A DNA stretch of 64,000 bases, from contig NC_087108.1 in the NCBI RefSeq assembly GCF_963855985.1, positions 12,666,001-12,730,000 of the forward strand, read 5' to 3'. Below the pieces are notes generated by a model that worked only from the letters and a program-made list of their open reading frames with translations, had not been told where the DNA came from and did not search any database. A program made the position numbers and the translations under genes. This document shows positions 1 to 64,000 of this stretch, piece after piece; positions within the stretch are counted from its first letter, which is position 1, and each line of letters begins with the position of its first letter. The stretch comes from Ostrinia nubilalis. Taxonomy: Eukaryota > Arthropoda > Insecta > Lepidoptera > Crambidae.

Positions 1-482
1 ATTTCGTCACGCTTAAAACATATCGTGACAAATTGAGATTCACGTTTACGAATAGTTCACTTTAAACGTATACAACTTATACGTGTGACAAATCGAATTT
101 ATAGCAAACTAACAACCTTTAAACAGCACCCAGAAATAATTTCCACACTTAAGACCAAGCAGAGACAATCCTTCAAAACGACAAATACGTCCGATGCAAC
201 ACAATGGCGGGACTGAACGCGTTTCATCATGCACGTAACAAAACGCGGTACGTACGTCGCTAACAAAACCTAGCTCGTGCTCAAAGCGTGCGAAAGTAGA
301 GCCCTCTTTATCTAAGAGGCGACGGGAGGGGGAGGGACAAGTGCATCTCAAAGAAATGCAGATTTTACACGTCGCTACTCTTCGGGCGTGGATGTATCGC
401 GCTGGCTGCGGACGGACGGCAGAAAAGATTTTAAAGTTTCAGTTTTTGAATTTTCAGGAAATATACTGTTGGCGACAGATCT

Positions 483-539
483 GGTAACACCGGTGCTAGG
501 CCGTGGTCTATGGACTGCAGCCTAGCAACGGTGTTAGCC
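483..539. other. Imperfect hairpin
   Basis: The arms are 483-501 and 520-539. They pair as ACACCGGTGCTAGGC against a copy that differs at one base (ACACCGTTGCTAGGC), with further pairing outward, around an 18-base loop. It could be a small RNA hairpin or a transposon end. Nothing in the sequence decides between these. Confidence 0.5.
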
Positions 540-655
540 ATCTTGTTTTTGGATAAAAATTCTGTTGCTTTGCCTTTTTGTGCTTTTTATGTGATCTGAA
601 TACAGTTTCGTATTTTAAGCTGGGCATTTTCCATTTATGTAGCTAACATATACAA

Positions 656-1143
656 TTAGCACTTGCTACGATAAATCAACTGAAGCTCTTACGGGAAAAC
701 TGTTACTAATAGAACCATTGCTTTTCTTACTCCAGCACTATCAGCACCAGCTAAAAAGAATCTAGATACTAATAAAGCATTTGTATTTAAAAACTTGTAG
801 CTTACCAGCTAGATGATCATTAACTGTAACTCTACAGTCAAGAAGAGTTTACGCCCGTATTCACAAACATTACTATGGGGTCACACAGTGCGCGTGGACG
901 CACAGAGTAACACACGAACCTATCACAGAGCTCTATTCAAAGCTGTGCGCTCGTAATTATTATTACAGACGCAATTGCTACCATGTATCTTAATTTTGAA
1001 TTTCCGATTGTTAGTGACCATGAAAGTTTAAAACAATATGCTGTGCGTTCGTTTTGCTGCTTCACTTAAGCAAGCATCGTTTGTGAATACGGGCGTTAGC
1101 ACTTGCTACGATGAATCAACTGAAACTCTTACTGGAAGACTAG
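656..1143 (+). repeat. Pair of 48-bp direct repeats flanking a MITE
   Basis: A segment starting TTAGCACTTGCTACGAT occurs at 656-703 and again, slightly diverged, at 1096-1143. The second copy abuts the right end of the MITE at 853-1095. It looks like a local duplication associated with that element. Confidence 0.55.
853..1095 (+). mobile_element. MITE family A, copy 1 (TTA-flanked, with internal insert)
   Basis: The ends are CGCCCGTATTCACAAAC and its inverted copy GTTTGTGAATACGGGCG. They are bounded by TTA at 850-852 and 1096-1098, as expected for PIF/Harbinger-type MITEs. Related copies lie at 18510-18643, 50598-50737 and 53088-53232. This copy is about 98 bp longer than its relatives. The extra sequence lies between two near-identical 12-mers, GCTGTGCGCTCG (942-953) and GCTGTGCGTTCG (1040-1051). 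The superfamily assignment is inferred from the TSD only. Confidence 0.75.
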
Positions 1144-1462
1144 CTTATACAGGGTGGAAACGATAAGTGATCTCACTCGATTATTTCTAAACTACTTAGA
1201 CAAGATATCAAAAAACTAGTTACTGATCCTGAAAGTGCTTTATAAGCTTTATCAAGCGGTATCAATAATAGGTTACAGAATAATACTGGATCTATTCGAA
1301 AATTCAATGTTTCCAGCTTCCGTCCATCAGGGTTCGATTCCCAGTTATTCAATTCCGAGGTAACCTGCCCTAAGCATGAAATAATTCTTGCTTTCAGATA
1401 ATTTGGAATCTACATTATAATGTGTAAAAAGTGAAACTGGTATCATAATAATTATCATTTTC

Positions 1463-1705
1463 AGCCATAGGACATACACTGCTGAACATAGGCCTCCCAA
1501 AATGATTTCTACAATGGCCGGTTAGTGGCGGCCTGCATCCAGCGCTTTCCCGCTACCTTTATGAGGTCGTCGGTCCACCTTGACGTCCTACGCTGCTCTT
1601 AAAGGTAAACTGGCATCAAACCTCCCCCAATGATTTCCAGATTGGACGGTTAGGCCTGCACACAGCGCCTTTCTGCTACCATTATTAGGTCATCTGTCCA
1701 CCTTG
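1463..1705 (-). mobile_element. RTE-type LINE 3' fragments, two adjacent diverged copies
   Basis: On the minus strand this matches the 3' end of the RTE-like element seen complete at 9288-9827: the region around the CAGCAGTGGACGTCC-like 3' end and the GTGGACCGACGACCT motif. A second, more decayed piece follows at about 1616-1705. Both are 5'-truncated and non-coding. Confidence 0.7.
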
Positions 1706-2314
1706 TAAAGTCCCGAAATTGAAGTAAATTATTAATAATTATGTGACTTGTTTGCTGACGGTACGCCCCGAATATGACACTCATTATGGCAGCAGAAGGA
1801 TTTCTCTTAAATATGTCAAATGTAAGTCTACGTCGCTCGCTGATTCGCAGACTGTTTATTTGTTATACATTATATTATATTGTACCTATGATTTAAGATT
1901 GTATAGAAACTTAAACAGGGAAACAGGTTCTTAATGAAATGATAACTAATAACTAAAGACATATATCAAACGAAAAGTATGGCACTTTTCCTGGGGGTAA
2001 CATTTAGCAACAAAAAATTTAATATAGTTTGAGAAATCCCCTATCTTGAAATACCGATGAAAACTCGAGCATACATTGAAGTCTCTAATCGATTGAATAT
2101 AATGTAGGATATTTTTTTTGTATAGAGTGTAATTTTACAATAGCGACTTACAGTGCTAAGAACCTTATAGTATTTTTTTACAAATGACGTGTGTTTTCTT
2201 TGGCTAGCATGATATAAGAAATAAAAAATTACTTTATGAAAATGTGGGCGTATTTACACTCATTACTTACGTTACTTTTCCGAGAAAATATCTACTGCTG
2301 TCAATAAGAATTTT

Positions 2315-2435
2315 AGGCTGAGTTACACCATCTAACTTTAACAGTAACTAGGTATAACAATAAGTGGTGTTTTTATATGGAATTTGACAAATTGACGTTT
2401 GTTAAAGTTATAGTAAGATGGTGCAACCTAGCCTT
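2315..2435 (+). mobile_element. MITE family B, copy 1
   Basis: The ends are AGGCTGAGTTACACCATC and GATGGTGCAACCTAGCCT, with TTAAAG-rich subterminal sequence. A second copy in the opposite orientation lies at 14605-14728. No transposase is encoded. Confidence 0.65.
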
Positions 2436-3560
2436 GACAAATCTCTGGAATATAGCAACACTGTTCAAAACAAATTTCAATCAAATCAATCCACTCGCAA
2501 CTCCAAAATCCTAAACCTCAGAACTCAAACAAAAACTCATGAACTAATTAAACGAAACGCAAATTGGTTTAAATATCAAATGGGGCTGAAAATACCTATC
2601 ATATCAATTAGTAAGTTGGATCGCTCGATCGGGACGGGGTTCCTGCACAATGCCCGAACTTCGCACATTACACGAGAGCGATTAAAAGACAAGTTTTTCC
2701 AAAGGGTACTGATGGTGTGGGTATAGAGCTGAGGAGACCGTTTTCAGGAGCTTTGAAAGTTCTTAGTGCCTAAAGCGAAGGCTACGGTTTTGTTAATTAC
2801 GAAATTGGCATTCTCTTGACCTCATTTCGATGTATTAATTACTGCAGTACATCGGAAGAAGGTATGTATGTTTAATAGTCTAAAACTAAAGGGATTTTAA
2901 TCATCACCAGTTCGTCCAGTCTCTCATCATAACCCTCTTTTTTACCAAAGGCAATTGGATTTGGCGTTTTTAAATTAAAGAGGGAATTCAATCGTATTCA
3001 TTTTTATAGGAATCATTATTTTATCTTGAACTAGTCTATGGAAAATATTAGTTTTAGGTAGCATATAAAAAACCTTTGACTAGAAAAATTACAGATGTGT
3101 AAAATTTCAATTGACCTACCTTCTTTAAAATGTTATAATGTAAATTTCTCTGGCCATATATTGTAATCCAACTAACGTAAAAAAAATATAATTTTTGTTT
3201 TACTGTCCCCAACAATATAACATATTTTTTGATTTCCCCAAAATATTTAGGACCAAAATAACAACAATCCGACACTATTGTCCTGTTCTTTGTCACACTG
3301 AAATATTTTTCTGTCACACCTCCAACTCCTTCTGTGTATATCCTATTAGACAATCGGCGCATCGGTGGACCGTGAGCCATTAGGGTTTTAATTGAAAATA
3401 GCGCAAAGGCAGTAAATTGTAGAGTGCAGGGGCTGCAGCGATAGGAATGGATGTCGAAACTAGATTTAATTGCTCCTTTTTGGGCAAGTTTTAGAGGAAT
3501 TCAGACTGGAAAGCTGAATATGCATTTTACGGATTTTTTTATGGGAATAAGGATAGGACA
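2436..3560. other. Intron sequence, nothing recognised
   Basis: AT-rich sequence with short open frames that look like chance. An open stretch at 2418-2726 begins inside MITE B and has no recognisable protein signature. Confidence 0.5.
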
Positions 3561-3564
3561 TGTG

Positions 3565-3831
3565 TAACAGACCGCAGAATCGCAAAAATCAAGTGGCAGT
3601 GGGCGGGGCACATAGCTCGAAGAGCTGATGGCCGCTGGGGCAGGAAAGTTCTTGAGTGGCGACCACGAGCCGGAAGACGTAGCGTGGGCAGGCCTCCCAC
3701 TAGGTGGACCGACGATCTGGTGAGGGTCGCGGGAGGTGCCTGGATGCGAGCGGCGCAGGACCGGTCTTTGTGGAAATCCTTGGGGGAGGCCTTTGTCCAG
3801 CAGTGGACGTCATTTGGCTGAAACGAACGAA
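3565..3831 (+). mobile_element. RTE-type LINE 3' fragment
   Basis: It encodes a decayed C-terminal tail of an RTE-clade endonuclease/reverse transcriptase. Visible pieces include RIAKIKWQWAGHIARRADG, then RWTDDL, then the terminal block ending in VQQWTSFG. It finishes with a short CGAA-repeat tail (GAAACGAACGAA). Only the last ~90 codons are left, so this is a 5'-truncated dead copy. It is closely related to the copies at 13162-13475 and 23205-23452. Confidence 0.85.
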
Positions 3832-3867
3832 TACGAGTACACCATCTGCGATCGTGACATCAGCATG

Positions 3868-4010
3868 TCATCATCAGAATCATTTATTTTGTCTCCACTG
3901 CAGGAGTACAGCTATCTCTATTTACGAGAGGAAAATGAAGAATTTGGTCTGCACTACGCCACACAGACGGGTTAGGGAGATCTAGATCTAATGTATCGCA
4001 TTTTTTTCCT
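3868..4010 (+). repeat. Dispersed repeat fragment (TCTCCACTGCAG family)
   Basis: It shares CATCATCA, then ATCATTTA, then TCTCCACTGCAG and AGCT-TCTCT with 63739-63850. It is probably the 3' end of another LINE. The class is not determined. Confidence 0.45.
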
Positions 4011-4087
4011 TTAGACGCCTTTAGGAATAGTGGTAGAGGTCCTATCTATACTGCCGGAACTACAACATTTTTATGTTTCAAAATGTA

Positions 4088-4290
4088 TGTAAAATATTTT
4101 TTTTTATGTGACAGGAGGCAAACGAGCAGACGGATCACCTAACTGGTGGTAAGTATCGCCCATAGACACCCGCAGACCCAGGGGCGCTACAGGTGCGTTG
4201 CCGGCCTTTAATGTGAAGATAATATGCTCTCTTCTTGAAAGCTTGCAACTCGAATTGAAAAAAAAAACAATCATAATCATAGTCATGGTA
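4088..4290 (-). repeat. Lepidopteran interspersed repeat (ATGTGACAGGAGGCAAAC family)
   Basis: It contains the block GTGACAGGAGGCAAACGAGC, followed by CAGACGGATCACCT and GGTGCGTTGCCGGCCTTTA. Shorter pieces occur at 16838-16890, 21922-21962 and 27178-27220. The pattern is familiar from many moth and butterfly genomes. I do not assign a class. Confidence 0.65.
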
Positions 4291-4299
4291 GGCAAATAT

Positions 4300-5340
4300 G
4301 ATGTCGGATAGTAGCTTTATTTTTTAATTGGAACAATTCAAATGGCTGTGACAAAACTTTACGTTTTCTGACGGGTCGATGAAAATTCGATTCGATTTAA
4401 ATTTGAATATTTCAAAAATACGTCACCAAAAACGAAACCATCGAGCGTAACGTTAACAAACCATATTCATGTCAAAATCCTTATCACCACCATCGCCCTT
4501 CTGTCAAACTAAAAATTTAAACGCTCCGACAAAACTAGACCACAGTCGTAAAACTAAAACTACCCTCCAGTAAACTGAGGGTAAGTAAATAAGCCATAAT
4601 AAACAACAATCGATCGGCCATAAAACCGTGGTTAACATATAAATGGCCGACCTGATAGTTGTATGTTAAAAGAAATTATGTATATTAAATTCTCAACTGA
4701 CTTTCTTATCGACATCGAAATGTATCGGCGAGGGAACCGAGAAGTCTTGATACTTGCACGAACCGTTTTTTATAAGACTTATAATATAAGTTTGTTCGTA
4801 TGAACTTTTATAGGTTTTGTTTGTAGTTTAATTTCCCAGGATATGTGTGATTCAATTTTTTATAGAATTTTCATTTCTGAGAGAAATAATGGGTAATGGT
4901 AAACGTTATTCTTTATTTTAAAAAAAATGAAATCTTTTGTCCCCAAATAAGTTCATTAGGTAATTGTAAACACGAGAACAACAACCAAAGTAATTGTGTA
5001 TAAATGAATCTGACGACGCGCCGTGGCGATCAATGTACCTAAGTTGACTGTAATTCAAAATAAATCGGAAAATAGGCGCAAAAATTATTAAATATTAGAA
5101 TAGAATACTTATTAGTTTTACTTAAAATACCTGACCAGAAGTACTTTTCTTTGTCGCATGCAGATGATTTTCTTGTTTAAAGGTTTTCTTCCTGATTCCT
5201 GTAATATTGATTTATGTGGTATAAACATACAGTGTCTAAGAGCTCAGATGATTTTTTCACAACAAAATAAAAAAAAGTCTTAAGTTTTCACAGCGACCAA
5301 GACCACTCAGTCCTACTAAATGACACGTTAATATTGCATG
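4300..5340. other. Intron sequence, nothing recognised
   Basis: AT-rich sequence. No convincing open frame, repeat or inverted termini were seen. Confidence 0.5.
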
Positions 5341-5357
5341 CGAGTAACAATCTAATT

Positions 5358-5432
5358 ACAACCCCCGGGAATCGAACCCGCGATCGGGCGATAACGCCGA
5401 TTACGTCCACCGGCCGATTGACCCACGCCCTT
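5358..5432 (-). repeat. tRNA-like SINE head
   Basis: On the minus strand it carries GCGGGTTCGATTCCCGG, a good pol III B box. Upstream is a GC-rich tRNA-like segment (GGGCGTGGGTCAATCGGCCG). It does not fold as a complete tRNA and the A box is poor, so a SINE remnant is more likely than a functional tRNA gene. Confidence 0.5.
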
Positions 5433-5574
5433 CGTGAACCGAGTTTCGATTTCCAGTTAAACTTTTGAATAGTTCATTTAAATTTTATCAAAAATATACT
5501 AGCTCCAGGCAGCTGTAGATCCTAGCTACACAGGAGTTGGAGCAGTGGGAACTAGATCCTGTTTAACAGTACCT

Positions 5575-5766
5575 CGTTCGTTCGTTCGGTCGTTCGTTCG
5601 TTCGTTTCAGCCAAATGACGTCCACTGCTGGACAAAGGCCTCCTCCAAGGTTTTCCACAATGCACGGTCCTGCGCTGCCCGCATCCAGGCTCTTCCCGCG
5701 ACCTTTACCAGATCGTCGGTCCACCTAGTAGGCTGGAAGACGTAGCGTGGGCAGGCCTCCTACTAG
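5575..5766 (-). mobile_element. 5'-inverted RTE insertion with exact target-site duplication
   Basis: CAGTACCT flanks the insertion on both sides (5567-5574 and 5767-5774). On the minus strand the 3' part (5575-5726) ends in a CGAA-repeat tail. The next-upstream part of the element (5727-5766) is joined to it in reverse orientation. Because one TSD encloses both parts, they arrived in a single event. This is the expected product of twin priming during target-primed reverse transcription. Confidence 0.85.
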
Positions 5767-6339
5767 CAGTACCTATGCATGTTTTAATAATAACAATCAC
5801 ACATCAAACTGGATTGCCGTGGGAAAGGGCCCTAAGTTATGAAGCGATCCTGTTAACTAGTTAAACTTAAAAGAACTTAATTTATTCCAGACTTTTAAGT
5901 AAGTATTACGAGTAGGTTAGTAAAGGTAGATCGTATTTTATGTCCAGCGGTAAACTAAAATCTATGACCTATAGTAATTGCCAATGACGTTTTTAATTTT
6001 TCTGTTGTTCTCTTCGTGGGTTATGAGGTCAGCACTCTGTGTCAAAGTTTTGAAGCCGCTGATCGTAAACAATCAGGTAGGTATTTAACATAGTTGCCCT
6101 TGAAAACCCCGTTAGTCATAGACTCCAACAATTATGTACCTACATTAACTTTATTTTTAGCTTATCATTGCTTCATGAAGTAGGTAGGCAATGAAAATAT
6201 TTTAAAATTCCCTTGAATATCAGTCTGGATTTGATCGCTTTACTAATTGGACCATTTGAGCTGTGCTGTTCCCTCATCGTAATTACTTATTGCAAAGTTT
6301 TGAATAAAACAGTAATAATAGTGAACTGTTCCAACTTTC

Positions 6340-6372
6340 CCCAAACTAAGCAAAGCTTGTACCATAGCGATT
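6340..6372 (-). repeat. SINE 3' fragment
   Basis: CCCAAACTAAGCAAAGCTTG is shared with the 3' end of the SINE at 57864-58065. Only the tail is present. Confidence 0.6.
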
Positions 6373-6585
6373 AGATAACTGCCTTTGTATTTACTGCTTC
6401 CTTACCCTTAATGGAATCATTCTATCGATAAAAGGAGACCAAGGAGGCTTTCCAAACAATAATAGTCACTTTCATATTCATTAACCAGTCGATCCTGGTT
6501 ATCTTGGTGAAATAAATTACACACCAGTTAATTGATTCACCGATCTGAAGGGAGTCGACGATGCGTCAAAAGTTATCAGGGAAGT

Positions 6586-6613
6586 GGGGAGTTGGGGAAG
6601 TGGGGAAATGGGG
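6586..6613 (+). other. G-quadruplex motif
   Basis: Four GGGG runs start at 6586, 6594, 6602 and 6610, separated by loops of exactly four bases (AGTT, AAGT, AAAT). This meets the canonical intramolecular G4 rule and stands out in AT-rich sequence. It lies on the coding strand of the host gene, so it could also form in the pre-mRNA. Confidence 0.8.
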
Positions 6614-8937
6614 AGTTCGGCAGATGTCTGGTGATCGAACGATGACTGATAAGATGCAGACGGTGATAGCATTGATAGACGATTCGTCATGCTCTATGTA
6701 GCAAGTTAATTGTTTAATGGCTGTACGATCGTTAATATCGAACTGCTTGTCAGTGATAAGACAAGCCAGTTTGTAGCAGCATTATTTGTTTAAGACTGTA
6801 AAATCATGTGACGTCAAAATCTCGGTAAAAGTTCAAATTAAGGAAACAGTTTCAGAAAAACCCGTCAAAAACCCTTAAAATAATCAAAGATTACTCATTT
6901 CAGTAATAAAAACATCACATAATATGTGTAAACTTTTTTTATTAACCTTTTTTTTCTAATTGTTTAAAAACTTTTTTGACCTTTTTACATTGATCTACTT
7001 TTTACTTATCCACCGATCAATAGTGCCCACAGATCCGTATCGCCTGTCGAAGGACTTCCTCAGGGTGCAGACCGCAGCCTTCTTGGTCATCACATACGTG
7101 TAGCCTCTAATTACCTTAGTATTGGTGACCAGCCAACAGCTGTGCAACCGAGTGTTACGTCGCCACTCAACTGGAACGCCTCCCAAAATTCAACCCTAAG
7201 TTTGACAAGGTAAAGTTTAAAGTAGATTGTACAAACCTCAAGGATACAACAGCGATATCAGATCAATGGATAGAGCCTATTAATACAGAAATAAAGTTGT
7301 TTTTTGAATACTATCCGTTTTTGAAGTAACAATGACAATGGATCGCTTCCCTATACGAGGTCAATAGCATGGGCGAATTCGGTTTGGTTAATTACTGACC
7401 GTGTTTAGCGGTCGACTTAATTTTTATTAGTTACGAGGGTTTTCTTAAATGCGCCGTAATTTGAATTTGATGACTTGGGGTGTAAAAAGTTGAAAGTATA
7501 ACTACTTCCTTACTTAATGTAGAATTTTTCTTTCTAGTACACATTTCTGGCTGATGAATCAGAAATAATAAAATTTGTTTCACGGTTGAAAAGGCAAAAT
7601 AATCAAAATAAAAACTGCACACCATAACAAAGCGTTAAAATTATTCATGCATAAAATACTTTCACTTCGCATACTAAAAAATTATAGCAAAAACTTTAAC
7701 AGAGTTTAAATCTAAAATTCCATTTCACCTAAAGCTATATTTAATCCAATTGACATTGAATGTGCAAAAAGGTTCCGAGCTGGTTAGTTAATATCTGATA
7801 GGAATAATAGTGGTCTTATTAGAGTGCCCTGTGAAAGTTTGCGTGTCTAGTTAAATTACAGTCATGATAGGGCAAATGGGTCATAACAGCTCTACTGGGA
7901 CAATGATACTATTTATTACATTTATTAATACAGTTCCGATAGGTGGGTGTGCGTAGGTAATTAGTAGGTATCATGTCGGCTTGATTAATGGTGTCAAACG
8001 CTTCAATTAATTCCAAGGAGTTAAGCGTAATTAGTAGTCACTTTATTATGACATTTGCATATTTTTTTGCAATTTTATGAGGTTTAGTATAAAATAAGTT
8101 AACTAAATGCGTTACGGTGCGTCAAGTCTACTGAGTTGGTTGTTTATGAGTCACTTTAACGCACGTATTTTTTATTCTGTTGCTATGGTTCAGTTTATAA
8201 CATTTTAACTTAACAAACTAGTCCCTGATTAAACACCTTACAAGAGGTTAAAATTGTTTTCATGACACTTGAAATATAAAAATTATGGAGATTTCGGCCT
8301 CATCGGCCACCTCTCTATTATTAATATTACAAAATCTGCATCATATGTTGTTTTTCGTCAAAAATATAAATAATAGATAATGTGGATGAGATAGATGGGT
8401 ATTTCTTATGAAATCTCAAAATTTGAGATTTTATTTATATTTCTTTTTTTTTACATAAACTTAGATATTTTTTGCAGAGATCAGAAAATTTACTTTTAGA
8501 GATCTGTCCTGGGGTATTGGTCTTCCATATTTTTTTATATTACCTATAAAAAATAAGGTTTTAAAAAATTAATAAATGAGGGAATGATTAACGGAGTGAG
8601 GGAATGATTTATTATTATATTATAGTAAAAAACAACATGTACAAATGGAAAATTGGCATGCTTTAAGCATTGACAAGTATTTCGGGTATTCACTAGTCTA
8701 AGTTTTTACTTGAACTTTCGCTTTTTTCTTTAAATATTTTAATCTTTCTTTTTCCCGCAGTTTTTTCAAAGATTCAGTATTATTTTTCATTTTTCTCGCC
8801 TTTTTCTATCGTACTCTTTCTTTTTTATTTATTTTTTTGCATCACTCAACTTCTTTTGTCATGCTATTTTGCTTCCACATACATGCACCTCTTTTAAATT
8901 AAATACCATGAAATACAAGTTACATGAAATAAATAAG

Positions 8938-9195
8938 CCTAGGCGCAGACCATCGATTTTTCGTCGGCCGATAGTTTAGTCGGGCAGTTAATCAGTATGG
9001 GCATGTATGGAAGTTCGCACATTACGCCGATTTGATTTGGCCGACTAAATAGTTGAATACGATTCCCAACTGCCTTCCAACTAAAGTATCGTCCAACTAT
9101 CGGTCGATAGCTTGATCAGACGGCGCTCCTCTACGCGCGCGCAGACTGGCCGATTTTTCGTCGTCCAACTCGGCCGATAGCTTCAGTTTGCTCCT
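8938..9195. repeat. MITE-like repeat, two partial direct copies
   Basis: GCGCAGACCATCGATTTTTC followed by GTCGGCCGATAG (from 8942) is repeated as GCGCAGACTGGCCGATTTTT and CGGCCGATAG (from 9138). It looks like two truncated copies of one element in tandem. Confidence 0.5.
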
Positions 9196-9287
9196 CGTTT
9201 TTGGCGGGAAAGGTTATTATTACTAATTAATTGATTTAACTAGTTATTACTCTCGATTTCACTTTTTCATGATCATTTCCCTTTCAT

Positions 9288-9827
9288 CATCATCATTTCA
9301 GCCACAGGACGTCCACTGCTGAACATAATCCAATGACTTCCACATCGCACGGTTGGTCCCGGCCTGCATCCAGTGCCTTCCTGCTACCTTTATCAGGTCG
9401 TCGGTCCACCTTATGGGTGGACGTCCCACGCTGCGTTTTCCGGTACGCGGCCTCCATTCCAGAACCTTGTTGCCTCATGCCGTCAGTTCTGCGTACTATG
9501 TGCCCTGCCCACTGCCACTTCAGCTTGCTAATCCGTCGGGCTATGTCAGCGACTTTAGTTCGTTTACGGATCTCCTTATTTCTGATTCGATCTCGTAAAG
9601 AAACACCGAGCATAGCCCTCTCCATAGTACGCTGTGCAACTTTGAGCTTCTGTATAGGGTCTATAGTGAGAGGCCACGTTTCCGAGTCATCACAGGATGA
9701 ACACGGACAAAACGAAGCTTATGTCGAACGTCCATGTTGCGCTCGATTCTTGAGATTGTTGACAAGTATGTCTACCTCGGACAAACGATTCAGCTAGGTA
9801 GGTCCAATTTCGAGAAGAAGGAGGTCA
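9288..9827 (-). mobile_element. RTE-type LINE insertion with 5' inversion
   Basis: On the minus strand 9288-9690 encodes decayed C-terminal RTE reverse-transcriptase sequence (visible: RAMLGVSLRDRIRNKEIRK, then ISKLKWQWAGHIVRRTDG). The 3' tail is an ATG repeat. From about 9693 to 9827 an upstream RT segment (KTKLMSNVHVA-like, then ILEIVDKYVYLGQTIQL) is in the opposite orientation. Near-identical 13-mers bound the whole insertion: ATTTCCCTTTCAT at 9275-9287 and ATTTCCTTTTCAT at 9828-9840. This fits a single twin-primed insertion. Confidence 0.85.
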
Positions 9828-10042
9828 ATTTCCTTTTCATGATGTATAAATTTGAGATGATTTTCATTAAACTTTTATCTTTTATGTAACAATCTGAATT
9901 TCGAGCAGTTGAAGCCGCAGGCATGAGTTAATTTAGTATAGAAAAAATTATAATATTTCTGGGAAACATTCTATGCGACTGATCTCATCAACAGCTCTCT
10001 ATCGAATGAAGCAATCTGTATTAGCATAAGAATAAGCAATCG

Positions 10043-10080
10043 GTATTTCTCATCAAATTTCGCAATTTGATGAGAAATAC
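10043..10080. other. Perfect 17-bp inverted repeat with 4-base loop
   Basis: GTATTTCTCATCAAATT is followed by TCGC and then its exact reverse complement AATTTGATGAGAAATAC. Perfect arms of this length do not persist long by chance, so it is recent or maintained. It has no transposon hallmarks. Confidence 0.8.
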
Positions 10081-11180
10081 CCAGATATTTAGTTTCGGAT
10101 TAGTACTAATAGATTTCCTAGGCCTAAGCGATTCGATTTTTCACCATCAAATACGGCTCGCTAAATACTCCCAAAAGAATAATTGTTATCTATTAACCCT
10201 TCAAATTCAATTTCTATTAGCCGATGACACAAATGGGAAGAAATATCCCATGAAATTCGCGATTCGACACGCCACTCCGAACCGGAGTAAGTAACTTGAC
10301 ACTGAGCTAACCCGTCTTCGCATCTGTCAACGCCGTATTGACTCAACCCTCGAATATTGCAAATCCTACCACGCGATCGACAATGCGCCCGAAAAATTTG
10401 CATACGCCATTTATGGGTTAGAAAAATTATCATATGATTTCTTTAACGTCGTAGCGCAGACAAAATTGAACTCTATTTTGGGTTGGCGAAGAGTCAACGT
10501 GGTTTGTTGAGGATTTCCAAAATGAAAGATGATGTTAATGCTGCATGCTCTTTTGAAAATTTTAACAAAGACCGTATCTCGGAATTGGTTTTTGTATCTT
10601 CAGTGTTAAGGTTGAAAATTGAGTGTGTTATTAAAATAGCATGGGAAAGACTTAACCCCCAAATGGCTTATGCAAATTCGGGTAAAGAGAATTATTTTTA
10701 CTATCATTTTTCAATAGCTCATTAATAGAACGCCAAAGCCAATCCGGGCGTAAGTGCCATAGGTTTTGATATCTCTTTGTGTTTATTTTTGAATGCGTTT
10801 AGGTTATTGTGCCAAGACCGATTTTATGGTCGTGATTTGAATTTCGATGGTGTTTGAAGGGTTGATTTGCATGATTGTGATTTAGGAGATGTTTTCGGAT
10901 GGTTTCTGTTTGGATTTATGGCTTACGAGCAAATGCACTTTGACGGATGAATCGCATCATTATGGGTCTAGTCTATGTTATGGGGACGCGGATGTTTTTC
11001 TTTAAAGGAAATGGAACGTAAAAAGTGGCTTTAAGAGGCAATTTGAATAATTGACAATGCTAATGTATGTAATTGATTCCGATATTCTTCGGGTTCTCCA
11101 TCTTTTCCGATGCCAAAAACTGCAAAATAGACAACTATTATGATAACCATTTTCAATTTGTTTCTGTTTTATTGTAAACT
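10081..11180. other. Intron sequence, nothing recognised
   Basis: Several short open frames overlap here (10161-10433 minus, 10483-10725 plus). None shows protein motifs or splice context. Confidence 0.5.
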
Positions 11181-11189
11181 CTCATCAAT

Positions 11190-11320
11190 TATAAGTCAAA
11201 GTCAAAGTCAAAATTTCTTTATTTGTTTAGACTAATAAATAGTTCTTACAAATCGTCATTTTGCTCTTAAGGACTCTTGCTACATATTGTCTCATAATCT
11301 TTTTACCCTACCAGGTATCT
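11190..11320. repeat. Dispersed repeat fragment (AAAATTTCTTTATTTG family)
   Basis: A run of AGTCAAAGTCAAAGTCAAAA leads into a segment like those at 33290-33410, 40388-40520 and 52758-52927. It is probably a LINE or SINE 3' end. The class is not assigned. Confidence 0.4.
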
Positions 11321-11982
11321 ATCATATATACTAGGTAAACATTAAATATCGATGTAGGATTTAAGTTCAACCATGATCTTGTAAATATGTTCTCTTTTCT
11401 ATGAGATCGTAATTTTCACTCAATTTTGTTAATTATGATTTCGACAAAGCTGGTCACATATCCGCCGACCCCAAATTCAAATAAGGTCCAATGTCTAAAT
11501 AAATTGACCACGTACCATTTATCAGTCTTTTTTAATTATTAAAAAACATTCGGCCATCGGCATTGGAGCGTGCCAATCTGCTTCCGATCTTACACAGCCG
11601 TCTCGCTCCCTCTTCAGGGTTATTTAATAAGCTGTCTCTGTCTACAGTCGAAGTAATTAGTTTCTCATGTACAGCTTTTGTTTAGAATGACATGTGGCGT
11701 CTGTTGGGCTAATTATCGTTATTTTTAACGATCAGATCGTATCGATTGAAGACGATCGAGTAACGGAATTGTATTGTGCGGGTATTTGTTTGCGGTTAGG
11801 GCTTATTTTAAAGGCGAGCCATTGTTCGTTAGTTATTGAAGTATGAAGAACGGTAATTATGTTCAAGGATCCGTTTTTTATCTGTGTAAGGTATTTTAAA
11901 GGATATGATGCCCTTGATGTAATATTGGCACTGAAAAACTGTTTTGAAAGGTTGATATTTTAGAAAAAAAACTTGGTGCTTT

Positions 11983-12045
11983 GACGATTACCCAATGGTT
12001 AACGTAACCAATACACAATGCTAGGTTGCGTGTTCGAATCTCATA
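11983..12045 (+). repeat. tRNA-like SINE fragment
   Basis: TACCCAATGGTTAACG resembles a pol III A box and GTGTTCGAATCTC a B box, about 35 bases apart. The fold is not a complete tRNA. A decayed tRNA-derived SINE is the likely identity. Confidence 0.45.
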
Positions 12046-12049
12046 GATT

Positions 12050-13150
12050 ATGATACATGATGAGCCTCATAGATTATGATGATGGTTTAGAGCCAGTCAG
12101 TCAAAAATTTGTGATGCATTCAATCTCTTCTTAGTTAAGGGCTAGTTAAGAACTAGGTAGTAGAGCTAGGTAAATTTAGCTATTGTTTAACTATGTATTT
12201 ATGTTCAGATGTTTTAGATAGTAACAAATTCTGTTCTTTCTATTTATAATTGGGAAACTATGACCAGTAACCAGGCAGTGTCTATACATAATAAAATATT
12301 GTTTTACACATACAATACTAGTTTTTATGTATAGAGCGGCTTTCTAGTCACAATGTAACGACCTCACAGTCGGCTGTAACGACGCATTGTATCATTATCG
12401 ATCCATCTGCGCGCGCGCAAGTAACTTGCGTACGCTAATTGTTAACGGCTCACTTTTGTGCGTTTGTTTGTTATCAATAAATGTAATAATTAACAATAAA
12501 ATCTTTAGTGGAGTTCAAATTTAATTTATTGGAGAAATATGTAAAAGCAACAAATACCTAGCCCCGACGCATGTAAGGTCCTGCATAGTCTACCATCAAA
12601 AATTGGACTAGTAAGTAAAATATGCCACAATAAGGAATTAAGTCAAATATCATGTTAGTAGCCAGTCAAAACCATGGTTTAGTAATAGGCTAGTTGCCTA
12701 AAAAAATTTTTTTAGTCCGTAATGTTTAATATCAAAAAATATTGGACACGTATAATTTTATTTGTCAATCTAACAAATAATTACATAGTTATGGTGCGTT
12801 GAAGTTGCGCACGACGTCACAACGTGCGGCATTTTTAAGCAAGCGTTGACGTCACGGGCCTCTTCTTATGAACTTTGGGGCGCTTTATCTCTTTAAATTT
12901 TCATTAGTTTGAAAAAGTGAAAAATACGAGTAGAGTATTTTTTGATAAGTTAACTGACGGACTAATTAAAACTCTTGCTTTTTGACCCAGGCAACATCCC
13001 CATTGCTCAACAGATATTCGCAGAAAATAACCATTCAATAACTGGAGGAAGACGGTGGGCGGTAGTATGCATCGTGCGGTCCACACAGCTTATGACTACA
13101 GTCTATCGGTCGCGATCCTCATCAGTGAGGGACCGAAGAAGAAGAAGAAA
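12050..13150. other. Intron sequence, nothing recognised
   Basis: AT-rich sequence with a small GC-rich patch near 12405-12435 (CTGCGCGCGCGCAAG). No coding or mobile element was identified. Confidence 0.5.
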
Positions 13151-13161
13151 CATTCAAATTT

Positions 13162-13475
13162 CGTTCGTTTCAGCCGAATGACGTCCACTGCTGGACAAAG
13201 GCCTCCCCCAAGGATTTCCACAAAGAGCGGTCCTGCGCCGCTCGCATCCAGGCACTTCCCGCGACCTTCACCATATCGTCGGTCCACCTAGTGGGAGGCC
13301 TGCCCATGCTACGTCCTCCGGCTCGTGGTCGCCACTCAAGAACTTTCCTGCCCCAGCGGCCATCAGCTCTTCGAGCTATGTGCCCCACCCTCTGCCACTT
13401 GATTTTAGCGATTCTGCGGGTTATGTCAGCCACTCTGGTTTTCCTACGGATCTCCTCATTTCTGATTCGATCACG
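13162..13475 (-). mobile_element. 5'-truncated RTE insertion with exact TSD
   Basis: ATTCAAATTT occurs at 13152-13161 and 13476-13485, directly flanking the element. On the minus strand it encodes an open C-terminal RTE fragment running from RDRIRNEEIRRKTRVADITR through RWTDDMVKVAGSAWMRAA to a terminal VQQWTSFG. A CGAA-type 3' tail follows. It is the best-preserved copy in the window, and the fragment is still open in one frame, so it is fairly young. Confidence 0.9.
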
Positions 13476-13539
13476 ATTCAAATTTAATTTGACCCAAAAA
13501 CTGAACTATACTTAAACACAAGGGTCAACCAAGGAACTG

Positions 13540-13640
13540 CACTAGCCCTTGTGCGCACGCGCTCAGATTGGCCGCAGGCAGGTGCGTCACAGGTCATTTG
13601 GCCCGCAGCCGCCGCGGCGGGCGGACGTCCGTAAATTATG
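13540..13640. other. GC-rich patch in the intron
   Basis: Strongly GC-rich sequence (GCAGCCGCCGCGGCGGGCGG) inside AT-rich intron. It could be a regulatory element or a repeat piece. No direct evidence supports either. Confidence 0.3.
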
Positions 13641-13805
13641 CGGACACCTTTAACAAAGCGCGGTTACGGCTCACTGGCGGTATGAGGTTTGGGTGGGGGT
13701 GATAACGGTTGGGATTAGAAAGTTGCGGTTTTTAAATTTTAAGGACTGTACTATTTTATTTGGGATATTGGGTATTTATTAAATTTAAATAACACTTTAA
13801 TCCAG

Positions 13806-13900
13806 ATCTTTTCAAGGCGAGAGAGAATAGACACAGGGTAGGTAGGTACTTATGTACCATCCTAGACTGCTCACTTAAATCAAATACCTTCCTTCTTCTG
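13806..13900 (+). repeat. Dispersed repeat (AAGGCGAGAG...CCTAGACTGC family)
   Basis: It shares AAGGCGAGAG, GTACCATCCTAGACTGC and CACTTAA with 28165-28262 (same strand), 50285-50378 (opposite strand) and 52204-52255 (partial). The class is unknown. Confidence 0.55.
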
Positions 13901-14361
13901 CACTAAAAAGGGTATTCAATTCTGATGCTCTCTGATGATGCTTATCAGACCAATAAAATTACTAACCCTCTAAAGCGCATGTACTGTTTTTCTATTAGAT
14001 TGTCAGATTATTTGATACAAGTCCCAAAAAGCTACTAGAGTATCTGTTCTATAAATAGGTAAATCAATATTAAGTAAAGCAACACATTGTTTTTGTGTTT
14101 ACAATTTTTCTCATCACTTCTTCTGTGCCGTCTTTGAATCGAATCCAACTCTTTACTATACAACTACCAATAACAACTACAGTTGTTAATATGCGTATTA
14201 TATCCAACAAAGAATACTACATCGTTAGTAAAAAGTCACAATCGGATCGGAACAAAAAATCCAAATCCGATTCATTCAATGCCTAGACAACGATTATTTT
14301 TGCATCAATTACCAAATGTACCATTGTGAACGGGTTCAAATGTGGATTAATGATCTACACG

Positions 14362-15506
14362 ATCGATGGATCACGGATCGATGCTATCAATACGATTACA
14401 CGCTGACTACCGAGGCGTGTATGCAACGATTTCCAAGATAAATGATGTGAAGACATTCTTTTGATATATGTAGATTGTAGAGTCAATTCGAATATTGCAT
14501 AACAAAATAGTAGGTATATGCATCACTTTCGTAGAAGTTAATCTATGATAATTAATAATTATTATCTAAGCGCAAAATGTATTTATTCTAACAGCAAGAA
14601 AGTTAGGCTGAGTTTCATCATCTTACTTTAACTTTAACAAACGTCATAAGTCTGTCAAACTCCATTAAAAAAAGACTGGTTATTGTTATAGTTACGGTTA
14701 AAGCAATGTGGTGCAATTCAACCTAAGTGTATTTTGCATTGTGGGTTCAAAATTAGCATCCTTAATTGATGCTAAAGCTTCTTCAAAACAAAAACTCAAG
14801 ACCTTTAACCTAAAAACATAATCCTCCTTCTGGCGCAGTCGGGTAAAAAGAAGAATTTTAATTTAATTTACTTAACACGTTACTATAAAATGGCAACGCA
14901 CATGCCGTGCCTCAACAACGGAAAAAACTGCTACTTACAAAACCAACACTATTGACAGTCGATATCCGATAAATAGATATTCAAATGAACAACAACATCG
15001 TTACAAAAATGATATTCAAAAAGTGAAAACGGAAGTCCTCACAAAAAATACCAACAACGGAACACGATTCGAATTTCGAACGTAAAAAGAACTCAAAGGC
15101 ATCAATTAGAGTAACTCAATACGGTGTCACATTAAAATGACGAGTCGCAACTAATGGATTTCCAAATTTGAATTTCAAATGTTCGAATGGATCGGATCGG
15201 GGCGGATTGGCGGTGGCGGGCATTATCGGAGTGACTGGCCGCTTTTAGTTTTTTATTGCTTTGTTTTTTATGGTAAAACTACTGCTTTATTACCAGCCAG
15301 TCAGTATTTTTTCTTTGAATAACTCAAAAAATAAGTAATGTTGAAATTATGACTTGTCTAAGCCATGTTTTGTAGAGAAAGTAACTATTTAAGGATCACA
15401 CTTTTTTAAACTGTTCTAAAACGTTTTGTTTAGCGTCCCTAATTAATTAAACAACGTCAACTGACCTGACACGATTCAGCGGAATCCTAATCGATCGTTT
15501 ATCGAT
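14362..15506. promoter_or_regulatory. Two pairs of ATCGAT sites
   Basis: ATCGAT occurs at 14362-14367 and 14377-14382, then at 15490-15495 and 15501-15506. CUX/cut proteins are known to bind ATCGAT through a cut repeat plus the homeodomain. Lying in the gene's own intron, these could be autoregulatory sites. The motif is short, so chance is a real alternative. Confidence 0.25.
14605..14728 (-). mobile_element. MITE family B, copy 2
   Basis: It aligns in reverse orientation with 2315-2435. Its ends are AGGCTGAGTTTCATCATC and GTGGTGCAATTCAACCTAAG. Confidence 0.6.
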
Positions 15507-15970
15507 TGTCGGTGAAAACGGTAGCCTTTGATGCAGCCGCGAACCGGACAAAACCGGTTTTTTGCAATTACACCTGGCTGATTGCTTGATTACTACTAAT
15601 CACGCTGCAGTAATATTGATGGTCGATTGATGTCGTTAAGTGGAGCGCTTTGTGGAGTCGTAAAAACGGTCGTTGGGCGCTACTGCAGCGGAGAAATGGT
15701 TAACAGGTAACTGCTGTACAAATTGCAAGGTGATCAAAGAAATGAACATGCTTGATTATGCTGATGATGGTCGTAATAAAATTATGTAAAATTCATTTCT
15801 TGCAATTAGATTCCTAAATGTGTTTTTACACGTCACTTGGTTAACGTTAAGCCATCGGTCCTATCGAGCCATGTCAGACACCTATGGCTTATTAAGTCTG
15901 ACACCAGGGCTGTGACCTCGATTGACGACAGATGATGTCACCAACTCCTTAACAGGGTAATTTTGCTTAG
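14729..15970. other. Intron sequence, nothing recognised
   Basis: AT-rich sequence. Apart from the ATCGAT pair at 15490-15506, no feature was seen. Confidence 0.5.
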
Positions 15971-15974
15971 GCCC

Positions 15975-16102
15975 GATTCGACCAAACTTTTATCCGAGAA
16001 TAACTCCTGGTATAACTGGCACATTGACAGTTTCAGTATGGGAAATATGTCAAAATGACAAGTTTATTCTGAGATTAATATTTACTCTTGTTTGGTCGAA
16101 TC
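15975..16102 (+). mobile_element. MITE family C
   Basis: It has perfect 13-bp terminal inverted repeats: GATTCGACCAAAC (15975-15987) and GTTTGGTCGAATC (16090-16102). Its interior GAAATATGTCAAAATGACAAG is repeated, diverged, at 18652-18672 next to the piggyBac-like element. No coding capacity. Confidence 0.7.
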
Positions 16103-16837
16103 CACCAATAATATTCTATTTTCTCTATAGGACACGATATCACCAGATAACTCTTGTTCTAGCCCTTTTGATTTTTGACTTCCCAAACTATTATTATTAC
16201 ATTAACATATTATTATTATCATTCTTATCAAAGGTTTAGTTAAAACCATTTTACACCGCGCCCGCGCATTCGACACGCGTCGCGTTCATTTGTCACCGCT
16301 AATGGTTCAAATCTGACCGTGTAAAGGACGCTTTGTGATCTTTTGTCATCTATTTAATCCTATTTACGAAATTGGTGGAAAAGAATACGTTATCAATGTG
16401 TCAAAAGTTCAAGCAGCTTTAAAAAGTCATAAAAGTCGTTATTTTCAGCAAACGGGTTTTTAAAAAGCTCTTTTACACGCACCAGTATTATTTTAACCCT
16501 ACCATTGCTGCGGGACAATAATCAGTAAGTCTAGTCTAGACACTTTTTGATCGAATCGACAATCGAATCCGTTCACGGAGCGATGCAACTCCATACAAAA
16601 AACGCCAGAGCTAGACTTTCGAAATTACAACTGTCACGTTTTGACAAATATCTTGTCTAGGGGGCAGGTTCATCTGATTGACTTTACATTCAATTTCCAA
16701 AGATCTACATCCACAGCCTATAATAAGTTGTCCCAAAATGGTGGTAGGGAAAGCTATAAATAGGACGTGTATGAGTTCCCTGAAAAGCCTTAGGTAATAA
16801 GGAATCAGAACTTGAAAACGGTGTCAAAGGGCGACGG

Positions 16838-16890
16838 TAATTACTTACCATCAGGTGATCCGTCTGCTCGTTTGCCTCCTGTCACATATA
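16838..16890 (+). repeat. Fragment of the GTGACAGGAGGCAAAC repeat family
   Basis: It carries ATCAGGTGATCCGTCTGCTC and GTTTGCCTCCTGTCAC, followed by an A-rich run. It is in the opposite orientation to 4088-4290. Confidence 0.6.
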
Positions 16891-16899
16891 AAAAAAAAA

Positions 16900-18500
16900 C
16901 AGTGACCTTCATCAGGCCATTGTCATTCTTCGATCAGGAAGAAATCGTTCCAGTGAATAACATCTCTCTCTACTCAAATCTTTCTCCCTTATTTTTAAGA
17001 TTTTAAGTTACAAAAGGCCAGTATTTCTATAAAAATACTTCAATCAAAGGAGTGCTCCAAAAAGGTTGGCACGTGTAGCATCCCAATGCAAAATCATAAG
17101 GGCTGCCCACGCGCAGCCGTCTCGTTACTAACAATGCGCCATATATTACTGCTCTTCCGGCGCGTCTGTCTCGCTCGCACTTATGGAGATGCGCACACGC
17201 ATCCCGCTCTAGATCGCTCGTATCAAGATCATTAGGAGGCGATACAATGATTTGTACTGTGCTTTTTCGATTTGGATGCTTGTTTGGGAATTTTGTTTGG
17301 ACGCGCGAGATGATGGGTTGTTATTGTATCTTGCTGAAGTCACGACTCTACTTAATAGTGAATGAATATTTTAAAATATATTTTGAAGTTTAAACCACCA
17401 CACCTCAAAATTAGTTGAAAAAAAATTTGTTTAGTTTTACAATCTTTCTTTGACATGTCAGATTTTTTAATCTTTTGGACCAAGATTTTTGGCCAGTGAT
17501 GAAAAGAAGCGCCTCAAAAAACTTGGTCACCACTTTGAACCGTAAAAATAATTTTTGAAGCAAATGTTAACACTCCCAAATTACACGCAAATTTTTGTGC
17601 CCATGGATGACTACTCATGATCCCACAAGTTAAGCACCATGCGACAGATCTACGCCCCGTCAGAAATAATTTATTAACCATCAAAAATAATTTATTATTT
17701 ATCAAAAAATAATTGTTATAATTACTTATGCAACAGTGAACTGGATCTCCCCTCTAGTTACATTTTTTATTATTCAAATCTCTTAATGACTGACGCGTTT
17801 GAAGGGTTAGATCGGCCAAAAGATGGTTTTCATTGTTATTATTAAAATTTTAAAATGCTGGCAATGTAGTGTTCCGTAAAATATTAAAGAAAAAAAGAGA
17901 GCCTATTTTTTATTTGTTGGAAAACCTAAAAGTTGCAAATGAGAAAAAAACATAAGTTACCTACAGATTTTCTAAGGGTAAACAGATTTTAATAAACCTG
18001 TTTTTTTTTTCAATATATTGCTCTATTTCGAATAAAAAGAAGCCATCAAAATCTCTAAATAAAAAATAAATATTTATTTTGTACATCCCAGTTGTCAAAA
18101 ACGTTCAACCTCATCAAGCCTATTTCTACGGACCACCAAAAAAAAACTATTAGCCGAATTCAAAAATCGAACGGACTATTTGATATCGAACTATTGTTTA
18201 AATTTTTGAATGGAGCGCTCCATTTTTAAAAAGTGATCCATCTTTTATGTGACGTCAGTTTTGCATATGAACGAAGGTTGCTTTTGTCATTTTGTTTGTT
18301 TCGGCCATCTTTTATTTTTGTTGTTAGGACAGCCGGTGCGATGTTGCAGGAAGGTTTACGCTTGCATTTTTAGGAAGTGTTGAATTTGACAACAAATATT
18401 TTTGGATAACTGTTGGGTCTTCTTTTGATAAGATGTCTAAAGACAGGGCTTTCCATCGTCGCATAACTGGAACTGAAGAATAACTTTGGCACATTACTTA
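16900..18500. other. Intron sequence, nothing recognised
   Basis: AT-rich sequence. A GC-rich patch at 17095-17225 (GCCCACGCGCAGCCGTCTCG) may be a repeat or regulatory piece. Confidence 0.5.
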
Positions 18501-18509
18501 GTAGTTTCA

Positions 18510-18643
18510 CGCCCGTATTCACAAACGATGATTGCTTAAGCGAAGTAGCAAATCGAACGCACAGCATTAAATAGAGCTCTGTGATTGGTTCGTGTGTCAC
18601 CCTGTGCGTCCACGCAGCACACTGTGGTTTGCGAATACGGGTG
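18510..18643 (-). mobile_element. MITE family A, copy 2
   Basis: The ends are CGCCCGTATTCACAAACG and GTTTGCGAATACGGGTG. The interior matches copies 1, 3 and 4 in reverse orientation. Confidence 0.7.
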
Positions 18644-18684
18644 TTAGTATGAGAAACATGTCAAAATGACAAGCTGATTCTTAA

Positions 18685-19652
18685 CCTTTAACTGGTGACA
18701 TGGTTTTTGTGTAACGTAACTGGTGACGTGCGGTCTGAGAGGCCGCTACCATATCAAGACTGTAGCATAGAATCCAGGTAAGGTAGCATACCACAATCTT
18801 TAAAATCAGATTATTAGCATATAGAAGAATTAAATTTAAATAAAATAATAAACTCTAAATATAATTTTTAATGCAGAACTTGCTGTTAAATTATTTATGT
18901 AGTAATAAAAATCAAAAAACTAGAGATGAGATCGATAATCGCAAATAAGAAATTTAAATCAACAAATTATAACAAAATTAGTATTTTTTATTATAGTTCC
19001 AATGATAATCAATTTAAAAAAACCTATCACACATAGGTAACCTATAATTTTAGAAAACTGGCAGTGGTGAAACTTTTGTATTTTTTATTGGCTGTCAGGA
19101 CATTTATTGTTTAGCATAAGAGTGGACCGTCATTTTCACTTTCTGACTGATTCTCGTCAATTGGTCCTTCATCTTCAAAAACACTTTCTTCGGCTTCCGA
19201 ATCATGGTCACTTTGCTCCAGAACGATGTTTTCAGGAACATATTCGGCTTCCGACCCAATTGAGTCTTTCTTTTCCGGATATTTTTCAACTGGCGAATTT
19301 TCAAGTCGTTTCATAAAATATGGCACTATATTCCCAACTAATGATCCTACGCTTCTTTTTTGGAGTTATTTAAGTATCAATTTTAAGTAAAAACTGTATA
19401 AATACGAAAAAACTGTATGAAAAAAATGTCACGTAACTGGTGACATGCGGTCTGAGAGACCGCTGCTGAACTTTGCATCGATGTAACTTGCCGATTTGGA
19501 GCTGAATGATGCAAATATCCTTATCTACGGCGTAGACACAACTAAACTTGAAGCTACTGAAGCGGTGAAACATTGGAAGTACGGGGAAGGGGGTGAAACG
19601 ATGTTTCACTGACGCCGCCCGGCCTGTGAGACCGCTTGTCACCAGTTAAAGG
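18685..19652 (-). mobile_element. piggyBac-like non-autonomous element
   Basis: TTAA flanks the element at 18681-18684 and 19653-19656, the piggyBac target-site hallmark. The terminal inverted repeats are CCTTTAACTGGTGACA and TGTCACCAGTTAAAGG. A subterminal block AACTGGTGACGTGCGGTCTG recurs near the other end (19434-19453, one mismatch) in the same orientation. At 968 bp it is much too short for an intact copy. It keeps only an acidic N-terminal coding remnant (19111-19326). Confidence 0.85.
19111..19326 (-). pseudogene. piggyBac transposase N-terminal remnant
   Basis: A 71-codon open frame encodes a strongly acidic peptide with runs such as SDHDSEAEESVFEDEGPIDE. This resembles the disordered acidic N-terminus found before the catalytic domain in piggyBac transposases. 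It stops before any DDD catalytic region, so the element cannot transpose by itself. Identity rests on position within TTAA-flanked inverted repeats and on composition, not on a conserved domain. Confidence 0.55.
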
Positions 19653-19659
19653 TTAAGTT

Positions 19660-20570
19660 AAAAGATGTCTGACGATTCAAAAATCAGCCCTACACAAAGT
19701 AAACGCAGTCTTGATCGACCGAACAAAGAGTTTTGAGAAACAGTTAGGGCCTTAAAAATCTAAATTCAATATCGTTTTCAAGCTTTCTAATGCCCATTTA
19801 AATAACTATTCCATTTTTTTTTGTGCAGATTTTTTCTGCGAAAAAGTAAGTAAATAATAAATCAAAATTGACTTCACCTTACATCGAACCTAGCACCAAA
19901 CACTTTATTTATATCCCAAATCTAAAGTAACCAGATACCCAGCTTTCCCTCTTATCAAAAGTGAAACCACCACAAAAACATTAAACACCTTGTCGCGCAG
20001 GAAGCGTAAAGCAAACATAAAAACAATTCAAATAAGGGTTCAATTGAAAGTTTAATTATAAACCAACTTTATAAGAACTAACCTTTAGCCCGCGACTTCT
20101 TACGACTTTTGATCTTTCACAATATCTATGACGATCTTAAAAAAACACGATCTTAAAATCTTATTAATGTCACACTTTACAAGACTGCGTGACGCAAAGG
20201 AGTGGTATTGTGTTTATAACACTCTTTTCTTACTTTTCAAAAGCACAGCTATGAATTTAGGGATTATAACCTTTAAATCATAGGGTTCGTACTTCTATAA
20301 ACTGTCACTTTTGACGAATTCGCAGTAGCACAGAAGGTACAAGTTTGATAAAAGGTCGACTTTAACAGCAGCTTTAGGTTTGATTAAGTCAAGAATAAAA
20401 ATGCCTAATAAACAATGCATACCTACCAACCGAATTGAGAACCTCCTCCAATTTGAAGTCGGTCAAAAAGGTAAGTACTTTTACGGAAGCTACATAAAGT
20501 GTCTTTTTCATCAAAAGCGACACATGACAAACCACAGGTCAACAACCCATCAACACGTCAAACACGATCG
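19660..20570. other. Intron sequence, nothing recognised
   Basis: AT-rich sequence. A short open frame at 20380-20613 runs into the left end of hAT-1 and is not considered a gene. Confidence 0.5.
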
Positions 20571-20974
20571 GTCCTCACTAGGGCATGAATATCGGAATCT
20601 CGGAATCTCGTAATATCGGAATCTCGGACTGCGAGATCCGATATTTCAATTCCGATATTGAGCGACCCAATATCGTAATATCGGAATCAGATAAAAGTTT
20701 TAATTGAGATTTTAAACAAAGCGTTTAAACTCGCCACAACCTGCCACAAAGCCCAAAGTACATGATAGGCAAAGACCAATGATTTTCTCATGTCTCTCAC
20801 CATCACTTTTTGTTCCACTGCAAATATTTTAACCACTGCAAATATTTTAATATCTTTACTATTTATGGTTAATTTAACTTGTTCTAAATCAATTTAAGCA
20901 TTTGCCATAGGTGCTTGGTCAACAAAGAACGACATCTCAACTCCCTTTCAAACATTAATTTTACTGGACTATGG

Positions 20975-21664
20975 ACCGTCAGTTCTGCGTACTATGTGTC
21001 CTGCCATTGCCACTTCAGCTTGCTAATCTGTCGGGCTATGTCAGCGACCTTAGTTAGTTTACGGAGCTCCTCATTTCTGATTAGATCTCGTAAAGAAACA
21101 CCAAGCTTATCCCTCTCCATTGCACGTTGTGCCCTTTATTCAAATGCCACGTTTTCAAGCAGTATACCATCACTGGTCTGGTAACACACACTAATTGAAG
21201 ACTTTCGTCTTCGTATTCGACGATTTACCTCTTTCTCGAAATTGCATCTAACTACCTAGCTGATCTTTTGTCCGAGATAGACATACTTACTTGTCAACAA
21301 TCTCGAGAATCGAGCTCCTAACCGAAACTGGGTAAGGAGCAACATGGACATTCGACATAAGCTTCGTTTTTTCCATATTCATCCGAAGGCCTACCTGTTG
21401 GGAAACTCGATTAAGGTCTTCGAGCATTGTGATAAGATCTTCCAACGGTTCTGCCTTAGTACGCAAAACAGACGGACGATGAGGCAGCAAGGTTCTGAAG
21501 TGGAGGCCACGTACCGGAAAGCGCAGCGTAGGACTCATAATCACAAGGTGGACCGACGACCTCATAAAGGTAGCAGGAAGGCGCTGGATGCAGGCCGCCA
21601 CCAACCGGCCATTGTGAAAATCAACATCGGAGCCTGTGTTCAGCAGTGGACGTCCTATGGCTGA
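20975..21664 (+). mobile_element. RTE copy with 5' inversion, nested in hAT-1
   Basis: From about 21466 to 21664 the + strand carries the RTE 3' end (RRPHKGSRKALDAG region, ending CAGCAGTGGACGTCC). From 20975 to about 21465 the upstream RT region is on the minus strand, with recognisable KTKLMSNVHVAPYPVSVRSS and ILEIVDK. Element order is (A-B) inverted, then C: the twin-priming arrangement. The junction lies near 21457-21475. No clean TSD was found, only a possible ACTATGG/ACATATGG. Confidence 0.75.
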
Positions 21665-21921
21665 CATATGGCTGGCTAGTGGTTTTGTGAGTTGTACATC
21701 GAAAATCAAAAAGGAACAAATTACAAGCATATTGAAGTTTTTTACCACTTTCTACAAATTTTGTAACACGTGATTTGAATGACTCTAAAATTCGTTCCGC
21801 CAACATAAAACAGGGTAATATAATGAAGGAGTAAAAGTTTGTTTGATACCTGTGATTTTACAAAAACACTTTAATTATGTGCTAGTCCATATAGGCTCAT
21901 TATCAGTAACCATTCATTATC

Positions 21922-21962
21922 AGGTGATCCGTCTGCTCGTTTGCCTCTTGTCACATAAAAAA
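21922..21962 (+). repeat. Fragment of the GTGACAGGAGGCAAAC repeat family
   Basis: ATCAGGTGATCCGTCTGCTC and GTTTGCCTCTTGTCACATAA, same family as 16838-16890, here inside hAT-1. Confidence 0.6.
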
Positions 21963-22230
21963 CCAAATGCAATAGATACCCATAACGTAAAAATAGTTTT
22001 AAAATACTTCAATTTTATGAAGTGCTGTTTTGTACCAAATTAAAGATTTTGATTAAAATCATTATTTTATTGTAAACAATCCAGAATTCTTACGAATATA
22101 ACCAAATATTAATTTTATAGCATATGAACTCAATTCCGATATTAATATCGGAATTCCGATATTGAGATCTAATATCGGAATCCAATATCGGAATTGAAAA
22201 CCTTCCGATATTACATGCCCTAGTCCTCAC

Positions 22231-23040
22231 CTTGCCAGATAGAAAATAATCGCGACTAAAAATCGTTTAGCCGCCATTGTCGCCACAATCCTTCATAAGC
22301 GACGTCAATCCACTCCAATCCAGATTGGAATCACACCCTCGTTTTTTAAGTTTTTTTTGTGCTACTCATCACTTCCTTCCATTGGAGACAGATGTCGTTC
22401 TTTCACATTCAAATCAGCGCCATTATATTTAGATAGAGTTTTTGTGTCACGATTGGGATAGTTTGGTAGCTGGCTGCTTGACGGGATAATTTTGGTGCCC
22501 GTGATTATTGAATGCTACCTATAGGTCTAGCGTTTGACTCAATCAGAGGTTCATAATATGCAAGAGTGGATCCATCAGGTTTATAGATTTTGCATTACGC
22601 TCACATCAAAAAAATGTATACCTTAAAATTGCGAAATGTTACTTAATGTTATTATTTTCACAGCCACATCTAGTTATATGAAAGAGTAAAGTTTTCTGAC
22701 ATGAGCATAGTGAATAGGAAGCTTCAACTGCGAACAGTCTAGCCACTGTCACATTTAGGTTATGTAGTAATGATACGAGCTATAAAATGTATACTAAAAC
22801 AAGTTTGTGCTGTCGAGTATTGAAGATTGGAATATTTTCCCAATAGTACACCTAAACATGACTCATTATTAAATTGACCCGTCCGGGTTCAAATTTGCAA
22901 CCAATAGGACCGGTAACATACGCGCGGCACACATCGTAAAGCGCGTTTCAGAGCGAGCCGAGTTCAATAATCCATGGCGCGGCATCTGAATCTTTGATGG
23001 CCGCGATACTCGCACAGAGTGATGCAGATACAGAGAATTT
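22231..23040. other. Intron sequence, nothing recognised
   Basis: AT-rich to average composition. No feature was identified. Confidence 0.5.
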
Positions 23041-23046
23041 GGCTTA

Positions 23047-23530
23047 GGCCCAGTTTTTTGATTCGTAGTTAAAATAACCAATAGTCAAATTTGACAGATG
23101 TCAAATGACGAGTGGTTAATTGATATCAGAAAAAAATAATTTTCGAACAATGGTGAGCTTGACTTTTAGTACATTTTTTTAACTATTCGTTTTTTCTTTT
23201 CGTTTCGTTTTTCAGCCGAAAGACGTCCACTGCTGGACAAAGGCCTCCCCCAAGGATTTCCACAAAGACCGGTCCTGCGCCGCTCGCATCCAGGCACCTC
23301 CCGCGACCTTCACCAGATCGTCAGTCCACCTAGTGGGAAGCCTGCCCACGCTACGTCTTCCGGCTCGTGGTCGCCACTCAAGAACTTTCCTGTCCCAGCG
23401 GCCATCAGTTCTTCGAGCTATGTGCCCCGCCCACTGCCACTTGATTTTAGCTTACATTTTGTTAATATTTAACCATTAGTAGCAAAACTTAACAATTAGT
23501 TATTTTAACTATGAATCAAAAAACTGGGCC
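23047..23530. mobile_element. MITE family E, split by an RTE insertion
   Basis: The ends GGCCCAGTTTTTTGATTCG and CGAATCAAAAAACTGGGCC (the right end differs by one base) form long inverted repeats that continue through TAGTTAAAATAAC. TTA flanks it at 23044-23046 and 23531-23533, suggesting a PIF/Harbinger-type MITE. Without the RTE insert the MITE is about 210-240 bp. Confidence 0.75.
23205..23452 (-). mobile_element. RTE 3' fragment nested in MITE E
   Basis: It is nearly identical in layout to 13162-13475, truncated at the GATTTTAG position. TACATTTT occurs near both sides (about 23170 and 23453) and may be the TSD. The left copy is separated from the element by a T/CGTTT-rich tail. Confidence 0.8.
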
Positions 23531-23619
23531 TTAGAAGCTTTTGGAAGTGTTAAAAAATAAAAATTGTTTTCAAGTGGTTAAAATGTTTTTTTTTTTTTTC
23601 AGTAATCTGCGATCGAGTT

Positions 23620-23860
23620 CGCTTCAGCCAAATGAGGCCTACCACTGACTTTCACATTGACCAGTCCTGTGTTCCCTCATCCAGGTACTTCGTGCAACTT
23701 TCACTAGAACGTCGGCCCACCTAGGGGGAGGCCTGCCCACACTACGTCTTCCGGACCGTAGTAAAAATCTCATTTATTGTAAGTAGCCTTTTTAAAAGCA
23801 CTTTTGCACTGGAGAACTTTTCTGCCCCAACGAAAATCAAGTGATTTCAGTCAGTACCAT
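23620..23860 (-). mobile_element. Old, diverged RTE 3' fragment
   Basis: Motifs TTCAGCCAAATGA, CATCCAGGTACTTCG, CGGCCCACCTAGGGGGAGGC and CTACGTCTTCCGG are recognisable but decayed. A non-homologous stretch interrupts it near 23765-23810. Confidence 0.65.
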
Positions 23861-24012
23861 TAGTTTTCAAGGGTAAGAACATTCAAATAATAAAATTATT
23901 AATAACAAAAACATGTAATTTTCAATTTTTGTAACTATTTAGTTTCTTTGAAACAACTTCCTTGACCCTATTGGGATGACTTTATGAACTAACTAACTTT
24001 TTTTTTTTCAAT

Positions 24013-24083
24013 TCGTTCGTTTTAGCCAAATGACGTCCACTGCTGGACAAAGGCCTCCCCCAAGGTTTTCCACAATGAACGGA
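24013..24083 (-). mobile_element. Very short RTE insertion with 14-bp TSD
   Basis: A 71-bp RTE 3' end (CGTTCG tail, then the CAGCAGTGGACGTCA region) is bounded by ten Ts plus CAAT on both sides (23999-24012 and 24084-24097). It therefore inserted into an existing T-run. Confidence 0.75.
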
Positions 24084-24225
24084 TTTTTTTTTTCAATGTT
24101 TTCTCTGTAAACACGGCTACTCTGCGGCCTATTATCGAAATGCACATCGCGGTTTCGTAAGGGTTGAGCATTTTCTCCGCGAAGCACAAACTTACGGGTC
24201 CTTCCTCGACCACCTTAATACTCAT
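24084..24225 (-). pseudogene. Protein-like fragment ending at a poly-A-like tract
   Basis: Read on the minus strand, this gives about 45 codons of well-mixed, protein-like sequence (pieces: VVEEGPVSLCFAEKMLNPY, then AMCISIIGRRVAVFTEK). It starts with ATG at 24223-24225 and then runs into a run of As. The composition is more GC-rich and less biased than the surrounding intron. I do not recognise the protein. A 3'-truncated or internally primed retrocopy of a host mRNA, or part of another retroelement, are both possible. An RTE later inserted into its A-tract. Confidence 0.4.
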
Positions 24226-24701
24226 AGCTTAAGGCCTATTTCGATTCAATCGAAATGTATTCAATAAGTTTGCCGTTCAGTATTTACTACACCCATAGCA
24301 ATGCGTATTACCGAAATTGTACTTGTACAATGGCTGATATCTTTTTATGGTTTTTGTACTCTTAGCGTTATTGTTGTGAATGATAGATATTTGGGGTAAG
24401 TATTTTTTGTTTTATTAGGAAGGAGAATAAAAAAATGGGTTGTCTTCGTCTTGATCAGTATTACCAACAACACCAAACTTGAACTTAAAAGATAAGTATT
24501 AAGATAGCAAAATAAGCCTCATTTGTACACTGAGTAATTGGCTGCAATCACGACTAAAAAATAAAAAAAAGCCATAATGATGATTGACATAGGAAGTATT
24601 TTGGTCATCAAAGGGTTGAAGTCGAAAACTTTAAAGCTTCAACTACACCAACGCATGCAGATTGCTATCGCTGGCGCGATCAAAGGCCAATGACAGGTCG
24701 C

Positions 24702-24755
24702 GCGCGACCCGTGACAGTCCGCGCGACCCATGACAGTCCGCGCGAGGGTCCATAT
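24702..24755 (+). repeat. 19-bp minisatellite, left arm of fold-back element
   Basis: Two full units of GCGCGACCC(A/G)TGACAGTCC and a partial third, starting at 24702, 24721 and 24740. Confidence 0.85.
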
Positions 24756-25008
24756 TGGCTCACCTAAAGTTATTTACCCGAAATTGTTCTTCCTAACGAT
24801 TTTAAATCCGAATGATCACTCTTCCTAAAATTTTTCCTCCTAAAGTTTTCATTCATACTATTTGTAGTGGTACTGGCGATGTTCATAACTCTCATGTTTC
24901 CGAAAATTTAAATTAATAATATCATTAATGTGAATATATTTAAACTCCTACTGTTTTTTATCATAACACTTTTATCCCTAAACATAATTACCATAATATT
25001 TTCGCTTG

Positions 25009-25817
25009 CTCGGCTTGTGCGTTGTGGTCACAGCTCTAACCTAACCTAAACCAATTATTATGAATAGGACCGATTCGTTTCTGGAACTTGACTGAATGAC
25101 TGGGGCGGGACTCTGGCTTCGCTCGCTCGGCTCATGCGTTGTGGTCACAGTTCTAACCTAACCTAAACCAATAAATTATGAATAGGACCGATTCGTTTCT
25201 GGAACTTGACTGAATGACTGGGGCGGGACTCTGGCTTCGCTCGCTCGACTCGTGCGTTATGGTCACAGTTCTAACCTAACCTAAACCAATAATTATGAAT
25301 AGGACCGATTCGTTTCTGGAACTTGACTGAATGACCGGAGCGGGACTCTGGCTTCGCTCGCTCGGCTCGTGTGTTGTGGTCACAGCTCTAACCTAACCTA
25401 AACCAATAATTATGAAAAGGACCGATTCGTTTCTGGAACTTGACTGAATGACTGGAGCGGGACTCTGGCTTCGCTCGCTCGGCTAGTGCGTTGTGGTCAC
25501 AGTTCTAACCTAACCTAAACCAATAATTATGAATAGGACCGATTCGTTTCTGGAACTTGACAGAATGACTGGAGCGTCACTCTGGCTTCGCTTGCTCGGC
25601 TCGTGCGTTATGGTCACAGTTCTAACCTAACCTAAACCAATAATTATGAATAGGACCGATTCGTTTCTGGAACTTGACAGAATGACTGGAGCGTCACTCT
25701 GGCTTTGCTTGCTCGGCTCGTGCGTTATGGTCACAGTTCTAACCTAACCTAAACCAATAATTATGAATAGGACCGATTCGTTTCTGGAACTTGACTGAAT
25801 GACTGGAGCGGGACTCA
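25009..25817 (+). repeat. 117-bp satellite, about seven units
   Basis: The marker GGTCACAG starts at 25026, 25143, 25261, 25378, 25495, 25612 and 25729, giving a period of 117-118 bp. Each unit contains CTAACCTAACCTAAACC, two and a bit copies of the insect telomere-type CCTAA repeat, and GACCGATTCGTTTCTGGAAC. Units are highly alike, so the array expanded recently or is homogenised. Confidence 0.9.
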
Positions 25818-26126
25818 AGTATACGTGCTAATGCCAACAAACTTGAACTTTAATATATCGTCAAAGAAAGAAATCTAAACAAAAAAGATATGACTTTGAA
25901 TAATAGTGTAAAATATGGTTATGTTTAGAAAATCTAGGAGAACAAAAAAAAGTATAATAGATGTTTATTGCTAATGACATTATGATGTTGAATGATTCGG
26001 AATTATGAACATTAGAGACAGAGTAGTTAGGAATTGTGATTGATAGGATGAAAAACTTTAGGAAGAACATTTTCGGACTTCCAATTTTCGGAGTTGAAAA
26101 TTTAGGTGAACTTTGGCGCACCCTCC

Positions 26127-26250
26127 GCGCGACCCATGACAGTCCGCGCGACCCATGACAGTCCGCGCGACCCATGACAGTCCGCGCGACCCATGACAGT
26201 CCGCGCGACCCATGACAGTCCGCGCGACCCATGACAGTCCGCGCGACCTG
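26127..26250 (+). repeat. 19-bp minisatellite, right arm of fold-back element
   Basis: Six full units of GCGCGACCCATGACAGTCC start at 26127, 26146, 26165, 26184, 26203 and 26222, with a partial one at 26241. They run in the same direction as the left-arm array although the surrounding ends are inverted. The open minus-strand frame with GRADCHGSRGLSWVA repeats is only this array read out. Confidence 0.9.
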
Positions 26251-26329
26251 TCATTGGCCTATGATCGCGCTGTGATCGCGCCGGCGATGGCGATCTGCAT
26301 GTGTTAGTGTGGTTGAAGCATAAGTCGGC

Positions 26330-28040
26330 GGCATGACTTTTTTTATCTTCGCCTGCATCTCACCTGATAGAAGATTATGATCAAGCTGAAGGTGGAAGCG
26401 AGCTTCAACGGGAATCCTCAACCACAGAGGAACTGGTCTTACTTCTAACTGCCGGGACACAACAATGTGTTATTGAGCCATGTCAGACACCTATGATGGA
26501 GACTCCTAAAGCCAGATCATGTTAAATAATAACCCCATATCGCGATCCCATAACAAAACACTGGCATACTTTCGACAAATATAAACCCTCAAACCATCTG
26601 ACAAACTAAACAAATACCTTTTACAATTAATGTCATTACAATATTACTTGCATCTCATTACCCAATATAGTCCCATACAACTCGAAACGTACTACACATT
26701 AGAGCCCACATGTCGTTCCCCTCCTTTGTTTTAGTATCGGCCATTATTAATTAATCAACATTATTATATTCTTCAAAAACTGCCCCCGATGTAACGATTT
26801 TGAAATGAGCTGCCCATAGAGCTAAGTAGGGATAGAGATGGCGGCACTCGTTGAATAGATTAAGCAAGTAATTTAGCTACTATAGTAGTATACTAGTTTA
26901 CTATAGGAAGAACACATTGATCTAAAAAGTCGCAGATTGTCAAAAAAATATACATTTAAAAAAAATCACTTCAATGGTGTAAAAATCACTTGAAAAGTTT
27001 TAAGTAACAAGTCTCCTGTCCTGAAGTAAGAAGTATTTGTTTAAATACAAAAAAATCGTTATAATGTTCGTGATTTGATAAAGTGCAATAAATTTTTAAT
27101 GTGTCTTTTAAGTTAATAATTAATTTAATGGCTATCTTATTCCACAATTTTCCCTTTTCCAAGAAAAAAATCGCTGTTTTTTTTATGTGACAGGAAGGCA
27201 AACGAGCAGACGGATCACGTGATGATCGCTGTGATTTCTTCTCAGTTTATTTCTTTCACAATTTATTTTATATTACTTTCTTTCTAATTTTTAATTATTT
27301 ACTTTCTATGCACTTTTGTCAGTTCTACGCCTTCCCCGCTCTACACCCAAGTCGTATGCAACAATTAAAACTTGATGATGCGGGTTCTCTGTCGCTGCAG
27401 CGAGTGCATCGAGCGCACTCTACGATTGCTTCAAGAGAAAAGAGCATTTTGAAGAATTTCGTGAACTGGGTGACAAGTCCATGGTATTATTTTTACCACA
27501 AATTTAAAACACTGTGGCCTGTCTACAATAAACTAACGTAGAACAAAACATTGCTTATCTGTGAAAATCCGAAGTGAAGGCTTCGTCTAAGATATAATTG
27601 GTATATTAAATCAAACTAGTCTTAACCCAATACAATTTTGCCATTATTTTTTCGTATACAGGTGGCAAAACATTCCATAGACTTGTGACGTAAATCCACC
27701 CACATTAAATCCATATAATACAATAAATGATGTTGTCATTCAAATTTTGATATATTGCCGAAACCTTATTACCTATCTTTACAATTCTTTCTCAGTACCA
27801 ATACTCCAGTCTATTTCGAAATTTGTACTAAGATAAAATTATACTATATGTCATGCCCTGAGTGCCCATGCAAGCAACTGCACTCAGGAGGATTTGATGA
27901 GTGCTGCTGACAACGCCCCTCTTGTGGCGGAGTTTTGGGCTGACACTGTATAGGTTTGTATTGTCGACACGAAAAGAAGAAGCTATACTGTATACTGATG
28001 CTATACTATGTTTCTATTTAAAGATTATTGGTCACAAATA
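26330..28040. other. Intron sequence, mostly unrecognised
   Basis: AT-rich sequence. It contains one repeat-family fragment at 27178-27220 (GTGACAGGAAGGCAAACGAG). No gene was found. Confidence 0.5.
27178..27220 (-). repeat. Fragment of the GTGACAGGAGGCAAAC repeat family
   Basis: It follows a T-run and carries GTGACAGGAAGGCAAACGAG and CAGACGGATCAC. Confidence 0.6.
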
Positions 28041-28048
28041 TAGTAAAA

Positions 28049-28153
28049 GTCATAAAGGTAGAATGAAGGCCACTGCCAACCGGCCAATCTAAAAATCATT
28101 GGGAGAGGCCTATGTTCAGTAGTGGACGTCCTGTGACTGCAATGATGATGATG
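28049..28153 (+). mobile_element. RTE 3' end fragment
   Basis: It begins GTCATAAAGGTAG and includes CTGCCAACCGGCCAA and a CAGTAGTGGACGTCCTG-like end. It finishes in ATGATGATGATGA, the ATG-repeat tail of this RTE subfamily. Confidence 0.75.
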
Positions 28154-28164
28154 ACCACGATTTT

Positions 28165-28262
28165 TTAAGGCGAGAGTGAATAGGCACTTACAAGGCAGAT
28201 ATGTACCATCCTAGACTGCATCTCACTTAACACCAGGTGCGATTGCGGTCAAATACCTGCTT
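28165..28262 (+). repeat. Dispersed repeat (AAGGCGAGAG...CCTAGACTGC family)
   Basis: The longest copy here, with AAGGCGAGAGTGAATAGGC, GTACCATCCTAGACTGCATC and CACTTAACACCAGGTGCGAT. It directly follows an RTE tail. Confidence 0.6.
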
Positions 28263-28399
28263 TGATATACATAAAAAATTATAGCAATGGATAATTTCAT
28301 TAAGTATAAGAAAAAAAGGACTCACCCTTCACCGCTGTGCCAGTCACGCCGCACCTTGAAAGAAGAGACAACACGTTAGGACAATGCTACCACGTGCGC

Positions 28400-28420
28400 A
28401 GACAGACAGACAGACAGACA
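28400..28420. repeat. CAGA microsatellite
   Basis: About five tandem CAGA units. Confidence 0.85.
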
Positions 28421-29544
28421 ATAACAATGCTACCCACTAACGATCATTTGAATTTCGTGTGGGGCAAGTTATGAGAACAATCATTTATTTACTAAGCGCC
28501 AGTTTCACTGGTCCATGATAGTATAACAGAAACTTTATTGACAGATAAATTACAATGTTTGGTTTCACATGTCTCGGATAGAAATATTTGACAGATTTAC
28601 GTCACCGGTAGTCAGCAGCTACGGGACTATCCCACCCACCTCTCGTTCCCACCACTACAACTCCTGTGTAGCCAGGATCTTCAGCTTGACTTAAAAACCT
28701 AACCAATGAGGGTCAAGTTTGTCCCGGGGAAAATTAAACTGTCATTGGACCCGCAACGAAATTAATCAGAAGAACATAGGAGTTCGAAATTAGTCAGCAG
28801 CTAGTCCACCTGAATTAATGCTAAAGTCTTCAATGTTAGATCTAAAAATTTAATCAGTATCTAACCAGTGAAATTGATTATGTTAAACTCTCCTTTCTTG
28901 AACTTTAAGTTTACTTCAAAAGTTAAAAAACAAGCACTTTCCCTACCTACATTTACCACTCTACTCTCTCTCTCCTACTTAAGTTGTTTTCGCCAAAAAA
29001 AGAATAAAAATAACTGATATTCCATTCGACACGTCCAACGTTCTTATGTCCTAGTGATTAATAAAATAGTTTTAAAGTTTACGAATGCATAATTGAAGAC
29101 CCCACACATATAACGCGTTTGTTGCTTTGCGACAGCGCATGGGAAAACGTAGCAGATGACTATTTTTCAGTGTTGATGCAAATTTTCTTGCCGCTGATTC
29201 TAGCTATACCGCACCGGTACAGTTTAATATGCGAAGATCTTTACTGAATGATACCCTATTGGTACCTAACACTTTTTAACCTAGCTCCTCTAGTTTTTAA
29301 GTTAAAGAACATTTATTTCTCATTAAAAACCTTACAGTCATTTACATGAGAAATTAACAAATTTTATGTAGGTAGGTAATTCACAAGTTTTTCCTTCAAT
29401 TAACCAAACTTTTTGTTCCAATTTACACCACACATCCCGATCAAAGCTACCGTCTTTGAGTCCATTAATTATGTATGACCGAAGTCTTTATTACGCAGTT
29501 TATGTTAATGAGACGCCGGCAGAGTGGGCTGACTTTTTATAGTT

Positions 29545-29830
29545 CGGCTATACTAGATGTATCTATCATTCAAATAGATTGTTGAAGCGAGCGCTTGAGA
29601 ATCAAACCTGGGACGTAGAGTCCAACTCTTAAAATAATGGATTATTATAAAGCCTCCTAAAGGTCAATGCGGTGTACTAGATGAATCTATGATCCAAATC
29701 GATTGTTACTTACTACGAGTACTAAGTGAGACTCGCCTGAGAATCAAACCTGGGACTATGAGTCCAAGTCTTAAAAGACTCAAGATCTATTATTGGAATC
29801 AACCCTGGGACCTAAAAAGCAACTCACAAA
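29545..29830 (+). repeat. Local diverged tandem duplication
   Basis: GAGAATCAAACCTGGGAC occurs at 29598 and 29734, and as GGAATCAACCCTGGGACC near 29796. Matching upstream sequence (CTAGATG-ATCTAT then CAAAT-GATTGTT) gives a unit of about 135 bp. The reverse complement of the core resembles a pol III B box, so a tRNA-like origin is possible. Confidence 0.5.
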
Positions 29831-29839
29831 AGACACTGG

Positions 29840-31610
29840 ATCTATTTTGAAGTCCCTTTGGTTTGTCATTGTCAAGAGATGTCAAAATCATCAAAATGAT
29901 GCCTTTAAACTCATTAGTTAATAATGGGTGCACTGGAACTAGACAAGAAAAAGCTGTTTTACCGTGTTCATCTGTAATTCAAAACGAACTAAGTGTGGCA
30001 AAAAATACACTGCTTTATACTTAACTTTAGTTACTGCATATAAAAGTTACTTCAAAAATTAGTCTGCTTATAACTACAAGTAGTTTTCTTATTAAAAAGT
30101 CTGTTTGCAATTAAAAGGTTAATTAATAACGAAAAACCACCGAAAAACGAACGAACGAAAATTATTCAGCATTTTTAACAGCTCTATATCTACCTATTTT
30201 TTGAAAATGCTACTTAATAAGAATATTTGTCCTATTCATTCAAAATCAAAAAGCAATCATTTAAAAATCTACAGTTCCAACCCTCCCTATCGGTCATTAC
30301 CAAAAATAACTCCATCTTTAAAACATAGCGATTCTTGCAACTTCCACTGTCCCCAATTCCTTAATTAATTCTATTGAAAAGAATAAAAAAACTGAAACCC
30401 TTTCCGATGGATCTCACGTTTTTTCCTAATTAACTCGCATAGAATTTTTCATAACTGGAAAAAGGGAAAGCTAATAAATCATTTGGAAATTAATAATTAA
30501 TAACGGCGCAGGCGACGGTCCGAATCAAACGTAAATATTCGAAGAAGAATTTACATAAGAGGGTATTTCGGACCCCTTTTTGTATTTTTTACACTTTCAC
30601 TTTTCGATTTTTATTGGGGAAAGTTTTGGGTGGATCGACTCTAGCAAAAAATTGAAAAAAAAATCTGATTTCTTATACTCATGTTGTACTTACTGCCTGT
30701 TGGACTGACGATCTAGTATGACAGAGTCTGGCTATTTTAGTGGAGGATTGACATCTGTGATACGCCCTTGGTACTATTACTTATTCTGTGAATACGCTTA
30801 GAAGTGATGGAGCTTACCAAGCAGAGGCATCTAAGATTCACAGGTTATCAGAATAAGAATTTTCACAAGACAATCCAACAGTTTTATTATTCAAAAAATA
30901 ACAAAACATTTTACTCAAAAATTAATCGATCAGTCAGTGAATGAAATTGTCAAAATCCCTTTTTGTTTCTGGTTAATTTTGTTTTTGAAATGCTCGATTT
31001 AAACCTCTTTTCTAAAGTCACTTTTACTGGAAGAAAAAATTAAAAATGTCAGATTTGAAATTTTGAATTTGGAATCGAAACCACGTCCACAATAACCCAC
31101 CTTAACCCTTCCAAAGACAGCGATCGAAGGGGCCGGAACAGATGTTCTTAATATCCGAGATGTTTGCATTTTTACTATTGTTCCTTAACCCTTCAGCGCC
31201 GATGGTGTTTGCCTACATTATCTGTTGTGCGTTTTGAGGAACAAAAAGATTTTATTCGGATGTTTTATCGATGTTTTTGTATTCATCGGTGCGTTGGGAG
31301 TTTGGGAGTAATGCTTTGTTTTTTATTTGGATATCTTAAGTCTACATTCGTAAAATAAAATCAGAAGTAGTATTTATAGGAAAACCGTTTTATTTAAATT
31401 TCTATGATTTTAAAATCAACCTGTGAACTGTTGTAAATTGTCCAATACTGAGGGCCTAATTAACCATCTTTAAGTAAAGTGTCAAGTAGGCTACTCGTTG
31501 CTTAGTCACGAGTGGCAACGAAACCAAGACACTGGACAAGACTTTGAAACTAAAATACTTCTTGATTTTACTTGCTAAATAGTGTTAATCAGGATTAACT
31601 ACTTAGAACT
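29840..31610. other. Intron sequence, nothing recognised
   Basis: AT-rich sequence with no supportable feature. Confidence 0.5.
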
Positions 31611-31611
31611 T

Positions 31612-31960
31612 TAGGCCCGGTTTTTTCCAAGGTGGAGCGGAGAAAAGCGGAGAAGTGTCGGGAAGACGAATTTTTCTATAGAATTTGACAGCGAAGGCTG
31701 CGCGGAGAAGAGATGTAGAAATAATTAAATCTGATTATAATTAATAGTTCCTGAGTTTCTTGCGCTGCTTCTCTTCAGGACTGGCCCATTTATTGTCCTG
31801 AAGCAGTGGCAGGGTTAATACTGGGACGTGTCAAAATGCTCTTTAAAACCCTACTCGCATAAATATGTAAATTATTTTTATGATTTTAATATTTATGATT
31901 GGTCAAAACACTTTTCTGCTTCGCTCCGCTTTGGTGCGGATCGGTTCCTCAAAGATCGTG
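31612..31960. repeat. Possible interspersed repeat
   Basis: TTAGGCCCGGTTTTTTCCAA at the left resembles the start of MITE E. GGAGCGGAGAAAAGCGGAG is loosely mirrored by TTCTGCTTCGCTCCGC at 31914-31930. Inside, CTGAAGCAGTGGCAGGG looks like a familiar moth repeat. Ends are not defined well enough for a firm call. Confidence 0.3.
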
Positions 31961-33290
31961 AAAGAGACCCTGAGTATTCTTATTTTTCTTTTTTGATTCA
32001 ACAAACAAATATATCAGAACTAGATATTATTAGTACCTAATAAGAAACTAGATTATAATATAAGAAATAATGACGTTAATCCTTTCACTGATTACTCGTT
32101 TACTAATTACAATTCTATCCAACTGGACTCCGATCGTAAAACAAACAAAATACAATCGTCATCATTAACCAAACATACGTTACATAACCAGTTCCACTTC
32201 AGTGTTCCTTGTAATTACAATGCCGTGTCCAACTAAGATTTCCTATAAAACGGCTCAAAAATTGCAAAAGCAAACATTAATCTAGTATTACTCAATGACG
32301 GTGTTCAGATATTAAAATTTGCCAACAGAATGGAGTAATTGTTGTGGGTCTATTGTAGGAGCGATGGCGATTGAGCTGATAGTGTGGTCTGATAAAACGG
32401 TTCTTCGGTCGAGTGATTTGAGAGAAGTTAAATATCCTTAGTCAAAAATAAAATCTTAACATTTTTCTTGAACTAAGGTAAAGACCGCTCTGTCAAGAGC
32501 AAAACGAATTAGAAGAAGGTAAGTGTGAATGATGTAAAAAAAATTTTTGTTACTTGAATTTTATTTTTAACACGCTATTCTGAATGTCACAACTTTTTTG
32601 ACACCATTTTTGTTTTAATACTATGGTGAGTGCTAAGAAGCAGTGCTAAGAGGAACTACTTGACTATTTCAGAATCACTGAGGCGCTGTTTTTGAATAAG
32701 CAGAACAGGTCAAATGTACAAAAAATAAAAGCTTTGCAATACACCCTATCCATCTGAATCTGGTACCTCTGGTTGACCTCCAGTATTTCCAAGAAATAAC
32801 CAAAATCAAAAAGATTTTTTTAAGAAGCATTATCGAAATGACAAAAAAAATACCAAAAATTAGCAAAATTCCCCCTCCCATGACTTAGTGCATTCGCCGC
32901 CAGCGCGCGCACGTGTAATTGCGTTCGCACGATCGACTCCCGCGCAATTATTGTGTCGCACTATTTGCCGCGGCGATTAAGGGGTTAAATTAGACGTTTT
33001 TAAATAAATTCTGCGGTTACGCAATTTAGGGTGATATTAGCATTTGATTTAAAAATATGTCGATTAAAAAGTTTTTACACATTAAACCTACGCGTCTAAA
33101 GCACGGTAATACTAAAGATAGTATTCAGTTGACACGACAAATTAGGTAATGCAAATCACAAAATCAAATTACACATTAACATCTACTAAATAATCAATGC
33201 TATACGACCGTAAACTAAATTACTAACTTGTAGGTACTCGTACTTGACACCACGACTCCATAATTTCTTTTAAATAATACAAAATCAAAA
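31961..33290. other. Intron sequence, mostly unrecognised
   Basis: AT-rich sequence with one GC-rich patch at 32885-32985 (CGCCGCCAGCGCGCGCACGT) that could be a conserved regulatory element. This cannot be judged without comparison. Confidence 0.45.
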
Positions 33291-33410
33291 TCAAAAAATC
33301 ATGCAGTTTAGACCACAAGTGGCACTTATGAACGTCAAAATATAGTAAATAATAAAAAAAGAAAAGGTACTTAGCCCTTATGGGGCACTTTACATGTCTC
33401 TTTATCTTTT
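33290..33410 (-). repeat. Dispersed repeat copy beside the assembly gap
   Basis: TTTAGACCACAAGTGGCACT and TATGAACGTCAAAATATAGT mirror 52862-52915 in reverse orientation. It ends with GGGGCACTTTACATGTCTC 36 bases before the N run. Confidence 0.6.
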
Positions 33411-33454
33411 AATAACTATCGTAAAGCCATTTGCAATCTTGCAAACGAATGACA

Positions 33455-33654
33455 NNNNNNNNNNNNNNNNNNNNNNNNNNNNNNNNNNNNNNNNNNNNNN
33501 NNNNNNNNNNNNNNNNNNNNNNNNNNNNNNNNNNNNNNNNNNNNNNNNNNNNNNNNNNNNNNNNNNNNNNNNNNNNNNNNNNNNNNNNNNNNNNNNNNNN
33601 NNNNNNNNNNNNNNNNNNNNNNNNNNNNNNNNNNNNNNNNNNNNNNNNNNNNNN
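33455..33654. other. Assembly gap of 200 Ns
   Basis: Exactly 200 N characters, so probably a placeholder of fixed size. Open frames that run through it are artefacts. Confidence 0.98.
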
Positions 33655-36310
33655 TCAACAAATAAACTTGGAAATCGCTCGTTCGATTAAAATTTCAGAA
33701 CCCTTTTTACATAGTTAATGAGCGTTCATTTAATTGGAGCTAGAACAAAATATCTGTTCCCGTCCTCTTTATGACGTCATATTTGCGTACGCTTGCATAC
33801 GGGCGATAAGATTTAGAGATTCTGGATGCGCTTCTGTAATTTGTTATTCTTTGCTGTAATTGGTTACCAGAAAAGTTATGTCAGATTTTCTAAAGGAATC
33901 TAGACTTTTATACTTGAAAATAGAGCGGTTTTTATGAAATTTACGTAATTATTTGAGTGAAGACTCAATGCGTGCTATATGATATAGCAATTTCCAAACA
34001 AATAGCAAGTTTCAGTCATTGATGTATGAAAATATTTTTATACTAATCAATCATGTAATGTATTTTAATTAGTCATATACAAAATGTCTCTTCCATGCAC
34101 ATATCTTCGAACCTGTGTCTACAGCGCCCCTTCCATTCTATTTGAACAATTCCTTAATGCTTTATTTCGTTTGCTTACTCTAATTAGAAAACTGGGACTA
34201 ATGACTGATATCGAGTTCGCCGTGTGTCTGTGCTGTTTGAACATTACTGTAATTCGTTTATGCTGTCTTAACCCCATGGCAATAAAGAGGTTTGAGTCTT
34301 TTTCTAAAAAAATAAAAAGAAAAATCAACCAGCTGCATGTAACGTTCGAAAATGAACTCCGAATCAAAGGGCAAAGGAATCAAACGATTTAACCCATCGA
34401 CGTAACTTTGAACGCCGAAATCGAAATTAAAAAGACAACCGCAAACGAACAAGGACCAACTTGTATACCAATAACACTTGAAATGGTAACTTCGCGTTTG
34501 CCTCTCCGCCAGCATCAAAAACTTGTCAAAGACACAATAAAAATACGGGGGCGCGATTGATCGCGTTCCGGCGCGCGTTCCGGAACGTTCCGATGCGTTC
34601 CGGCCCGCGTCCGGGATGTGTTCCGATTCCGGGCGTTCCGGAGATTGACGAAATCAAAGGAGTAAAGCGGGGCGAAGATTTGACTTTTGTTTGTGATGTG
34701 CGCAAGTTAGCGAAGACGTATTTAAGGGTTATAGATCTATAGACATGTTCCGAATTTGAATATTCAATTGCTTTAGGCAACCGTTCTATATTTGAATTTA
34801 TCAAAACAATCCAATCATTTTTTAAATGCGTTGGAAACTTTTTACTCTAAAGCCGTTCACCGCACTAATTTCTTCGAAAAAAATATCAATAGTTTAGTAT
34901 TTTTCTGCAGCCAGCTATAAAATAAATGCTATAAAATGTTAGTGCTTTCACTTAACATAAAATAGTGTTTCGTCTAACAATTTTAAATCCATTCTAATTG
35001 AACCCGTGACATTCTTCCGACGTTTGTAACGGCCAGGGCAATAAATACGGCGGACTGGCCAGAAAGAAATTCGGAATTCGAACAAAGCGTGTCTATGCTG
35101 GACTGAATTAAAATAATTACATGACCGCGCGCATCGCTACATCAGCTGTTTTAAAGCTATTAGATTGGCCGGAGAATTGCGCTTGGAAATAAATGCACAG
35201 ACGTTGAAATATTATTTTTAATTTGGTTTTGAACAGAATACTATCTTGATTAGATAAAATACATTGATTTGTTCTTAATGTTGGACTATGGTGAAGTGTC
35301 ACATTGACAGGAGCGGGCTATCACAAATGGGTTTTTCGAATCCGATGTTCCGAATCGTTGCACTCTATCGCATACTAGCTTTTGCTAGACCTAGCCATAG
35401 ACTAAGAAATAAAAATGTAAGTTCCAAAAACTATTATTCAAGCCACAACGCTCCACCCCGTGCTTTTAATTGCACACCAAAACAATATTTTACCGCGGCT
35501 GCGATTTTTGCGCGCCATCGCGCCGTTACTCAAAATAATCAGCTGTTGATCTCCGCCATGATGCATTGGCCCGACTTTGAATTTAGAGTTTTTATTCTGG
35601 AAGTGACGTCATTCGAATAATTGCGGCATTTTGAGGCTCGGATTGTGATGTATGTGTGACGTCACTATTTCAGCACTGAATCTTTCCTCGACTGAGTAAT
35701 TTTTTGCAACTTAAAAAGAAAAAGAAAAATTCAATTTTAGAATAGGATACTAAAACAATGGCTGGAAAAGTTAGGAACATAAAGCCGCTACGGATTTTAA
35801 AATAAATAGTGCTGCTTAAAATTCATAGTCACTGATAAAATCGATCGTAGCGCTGACTAACTTTCGTAGCAAGGCCAGCCGAAACCGTAGCGAAATATCT
35901 TTCTACGAATTTTGTTCAATTTACTACGTTTTTTCGGACATAAACCTTCTTCATTTGAATTCAAATTCATTCTTCTTTTTAATATAACAACTCTTGACTA
36001 CACATGCTTTGCAAAAAAAAACAAAGGAACTATTCTAAATTTGAATTTTTAAACTCGGTAACTTTCGTTTGTCAATCTAAAACCACAGGCTAGTTCAAAC
36101 TTCCAGTACCCAACTAGGGGCTGAATCAACTTGACAACCATCCCAATAGTCCAATACCGAACTATCGCCGCGAGTTATACCGCAACAGAACCAAGTTTTC
36201 CTTTCGGTTTTATAACAGCGATAGACAAGCCATAAATGAGCTCCGCAACTTATAATTGCTTCATTTCGCAGACGGAACAATTGCATTCTGTTGTCTAAGC
36301 GCGCTATCCC
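33655..36310. other. Intron sequence, mostly unrecognised
   Basis: It contains overlapping open frames at 34084-34518 on both strands without any protein signature or splice context, and a GC-rich minisatellite at 34561-34648. No gene is supported. Confidence 0.45.
34561..34648 (+). repeat. Irregular GCGTTCCGG minisatellite
   Basis: GTTCCG recurs at least six times within 90 bases (for example GCGTTCCGGCGCGCGTTCCG), spaced irregularly by 10-20 bases. Confidence 0.6.
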
Positions 36311-36315
36311 TACTA

Positions 36316-36548
36316 TCCCTACTAATATTATAAATGCGAAAGTAACTCTGTCTGTCTGTCTGTCTGTTACGCTTTCACGCCTAAACCACTGAACTAATTT
36401 TGATGAAATTTGGCATAGAGATAGTTTGAATTCCGGGAACGGACATAGGATAGTTTTTATCCCGGTTTTTGAAACAGGGACGCGCGCGATAAAGTTTTTC
36501 TGTGACAGACAAAATTCCACGCGGGCGAAGCCGCGGGCGGTAAGCTAG
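36316..36548 (+). mobile_element. Non-autonomous Helitron-like element
   Basis: It starts TCCCTACTAATATTATAAAT after an A. It ends with the GC-rich hairpin region ACGCGGGCGAAGCCGCGGGC and then CTAG, before a T. A 5' TC, a 3' hairpin, a CTAG end and insertion between A and T are Helitron hallmarks. It includes a CTGT microsatellite near 36347-36366. No Rep/helicase is encoded. Confidence 0.8.
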
Positions 36549-36549
36549 T

Positions 36550-39340
36550 GAATTGATAAAATTGCCACAAGCTAGTCTTTCTCTTTTTAATCTAAACTGT
36601 TTAATTGGTTTTGCCGTTCGTTAAAATAGTTAATTTTTCATTTAATTGAATCACCAAGTTGTTATAATTAAGTAAATAAAAATTATTTTACGTCGCGTTA
36701 AGTAAGACCCGTGTCTTACTATTTTAAAATTATTTTCTATTAGGTCTTTGATTAAATCTCAGAAAACCGTTTAAAAATGCCTACTTTTAACTCAAATTCG
36801 AATATTAAAACTTGTTACTGGCCAACAACGATGAAAGTTTATTAATCGCTCCATAGAGTTTTTATCGGCATAATTAAAAAGTCTAAACGTCAGTCTGCGT
36901 TTAAAAAGTAGTATTAATTGAAATGATTGCCAGCATTACGGGGAATCGGCGATAAAGTGCATAGACAAGCTTTTGCCGCGACCGACGCACACAGGTGAAA
37001 TTTGCTCAAAAGTTGGCCAAAATTACGTTAAGTGTGTTTATGCCTATATATTGCTGTAGTCTGTCTAAAATAATAGTTTAAAGGTGATTTAAAAAGAAAA
37101 AGTAACAAATGTTTTCATTGATGTATTTAGTCTTACTAATAATTTGTTAAAAATTTGATAAATTTTTAAAAATACAATTACGATGCAGAAGTTATTTTTG
37201 GTTCTTTTAAAAGTTTTATTACATCTTAAGGATAGGGAATACTAATGGAATGCTATTCTGGGAACTGCCTGAAAACATATTATGAGTATTTTTAAAATTC
37301 ATAAAAATTGTCAGTTTTGCAATATTTTGTTTAGGTGACGCAGTTTGACGCAGCTAATTTTGGTGTCATATGAAAGCCATAGATATGTTCTTTCGAAATA
37401 TGTAAAAGAAACGGGTTGATCGCGCTTGATCATGAACTTTTTCACTGTTTAAAAAAAATAAACTCTTAAAATATAGACTTCTATTCAAACCTATATATCT
37501 ATAACATAGTAAGTAATGTAGACTGTTTAGTAATACAGAAATAATAAACTAACCTGGAAGTATAGAATCCATATGTTTTATACCAAATATCAACTAAATA
37601 AAAGTTAAAAGTTGTTGTTAAACAAGAGCTAAAAATTATAAAAATTACTCAACAAGAAAAACTGTTTAAATCAAATGTTGTGGGTATCTGGATAAAAAGT
37701 GTTAAACTTTTTAAATATCATTTATAGATGGCGCCATATGTCTTGTTCCTATATTAGGTTACTAATTTAGAATCGGAGTAACTTTGCTTTTTTTAATTTT
37801 GGCCACAAATTACGTACATTTCACCTGTGTGCGACGTCGGCGGGCATCATATTTGCAAATGTCAAAACTGTCGCAAACACCCGGAGTGCTTATCAACACA
37901 ATACACCGCCATTAATTTTTACAATTTGCATGGCGCATCGACGCGACACCTGATTGATACAGCGTTGTCAATCTCGCTAATGTCCTGTAAAAGCCCTGAA
38001 TATTTATGAATTGCACGTTTTACAATTAAAACGACCGAAAGCGCTTTTTAATTCGGATAGACGACAAACGTCAGAATGTGAAATCTCTTTTTCGCTGCAG
38101 TCGTGTCCGTCTGTTCAATCATTCACGTCATTTATCATTTTTGGCCGAAATGAAACGGGCCCGTCAAACTAGATAGATACGTTAAAAGGAAAAACGCGCG
38201 TAGGAGCTTTCGGAGCGTCTTTTTGTTTGGCGCAGGAGCGGAGTGGCAGAGACGGCGTGGAGTTTCGACAGCTCTGGAATCCGCGGCCTTTCCAAATCGG
38301 CCGGTTATTACGGCTTCCCGCCAATCCGCTCCGGACGACCTCATGTTTGAGCAGTTTGACAGCTCGCCGACGTGACTCTACTTCCCGACGGCAAAATGCA
38401 GTATTATGCCTTTTTTATTCGTCCACTTGTCTTTCATCACTTCTTTTGTGATTGAGCCCTGAATTTGTGACGACGCATTGTCGAGCGGATTGGATCAGTT
38501 TTGTTACTTTATTAGTTGGCAAATTTTAGACTATTGACTTTGACGGTTGTCGTGCATTGTCCGCTCGTGGACGCTTTTTTCCTTTGACCGTTTCCGTAAG
38601 TTGGTAGCCCTGCTCGTCCAAAGAAACAAGGAATAATAAACGCGTGCCCAAACAAAAATGGCTGAATATTTTAATGAATGTCTGCTATACAGAAGGGTGT
38701 TTAAGCAGCGTGGGCTAAGGATGACCGCACTGCGAAAGCGATGATAATGGAAGCTAGACGACATACTCTTGCAAACTCTTTAATAATAATCATGTAACTT
38801 GTGGCAAAAACAAAACGTCTAAACCTTTGTCTATAGGTGCAGATTAAAAAATTAAAAGCATTCCATTTTCAGCGTGAATGTCTTTGCCTGAAAAGAAAAC
38901 TAAAGTCGAAGGCGGTACACTTATACCACAAGTCGTCGTCGCCTCGAACCGATATCGCTCCGGCTGGAACTCGAACGCAATCTCGGAGGAATATCATACG
39001 AAATGAACATAAATCGACGGAAAAAAGAGGAGCGTGTGCGGGCAAGTTATTGCGGACGGTTTTAATCTCTCCTCTATGAAGATTGGGGCCTCTGGAAAGT
39101 TCTATTCATTCTGTATCGCGTCCTTTGATACGTATACGACGATGCATTTAAAATTAGCGTTCGATATTTGATGTTTGCGTTTAGAAAAGCTATTTGTGTT
39201 GAGTGCCTTAATAGGATTCCTGTTCAGAGGTTTTCTTTGCAGTGCATCGCAAACTAATTTTAATTGAATTTTTTGGTGCTTGTAGACGTTCTGTTGTCTA
39301 GTTTTAGTTATTATCTTGCTGTGTACCTACTTGCATCGAA
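36550..39340. other. Intron sequence, nothing recognised
   Basis: The first 1.4 kb is AT-rich. From about 38060 to 39080 the base composition is more balanced, with several open frames. It could hold a regulatory element, but no motif proves it. Confidence 0.45.
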
Positions 39341-39350
39341 TAAATATTTT

Positions 39351-39382
<32 letters not shown>
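39351..39382. repeat. CTTT microsatellite
   Basis: About eight tandem CTTT units following a GAATAAATATTTT sequence like that at the 3' ends of other repeats here. Confidence 0.9.
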
Positions 39383-40387
39383 TTAAGTTTCGACGACAAA
39401 GAGTTTTTCGTTTTAAAATTTTTATTGACTTTTTCGTATTCTGTAACGTACTTTATTCCTTTCTCTACAAAACAGATCTATCAATGTCTATGTCTTAAGC
39501 TGACAAAAATGACATAGAGAAAGAAATTCGTTTCAGTAAAAGCTCTATGGCCTGAACAATACCTATCTTCCATGCCACCATTCTTTTACTACAAACTGAA
39601 GCTAAAACTAGGAACTAAAAGCACTGCAATCGAAGTGGCTGATAAACCCCCGGAGACATCAGGGGAATTTATTGCACCTTCGCGCCATTTGCATTTCAAG
39701 GCATCTACCGCGAAAAGAATGTAATGTATGGAAAAATATTATCTGAGGCGGATGACGCGGAAAGCTTTTTGCAGTTTGAGTGCGCGTGTGGTTCAAGAAA
39801 ACAGTAATAGATGGCGTTAGTGGAACTTTTTAAATCACAGACTATATTAATGCAAAATGATAGGTCGGTACAACATGAAGTGCTCTCTGTGGCCGTAATC
39901 CCACACGACGCCATAAGAAAAAAAAGAAGAAGAATGTATCCTATAAATTCAAAAATCTAATCTGGTCAACTATGTCCTTTCGAATCGCATTTTCACTCTC
40001 ACTTACGTAATTGTATTTCGAGATCTAATAAACTCACAAGGCCTCCCGAACCCAAAAGTTAAATAGCCTTCAGTCCACTGTTTCCCCATTTATCCCATCA
40101 TCGGGAATCTCTTCCCCAAAATAAAGAGGGTAGGGTCCGAATCGTCACACGTCGCGGACTCCAAAAAGGTAGTAATTAAACTAAAAATGCGGTTCGGGCC
40201 TTCAATAAAAACCTGCGAGTGTGACGGCCGAAACATAATTGTCCATAGTAATGATTGTAGGTAATTGGAGGTCACCCTTTAACCCTAGCGAGAAGACGCC
40301 CTAAGGGTGAAAGCTTAGTGGCTGGCTGTAGCGGAATTCGTTGCCAAACGTAGATTAGACAACCTAGACTACCTGTTAAATCAAATC

Positions 40388-40520
40388 AAAAATATTTATT
40401 CAACTTTGTTATTTATTTTGGCACTTATAAACTTTACACTTTACATGTCTCCTTAACTTTTGAGCCTTACTAGCGCTTCTAGACAAGTATATTATTATGG
40501 CAAGTGCTGAGAAGAAACGC
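40388..40520 (-). repeat. Dispersed repeat (AATATTTATTCA...ACATGTCTCC family)
   Basis: AAAATATTTATTCAACTTT, TTACATGTCTCCTTA and GCAAGTGCTGAGAAGAAACG mirror 52758-52927 in the opposite orientation. It is probably the same family as 33290-33410 and 11190-11320. Confidence 0.55.
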
Positions 40521-43500
40521 CGGATCAAACTTCCTTGCAATGAGTCCGCCAAAACAGAATAGAAAGCCTTCTTAATCCTTATACTAAGAAGCATTGTATG
40601 CTCATAGATTCCAAGTCTAGCTTTAATAGTTTTCTTTAACAAATTATATGCGTCTATGAAACATAAATACTTATACTTAGCTAATTAAAACCCTTACAAT
40701 GTTGTTGTATCGTTGAAAGAATCGTTATTGAGACTTGTTGTTCTGGGTCGTATACTTTTAGTGCTAAAGATAATGTTTTTCATCTATAAACCGAGCGTGT
40801 GTAAAACACATAACGCGTTACTTTCTTGGCATGCAGATATCTATTGTTAGTTTATACTCCTTCGGCCGATGAAGACATTTTATGGACGTTTTATTTTCTA
40901 GTAAGTAGTAAAACATATAAAGGTTATCTTTACAGTTTGCGTCATGGCATTGTTCAAAAGAAATGGCTTGAAAAATTAAATAAGTGTTCATTGTACTCCT
41001 TTAAACTTGAAATGTACCCAAAGTAAAAAAAAAACTAAACCCGCTAGTTCTTATAAAGCTGTGGCCGAAAACTTAACTTGGTCCCAAAATCCGCTTCTCT
41101 TATGCAACATATCGCACCCCCAGTGGTCAGGGCTCCCGAATTAAGACAATAAAGGGTGGGTACACTCGCCCGCACTTCGTTTTGGCTAATACTTTTTACG
41201 GCGCGGACTGTACTATTAGGACACGGTCTGGTTCCGTGTTTACACTGAAATTACTCGCGATTATTGGACGCAATTAGTGTTGGATTGGACATTGGACTGT
41301 AAAAGTTAAGGACTTCAAATGGGGTGGTGTTTAAGTGCCCTTTTGAGTGACGTAGCAACTACAAAACGTTTTGACAGAATCTGGCTCAATTAGGTAGGCA
41401 CATTTTAAGTACATTTTATTAAATCACCTGACAAATAAATAATACAACCTTGGCTGATTCATTTGACGCTAGTAAGGCAGTAAAAAACTTACGTGGCATT
41501 TCTAGAATCACAATTAATTACAGTAATAACAATATATTTTTAAATAACCGCTGATACTGAGTATAGCAATAATAATAAACTTTACAGCGCTATTCAGGGA
41601 TCAAAATTTAATGAATAGATAATTTTGATTTATGACAATATTTTCCGTCTTTCATGTCAAATATTCAAGGCCTCGTCAAACCGACAATATTTGCTGTAGC
41701 ATCATTGTATCACTGATGTGTACAAAAGATATCGGTGTCAAGGAACAAAACGCTGCCGAGATATATTGGGCTTTACGCTCCGGCAATAACAATCAAATCT
41801 AATTAACAAGATGACTAATTAGTGTTTTTTAATAATTGGTAGGTATACACTTCAGCGCTCGGGCTTAAGAGTCATAGTTGTTTGGCTGAACACGCTGGCG
41901 GAAACGTCCTCTACGTGAAAATCAAAGATCATCTGTCATTAGCGTGACGTCATGGAGCAAAAAACGCTATAAAATAGACTACATTCTCATTAATCTTATT
42001 CGTCTGGAGCAACCAATAAAATTATATCATCGAAATAAATGAACATCAGTCTCACGATACACTGAGCTTGGGAAACCGAATGTTTTTATAGTATTTATAG
42101 TATTTTGTCAGCCAAAAGGCAGTGCTAAAACCAAAAGAACAAACACTATTCCTTAAAATAATAGACATTTACGTATTAAAATGTACATTTCAAACTGATA
42201 ATAAGCTTTTGTCAAATCAATACGTAAAGAAAAAACTTCAATCGCACCTGAATCGTAGCTACATCTCTAAAAGATGACGAATCCCGCGTTAGTTGATAAA
42301 AGCTCATAGATATAGATCAAAACCTCGGTATTACAATAGCAAATGATCTTAAACTGGCGAGTTTAATAAAGTACTTCAATCTAGGCCATGAAGCGCTATT
42401 GACGGGTATAATACTAGATGGACAACCATCGGCGGGGCCGCTTCCGTCGCATCCATCTTGCGATACCATCTTCACGCGCGGGCGCATCACACCTGCACAA
42501 TTGATATCTTCCGAAGGCCGGCAAATAATACCTCTCGTAGGGCTGCCAGAGGTTTTGCAATAAAGCAAATTGCTCACAGAGAAGAATGGAACGAAGTTTA
42601 TTGTATGATGTTACAACACTGTTTGCTCTAAATGCAAGATAGCACACAGTGTGAAAAAAAAATGCAAAGATATAAACCAAAATAAATAATCATTGAAGAA
42701 GAAGCTATAAAAAAGTAACTAAAACTTTTTAAATATAGACAAATCTGTCAATCTATGCCTTCTCTGAAATCATAGGAGTAAAATTTTCTGAAATTAATCA
42801 TGTTTACGATAAAACTCTTGCAAGTGACTAAAGAATAAGTTTAACCAATCGAATGTCCGGTCCGTATTTTTTGCTACCGTGCAATGTATATTTTTATGTT
42901 CCCTAAATAAACTGTTCATCGCCTATTAAACTTTTTCAACACGCATGATTCACGAATTCGAAAAACATTACCTACCTACTTTAGCCTAACGATTTTTGAA
43001 GAATTTTCCTGGCCGCGCACAAAAAAATAAAAAACGCGTTTCCTCCGAACAGGTGTCAGCCCTAACAACTACACATCCTCTATTACAACGGCGCAAGGTC
43101 GAGTATGGAATGACGTGTGATCTTGAAATCGTTTCTTTATGTATTTTATGAATAGATCGTCAATTGTCGAACGGAAACGTGAACCTCAAATTACTGTTTT
43201 TGTTCTGTCCCATTAGCGAATACTGATATCAGTCGGTTTGTCTGTGTCGCAGTCAGTTTAAAACAGCCCAAATCACTTAGGTTAGTAAAACTGGATTTGG
43301 ATGTTTTATGAGTTGTTTTATTATTGAAATGTTTGCTATTCTTGTCTGAACATTCAATGAAAAATCTCAGTTTATTTTGCCTCAATTTTCGTCTTAAGGC
43401 CGGGTAGCAGAGAAAATGGCGAAAATGAGGTTTTCATTTTTCATTTTTGAGGTACTAAACAGTAAAATTAAAGGCTAAGATTTTTATTGGGCATAGTTGA

Positions 43501-44100
43501 GGATATTTTCTAGGGCTATTAACGGATGGAAACACGATTTGATGAAGTTGACTCGATAGAATAAATTCCCAAAGTTACCTCTATTCGTTTTCTATTTATG
43601 GTTTTATTTTTAAAATAAGCGATTTGAGATTCTAAATCTTTTACTAAACTAAAGTTCAGAAATAACTTGAGGGCTTTTAACGGATGAAATTTTTATATTG
43701 CGTCTTATTTAGTTACTATGTTAAAAAATGTGGAAAAAATCGTCCATGACGGCTTGGACAATCTCAATCAGTCGCGCGGTGGCGCTTACGGAGGACGGAC
43801 GCGTGTCAGTTTTTTGGCCGTGACAGTTCGCGATTTGACAATATTTTTGACAATGATGACTTTGATGAGTCACAGTATAATAATATCAGTGTTACTGGAG
43901 AAAGCTTAAATTTTTGATAATTAAGAATTATCAATTTTGTCTACCTATTGAAATTTAAATCGTTCGCATCCTTTTAAACGAAGACTCTACTCATGATACA
44001 TAGTACATTCCTCAAATATGAGACAAAACCAATGAGTTAAAATTACATTTTAATAGTACCTACATACAATCGTCTTACACTCTTTAGAAGAGCACACTGA
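40521..44100. other. Intron sequence, nothing recognised
   Basis: AT-rich sequence with short chance open frames only (for example 42317-42680 minus, 43718-43909 plus). Confidence 0.5.
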
Positions 44101-44111
44101 CACAAATAAAT

Positions 44112-44930
44112 AATAAAAAATACTGTCTAAGGTCTGTAGCTAAAGGTCTAAGCTGTAAGATAGAAGAATCTTCTAGCCAAAAAGATGGCAGATGCAGCAG
44201 ATGTCAACGGATTTAAAACTGGAGTTCATGTGACTCCTTGTAGATTTGAGTGTCTAGAGCGTCCCTTCCTCCACCATGCGTAAGAATTTTCACAAAAATA
44301 CTGTCTAAGGTCTGTAGCTAAAGGTCTACGCTGCAAGATGGAAGAATCTTCTAACCAAAAAGATGGCAGATGCAGCAGATGTCAACGGATTTAAAACTGG
44401 AGTTGATGTGACTCCTTGTAGACTTGAGTGTCTAGAGCGTCCCTTCCTCCACCATGCGTAAGAATGTTTCAAAAATACTGTCTAAGGTCTGTAGCTAAAG
44501 GTCTAAGCTGCAAGATAGAAGAAGCTTCTAGCCAAAAAGATGGCAGATGCAGCAGATGTCAACGGATTTAAAACTGGAGTTCATGTGACTCCTTGTAGAT
44601 TTGAGTGTCTAGAGCGTCCCTTCCTCCACCATGCGTAAGAATTTTCACAAAAATACTGTCTAAGGTCTGTAGCTAAAGGTCTACGCTGCAAGATGGAAGA
44701 ATCTTCTAACCAAAAAGATGGCAGATGCAGCAGATGTCAACGGATTTAAAACTGGAGTTGATGTGACTCCTTGTAGACTTGAGTGTCTAGAGCGTCCCTT
44801 CCTCCACCATGCGTAAGAATGTTTCAAAAATACTGTCTAAGGTCTGTAGCTAAAGGTCTAAGCTGCAAGATAGAAGAAGCTTCTAGCCAAAAAGATGGCA
44901 GATGCAGCATATATCAACGGATTTAAGACT
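44112..44930 (+). repeat. 177/178-bp satellite with dimeric higher-order pattern
   Basis: TACTGTCTAAGGTCTGTAGC starts at 44121, 44299, 44476, 44654 and 44831. Units 1, 3 and 5 share one set of variants (CTAAGCTG, AGATAGAAGAA, and in 1 and 3 AGTTCATGTG and GTAGATTTGAG). Units 2 and 4 share another (CTACGCTGCAAGATGGAAG, TCTTCTAACC, AGTTGATGTG, GTAGACTTGAG). The array is thus A-B-A-B-A, expanded as a 355-bp dimer. The fifth unit is truncated. Confidence 0.95.
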
Positions 44931-47559
44931 GTCATCCTCTCATTGTTATCTGTAATGTAAATTATTTTTAAAATGTATTTAAAAAATAAAATGTTCGTTT
45001 TATTATTTCAAAAATCTGACCTCTCAACTCAACTACACTACACAAACACCTTTGTTCGCAACTGTACTGACGAAACCTCGATATTATACCGTTCATTTAA
45101 GATGGCAAGCCTTATGTATGAAACGGTCGCTTTTTTGTAACCTTTATAATTTGGTCGGCTTATAGAAGAATTCCTGATATTTTTTTGCAGTTCGATAACT
45201 TTCTTATAAGTCGTAATATAAAGCTGAAATTAACAGGATAGCTTATTCAAGGAACATTTTAATTTGTCCATTGTATGCCATGTTCCCTTGTTATAAGGGA
45301 ATCGCGTATTCGGCCACGAAAGTAAGACTGTTAAAATAAATTAGATTTCTTGAAATCTCTCTTTTGCGCAAAGCCACATCATTTATATTTACTGTGGCTA
45401 TAAAGGTGTACCAGGGGTACATGCTACACCTTTTTATTCGATTGTAAGAGTACTGGTTTACTCACAAATCCGTTTTATCTGATTTTCGAAATCTTTTAAT
45501 TACACTGGTGTTTATCATTCAAAGCAATGACTAATGTTTGAACTAATTTGGACATATCAAGGTCTGTCATTGGTATTTTTTTCAAACTTCTGCGTTGAGC
45601 CATTTACGAAATCTGGGACATCACAAAACATTACCCCAGCAAAATTCTAAATAACTTGAGAACCGGAACACGAACAAATTTTACTATTCGTGGACAAATT
45701 ACTACGCAACAAGAGTATAGATCCATGTATTTGGTTCCGGGATAGAACGACTTTCAAAAAAAAAATTTGCCAGGGTAATGTTTGAAACGTTACCCCAGCA
45801 AAATCTGTTTTTTCCTAATAACTTTAAAACTATAATTTGAACGAATTTTGCTATTAGTGGACAAATTTCTGCTCACGATGGACTAATTATCTGCTATACT
45901 CTCGACTCTCTAAAGCACAACATTTATAAAAATTTTGCAACATTTAAAAACCGTGTGTGATGCTCATTGCTCATAGTGATTTTCGATACAGAGCCCCGTA
46001 CATACGTTATACATAAATTATGGAAAGAAAACACCCAGACCAATACAAACAAATATGTATGCAATTTTAGTATGACATTTTTATTTATTAATAAACAAAA
46101 AGACTGAACAAAATTGATGCGTGTATCTACTGATTAATGTAATTAACCATCTCGCAAAGTTTCGTGAATTGCAACAACTATAATTTATTATCCAAGCTCT
46201 AAATAATCGCTACTACGAGTAACTGATCATCAAATGTTTTTCCAATCGCTCAAGCTCCCGAGGATCTACCGATAGGTCGGGTGACGTAATCTTGAAATTC
46301 TTTTAGCCGGCGCGGTACTTCCGGAAGGTCGGGTGACGCCACGCCTCTTTGAACCGTGTTTACTTTGGCAGTTATATTCTATATTTCTTCGATTCTAAAA
46401 TATATTCCCAAAATTTTTGAAAGTTGTTTTAATTTGTATCACTTGGATATGATTTGTATTAGAAAGTGCTGTGAGTGTGACGCTTGAACGGAAGGAAGTC
46501 AACCTAACCTAACCAACTGCGTATTTCTAAACTGCGTATTTCTATACTGTGTAGCCGCGAGAGCTCTTTGGCGCGCTGTCTTCGGCGAAGTATTGCGCGC
46601 GCAGATTTTGACAGCGCGAAATACCTACTTTAGCAGAAATACCAAGCCTTAAAATGTACACTAAACTTAGCTTCACGCCTCCATGTTAAATTAAGAATAT
46701 CAAATTATTTTACATCCATAATTCGAGTTGACAGTTTAAAGAAAAGCAATTATTTGCAGATCGTTCGTGTTCAAGGAATTGTTATCGTAGATAGAAATTA
46801 ACGAAATAATTCCATTGTAAACTAATCAGTGCTATCTCAATACCGCAGTGTATGATGGAAATATATTCAGTAAATACTTTTCTTGTTGCTATATTTATTA
46901 ATCGACTTGTATTTGCTTAAGCGTCAAAATTTTCAGACATTCTCGTGGCTAATTAACTTGATATATTCATAACTACTAGATAATACTAAATAATAGTTAT
47001 CTAGCTAACCTACAATCAAGTCTTGACTAAACTCAAACAATGATAAAAATGTCAGAGGTGGATTCAGTTGGACATATTTCCATGGTAAGGATCCAACCCA
47101 CAACTACACTCATTATTGGGTTTGAAAATGAGTCTTCTTCCTCTAATTTCAGTATGTCTATACACTGACGCATTTTATTATTAGTCGCCATTTTAAACAT
47201 AATTTATCCTTATGTTTATTGCATTAAAGTCGAAAATCTGGGAATTCTAGAGCTGATACCTACTTAAGTAAATCTTTTTAGCTTTTATAATTGGTTTTCC
47301 CATTATTATCAGAATTATAATTAGGGTGATTAGACATTTTAATTAACTTATAATCTGAGATTTCAGCGAACAAAAATTACGCTTAACTGTAAGGTAATTT
47401 GTTATTTCCGCGATATTTATTATTATTTCACACGGTATGATGTTTGCCGGTCACACGTGTGTCAAGATTTGCCAACATTTTTGTACAAATGTTTTTCGGA
47501 AAGTTTTAGTTTGCATTTTCAACTTCCCATAACGCATTCCGGAAATATTTTGGAAGAGC
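44931..47559. other. Intron sequence with minor repeats
   Basis: Apart from a repeat at 45620-45865, it contains only weak hairpins and a TAACCTAACCTAACC-like run near 46500. A 46480-46625 stretch is GC-richer (GCGCGCTGTCTTCGGCGAAG). No gene was found. Confidence 0.45.
45620..45865. repeat. Diverged duplication with ATTACCCCAGCAAAAT
   Basis: TTACCCCAGCAAAAT occurs at about 45631 and 45791. Each copy is followed by ACTT-A-AAC and by GAA(C/T)AAATTTT-like sequence and TGGACAAATT. GGGTAATGTTT at 45773 is an inverted form of the first ACATTACCC. It may be an old TIR element. Confidence 0.4.
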
Positions 47560-48479
47560 TTTTGCAAAGACAAAACACGTGACAGAACTGAACGATTCAA
47601 CAGATTCTCACTTAGTTACACAAAAGCTTTTGTGCATCTTCGCAAACAGAATAATACAGGTCCAGCATAAAACTAAAAATCCAATAAAGCTCCTCGCTCT
47701 ACCACATAAGATTCTGCAGATAGAAGCGGTAGTTGAAGACAAAACAAAATCGCAAATTGCACTGATCGCGCAGATAAATTGAAGACAAAACACAATCGTA
47801 AAACGTGACGAATAACTTGTGCCTTCTGCATAGAGTAATAGAACGCCACGTTCTCCAAATAAACAACTTGCGCCCTTCTGTCAAATATAACAAAGCTTCT
47901 TTTCGGCCACAGATCGGACAGCTAGTAGAAGACAAAACACAATCGCAAAAGTTACGAATAACTTGTACCTTTCTGCTTGAAAAGAAACCCTCGATCTCCA
48001 GATAAACAACTTGCGCCCTTCTGTCAAATAAAACAAAGCTCCTTTTCGCCCACAGATCGGACAGCTAGTAGAAGACAAAACACAATCTTAAAACGTGACG
48101 AATAACTTGTGCCTTTCTGATTGAAAAGAAACCCTCGATCTCCAGATAAACAACTTGCGCCCTTCTGCCAAAGCCAATAACCCTCATTTTCGCCCACAGA
48201 TCTCGCACCTAGTAAAAGACAAAACACAATCGCAAAACGTTACGAATAACTTGTGCCTTTCTGCTTGAAAAGAAACCCTCGATCTCCAGATAAACAACTT
48301 GCGCCCTTCTGCCAAAGCCAATAACCCTCATTTTCGCCCACAGATCTCGCACCTAGTAAAAGACAAAACACAATCTTAAAACGCCACGAATAACTTGTGC
48401 CTTTCGGCTTGAAAAGAATCTCCAGATAAACAATTTGCGCCCTTCTGCCAGAGACAATAACGCTCAATTTCGTCCACAG
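47560..48479 (+). repeat. Tandem array of duplicated cut exon acceptors
   Basis: Units of about 144 bp each carry a pyrimidine-containing acceptor-like CCACAG (or GCAG), then a near-copy of the first 21 bases of the real exon, then a shared tail GACAAAACACAATCG. Exon-like starts fall at 47720, 47764, 47913, 48056, 48200 and 48344, and the true exon starts at 48480. Spacings in the regular part are 149, 143, 144, 144 and 136. Units at 47913 and 48056 would encode I-G-Q-L-V-E-D against I-A-Q-L-V-E-D in the real exon. Those at 48200 and 48344 would give I-S-H-L-V-K-D. Confidence 0.9.
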
Positions 48480-48661
48480 ATCGCGCAGTTAGTGGAAGAC
48501 GTGCGCCGCCTGCAAGCGTCGCTGGCGGCGCTTCAGGACGCGCACGCGCAGCAGCTGGCGCGGCTGGAGGAGCGGTTGGACGAGAAGAAACAGCACATCG
48601 CGCGGCTGGAAGCGCGCATCGACGCGCAGCGCGACTACGACGACATCAAGCGAGAGATCAG
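48480..48661 (+). CDS. ct: Coiled-coil exon of a cut/CUX homeobox protein (internal exon)
   Basis: This exon supplies part of the N-terminal coiled coil of a CUX/CASP-type protein. In the family this region precedes the DNA-binding cut repeats and homeodomain, or in the CASP splice form a Golgi membrane anchor. The exon opens after CGTCCACAG and closes at CAG|GTGAGT. Its 182 bases give 60 codons plus two bases. The peptide is rich in heptads of L, A, E, R and Q (LVEDVRRLQASLAALQ, then RLEERLDEKKQHIARLEARI) and ends in DYDDIKREI. That ending followed by the next exon's SMLRALDL resembles the conserved DYEEIK-type end of the CUX coiled coil. The exon is far more GC-rich than its surroundings. 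Other long coiled-coil proteins are the main alternative. Cut repeats and homeodomain are outside the window. Confidence 0.8.
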
Positions 48662-48705
48662 GTGAGTATTGGACTGGCTGATCTATTTGCACTGCACCAT
48701 CTATA

Positions 48706-48960
48706 ACCATCACTGTTGGACAAAGGATTTTCACAATGACTGGGCCTGGACTGACCGAATTTAGGCTGTTCCAGCAGCCTTTATTAGGTCGTCGATCCCC
48801 TGAGTGGCAGGGAGGCCTGGATAAAGGCCTTTCCCAAGGATTTCTGTAACGACTGGCGCTTTCCAACCTCCACCTTCAACGTCTTAGTTCATCAAGCGGT
48901 TCAGCGCATCTTCGTTGCGTGGTCGCCTCTCGAGCTCTGTCCCAACATCCATCTATTCTT
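48706..48960 (-). mobile_element. Old RTE 3' fragments just after the exon
   Basis: Decayed pieces CTGTTGGACAAAGG, TTATTAGGTCGTCGATCC, GGCCTTTCCCAAGGATTTC and GTGGTCGCCTCTCGAG are recognisable. The order suggests two overlapping degraded copies beginning about 45 bases after the splice donor. Confidence 0.6.
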
Positions 48961-50280
48961 CTATTCTACGCTTAGTTAGGTATACCACTTTGATTAGGCC
49001 ATCAAAGAATGTAGAAATGGCTACAGAGAAAGAAGGAACTACATAGAAGCTTGATGTATCATCATATCCTAAATACACGCACACAACACACATTATTTGC
49101 CTCGACACAATGAAAAATCCTTCGGAACTATTAGATAACCCTCCAATCTCCTAAAGATTATTTCATAAGCACTTGTTCTTGCAACTGTCAAAAACGGATT
49201 TTAAAAAAATGCTCACGTTTAATTACTGACATGTAACTAATCGTGCTAAGACAATATTAGTAGAAAACGAGCAGTAATCAACATCTAAGCATAGAGAACT
49301 TTCTTCGCCCCTGTAGTCTGCCAACAATAGCGTTTGCGTTGATAACGCGCTTATCGTGCGCGCACGCAGCGAAAGCGACGCGTGTTTGTATGGCAGCCTT
49401 CCGAGGTATTGTTTTGATACATGACTCAGTAGTTCAGGGTATAGTTTCTACAATTTCTACACGTTCAGGATTTTTAAGAAAAACTTTCAGACAAAATTTT
49501 ACAGAAAAAAGGAAATCTGATTGAAACCACTAACAATAATTAATTTTGACATATTATGTTGGGGCGTAGTGTGCCTTAGACGGGCCCCGTGTCATCTTGG
49601 GGGGACTAAAGTTAAAGGTCAAGATCAAGGAAGCCCTATTCATTCAAAAAGGCACTGTGGGCCAGAAGCCTCGTATCGTTGATAAGGCAGATATGGCGGA
49701 AGCTACGCAAACCTTCTATTCTAGATCATTATGCTTAAATAAAATTGTTTTTGATTCTAACTCAGCCTAACCTCGACAGCTATTTGCTAAATGAGTATCT
49801 CTGTGCGTATTTATTAGAGTCACTGCCCCTCTATCCAAACACTGACACAATAAAAGTAATCAAAAGATCCAGCAATGAATCACAAACGCAGCGGCGCTTG
49901 TTGACAAGTGCGTTTGCTTTGGTTTCCTCACACTAAGGGCACGCTGACACGAGAAGCTAGAGATAGTCAGTTCAGAGCTGGTAAAGACATTGCAGCTTGA
50001 ATATGACAGATGGTAAAGAACTAGCCTTTGTCCATGACTTCGTCCGCTAAAATTTCAATAAAAGTAGCCTTACTAATTAGTCTATGTCTAGTTAGACAAC
50101 AACATTACAATTACAAAGTTGCATTAAAATCCGTCCCATATTTTAACGAACTTCCACATAACAGACCCATCTTCAAAGAGAGAGTGTGCTTAAAAGAATT
50201 GACTCAGAACTTGGCAGCAACTTGACGCTTAACAACAGTAGATAGAAAGCCAAGTCACTTCTTTAATGCAGAACAAGAGA
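48961..50280. other. Intron sequence, nothing recognised
   Basis: A stretch at 49560-49720 (GGGGCGTAGTGTGCC onward) has protein-like composition but no open frame of note. Confidence 0.45.
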
Positions 50281-50284
50281 TTTG

Positions 50285-50378
50285 AATGAGGTAAGTATCT
50301 GACTGCAATCGCACCTGATGTTAAGTGAGATGCAGTCATTCGTTTGGCCCCATAAGTGCCTATTCACTCTCACCTTGA
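50285..50378 (-). repeat. Dispersed repeat (AAGGCGAGAG...CCTAGACTGC family)
   Basis: Reverse-orientation copy: GACTGCAATCGCACCTGATG, TTAAGTGAGATGCAGTC and GTGCCTATTCACTCTCACCT. Confidence 0.6.
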
Positions 50379-50597
50379 AGAAGCAGATAGTGTAGTCACT
50401 GCTGAATGCACAATGTCGCCAGTGTGCCCCCGCCCTAGCCAGGCCTCGGCCACATTCAAGGCTTGCCCAACCGCAAACAATGTAATCTCGGAGGTGAACG
50501 ACCTGATAGTGATAATGTTATCAGCACGTAAGCTTAGTGTGTTCTTACAGTCAGCAGGATTGACGAGTAGGAAGCATTTTCTTTACTCTACATTATG

Positions 50598-50737
50598 TAT
50601 TGACAAACATTACTATGAGGTCTCACAGTGCGCGTGGACGCACAGAGAGACACACGAACCAATCACAGAGCTCTATTGAACGCTGTGCGTTCGATTTGCT
50701 GCTTTACTTAAGCAAGCATCATTTGTGAATACGGGCG
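50598..50737 (+). mobile_element. MITE family A, copy 3 (left end decayed)
   Basis: The interior and right end (CATTTGTGAATACGGGCG, then TTA) match copies 1 and 4. The left terminus has lost its CGCCCGTAT start. Confidence 0.7.
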
Positions 50738-50739
50738 TT

Positions 50740-51860
50740 AGTTTTTTGTTTTTAAAGCGAAAAGTGACTCTATTTTCTTTAAACAGATGAAATTAGCTGT
50801 CTTCTGAAGAACATTACGTTTTTTAACAGATGTAGAGTTCTTGTAGTCATGTTATAACTTAATTGCATAGTTCAAAGAACGCTTAGACAATGCCCTGACA
50901 TAATATTTATGTGTTCTCCAAACAGTACCAAGGACTTGTCCAAAAGGACGTCTCAATCGGCCGCGCACTCGCACATAAAACTTAAGAAAATACAACTCAA
51001 AAGGACGAAAAGGATGTGGCGGCAAACACAACACGTTTAATTGACTCAAAAACTGATGCAAGCTGTGAAAACAGGCGGTGCGGCTTTTATCTGTTAAGTA
51101 CCTCGTCAACGACAATCCATGAAAAGACAATCAATCTCGGAATAAATAGAGATTTAAAATCACTAAAAGGACACGGAAATTATGTAGTTTTTCAATCGGC
51201 CTCAAAAGCAATTTATCGATTCCCAAAAATTCTCGATGACGTATTAATTTCACATAAAACCCTTCCCGAACGCTTTGGGGGTCCGTAATTTTTTTTCTAC
51301 GCTTTTTTTGCGGCGGTACACTTATGTCACTCCCACACCGCACTCGCGTCTACACGCTAAACGATTCGAGATACGGAATTTAGCATCCACCCCCGAGTTT
51401 GGACAATCTATTGATACAGAATCGCTCCCTGAGAACGTTTAGCTTTTTTTATTTTTCTTTTTTTATTTCCTGCCAGTGGGAAATATAAATACGTTTATCG
51501 GGGGAGACTTTTTGCCGGAATTAAAAGATAAAAATTTATCGGCTTGGGAACGAAACTAAAGATTGTGAATGGTGTTGATTATTTAATTATTTATTTGAAT
51601 TGATAAGAAATCGAATAGTTTGACGATTTCAGCTTTCTTTATAGAGTCAGGTGGAGATTAATTTTAGTCGTAAGTGTCGTAACAATAATGGCCTAGATTT
51701 CCAGTAAATTGGATTATCAGAGGCTTCAGGATGATGCATCTATTGTTGCGCAAGGAAGTTGACTGATCTCCCCTTATCGCTGATTACCAAACTTCGGGCA
51801 AAGACTTATAACTGTGGGAAACTATATCGGAGGCTAATATAGGGTTTCGTAAGGATACTC
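50740..51860. other. Intron sequence, nothing recognised
   Basis: Short overlapping open frames (50852-51343, both strands) show no motif. Confidence 0.5.
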
Positions 51861-51883
51861 AGAATGAAATGACTCTATCAAGG

Positions 51884-52010
51884 TGGACCGACGACGTCAT
51901 AAAGGCAAGAGGCGCTAGATGCAGGCCGCTACCAACCGGCCTTAGTGGAAATCATTGGGGGAGGCTTGTGTTCAGCAGTGGACGTCCTGTGGCTGAATGA
52001 TGATGATGAG
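51884..52010 (+). mobile_element. RTE 3' fragment with TSD
   Basis: ATGACTCTATCAAGG (51869-51883) and ATGAGTCTATCAAAG (52011-52025) flank it, 13 of 15 bases alike. The interior has TGGACCGACGACGTCATAAA, CTACCAACCGGCC and the GACGTCCTGTGGCTGAATGA 3' end with an ATG-repeat tail. Confidence 0.8.
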
Positions 52011-52203
52011 ATGAGTCTATCAAAGTCGCATGATTTTGTTATACAAACTTTGTCAGTCTATAACTTCTATACCCCATTGATTTCGACATGCTTTCGGTGA
52101 GGTAAAATGTACTCTATAATGAAACTACTGATACCCATTTAATCCTAATCGATTCTGTTTTTTAGGGACTATCTCTTTTTTATTTTATTTTAAATTAAAT
52201 TAG

Positions 52204-52255
52204 ATCCTCCTAGACTGCATTTCACTTAACACCAAAATACCTGCCTGGGTATACA
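52204..52255 (+). repeat. Partial dispersed repeat (CCTAGACTGC family)
   Basis: TCCTCCTAGACTGCATTTCA, CTTAACACC and AAATACCTGC match part of 28165-28262. Confidence 0.5.
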
Positions 52256-52757
52256 TAAAAAAGATACCTACCTACTTATTTAATTTTTAACAATAATTCC
52301 TGAAATATTTGTAAGTATCATGATGATAGGAATAAATCCTCGAACAACGCCGCGTGTCTTCACTACAACAAATCTATACCTAAATAGACAAAGCCAACCA
52401 TTTCTCCTAATAGAGACATCAATGAGCGTGCTAAATATAACAATGACAACACGCTGTCCATAGTTTAATGTGTTATTTTTCCCAAAATGGCGGCGCGTTT
52501 GAACTACTTCAAAGGGCGCGACATAAAGTAACGCCTGGGCAGCATAAACAACCCGTTGGGATGGCAGTTTATTATCGATCTATTGGTATATAACTATAGG
52601 TACGCTTAATTTAGTTACCCTTATGTCCATACTACAAGGTTCGAGACTATATTGATGACAAGGATGCGTGGTCAGTTCAGTCTGCACATATTTGATGTAC
52701 TTGAATTTGGTTATTCTTACCGTTAGATAATTCCTGGTAATTAGGGATGACTGAGTT

Positions 52758-52927
52758 TGTTCCGGCGTTTCTTCTCAGCACTTGCCATATGTTTGTCTCG
52801 AAGCGCTGGTAGGGCCCAAAAGATAAGGAGACATGTAAAGTGCCCAGAGCTACCTTTTCTTTTTTATTATTGACTATATTTTGACGTTCATAAGTGCCAC
52901 TTGTGGTCTAGACTGAATAAATATTTT
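52758..52927 (+). repeat. Dispersed repeat, longest copy
   Basis: TTCCGGCGTTTCTTCTCAGC, AGGAGACATGTAAAGTGCC and GAACGTCAAAATATAGT-like sequence (inverted here) finish in a GAATAAATATTTTT tail. Related copies lie at 33290-33410 and 40388-40520. Confidence 0.6.
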
Positions 52928-53087
52928 TTAGTCAATGCCTGAGATATGGGAGCGGCACGCGAGGGTGTTTTTCAGATGTCAAACGAGACACAACAAGTAT
53001 GACACTTGAGATATGCTTCAGATTTGTATGCTCTGTCACGTCGTAATGTCAAAGTCACTCCTCATCCCATGCTGCTTTTATAACTTA

Positions 53088-53232
53088 CACCCGTATTCAC
53101 AAACATCACTATGAGGTCTCACAGTGCGCGTGGACGCACAGGGTGACACACGAACCAATCACAGTGCTCTATTCAACGCTGTGCGTTCGATTTGGTGCTA
53201 CACTTAAGCAAGCATCGTTTGTGAATACGGGT
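53088..53232 (+). mobile_element. MITE family A, copy 4
   Basis: CACCCGTATTCACAAACATC at the left and CGTTTGTGAATACGGGT at the right. TTA lies at 53085-53087. It is a good full-length reference for the family (145 bp). Confidence 0.8.
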
Positions 53233-53777
53233 AGGTATTAGTCACTGATTGAGTTAAGCACTACACTTATAAATTAGTAACTATAGCGAATTGTAATAGA
53301 AAGACAATCTACTTACCAGTACTAACTGAACTAGTCTTGTCTATGCTCGGTAAATAACCGACAGATGAAGGTGACCGTTAATATTGTCGTTGAATTGAGT
53401 TTATGGCAAAAGCTCAGAATTAGGGATTGCAATTGCTGGATCCAGCATACAGCAATCCAGCTGGATCCAGCGCCTTTTTAAACATGCTGGATCCAGCATA
53501 CATTGCTGGATCCAGCGATGCGGATCCGCAAACGTATAATTTTCTATTGCTTAGTTTCGAATTACCGCCATTTTCAAAACGGCGCGGTGACGTTGCCGTT
53601 CTGTTGTTTTGTGCGTTGAACGGCGCCTCTCCGAAGTTACTGGTTACGTTAGTGTGATTGAAAAATCCAAAAAAGTATGAAGAAGCCGTAAAAAAAACTG
53701 TCTATTTTCCTTTGCCAAAAAAAATGCGATGCGACAGGAGATGAAAACTTTGTATAAATTAAAATATTGTAGAGCCG

Positions 53778-54116
53778 GTGCAAGAAGATAAAGATATCAT
53801 GGAGTTAGAAGAGAATGGTCTAAACGATGACGCAGAACTCGTGAAAATTACTTTAGAGCAAGAGCTTGAGATGGAACTTAAAAGAGAGAAGGAGAACTTT
53901 AACAAACAAAAGCCAAAGACAAGTGGTCAATTAGATTACGAAAAGGTACTGAAAAAAGAAATGAGCGTATATGAGGCAGAATGAGTGCGAGTGAACATTT
54001 ATCTATGGTGTACCTATGACTATTTAATAATCCTAAAACCGACCAGTGTGGAGGCCGAAAGGGCATTCTCAGTTCATATGCTGTTCTGTGAGGTTGTCAG
54101 TGCAGAATATAGATAA
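53778..54116 (+). pseudogene. Degenerate hAT transposase remnant
   Basis: An open frame at 53778-53984 encodes a lysine/glutamate-rich peptide (for example VLKKEMSVYEAE). After a stop, 54021-54113 encodes YLIILKPTSVEAERAFSVHM and a short tail to a stop at 54114. The P-T-S-V-E-A-E-R-A-F-S core matches the C-terminal dimerisation signature of hAT transposases (PxSS/TxxxERxFS). The RNase-H-like catalytic domain and BED finger are absent, so the enzyme is dead. Confidence 0.75.
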
Positions 54117-54303
54117 AATTTGTTTCCTAAGGTCTTACTTCCAGAGGATTAAAAAAAAGACAATATGGTCTCTTGTCGTCAGATTTTAAACTGCCTAATT
54201 ATCGCAGAAGATTATTTCGGATTCGTAACTTCTATTGATACCAAAAATTGATTGAAGACTAAATTACCGTCCTTTTCGTAGTTAATTTTATAAGAATTTG
54301 TAA

Positions 54304-54426
54304 TGGTGCGTCCACACTGGGCGAAAGGGCTCCCGCGGCACGCTTGTCATCCTGCTCACCCTGCTCTTGAGTGAGTAGGATGTCGAGTTTGCTACGTGAG
54401 CCCGTTCGCCCAGTGTGGACGCACCA
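54304..54426. mobile_element. MITE family F nested in hAT-2
   Basis: The 22-bp terminal inverted repeats begin TGGTGCGTCCACACTGGGCG and end CGCCCAGTGTGGACGCACCA, perfect on both sides. TAA flanks at 54301-54303 and 54427-54429. It is 123 bp, non-coding and PIF/Harbinger-like by TSD. Confidence 0.85.
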
Positions 54427-54519
54427 TAAGACTGTTTGTCCTACTGATTAGACGTATTTCATAGATTATCGTAAAAATTACAATAGGTAAATATAAAAAT
54501 GAATCGCAAAATGTGTTGG

Positions 54520-54676
54520 TAAGCGCAGACCTCAACAACGCCTGGACCAATTTTTTTTAAATGTTCGTTGAAGTCCAAGGATGGTTTTTACGGCGAGAAA
54601 AATTCGAACAATGTCTGGGAAAACCCTAAAAACAGCCCTTTTTTCACACGGGCGAAACCGTGGGCGAAAAGCTAGT
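54520..54676 (+). mobile_element. Helitron-like 3' part nested in hAT-2
   Basis: It ends CACACGGGCGAAACCGTGGG, CGAAAAGCTAGT, the same hairpin-plus-CTAGT terminus as 36316-36548. The 5' end is unclear. Confidence 0.6.
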
Positions 54677-54827
54677 TACTTAATAAAAAAAAGTCTTAAA
54701 AATGTCGTCTTTTTATTAACGTTCCACATTTTGCTGGATCCGCGCAGGATCCAGCTGGAATCAGGTCAATCCAGCAAGAATCCAGCTGGATTGAAAACGC
54801 CGCTGGATTGCAATCCCTACTCAGAAT

Positions 54828-55215
54828 GTATTCGTAACTTTGTTATTTCATTGCTGTTATAAAAGTATCAATCGCGAAACAAAAAGTATCACATAAACGA
54901 CTTACTCATATCGTTTTTGTATCACTGTCATTACAACATTCGAAGAATTAATCCGACATCAAAACTAGCAATTTCCTCGAAATCCTTCGACAATGAGTCA
55001 GATCGCCCCAATCCTGTCGTTGAGGTAACAACTAACAACCGACGAAATATTATCGGCCCACACGGCAGCCTGATAGAAAACAAGCGAACACAGTGGGGGT
55101 GAGGGTAGTAACACCTCGAGTCGGACGGGATAAGGCCAAGCAGAAGAAAAAGAAGAATATTAGCATCTTTTACTAGTTTAGCACATTTCTCTCTGCTATC
55201 TTTCTTCAGTTTCTG
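54828..55215. other. Intron sequence, nothing recognised
   Basis: No supportable feature. Confidence 0.5.
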
Positions 55216-55217
55216 CT

Positions 55218-55452
55218 ACAGGCTAAAAAAATATAGCCATAGGCAAAGAAAACATAGCCACAGACTAAGAAAACATGGCCACAGATTAAGAAAACATAGC
55301 CACAGATTAAGAAAACATAGCCACAGGCTAAGAAAACATAGCCGCAGACTAAGTTAACATAGCCACAGACTAAGAAAACATAGCCACATACTAAAAAAAC
55401 ATAGCCACAGACTAAAAAAACAGTCACAGACTAAGAAAGCATAGCCTCTGTG
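55218..55452 (-). repeat. 21-bp minisatellite, about ten units
   Basis: The unit is close to ACATAGCCACAGACTAAGAAA, with point variants. As 21 is a multiple of 3, the minus strand stays open as a VFLVCGY heptapeptide repeat. This is an effect of the period, not evidence of a gene. Confidence 0.92.
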
Positions 55453-57860
55453 GCTTAACGAAAACTAGAAAACTTTTTAGTTTTCTTTTTACTCGACTGC
55501 ACCAGAATTACCTATATTCAGAAAGACTGGGTTTCAATTAATGGTGCCTTGGTTTAAATTTTTTTATAGAATCATTATAGAGTAGTAGAGTTTAATTTTC
55601 ATCTAATCTTGCCTTGGTTTCGCAACAATTTGTAGAGTAATTGTAAATCTGAGTTGTAGAATCTTCCCAACTGGGCCTTCTGAGCCCACGTCCGTTGCCC
55701 AGGCGTGCACAGTGGGAAAGATCCCGCCGTTTCAATTATTGCGGCGCGCACGCGACGGGCAACACTCGGCGGTTCCCATGATTTTTCCCTAAGACGCCAC
55801 TAATCTGCGGGATTGCTTCTAAACAAACCTCGGGGTAATCCGATCAAATTGTATTGATACATTCGGGGAAAACTACACAAATGTAGTTAATATAGAGCTT
55901 AGATATATAACATTGTTAACATCAGCTCATAGGTCGATAATTCATTCTCTTTTGAGTTACCTACTTACTCTTAAACTCATAGATCGACAGCCCTTTATTA
56001 GATAAGTTAAAGAACAAAGAGGTTCCATCAAGATCTCAAGAATCAACAAATCGATGCGAAAATCGGCTTAACATCGAACCAATAAATCGGAGCGTCCCTA
56101 CAAACGGTTGGCAGCACCTGTACAGTTTATAGCTTATTTATTCCTCCTAAAGTCCGGATTAAGTTATAGCCAGCCCCCGAGATTAAACATTAATGGGGGT
56201 AGATAGATTGATTTCTAGACGATACCGCCCAAAGCTACTCAAATCCGCGTACTGATTAATTTTCGAATTTGAATGTTCCCGAACGACGCTCTTGGCGGGA
56301 GTTTTATGTGACAATTCGAATTTGGAACAGAGATTTGAATTGATTAACTTTTTTTTTGTTTTGATAGAGTCGAATCTTAATTTGTAGTATGCCAGTACGA
56401 ATTATTGTATAGGTTTGCGTTTGACAATTGAAAAGGAAAAAACAGATAAAACAGATGTTTTGTATGCTGTTCTTTGTTGGATCTGTCGTAATTATGTTAA
56501 TATCTAAATTAAACATTCGCCTCTACTAATAGACAATGTACATCGTCCTTTACGTTAATCGCATAAAACAAACATTATTAAAATGCAGCCATTCGTTCGT
56601 AAATAGGCATGTTTACATACACCATGTGACAGTTTTACATTCTTTATTTGAATCTGTAAAAGTTTATCTTCAAACGAATTTCGAAAATGTTTGCTCTCGT
56701 AGTCAAAATTTAAAAAGGCAAATAGGGAATCAAGAGCCGCTTATCTTGTGTTTAATTAGCTTCTAAGCACACTGGATTTACATATTTCCCGAGAGCGTAA
56801 ACACAGGACTCGCCCATATAATATAATGCCCGGAGCCACATATTTGCCTCCTATATTATATCAATACGCGGTCCTATCGCGGACACCTGTCTCCATTTGC
56901 TTAGGCGGTGTTTGAGTTACATTTAACGAAAGTTTAGCCCAACACTGTCACACACAAATTATCAACTAATTTACGTACGTTCTCCGGTTTTTTGACGCCA
57001 TAAAAAGAATGCTCGCTCCTAAGCTTTTTACAATGTGTTGACACGCCGCATACAAATTTGAATAAGAATTCTGAAAAATCCGTTTCGGTTATTTGATTTT
57101 TTGAACGAAGAACGTTTTGAGATTGGAACGCGGGCGTTGGCGAGTGGCCGGGCGTACCGTATTGACCGATCGATCGGTCGCGATTGGTCAGCGCGCGGTG
57201 GGCGGGGCCTTATCGACGGCCGATGATTGTTGATAGATAATGCGTTCCGATTACTGGCGTTCGAAATTTCAAACTTCGAATGTCTTCGTGCAAGAAGTAT
57301 CTTATCTTGACGATGTTTCGCATCTTGATGGACGGATACGAGTTGTTCTTTTGTTTTAAATTTTAAAATAACTGAATTCTATGCGGCCAGCATTCAAGTG
57401 GACAGCTATCTAACTAGTGAGCTTTTCTTAACACAATTTGAAACTGTTCCTATCATAGTTATGATTGAAATTCTAAATTCAAACCCCAAATATAGAGCTC
57501 ATACATATTTCAGGAGTGGGCATCGAAAATGTTTAATTAGCGGCCCCCCTGAATCAAAGACATATTTCTGACATCGGGGGTGTTCGATATAATCATTACG
57601 AATTCCGTCGGAGGAGGAATTTGGGAAATTAATCGATTCCTCTTCAAAGGGAATACTTTTAAACTCCGAGTGCCTGTTGCGGGGCATCTGATATTATGCA
57701 TATTTTACGGTGTTTTACGAATTATGTGGGCTCTGGGCTCCCTTACTCTTTGATGACTGTGTAGGTGATTTGAGAAGTAGCGCGTTGCAAGTGTTCAAAA
57801 CAAATTTTTATTTGATTCTTATTGCTTTCAAATAAATAAATATCCTTGGATTAGACACTA
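55453..57860. other. Intron sequence, mostly unrecognised
   Basis: A GC-rich stretch at 57125-57225 holds the 16-bp palindrome described separately. Otherwise AT-rich without features. Confidence 0.45.
57164..57179. promoter_or_regulatory. 16-bp perfect palindrome containing ATCGAT
   Basis: GACCGATCGATCGGTC is its own reverse complement and carries a central ATCGAT, a sequence bound by CUX/cut proteins. It sits in a locally GC-rich block (CGATTGGTCAGCGCGCGGTG). A regulatory role is a guess. Confidence 0.3.
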
Positions 57861-57863
57861 CGC

Positions 57864-58065
57864 CTCTAGTCCCAAACTAAGCAAAGCTTGTACTATGGGT
57901 AGGTACTAGACAACGGATATAAACATACATAAATACATACATAGTAACACCCAGACCCATCACAAAAATTAAAATTCATCATTTCAATTTCTGCCCGGCC
58001 GGGAATCGAACCCAGGACCTCTCGACATAGTAGTCCGTTCTGAACCACTACACTAAACGGCCGAC
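57864..58065 (-). mobile_element. tRNA-derived SINE
   Basis: On the minus strand the head reads GTCGGCCGTTTAGTGTAGTG, then GTTC, an A-box-like segment. GGGTTCGATTCCCGGCCGGG follows, a near-perfect B box closing a tRNA-like arm. The body continues through TTGAAATGATGAATTTTAAT to a 3' end at CAAGCTTTGCTTAGTTTGGG. A detached 3' end of this SINE lies at 6340-6372. It is not a functional tRNA gene. Confidence 0.85.
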
Positions 58066-58069
58066 AATG

Positions 58070-59440
58070 AAGTGAAATAAAATCAAAATACAATGTTTAG
58101 TAAAATTTAAAATGACTTAGGACTAAGATGTTTATTTCAATTTCAAACTAGGATTCAACGTTCACCGAAGCGTACGTATTAAATATAAAAATGGAAAAAA
58201 AAACACATTTAATATCGACTCTACTATTTCATTATGTTAAAAACAAACATAAATTACATAAACTATTTCTAACATTTTCCTATAAACTTCCCCATAATTT
58301 TTGTAAGGACTAAGGACCAAGTTTAAGCGTGATCTTGGTGGTGTATCTACTCAAGTATACTTCAGTATAGCGTTCAGAAAGTGTGTCACATAGTTATGTT
58401 TTACCGGAGTGGGTGAGGGCATGATAGCCCGAGTTTTAATAGCGAGGCACAGGGGAGCTGTGGAGTGGCTATGGCTTATAATATTTTACAACATGGAATC
58501 TGAGATTAGACTAATGTAAGTTAGTTTTCTGTTGGTAAAGTATCTGGACAAAATATTGTTTCTTCTTCGTAAATAAGTAAATCTATGTCCTTAAGTCCTT
58601 ATAAGTACTCTATATTCAATCGAAACCAGGAAGATAATATAAGAGCTCAAGGAGAATATAGTTAAATTCTCAGATAGAGCTCAAAAAACTTTAATGAAAT
58701 CACAATCATCATGATATCCAACATCCTCGTTGTGAACGCTTTTGAAGAAGAATACTATGTGATAGAATAATAAGTCACTCTAGTTAGTAGAATCCTTCTT
58801 ACATACAATATACAATCCGTTTAAAGTAGTGGTAGAGCAAGCTATGTATATTTAGGACGTGTAGAAGTACCCTGGAAAGGGCCTATGTGCTGAATAAAAT
58901 ATTTGAATTTGAAAGGCAGGTCAGTATAAAATGATAACCTTAGCCGTATTTCTTATTACTTTGACTAAATTCCAAAACTTTACTCTTTATGTCGACTCCA
59001 CGCCTCCTTTAGTCCATCTGAAGCTAAAAGCATCTTTGTCTTACCCAAAACCCATTTTAAGGCTGCACCTGAATCCTTCATGAGTTCGATCAATTAGACG
59101 CGATCACGCTTGACGCTTTTACAAGTTAACTGTTAACACGTTCGCTTCTACAAGTTAACACGTTCGCTTCGGTTTTGGTTTCACGTGAATTCGTTATGAG
59201 TTTGTATTTATTAGGTTTGCGGTACTTTTGAAGTTAGGACAAGATTGCTAGATTATGTTAAAAAGTTTAATAAGTTAATATACATAATAGGAAAGAAAAC
59301 AGAGTCACAAATGAATCATAATTACATAAAAGATGTGAGCTAAATCCTTAATTTGAACAAGAATAACTACATTAGGTAATTTATCTTCTATCTAGTCAAG
59401 TAAACCTTGACTATTTGATACTTTTACCTAAAAGTAGACT
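58070..59440. other. Intron sequence, nothing recognised
   Basis: AT-rich. A small duplication ACAAGTTAAC...ACACGTTCGCTTC occurs near 59120-59170. Confidence 0.5.
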
Positions 59441-59442
59441 TA

Positions 59443-59558
59443 TGCCCGTTTTGACTATCAATCCCTAATTTTTAAGTGACCCCTATGAAAACAAAATTCC
59501 TGTTATGTGTTACCATAGGGGTCACTTAAAAATTAGGGATTGATGGTGAAAACGGGCG
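59443..59558. mobile_element. Snap-back MITE family D
   Basis: About 46-bp terminal inverted repeats (TGCCCGTTTTGACTATCAAT at the left, its near-complement ending AAAACGGGCG at the right) surround a spacer of about 25 bp. TTA flanks at 59440-59442 and 59559-59561. The arms differ at about three positions, so it is fairly recent. Confidence 0.85.
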
Positions 59559-59561
59559 TTA

Positions 59562-60240
59562 AACCCTAAGCTATTCTAACCTAAACATACATTTTCTTAA
59601 CCTAATCATAACAAACTGTGGATTTTAACATCAAACTTTCATGTCATTCTTTACATCATTCACTTTAAATGTTCACAAACCCTTTTCTCCAATTCAAATG
59701 TCAATACAACTACAGATACAACTACAAAAGTAGCACAAATAATCTCATAATAACAAACCTAAAACCTACTTTCAGTTATAATTTCTAAACCAATATAAAC
59801 CACCAATAATGAACCCCATAACCCTGATACTTTAAGTCCCGGAATCTTATCGAATACAAATTAAGAGACTGTCCCGATATCCCATAAAACGTCCCAAAGA
59901 ACCGACGTAATCAAGGTGACCTTACCTTAATAAATTGAGCCGGTGAATTGATTAAAACCATTTCAGGTGAATTAATTAAGTATCTTAATTAATAGGATAT
60001 CCCGTGCCCTTATTGGCAATATTCCTTTCATAAATTTATTGGGACGCCCTTTGAGATGCGGCCTCTGATAATGACCCAAAGGTATTTATTAATAACTGTA
60101 CTTAGTTAATTAATATGCATTTTGTATCAATTGTAACATTTGTAACTTAATTGCAAAATCTGAATAATGATTTGTCAAAAAAATAACTTATCAAAAATTC
60201 CTACATCAAGAAAACCTCTACTAAAACACCTTACGAATAT
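59562..60240. other. Intron sequence, nothing recognised
   Basis: Very AT-rich sequence without features. Confidence 0.5.
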
Positions 60241-60243
60241 ATA

Positions 60244-61653
60244 GGGTAAACCGTATAGCTATTGCCCACTTAAAGATTTCAAACACATTGAGATGAAAAA
60301 TTAAAGAAAGCATTTTAATTATCGACCATTTATGACTTTTTTCTTATAACTCAATAAACTGTTAAACAGAATTATTAAGAGTTTTTAGTTAAAACTTACG
60401 TAACTTAGAAAATATTGAAATAAATTTAAAATCCTCCAAAAAGTACAGTCATTGCCCATTACTTACACTAATTGCCCACATCAAAGCACAGTAATTGCCC
60501 AGTATCTTAAAACAAAATAATCAATTTTAAAATGACAAAATAGGCTTTAAATAAACAAAACAAAACATTAAACTTAAATTCTAGTAATACAGTCTTCAAA
60601 ATTTCAAAATAAATTGCGTTTGGCTTTATTAACATATTATCAAATATTTCTTGAGCTGATGTTGATGAGGCAGAATCGGTAGAGACAGAATCATCTACTT
60701 CAAAACATAGATGACGCAAAAATTTGAATTTTATATGAAAATTTTATATGTATTTATTTTTTTATCTCCTTTGATATCAGTTTAAGTGGTTGCTCAGATT
60801 GTTCAATTAGCTGTTGGTTATTCTTCCCTAAAGTTGTATCTATTTCCTTACAATTAACATTTTCACTAGTAGATTTAACGTAGGATTTTCATTTTTTGTA
60901 TTTGCGTTTGAATTTTTATCAATTTTTTCAAGCCAAACCATATTTTTCAGCAAATTTATCTTGTAGATAAATTGTTGGATACATCTTGTACAGCTTCGAT
61001 CGCTTTTTGCAAATTTTCTATGCTATATTGAACTTTTGGAGTCTTTGGCATACTGAAAATGAAACATTAAAAGCCATTTTAATATTTATGCCTGTAAATT
61101 GCAAAACAAGTCTAGCAATGAGCAACTTAAACAGTGCTACTGCATGGTGGCAACACTCTAATAATAATTGCCCTGGGCAATAACTATACATTAACATATG
61201 GCAATAACTGAAATGATGGTGGGCAATAACTAAAAATATACAGATTTACGTGCGGTGATTACCCACCGTTAAAATGACCGTTAGAAATCAAATTTTATCA
61301 GTTATTTTCATTGATAATGGAGAAAACACTTATAATTTCATCATGACTATACACCATTAGTTGAATATTAAATAACTTGCAAAAAAAAATTAACCTCTAA
61401 GCAAGTAATTCCTTCGTAAAATTGTTAAAGTCTTTACCTGTTTGAGTAACATTTTCACCCGTCTTGACAAAATCCGCCATAACTGTTTTTTTAGTGTTTC
61501 CTATTGTAAATTTTAAATCTACTGTACATTGATCTCGGAGCCATCTACTTAGTAAATTCAAATCTAACTAGAGTGATTCAAAGTCAGCACCTGACAATAT
61601 TATTCTTAAAGTGGGCAATCACTACCGGTGGGCAATCACTCTCTGGTTTACCC
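60244..61653 (-). mobile_element. pogo-like DNA transposon, degenerate
   Basis: TA flanks it at 60242-60243 and 61654-61655. The ends are GGGTAAACC...TTGCCCAC and its inverted counterpart GTGGGCAATCACTCTCTGGT, then TTACCC. The subterminal motif TTGCCCA(C/T) is repeated at least four times near the left end, with inverted copies near the right. A minus-strand remnant resembles the N-terminal Psq-type helix-turn-helix of pogo transposases (60931-61051). At 1.41 kb it is an internally deleted, non-autonomous member. The pogo assignment depends on the TA duplication plus the short HTH match. Confidence 0.75.
60931..61051 (-). pseudogene. Remnant of pogo-type transposase HTH
   Basis: From an ATG at 61049-61051 the minus strand reads MPKTPKVQYSIENLQKAIEA, followed by a few more residues and a stop at 60956. 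In another frame the next codons give KFAEKYGLA (60931-60957). The series 'basic start, Y-x-x-E-x-L-x-x-A-x-x-A, then A-x-K-Y-G' is characteristic of Psq/pogo-type DNA-binding domains. A frameshift breaks the domain and no DDE catalytic region was found. Upstream, an ATG at 61478-61480 followed by 14 codons and CAG|GTAAAG may be a separate leader exon, which is speculative. Confidence 0.55.
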
Positions 61654-61655
61654 TA

Positions 61656-62745
61656 CGATGTTTTAAAAACATTTAAAATAATGAATATACAGTAAATACC
61701 TCACACCAATTACATTACACTAACTACACCCCCAACTTATACGCATAAGTTAATAAACGTATTGGTACTAAATAACTACTAATAGTTGAACAATCAGCCT
61801 TAATTACGGCATTGTTAGCGAAAGACCCGACGCGTCGGCCAACCCGTCGCAAAACAAACGACTATCCGGGCCCGAGTCGGCGTATGTCGGCGAAACAAGC
61901 GAGCATCGGGCTCTCGGTGGCGCGATTTGTCGGCCAAGAGGCGGAGTTTGCCGACTAGTCGCGCCGAATATCGATTCAATACAAGATTTTCACACCTCCA
62001 CAGTTGCACGTTAATTACAATTTAATATATCGCCAATTAAACCGTTGATCGGTATAACCCGGGCGTGTTCGGAGGTCGCAGGTTGTCTAGTGATGCTGGA
62101 GGGTGTGTATTTTGGGACAGAAATGCAATAATTTATGTTTGGGACAATGTAAATAGCTTTTGTGGTGCCTAGGAGAACGCTGAACGATTTCAATCAATCA
62201 ATCAATCAATCAATAATTATTATAAGTGTCCATCACAGTGATATGAAAAACAAGAAAAATAACAAAAACGTAGGAATTTCAAAAACTAAGATCTGAGAGA
62301 CAATGAGACCATTTTGAAGCACTTAATGATTTTAAGCTTCAGTGTCCTTCATATTCCTTTGGAAACCTAATCGAAAGCCTACACACACAACTTGAGAAAA
62401 AGTTTTTTTAAAATACACATAAGACAGTTTTACACTACAACCTAATATTGAGATATATCTATAAATCTAATGAAAAGCAATGTCCCACACAATCGGGACA
62501 CTTACAGCCACAAACGTTCGCTCTCGGTCGACTGATCGCAGATACTGTTAGCATAGCGAATGCCCCAGGCGATGCTCACAGGTAGCAATCGTCTGCAACT
62601 GCTGGATTGCAACATTTCGCCGAATTCACAACTTTGCGACGTGCGCGATCAATTTCGATGGCAGTTAAATTTGTGCAGTTTGTATCAACGTGTTGTTACT
62701 TCGGGCGTTTGTGAATAGATTTGTGTTGGGGAACTTTATACACAT
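61656..62745. other. Intron sequence with a GC-rich patch
   Basis: 61805-61975 is GC-rich, with repeated GTCGGC words (CGACGCGTCGGCCAACCCGT), and may be a diverged repeat. The rest is AT-rich and unrecognised. Confidence 0.4.
62191..62214. repeat. CAAT microsatellite
   Basis: Six tandem CAAT units. Confidence 0.9.
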
Positions 62746-62753
62746 TTAGGGAC

Positions 62754-63612
62754 TAGTGTCCGACCGAAAATAGTTTTACGACCGAAACCGAAACCGAAAA
62801 CGAATTTCGGCAACGGTGTCTCTTTCGGCCGAAACCGAAACCGAAACCGAAATTTCCTTACAAGGCTCATATTTTGAGGGATAAATAAAGAAATGCGAAA
62901 ATGCACTGCCTGAAAGAATCGCACAACCTACTCCGACTACATGACTAGCCGCGCTATGGCACCGGCTGGGAAGGGGTATCTTTGTTCAACAATAGCTTCG
63001 AAAGTAATAGACGTAGACTAATAAATTTACATGCGTTTTGTAGAATAGCTCAAATGCTAATAATACAATGCAAATAAAACATACTTTAACAACCTGGTTT
63101 TTCTTGTGTTGGAAAATAACTGAAAAAGAAGTGAAAAATGTCATGGTTTTTCTACTTAAATCCATTCCTACTCCCTTAAAATGTATGAAACTTGTGTCTG
63201 TTTTCTACTTTACTAATAGATCATTTTATCAGCTATCGCATGACATAAAATATTTGCTCATTAGTGTTAAGGTGCCGGGCACGCAGTCACTTGTTTTTGA
63301 AGGAAGAGGTGAATTCTAAAAATTAAAAACTTAAAGCCTAGTAATTTTTTGAGAAATGGGTCAAGCCCCAAATTTGAAGTATTTTCATCGATAAAATTGT
63401 CCATAGATCACGCCCTTAAAGTTTGATCACTACATGCCCGGACACATTGTATAATACTATAGATTAAGTATAAACTATGATCGTAATGCACATTCGGTTT
63501 CGGTCGTAGTTTCGGCAAGTTTGCCGCCGAAAACGAAACTAAACCGAAACTCGTGTTTTTACCGAAACTCAACCGAAAACGAAACCGAAACCGAACATTC
63601 GGTCGGACACTA
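62754..63612. mobile_element. hAT-like element 3 (non-autonomous)
   Basis: TTAGGGAC flanks it exactly (62746-62753 and 63613-63620). The ends are TAGTGTCCGACCGAA and TTCGGTCGGACACTA, perfect over 15 bases. Both subterminal regions are dense in ACCGAAAC repeats: 62759-62850 and, in mixed orientation, 63494-63605. No transposase signature was seen. An open frame at 63068-63319 is not recognisable. Length is 859 bp. Confidence 0.9.
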
Positions 63613-63738
63613 TTAGGGACAGTTTAAAACGTTTCATAACAAATTGCTAACTCTATTTTTTTATTCTCATCTTTGATAAGTAGATCAGGTATTGCTATGA
63701 CCTAACTGACGTCTGAATCTTCTAGCACACTTACACCA

Positions 63739-63850
63739 ACATCATCATCATCAGATCATTTAGTCTCCACTGCAGAAACTTAGCTCTCTAACTCGTGGAA
63801 CCCTAATGGACGCTTGAGACCGTAGCGTCAATTGATTTCTATTGTCTCGA
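63739..63850 (+). repeat. Dispersed repeat fragment (TCTCCACTGCAG family)
   Basis: CATCATCATCATCAGATCAT and TTTAGTCTCCACTGCAGAAA parallel 3868-4010. It ends about 120 bases before the splice acceptor of the last exon. Confidence 0.45.
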
Positions 63851-63967
63851 CTCGCTGGTACTTGAAGGGCATTTACCAGAACCATAAGGAAGTTTCTCAG
63901 CTATAGAATCCCATCAAGTGTGCAAGCTCTATCTCAAATTCTAACCAGCTCTTTCTTCTTGTTCCAG

Positions 63968-64000
63968 TATGCTTAGAGCGTTGGACCTCGGAGCGGGTGA
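63968..64000 (+). CDS. ct: Start of the next cut/CUX exon (partial, runs off the window)
   Basis: Following CTCTTTCTTCTTGTTCCAG, the first base T completes the Ser codon begun at 48660-48661. The frame then reads M-L-R-A-L-D-L-G-A-G and two further bases. Joined to the previous exon this gives DDIKREISMLRALDL, which fits the conserved coiled-coil end of CUX/CASP proteins (there of the form K-E-L-x-I-L-K-S-M-E-F). The agreement of phase, splice consensus and peptide is the strongest evidence that both exons belong to one gene. The exon continues beyond the window. Confidence 0.8.

What the first reader, a model, noticed from the sequence alone, without database searches (positions are those of the whole stretch)
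47560..48490. Array of duplicated splice acceptors plus exon starts directly upstream of a cut exon
Six copies of 'acceptor-like AG plus about 21 bases of exon start' precede the real exon at roughly 144-bp steps. In the two copies at 47913 and 48056, three of four differences from the true exon start change the encoded heptapeptide little (I-G-Q-L-V-E-D against I-A-Q-L-V-E-D). Each copy offers a decoy 3' splice site. Use of one would append a short frame that soon hits a stop, so the array could act as a splicing brake or a source of alternative isoforms of a developmental regulator. I know of no description of such an array.
Basis: partly seen in the sequence, partly recalled or inferred. 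Interest (0 to 1): 0.75.

Follow-up and report, generated by a model that had tools for sequence, protein, structure and literature searches.

The report
Minisatellite of duplicated exon starts
In what looks like a moth or butterfly genome, the last stretch of an intron plus the first 21 bases of an exon of the gene cut were copied several times in a row, making spare-looking splice sites; arrays of this kind have been described in lancelet genes, where splicing was reported to run normally, so this is most likely a harmless repeat rather than a switch.

Summary
The array is real: Tandem Repeats Finder gives 47760-48500, period 144, 5.2 copies, 88% matches, score 982, against at most 54 in 200 shuffles. 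Each unit carries the end of the intron plus the first 21 bases of the exon. The exon (48480-48661) is a cut/CUX1 coiled-coil exon. A decoy read in the exon's frame would stop after 33-90 nt. Nothing seen shows that decoys are used: no good donor lies in the units, and the acceptor zone is not better conserved among units than the rest. By a rough matrix, though, the decoys are no weaker than the true acceptor. The kind is described: amphioxus 'mirages', tandem duplications of intron end plus exon start (BflGb6: 150-160 bp units, 81-100% identical), which RT-PCR suggests do not disturb splicing. Best reading: a mirage-type minisatellite in an apparently lepidopteran gene, spliced out with the intron, probably functionless. 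No RNA data, relatives' DNA or genome-wide search could be consulted.

The parts
47787..48500 (+). tandem array of five regular units, U2-U6 (147, 143, 144, 144, 136 bp as cut; U2 was cut at 47789, 145 bp), each = 3' end of the intron + 21-base copy of the exon start; the last unit runs into the true exon
   Evidence: TRF 47760-48500, period 144, 5.2 copies, 88%; unit alignments
47913..47933 (+). exon-start copy 1 (IGQLVED), preceded by CAG; frame stops after 90 nt
48056..48076 (+). exon-start copy 2 (IGQLVED), preceded by CAG; stop after 33 nt
48200..48220 (+). exon-start copy 3 (ISHLVKD), preceded by CAG; stop after 66 nt
48344..48364 (+). exon-start copy 4 (ISHLVKD), preceded by CAG; stop after 33 nt
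47765..47786 (+). decayed unit end (ATCGCGCAG...GAAGAC); no AG in register
   Evidence: 47741-47788 against the unit consensus: 0 of 300 shuffles reach its score
47717..47756 (+). probable oldest, degenerate copy (CAG + ATAGAAGCGGTAGTTGAAGAC)
   Evidence: 82.5% over 40 bases to 47910-47949, E 1e-5 inside the window; against: 22 of 300 shuffles of 47700-47740 do as well against the consensus
47567..47578 (+). possible left edge: AAGACAAAACAC, identical to the unit-to-unit junction; the true exon also has AAGAC at 48496-48500
   Evidence: 12 identical bases; 5 of 300 shuffles of 47564-47740, and 8 of 300 of 47564-47700, score at least as well, so only suggestive
48480..48661 (+). true cut/CUX1 coiled-coil exon (182 nt), acceptor CCACAG, donor CAG|GTGAGT

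Best explanation
It is a 'mirage'-type minisatellite. A segment from inside the intron to base 21 of the downstream exon was duplicated in tandem and then expanded and reshuffled by unequal exchange or gene conversion. Only the last unit is joined to the rest of the exon, so the gene stayed intact: its acceptor pairs with a strong donor (CAG|GTGAGT) across a G+C-rich exon, and the upstream copies are removed with the intron. The copies drift without selection for use as splice sites. Shown: the array, its reach into the exon, the intact true exon, the mosaic pattern of the units. Inferred: mode of origin, normal splicing, lack of function.
For: Array and unit borders. Intact, conserved exon: 7 proteins with E <= 0.01 among 642 candidates, 86-92% identical, one named 'Homeobox protein cut-like 1, partial [Papilio xuthus]', one from Spodoptera frugiperda, five without organism name. 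Mosaic units: 39 of 120 testable pairs of informative columns fail the four-gamete test (repeated mutation could account for some); U4 and U5 are 97% identical while U2, at the left edge, is 80-87% identical to the others. Acceptor zone plus exon-like part: 18 of 51 ungapped columns vary against 16 of 84 in the rest (five units, Fisher p = 0.04); for the four decoy units 14 of 51 against 17 of 92 (p = 0.29), so no sign of preferential conservation. In the four regular copies the differences confined to one pair change amino acids (A>G; A>S, Q>H, E>K), whereas the two that separate all four from the exon are synonymous, as expected if the exon alone is under coding constraint. Best donor-like site in 47561-48480 scores 4.2, and 2.8 inside the regular units, against 13.1 for the true donor, rough matrix. 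GC is 0.665 in the exon and 0.40-0.42 after the decoys. Other tandem arrays in the window (117 x 7.0, 178 x 4.6, 21 x 11.0, 19 x 6.6) suggest that tandem expansion is common here. Amphioxus parallels with RT-PCR.
Against: The regular decoy acceptors are not visibly weaker than the true one: in one rough matrix all four score above it, in the other three of four, so decoys would have to be excluded by exon definition, which was not tested. All four kept CAG and a pyrimidine-rich tract. Human arrays at exon-intron boundaries can alter splicing. The degenerate copy at 47720, left out of the codon argument, has 7 differences in 5 codons, two of them synonymous. No RNA data.
Confidence: 0.82

Rival explanations
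1. Functional decoy array: the copies compete for the upstream donor; transcripts joined to a decoy meet a stop within 33-90 nt and are degraded or truncated, so the array lowers or tunes Cut output, possibly by copy number.
For: The four regular decoys keep CAG and pyrimidine tracts; 4 of 4 or 3 of 4 score above the real site, by matrix; all four lead to early stops in the exon's frame. In print, the ABCA7 VNTR correlates with exon 19 skipping and one unit can be retained, and human repeats at exon-intron boundaries can give alternative splicing.
Against: AG sites scoring at least as well as the true one are common: 100 or 54 of 3263 AGs on the + strand of the window, true site and decoys included, i.e. 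one in 640 or 1185 bases. No preferential conservation of the acceptor zone among units. Lancelet mirages are reported not to disturb splicing.
Confidence: 0.09
2. Assembly artefact: false expansion of a locus that has one or two units.
For: Misassembly of such an array is on record: the amphioxus BflGb6 structure appeared aberrantly assembled in the genome draft. U4 and U5 are 97% identical. The read data of this assembly could not be seen.
Against: 9 of the 10 pairs of regular units differ by 10-20%, which false duplication of one sequence would not make; the copy number may still be off by a unit.
Confidence: 0.05
3. The units belong to a dispersed satellite or transposon that happened to land next to the exon.
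For: Lepidopteran genomes are rich in dispersed repeats (recalled); the genome-wide check could not be run.
Against: No further unit elsewhere in the 64-kb window (best outside hit 17 bases, E 0.08), no exact match of a 40-base unit pattern in viral contigs, and each unit contains the host exon's own start, which a foreign repeat would not.
Confidence: 0.03

Closest known systems
Amphioxus 'mirages' (globin BflGb6/BflGb9; Adh3 as cited there), PMC3087553
   Same: Minisatellite-like tandem duplications; in BflGb6 of the 3' end of an intron plus the 5' part of the next exon, beside the authentic exon; units 150-160 bp (here 136-147), 6 or 3 units by haplotype, 81-100% identity (here 80-97% among the five regular units), concerted evolution inside the cluster with its boundary left out; many, not all, copies keep splice signals (passages)
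   Different: Other phylum and gene; length differences between haplotypes and RT-PCR results are reported there, neither of which could be examined here
Lancelet PGBD5 tandem repeats over splice sites, PMC3902484
   Different: The 108-bp repeat is a triplication; other gene
Potato RdRp tandem duplication across an intron-exon boundary, PMC4974935
   Same: Duplicated segment = 3' side of the intron + 5' side of the exon; branch site, pyrimidine tract and AG inherited (abstract and Results and Discussion)
   Different: Single duplication, which gave a new intron with a donor from the exon; here no comparable donor was found in the copies
ABCA7 intron 18 VNTR, PMC5954066
   Same: Tandem array whose unit includes a splice site; retention of one unit occurs (passages)
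   Different: 25-bp unit at the donor side, human; exon 19 skipping rises with VNTR length, so that array does affect splicing
Human internal tandem repeats at exon-intron boundaries in segmental duplications, PMC2812944
   Same: Minisatellite expansion at exon-intron boundaries (passages)
   Different: Units of about 30 bp on average, found by comparing recent paralogs; some give novel introns and alternative splicing

Membership tests
mirage (tandem duplication of an intron-exon boundary) | minisatellite-like tandem units that span an intron-exon boundary | tested here: met
   Units contain the intron end and 21 bases of the exon
mirage (tandem duplication of an intron-exon boundary) | authentic exon intact next to the array | tested here: met
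   Open exon, 86-92% identical to 7 relatives, good donor
mirage (tandem duplication of an intron-exon boundary) | concerted evolution of inner units, divergent edge units | tested here: met
   U4/U5 97%, U2 80-87%, decayed copies further left; 39 of 120 testable informative column pairs incompatible; only five regular units, so modest evidence
mirage (tandem duplication of an intron-exon boundary) | length instability between haplotypes or somatically | not testable with these tools
   One assembly only; the genome search did not complete
mirage (tandem duplication of an intron-exon boundary) | regular splicing despite duplicated splice signals | not testable with these tools
   No RNA data
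intron gain by tandem duplication | a usable donor in or just after a copy, so that copies become exon and new intron | tested here: not met
   Best donor-like site in 47561-48480 scores 4.2 (in the degenerate copy at 47720) and 2.8 in the regular units against 13.1 for the true donor, rough matrix
regulated poison exon / decoy acceptor | preferential conservation of the decoy splice signals among units | tested here: not met
   18 of 51 columns vary in the acceptor zone + exon-like part against 16 of 84 elsewhere, five units; 14 of 51 against 17 of 92 for the four decoy units
regulated poison exon / decoy acceptor | conservation of the decoys between species, and junction reads into them | not testable with these tools
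   No relatives' DNA found, no RNA data

The most novel reading that the evidence does not exclude
A copy-number-variable array of decoy acceptors tunes the amount of full-length Cut by sending a share of transcripts into early stops, which would make a minisatellite a dial on a developmental regulator.
Probability: 0.07. Interest if true: 0.65.

Novelty: new member of a known kind. Interest (0 to 1): 0.27.

Why it matters
The two papers on mirages that the searches brought up describe them in lancelets; this would be a case in an insect, in a homeobox gene. It suggests that such arrays arise where tandem duplication is frequent and the splicing machinery tolerates repeated acceptors. It is also a natural test of how the true 3' splice site is chosen among near-identical ones, since acceptor sequence alone does not seem to mark it here. 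If the decoys are used, copy number would matter for the dose of a developmental regulator; nothing seen here shows that.

Tried and rejected
Chance repeats: rejected by shuffles. Coding repeat (array exonised in frame): rejected, a stop comes before the true exon in all three frames from each of the five CAG-preceded copies tested (47720, 47913, 48056, 48200, 48344). Mini-exons inside units: rejected for lack of donors. Pfam and PDB searches with the exon gave weak matches, coiled-coil families among them, none at a Pfam cut-off, and in the PDB none below E 0.49; identity as cut rests. Relatives' DNA: the scans of viral contigs and genome contigs found no stretch that encodes a relative of the exon, so presence or absence of the array in other Lepidoptera could not be tested. 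Four homologues (P0002, P0003, P0004, P0006) seem to run open into the upstream intron, but show only 22-35 codons of it, less than one unit, and so are uninformative. A search for literature on cut in Lepidoptera gave nothing useful in its listing. The splice-site matrices are approximations from general knowledge, used only for rough ranking.

Left border: the idea that AAGAC at 47567 and 48496 was the microhomology of the first duplication is attractive, but 5 of 300 (or 8 of 300, shorter stretch) shuffles match as well; kept as a suggestion only.

Full report
Observation. Tandem Repeats Finder reports an array at 47760-48500 with period 144, 5.2 copies and 88% matches, score 982; the repeat finder gives copies at spacings 143, 144, 144 and 136 (family D2). 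In 200 dinucleotide shuffles of 47300-48900 the same program found 4 rows in all, with a best score of 54 and a longest period of 21. I cut the region at the end of the exon-like part (GAAGAC) and obtained five regular units, U2 to U6: 47787-47933 (cut two bases later, at 47789), 47934-48076, 48077-48220, 48221-48364 and 48365-48500. U6 runs into the true exon. Each unit ends with CAG followed by 21 bases of exon start, at 47913, 48056, 48200, 48344 and, for the true exon, 48480. Pairwise identities among the five run from 80 to 97%.

To the left are traces of older units. 47765-47786 contains ATCGCGCAG...GAAGAC; 47741-47788 fits the unit better than all 300 shuffles, but TG stands before it, so it is no acceptor in register. 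The copy at 47720 is weaker: 22 of 300 shuffles of 47700-47740 do as well, while BLASTN in the window pairs 47717-47756 with 47910-47949 at 82.5%, E = 1e-5. The sequence AAGACAAAACAC at 47567-47578 equals the unit junction and could be the left border, but 5 of 300 shuffles (8 of 300 with the shorter stretch 47564-47700) do as well.

What the exon is. 48480-48661 is 182 nt long, ends in CAG|GTGAGT and reads IAQLVEDVRRLQ...DDIKREIR. Pfam and PDB searches gave only weak matches, coiled-coil families among them. Four of them (P0002, P0003, P0004, P0006) have unlike sequences followed by Q and IAQLVEDV, as if read from intron into exon, which agrees with the exon start at 48480 (the reading is mine). 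So this is a cut/CUX1 coiled-coil exon of what is most likely a lepidopteran.

What the copies can do. Read in the exon's frame, the decoys stop after 90, 33, 66 and 33 nt (47913, 48056, 48200, 48344), and in each of the three frames a stop comes before the true exon. With two rough acceptor matrices from general knowledge the true site scores 7.2 or 8.1; the four decoys score 7.5, 8.4, 9.3, 9.3 or 7.8, 9.8, 11.4, 11.4; the degenerate copy at 47720 scores 4.7 in both. Of 3263 AGs on the + strand of the window, 100 or 54 score at least as well as the true site (itself and decoys included), one in 640 or 1185 bases. So the acceptor sequence alone does not mark the true site, and strong-looking false sites are common anyway. 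What differs is the exon side: G+C of 0.665 against 0.40-0.42 after the decoys, and a donor scoring 13.1 against 4.2 for the best GT in 47561-48480. Exon definition is therefore the likely discriminator; that is inference.

Is there selection on the decoys? In the alignment of U2 to U6 the last 30 intron bases plus the exon-like 21 vary in 18 of 51 ungapped columns, the rest in 16 of 84 (Fisher p = 0.04); with the four decoy units alone it is 14 of 51 against 17 of 92 (p = 0.29). Kept decoys would show the opposite. This is what constraint on the exon alone would give. The numbers are small, and the degenerate copy at 47720 (7 differences in 5 codons, two of them synonymous) was left out of this argument.

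How it arose. The columns show mosaics: U3 resembles U5 (98%) in the first third of the unit but U2 (94%) in the last part, and 39 of 120 testable informative column pairs fail the four-gamete test. This points to unequal exchange or conversion among units, though repeated mutation could account for some. A duplication that starts in the intron and ends in the exon leaves the last copy joined to the full exon, so it does no harm as long as that acceptor is used. The window holds other tandem arrays of 117 x 7.0, 178 x 4.6, 21 x 11.0 and 19 x 6.6, so local tandem expansion is common here.

Comparison with what is known. [quoted passage not shown] PMC3902484 (one passage) names further lancelet genes (Adh, troponin C) with duplicated splice sites and no aberrant mRNA, and argues the same for PGBD5. 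PMC4974935 (abstract and Results and Discussion) reports a single duplication of the same geometry in a potato gene that created an intron. Against a purely passive reading, PMC5954066 (passages) reports exon skipping that rises with the length of a donor-containing VNTR, and PMC2812944 (passages) reports that human repeats at exon-intron boundaries can give novel introns and alternative splicing. Nine answered paper searches listed no paper that I recognised as an insect case from its title or the start of its abstract; the library holds only openly licensed papers, and all but these five papers were seen as listings only.

Limits. Whether the array is unique in the genome, variable or conserved is open, and so is its splicing. 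Verdict: a real and tidy example of a described kind, in a new place; the brake hypothesis is possible but unsupported.

Noticed in passing
window 25001-25816: 117-bp tandem array, 7.0 copies, 95% matches.
   Followed up: no
window 44116-44931: 178-bp array (4.6 copies, 94%) that scores better as a 355-bp dimer (2.3 copies, 98%), i.e. perhaps a higher-order repeat, about 3 kb upstream of the cut array.
   Followed up: no
window 26124-26248 and 24690-24745: 19-bp unit (TCCGCGCGACCCATGACAG) in 6.6 identical copies, and a smaller array (2.8 copies, 89%) whose consensus is the same unit rotated, about 1.4 kb away; the 117-bp array lies between them.
   Followed up: no
window 55218-55446: 21-bp array, 11 copies, 85% matches; 21 is a multiple of 3 and a minus-strand frame (55206-55430) reads as an open run of VFLVCGY-like repeats.
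   Followed up: no
window 48002, 48146, 48290, 48426: Four of the five regular units carry a second CAG|ATAAAC 54 bases before the exon-like part; it scores well below the true acceptor in both rough matrices.
   Followed up: partly
window 48450-48451: Only the last unit has CCAGAG where the others have CCAAAG or TCAAAT, which makes an AG 28 bases before the true exon start with a rough score above the true one (8.3 against 7.2, or 8.5 against 8.1).
   Followed up: partly
window 3495-3821 (+), 9293-9718 (-), 13170-13505 (-), 23212-23451 (-): Similar frames (such as AKIKWQWAGHIARR...) that look like tails of retrotransposon reverse transcriptases (label from recall); no Pfam match at E <= 1 for the first two, the other two were not scanned.
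   Followed up: partly
window 53763-53984 (+): Acidic 73-codon open frame (ELEENGLNDDAELVKITLEQELEMELKREKENFNKQ...), perhaps an exon of another gene; no Pfam match at E <= 1.
   Followed up: partly
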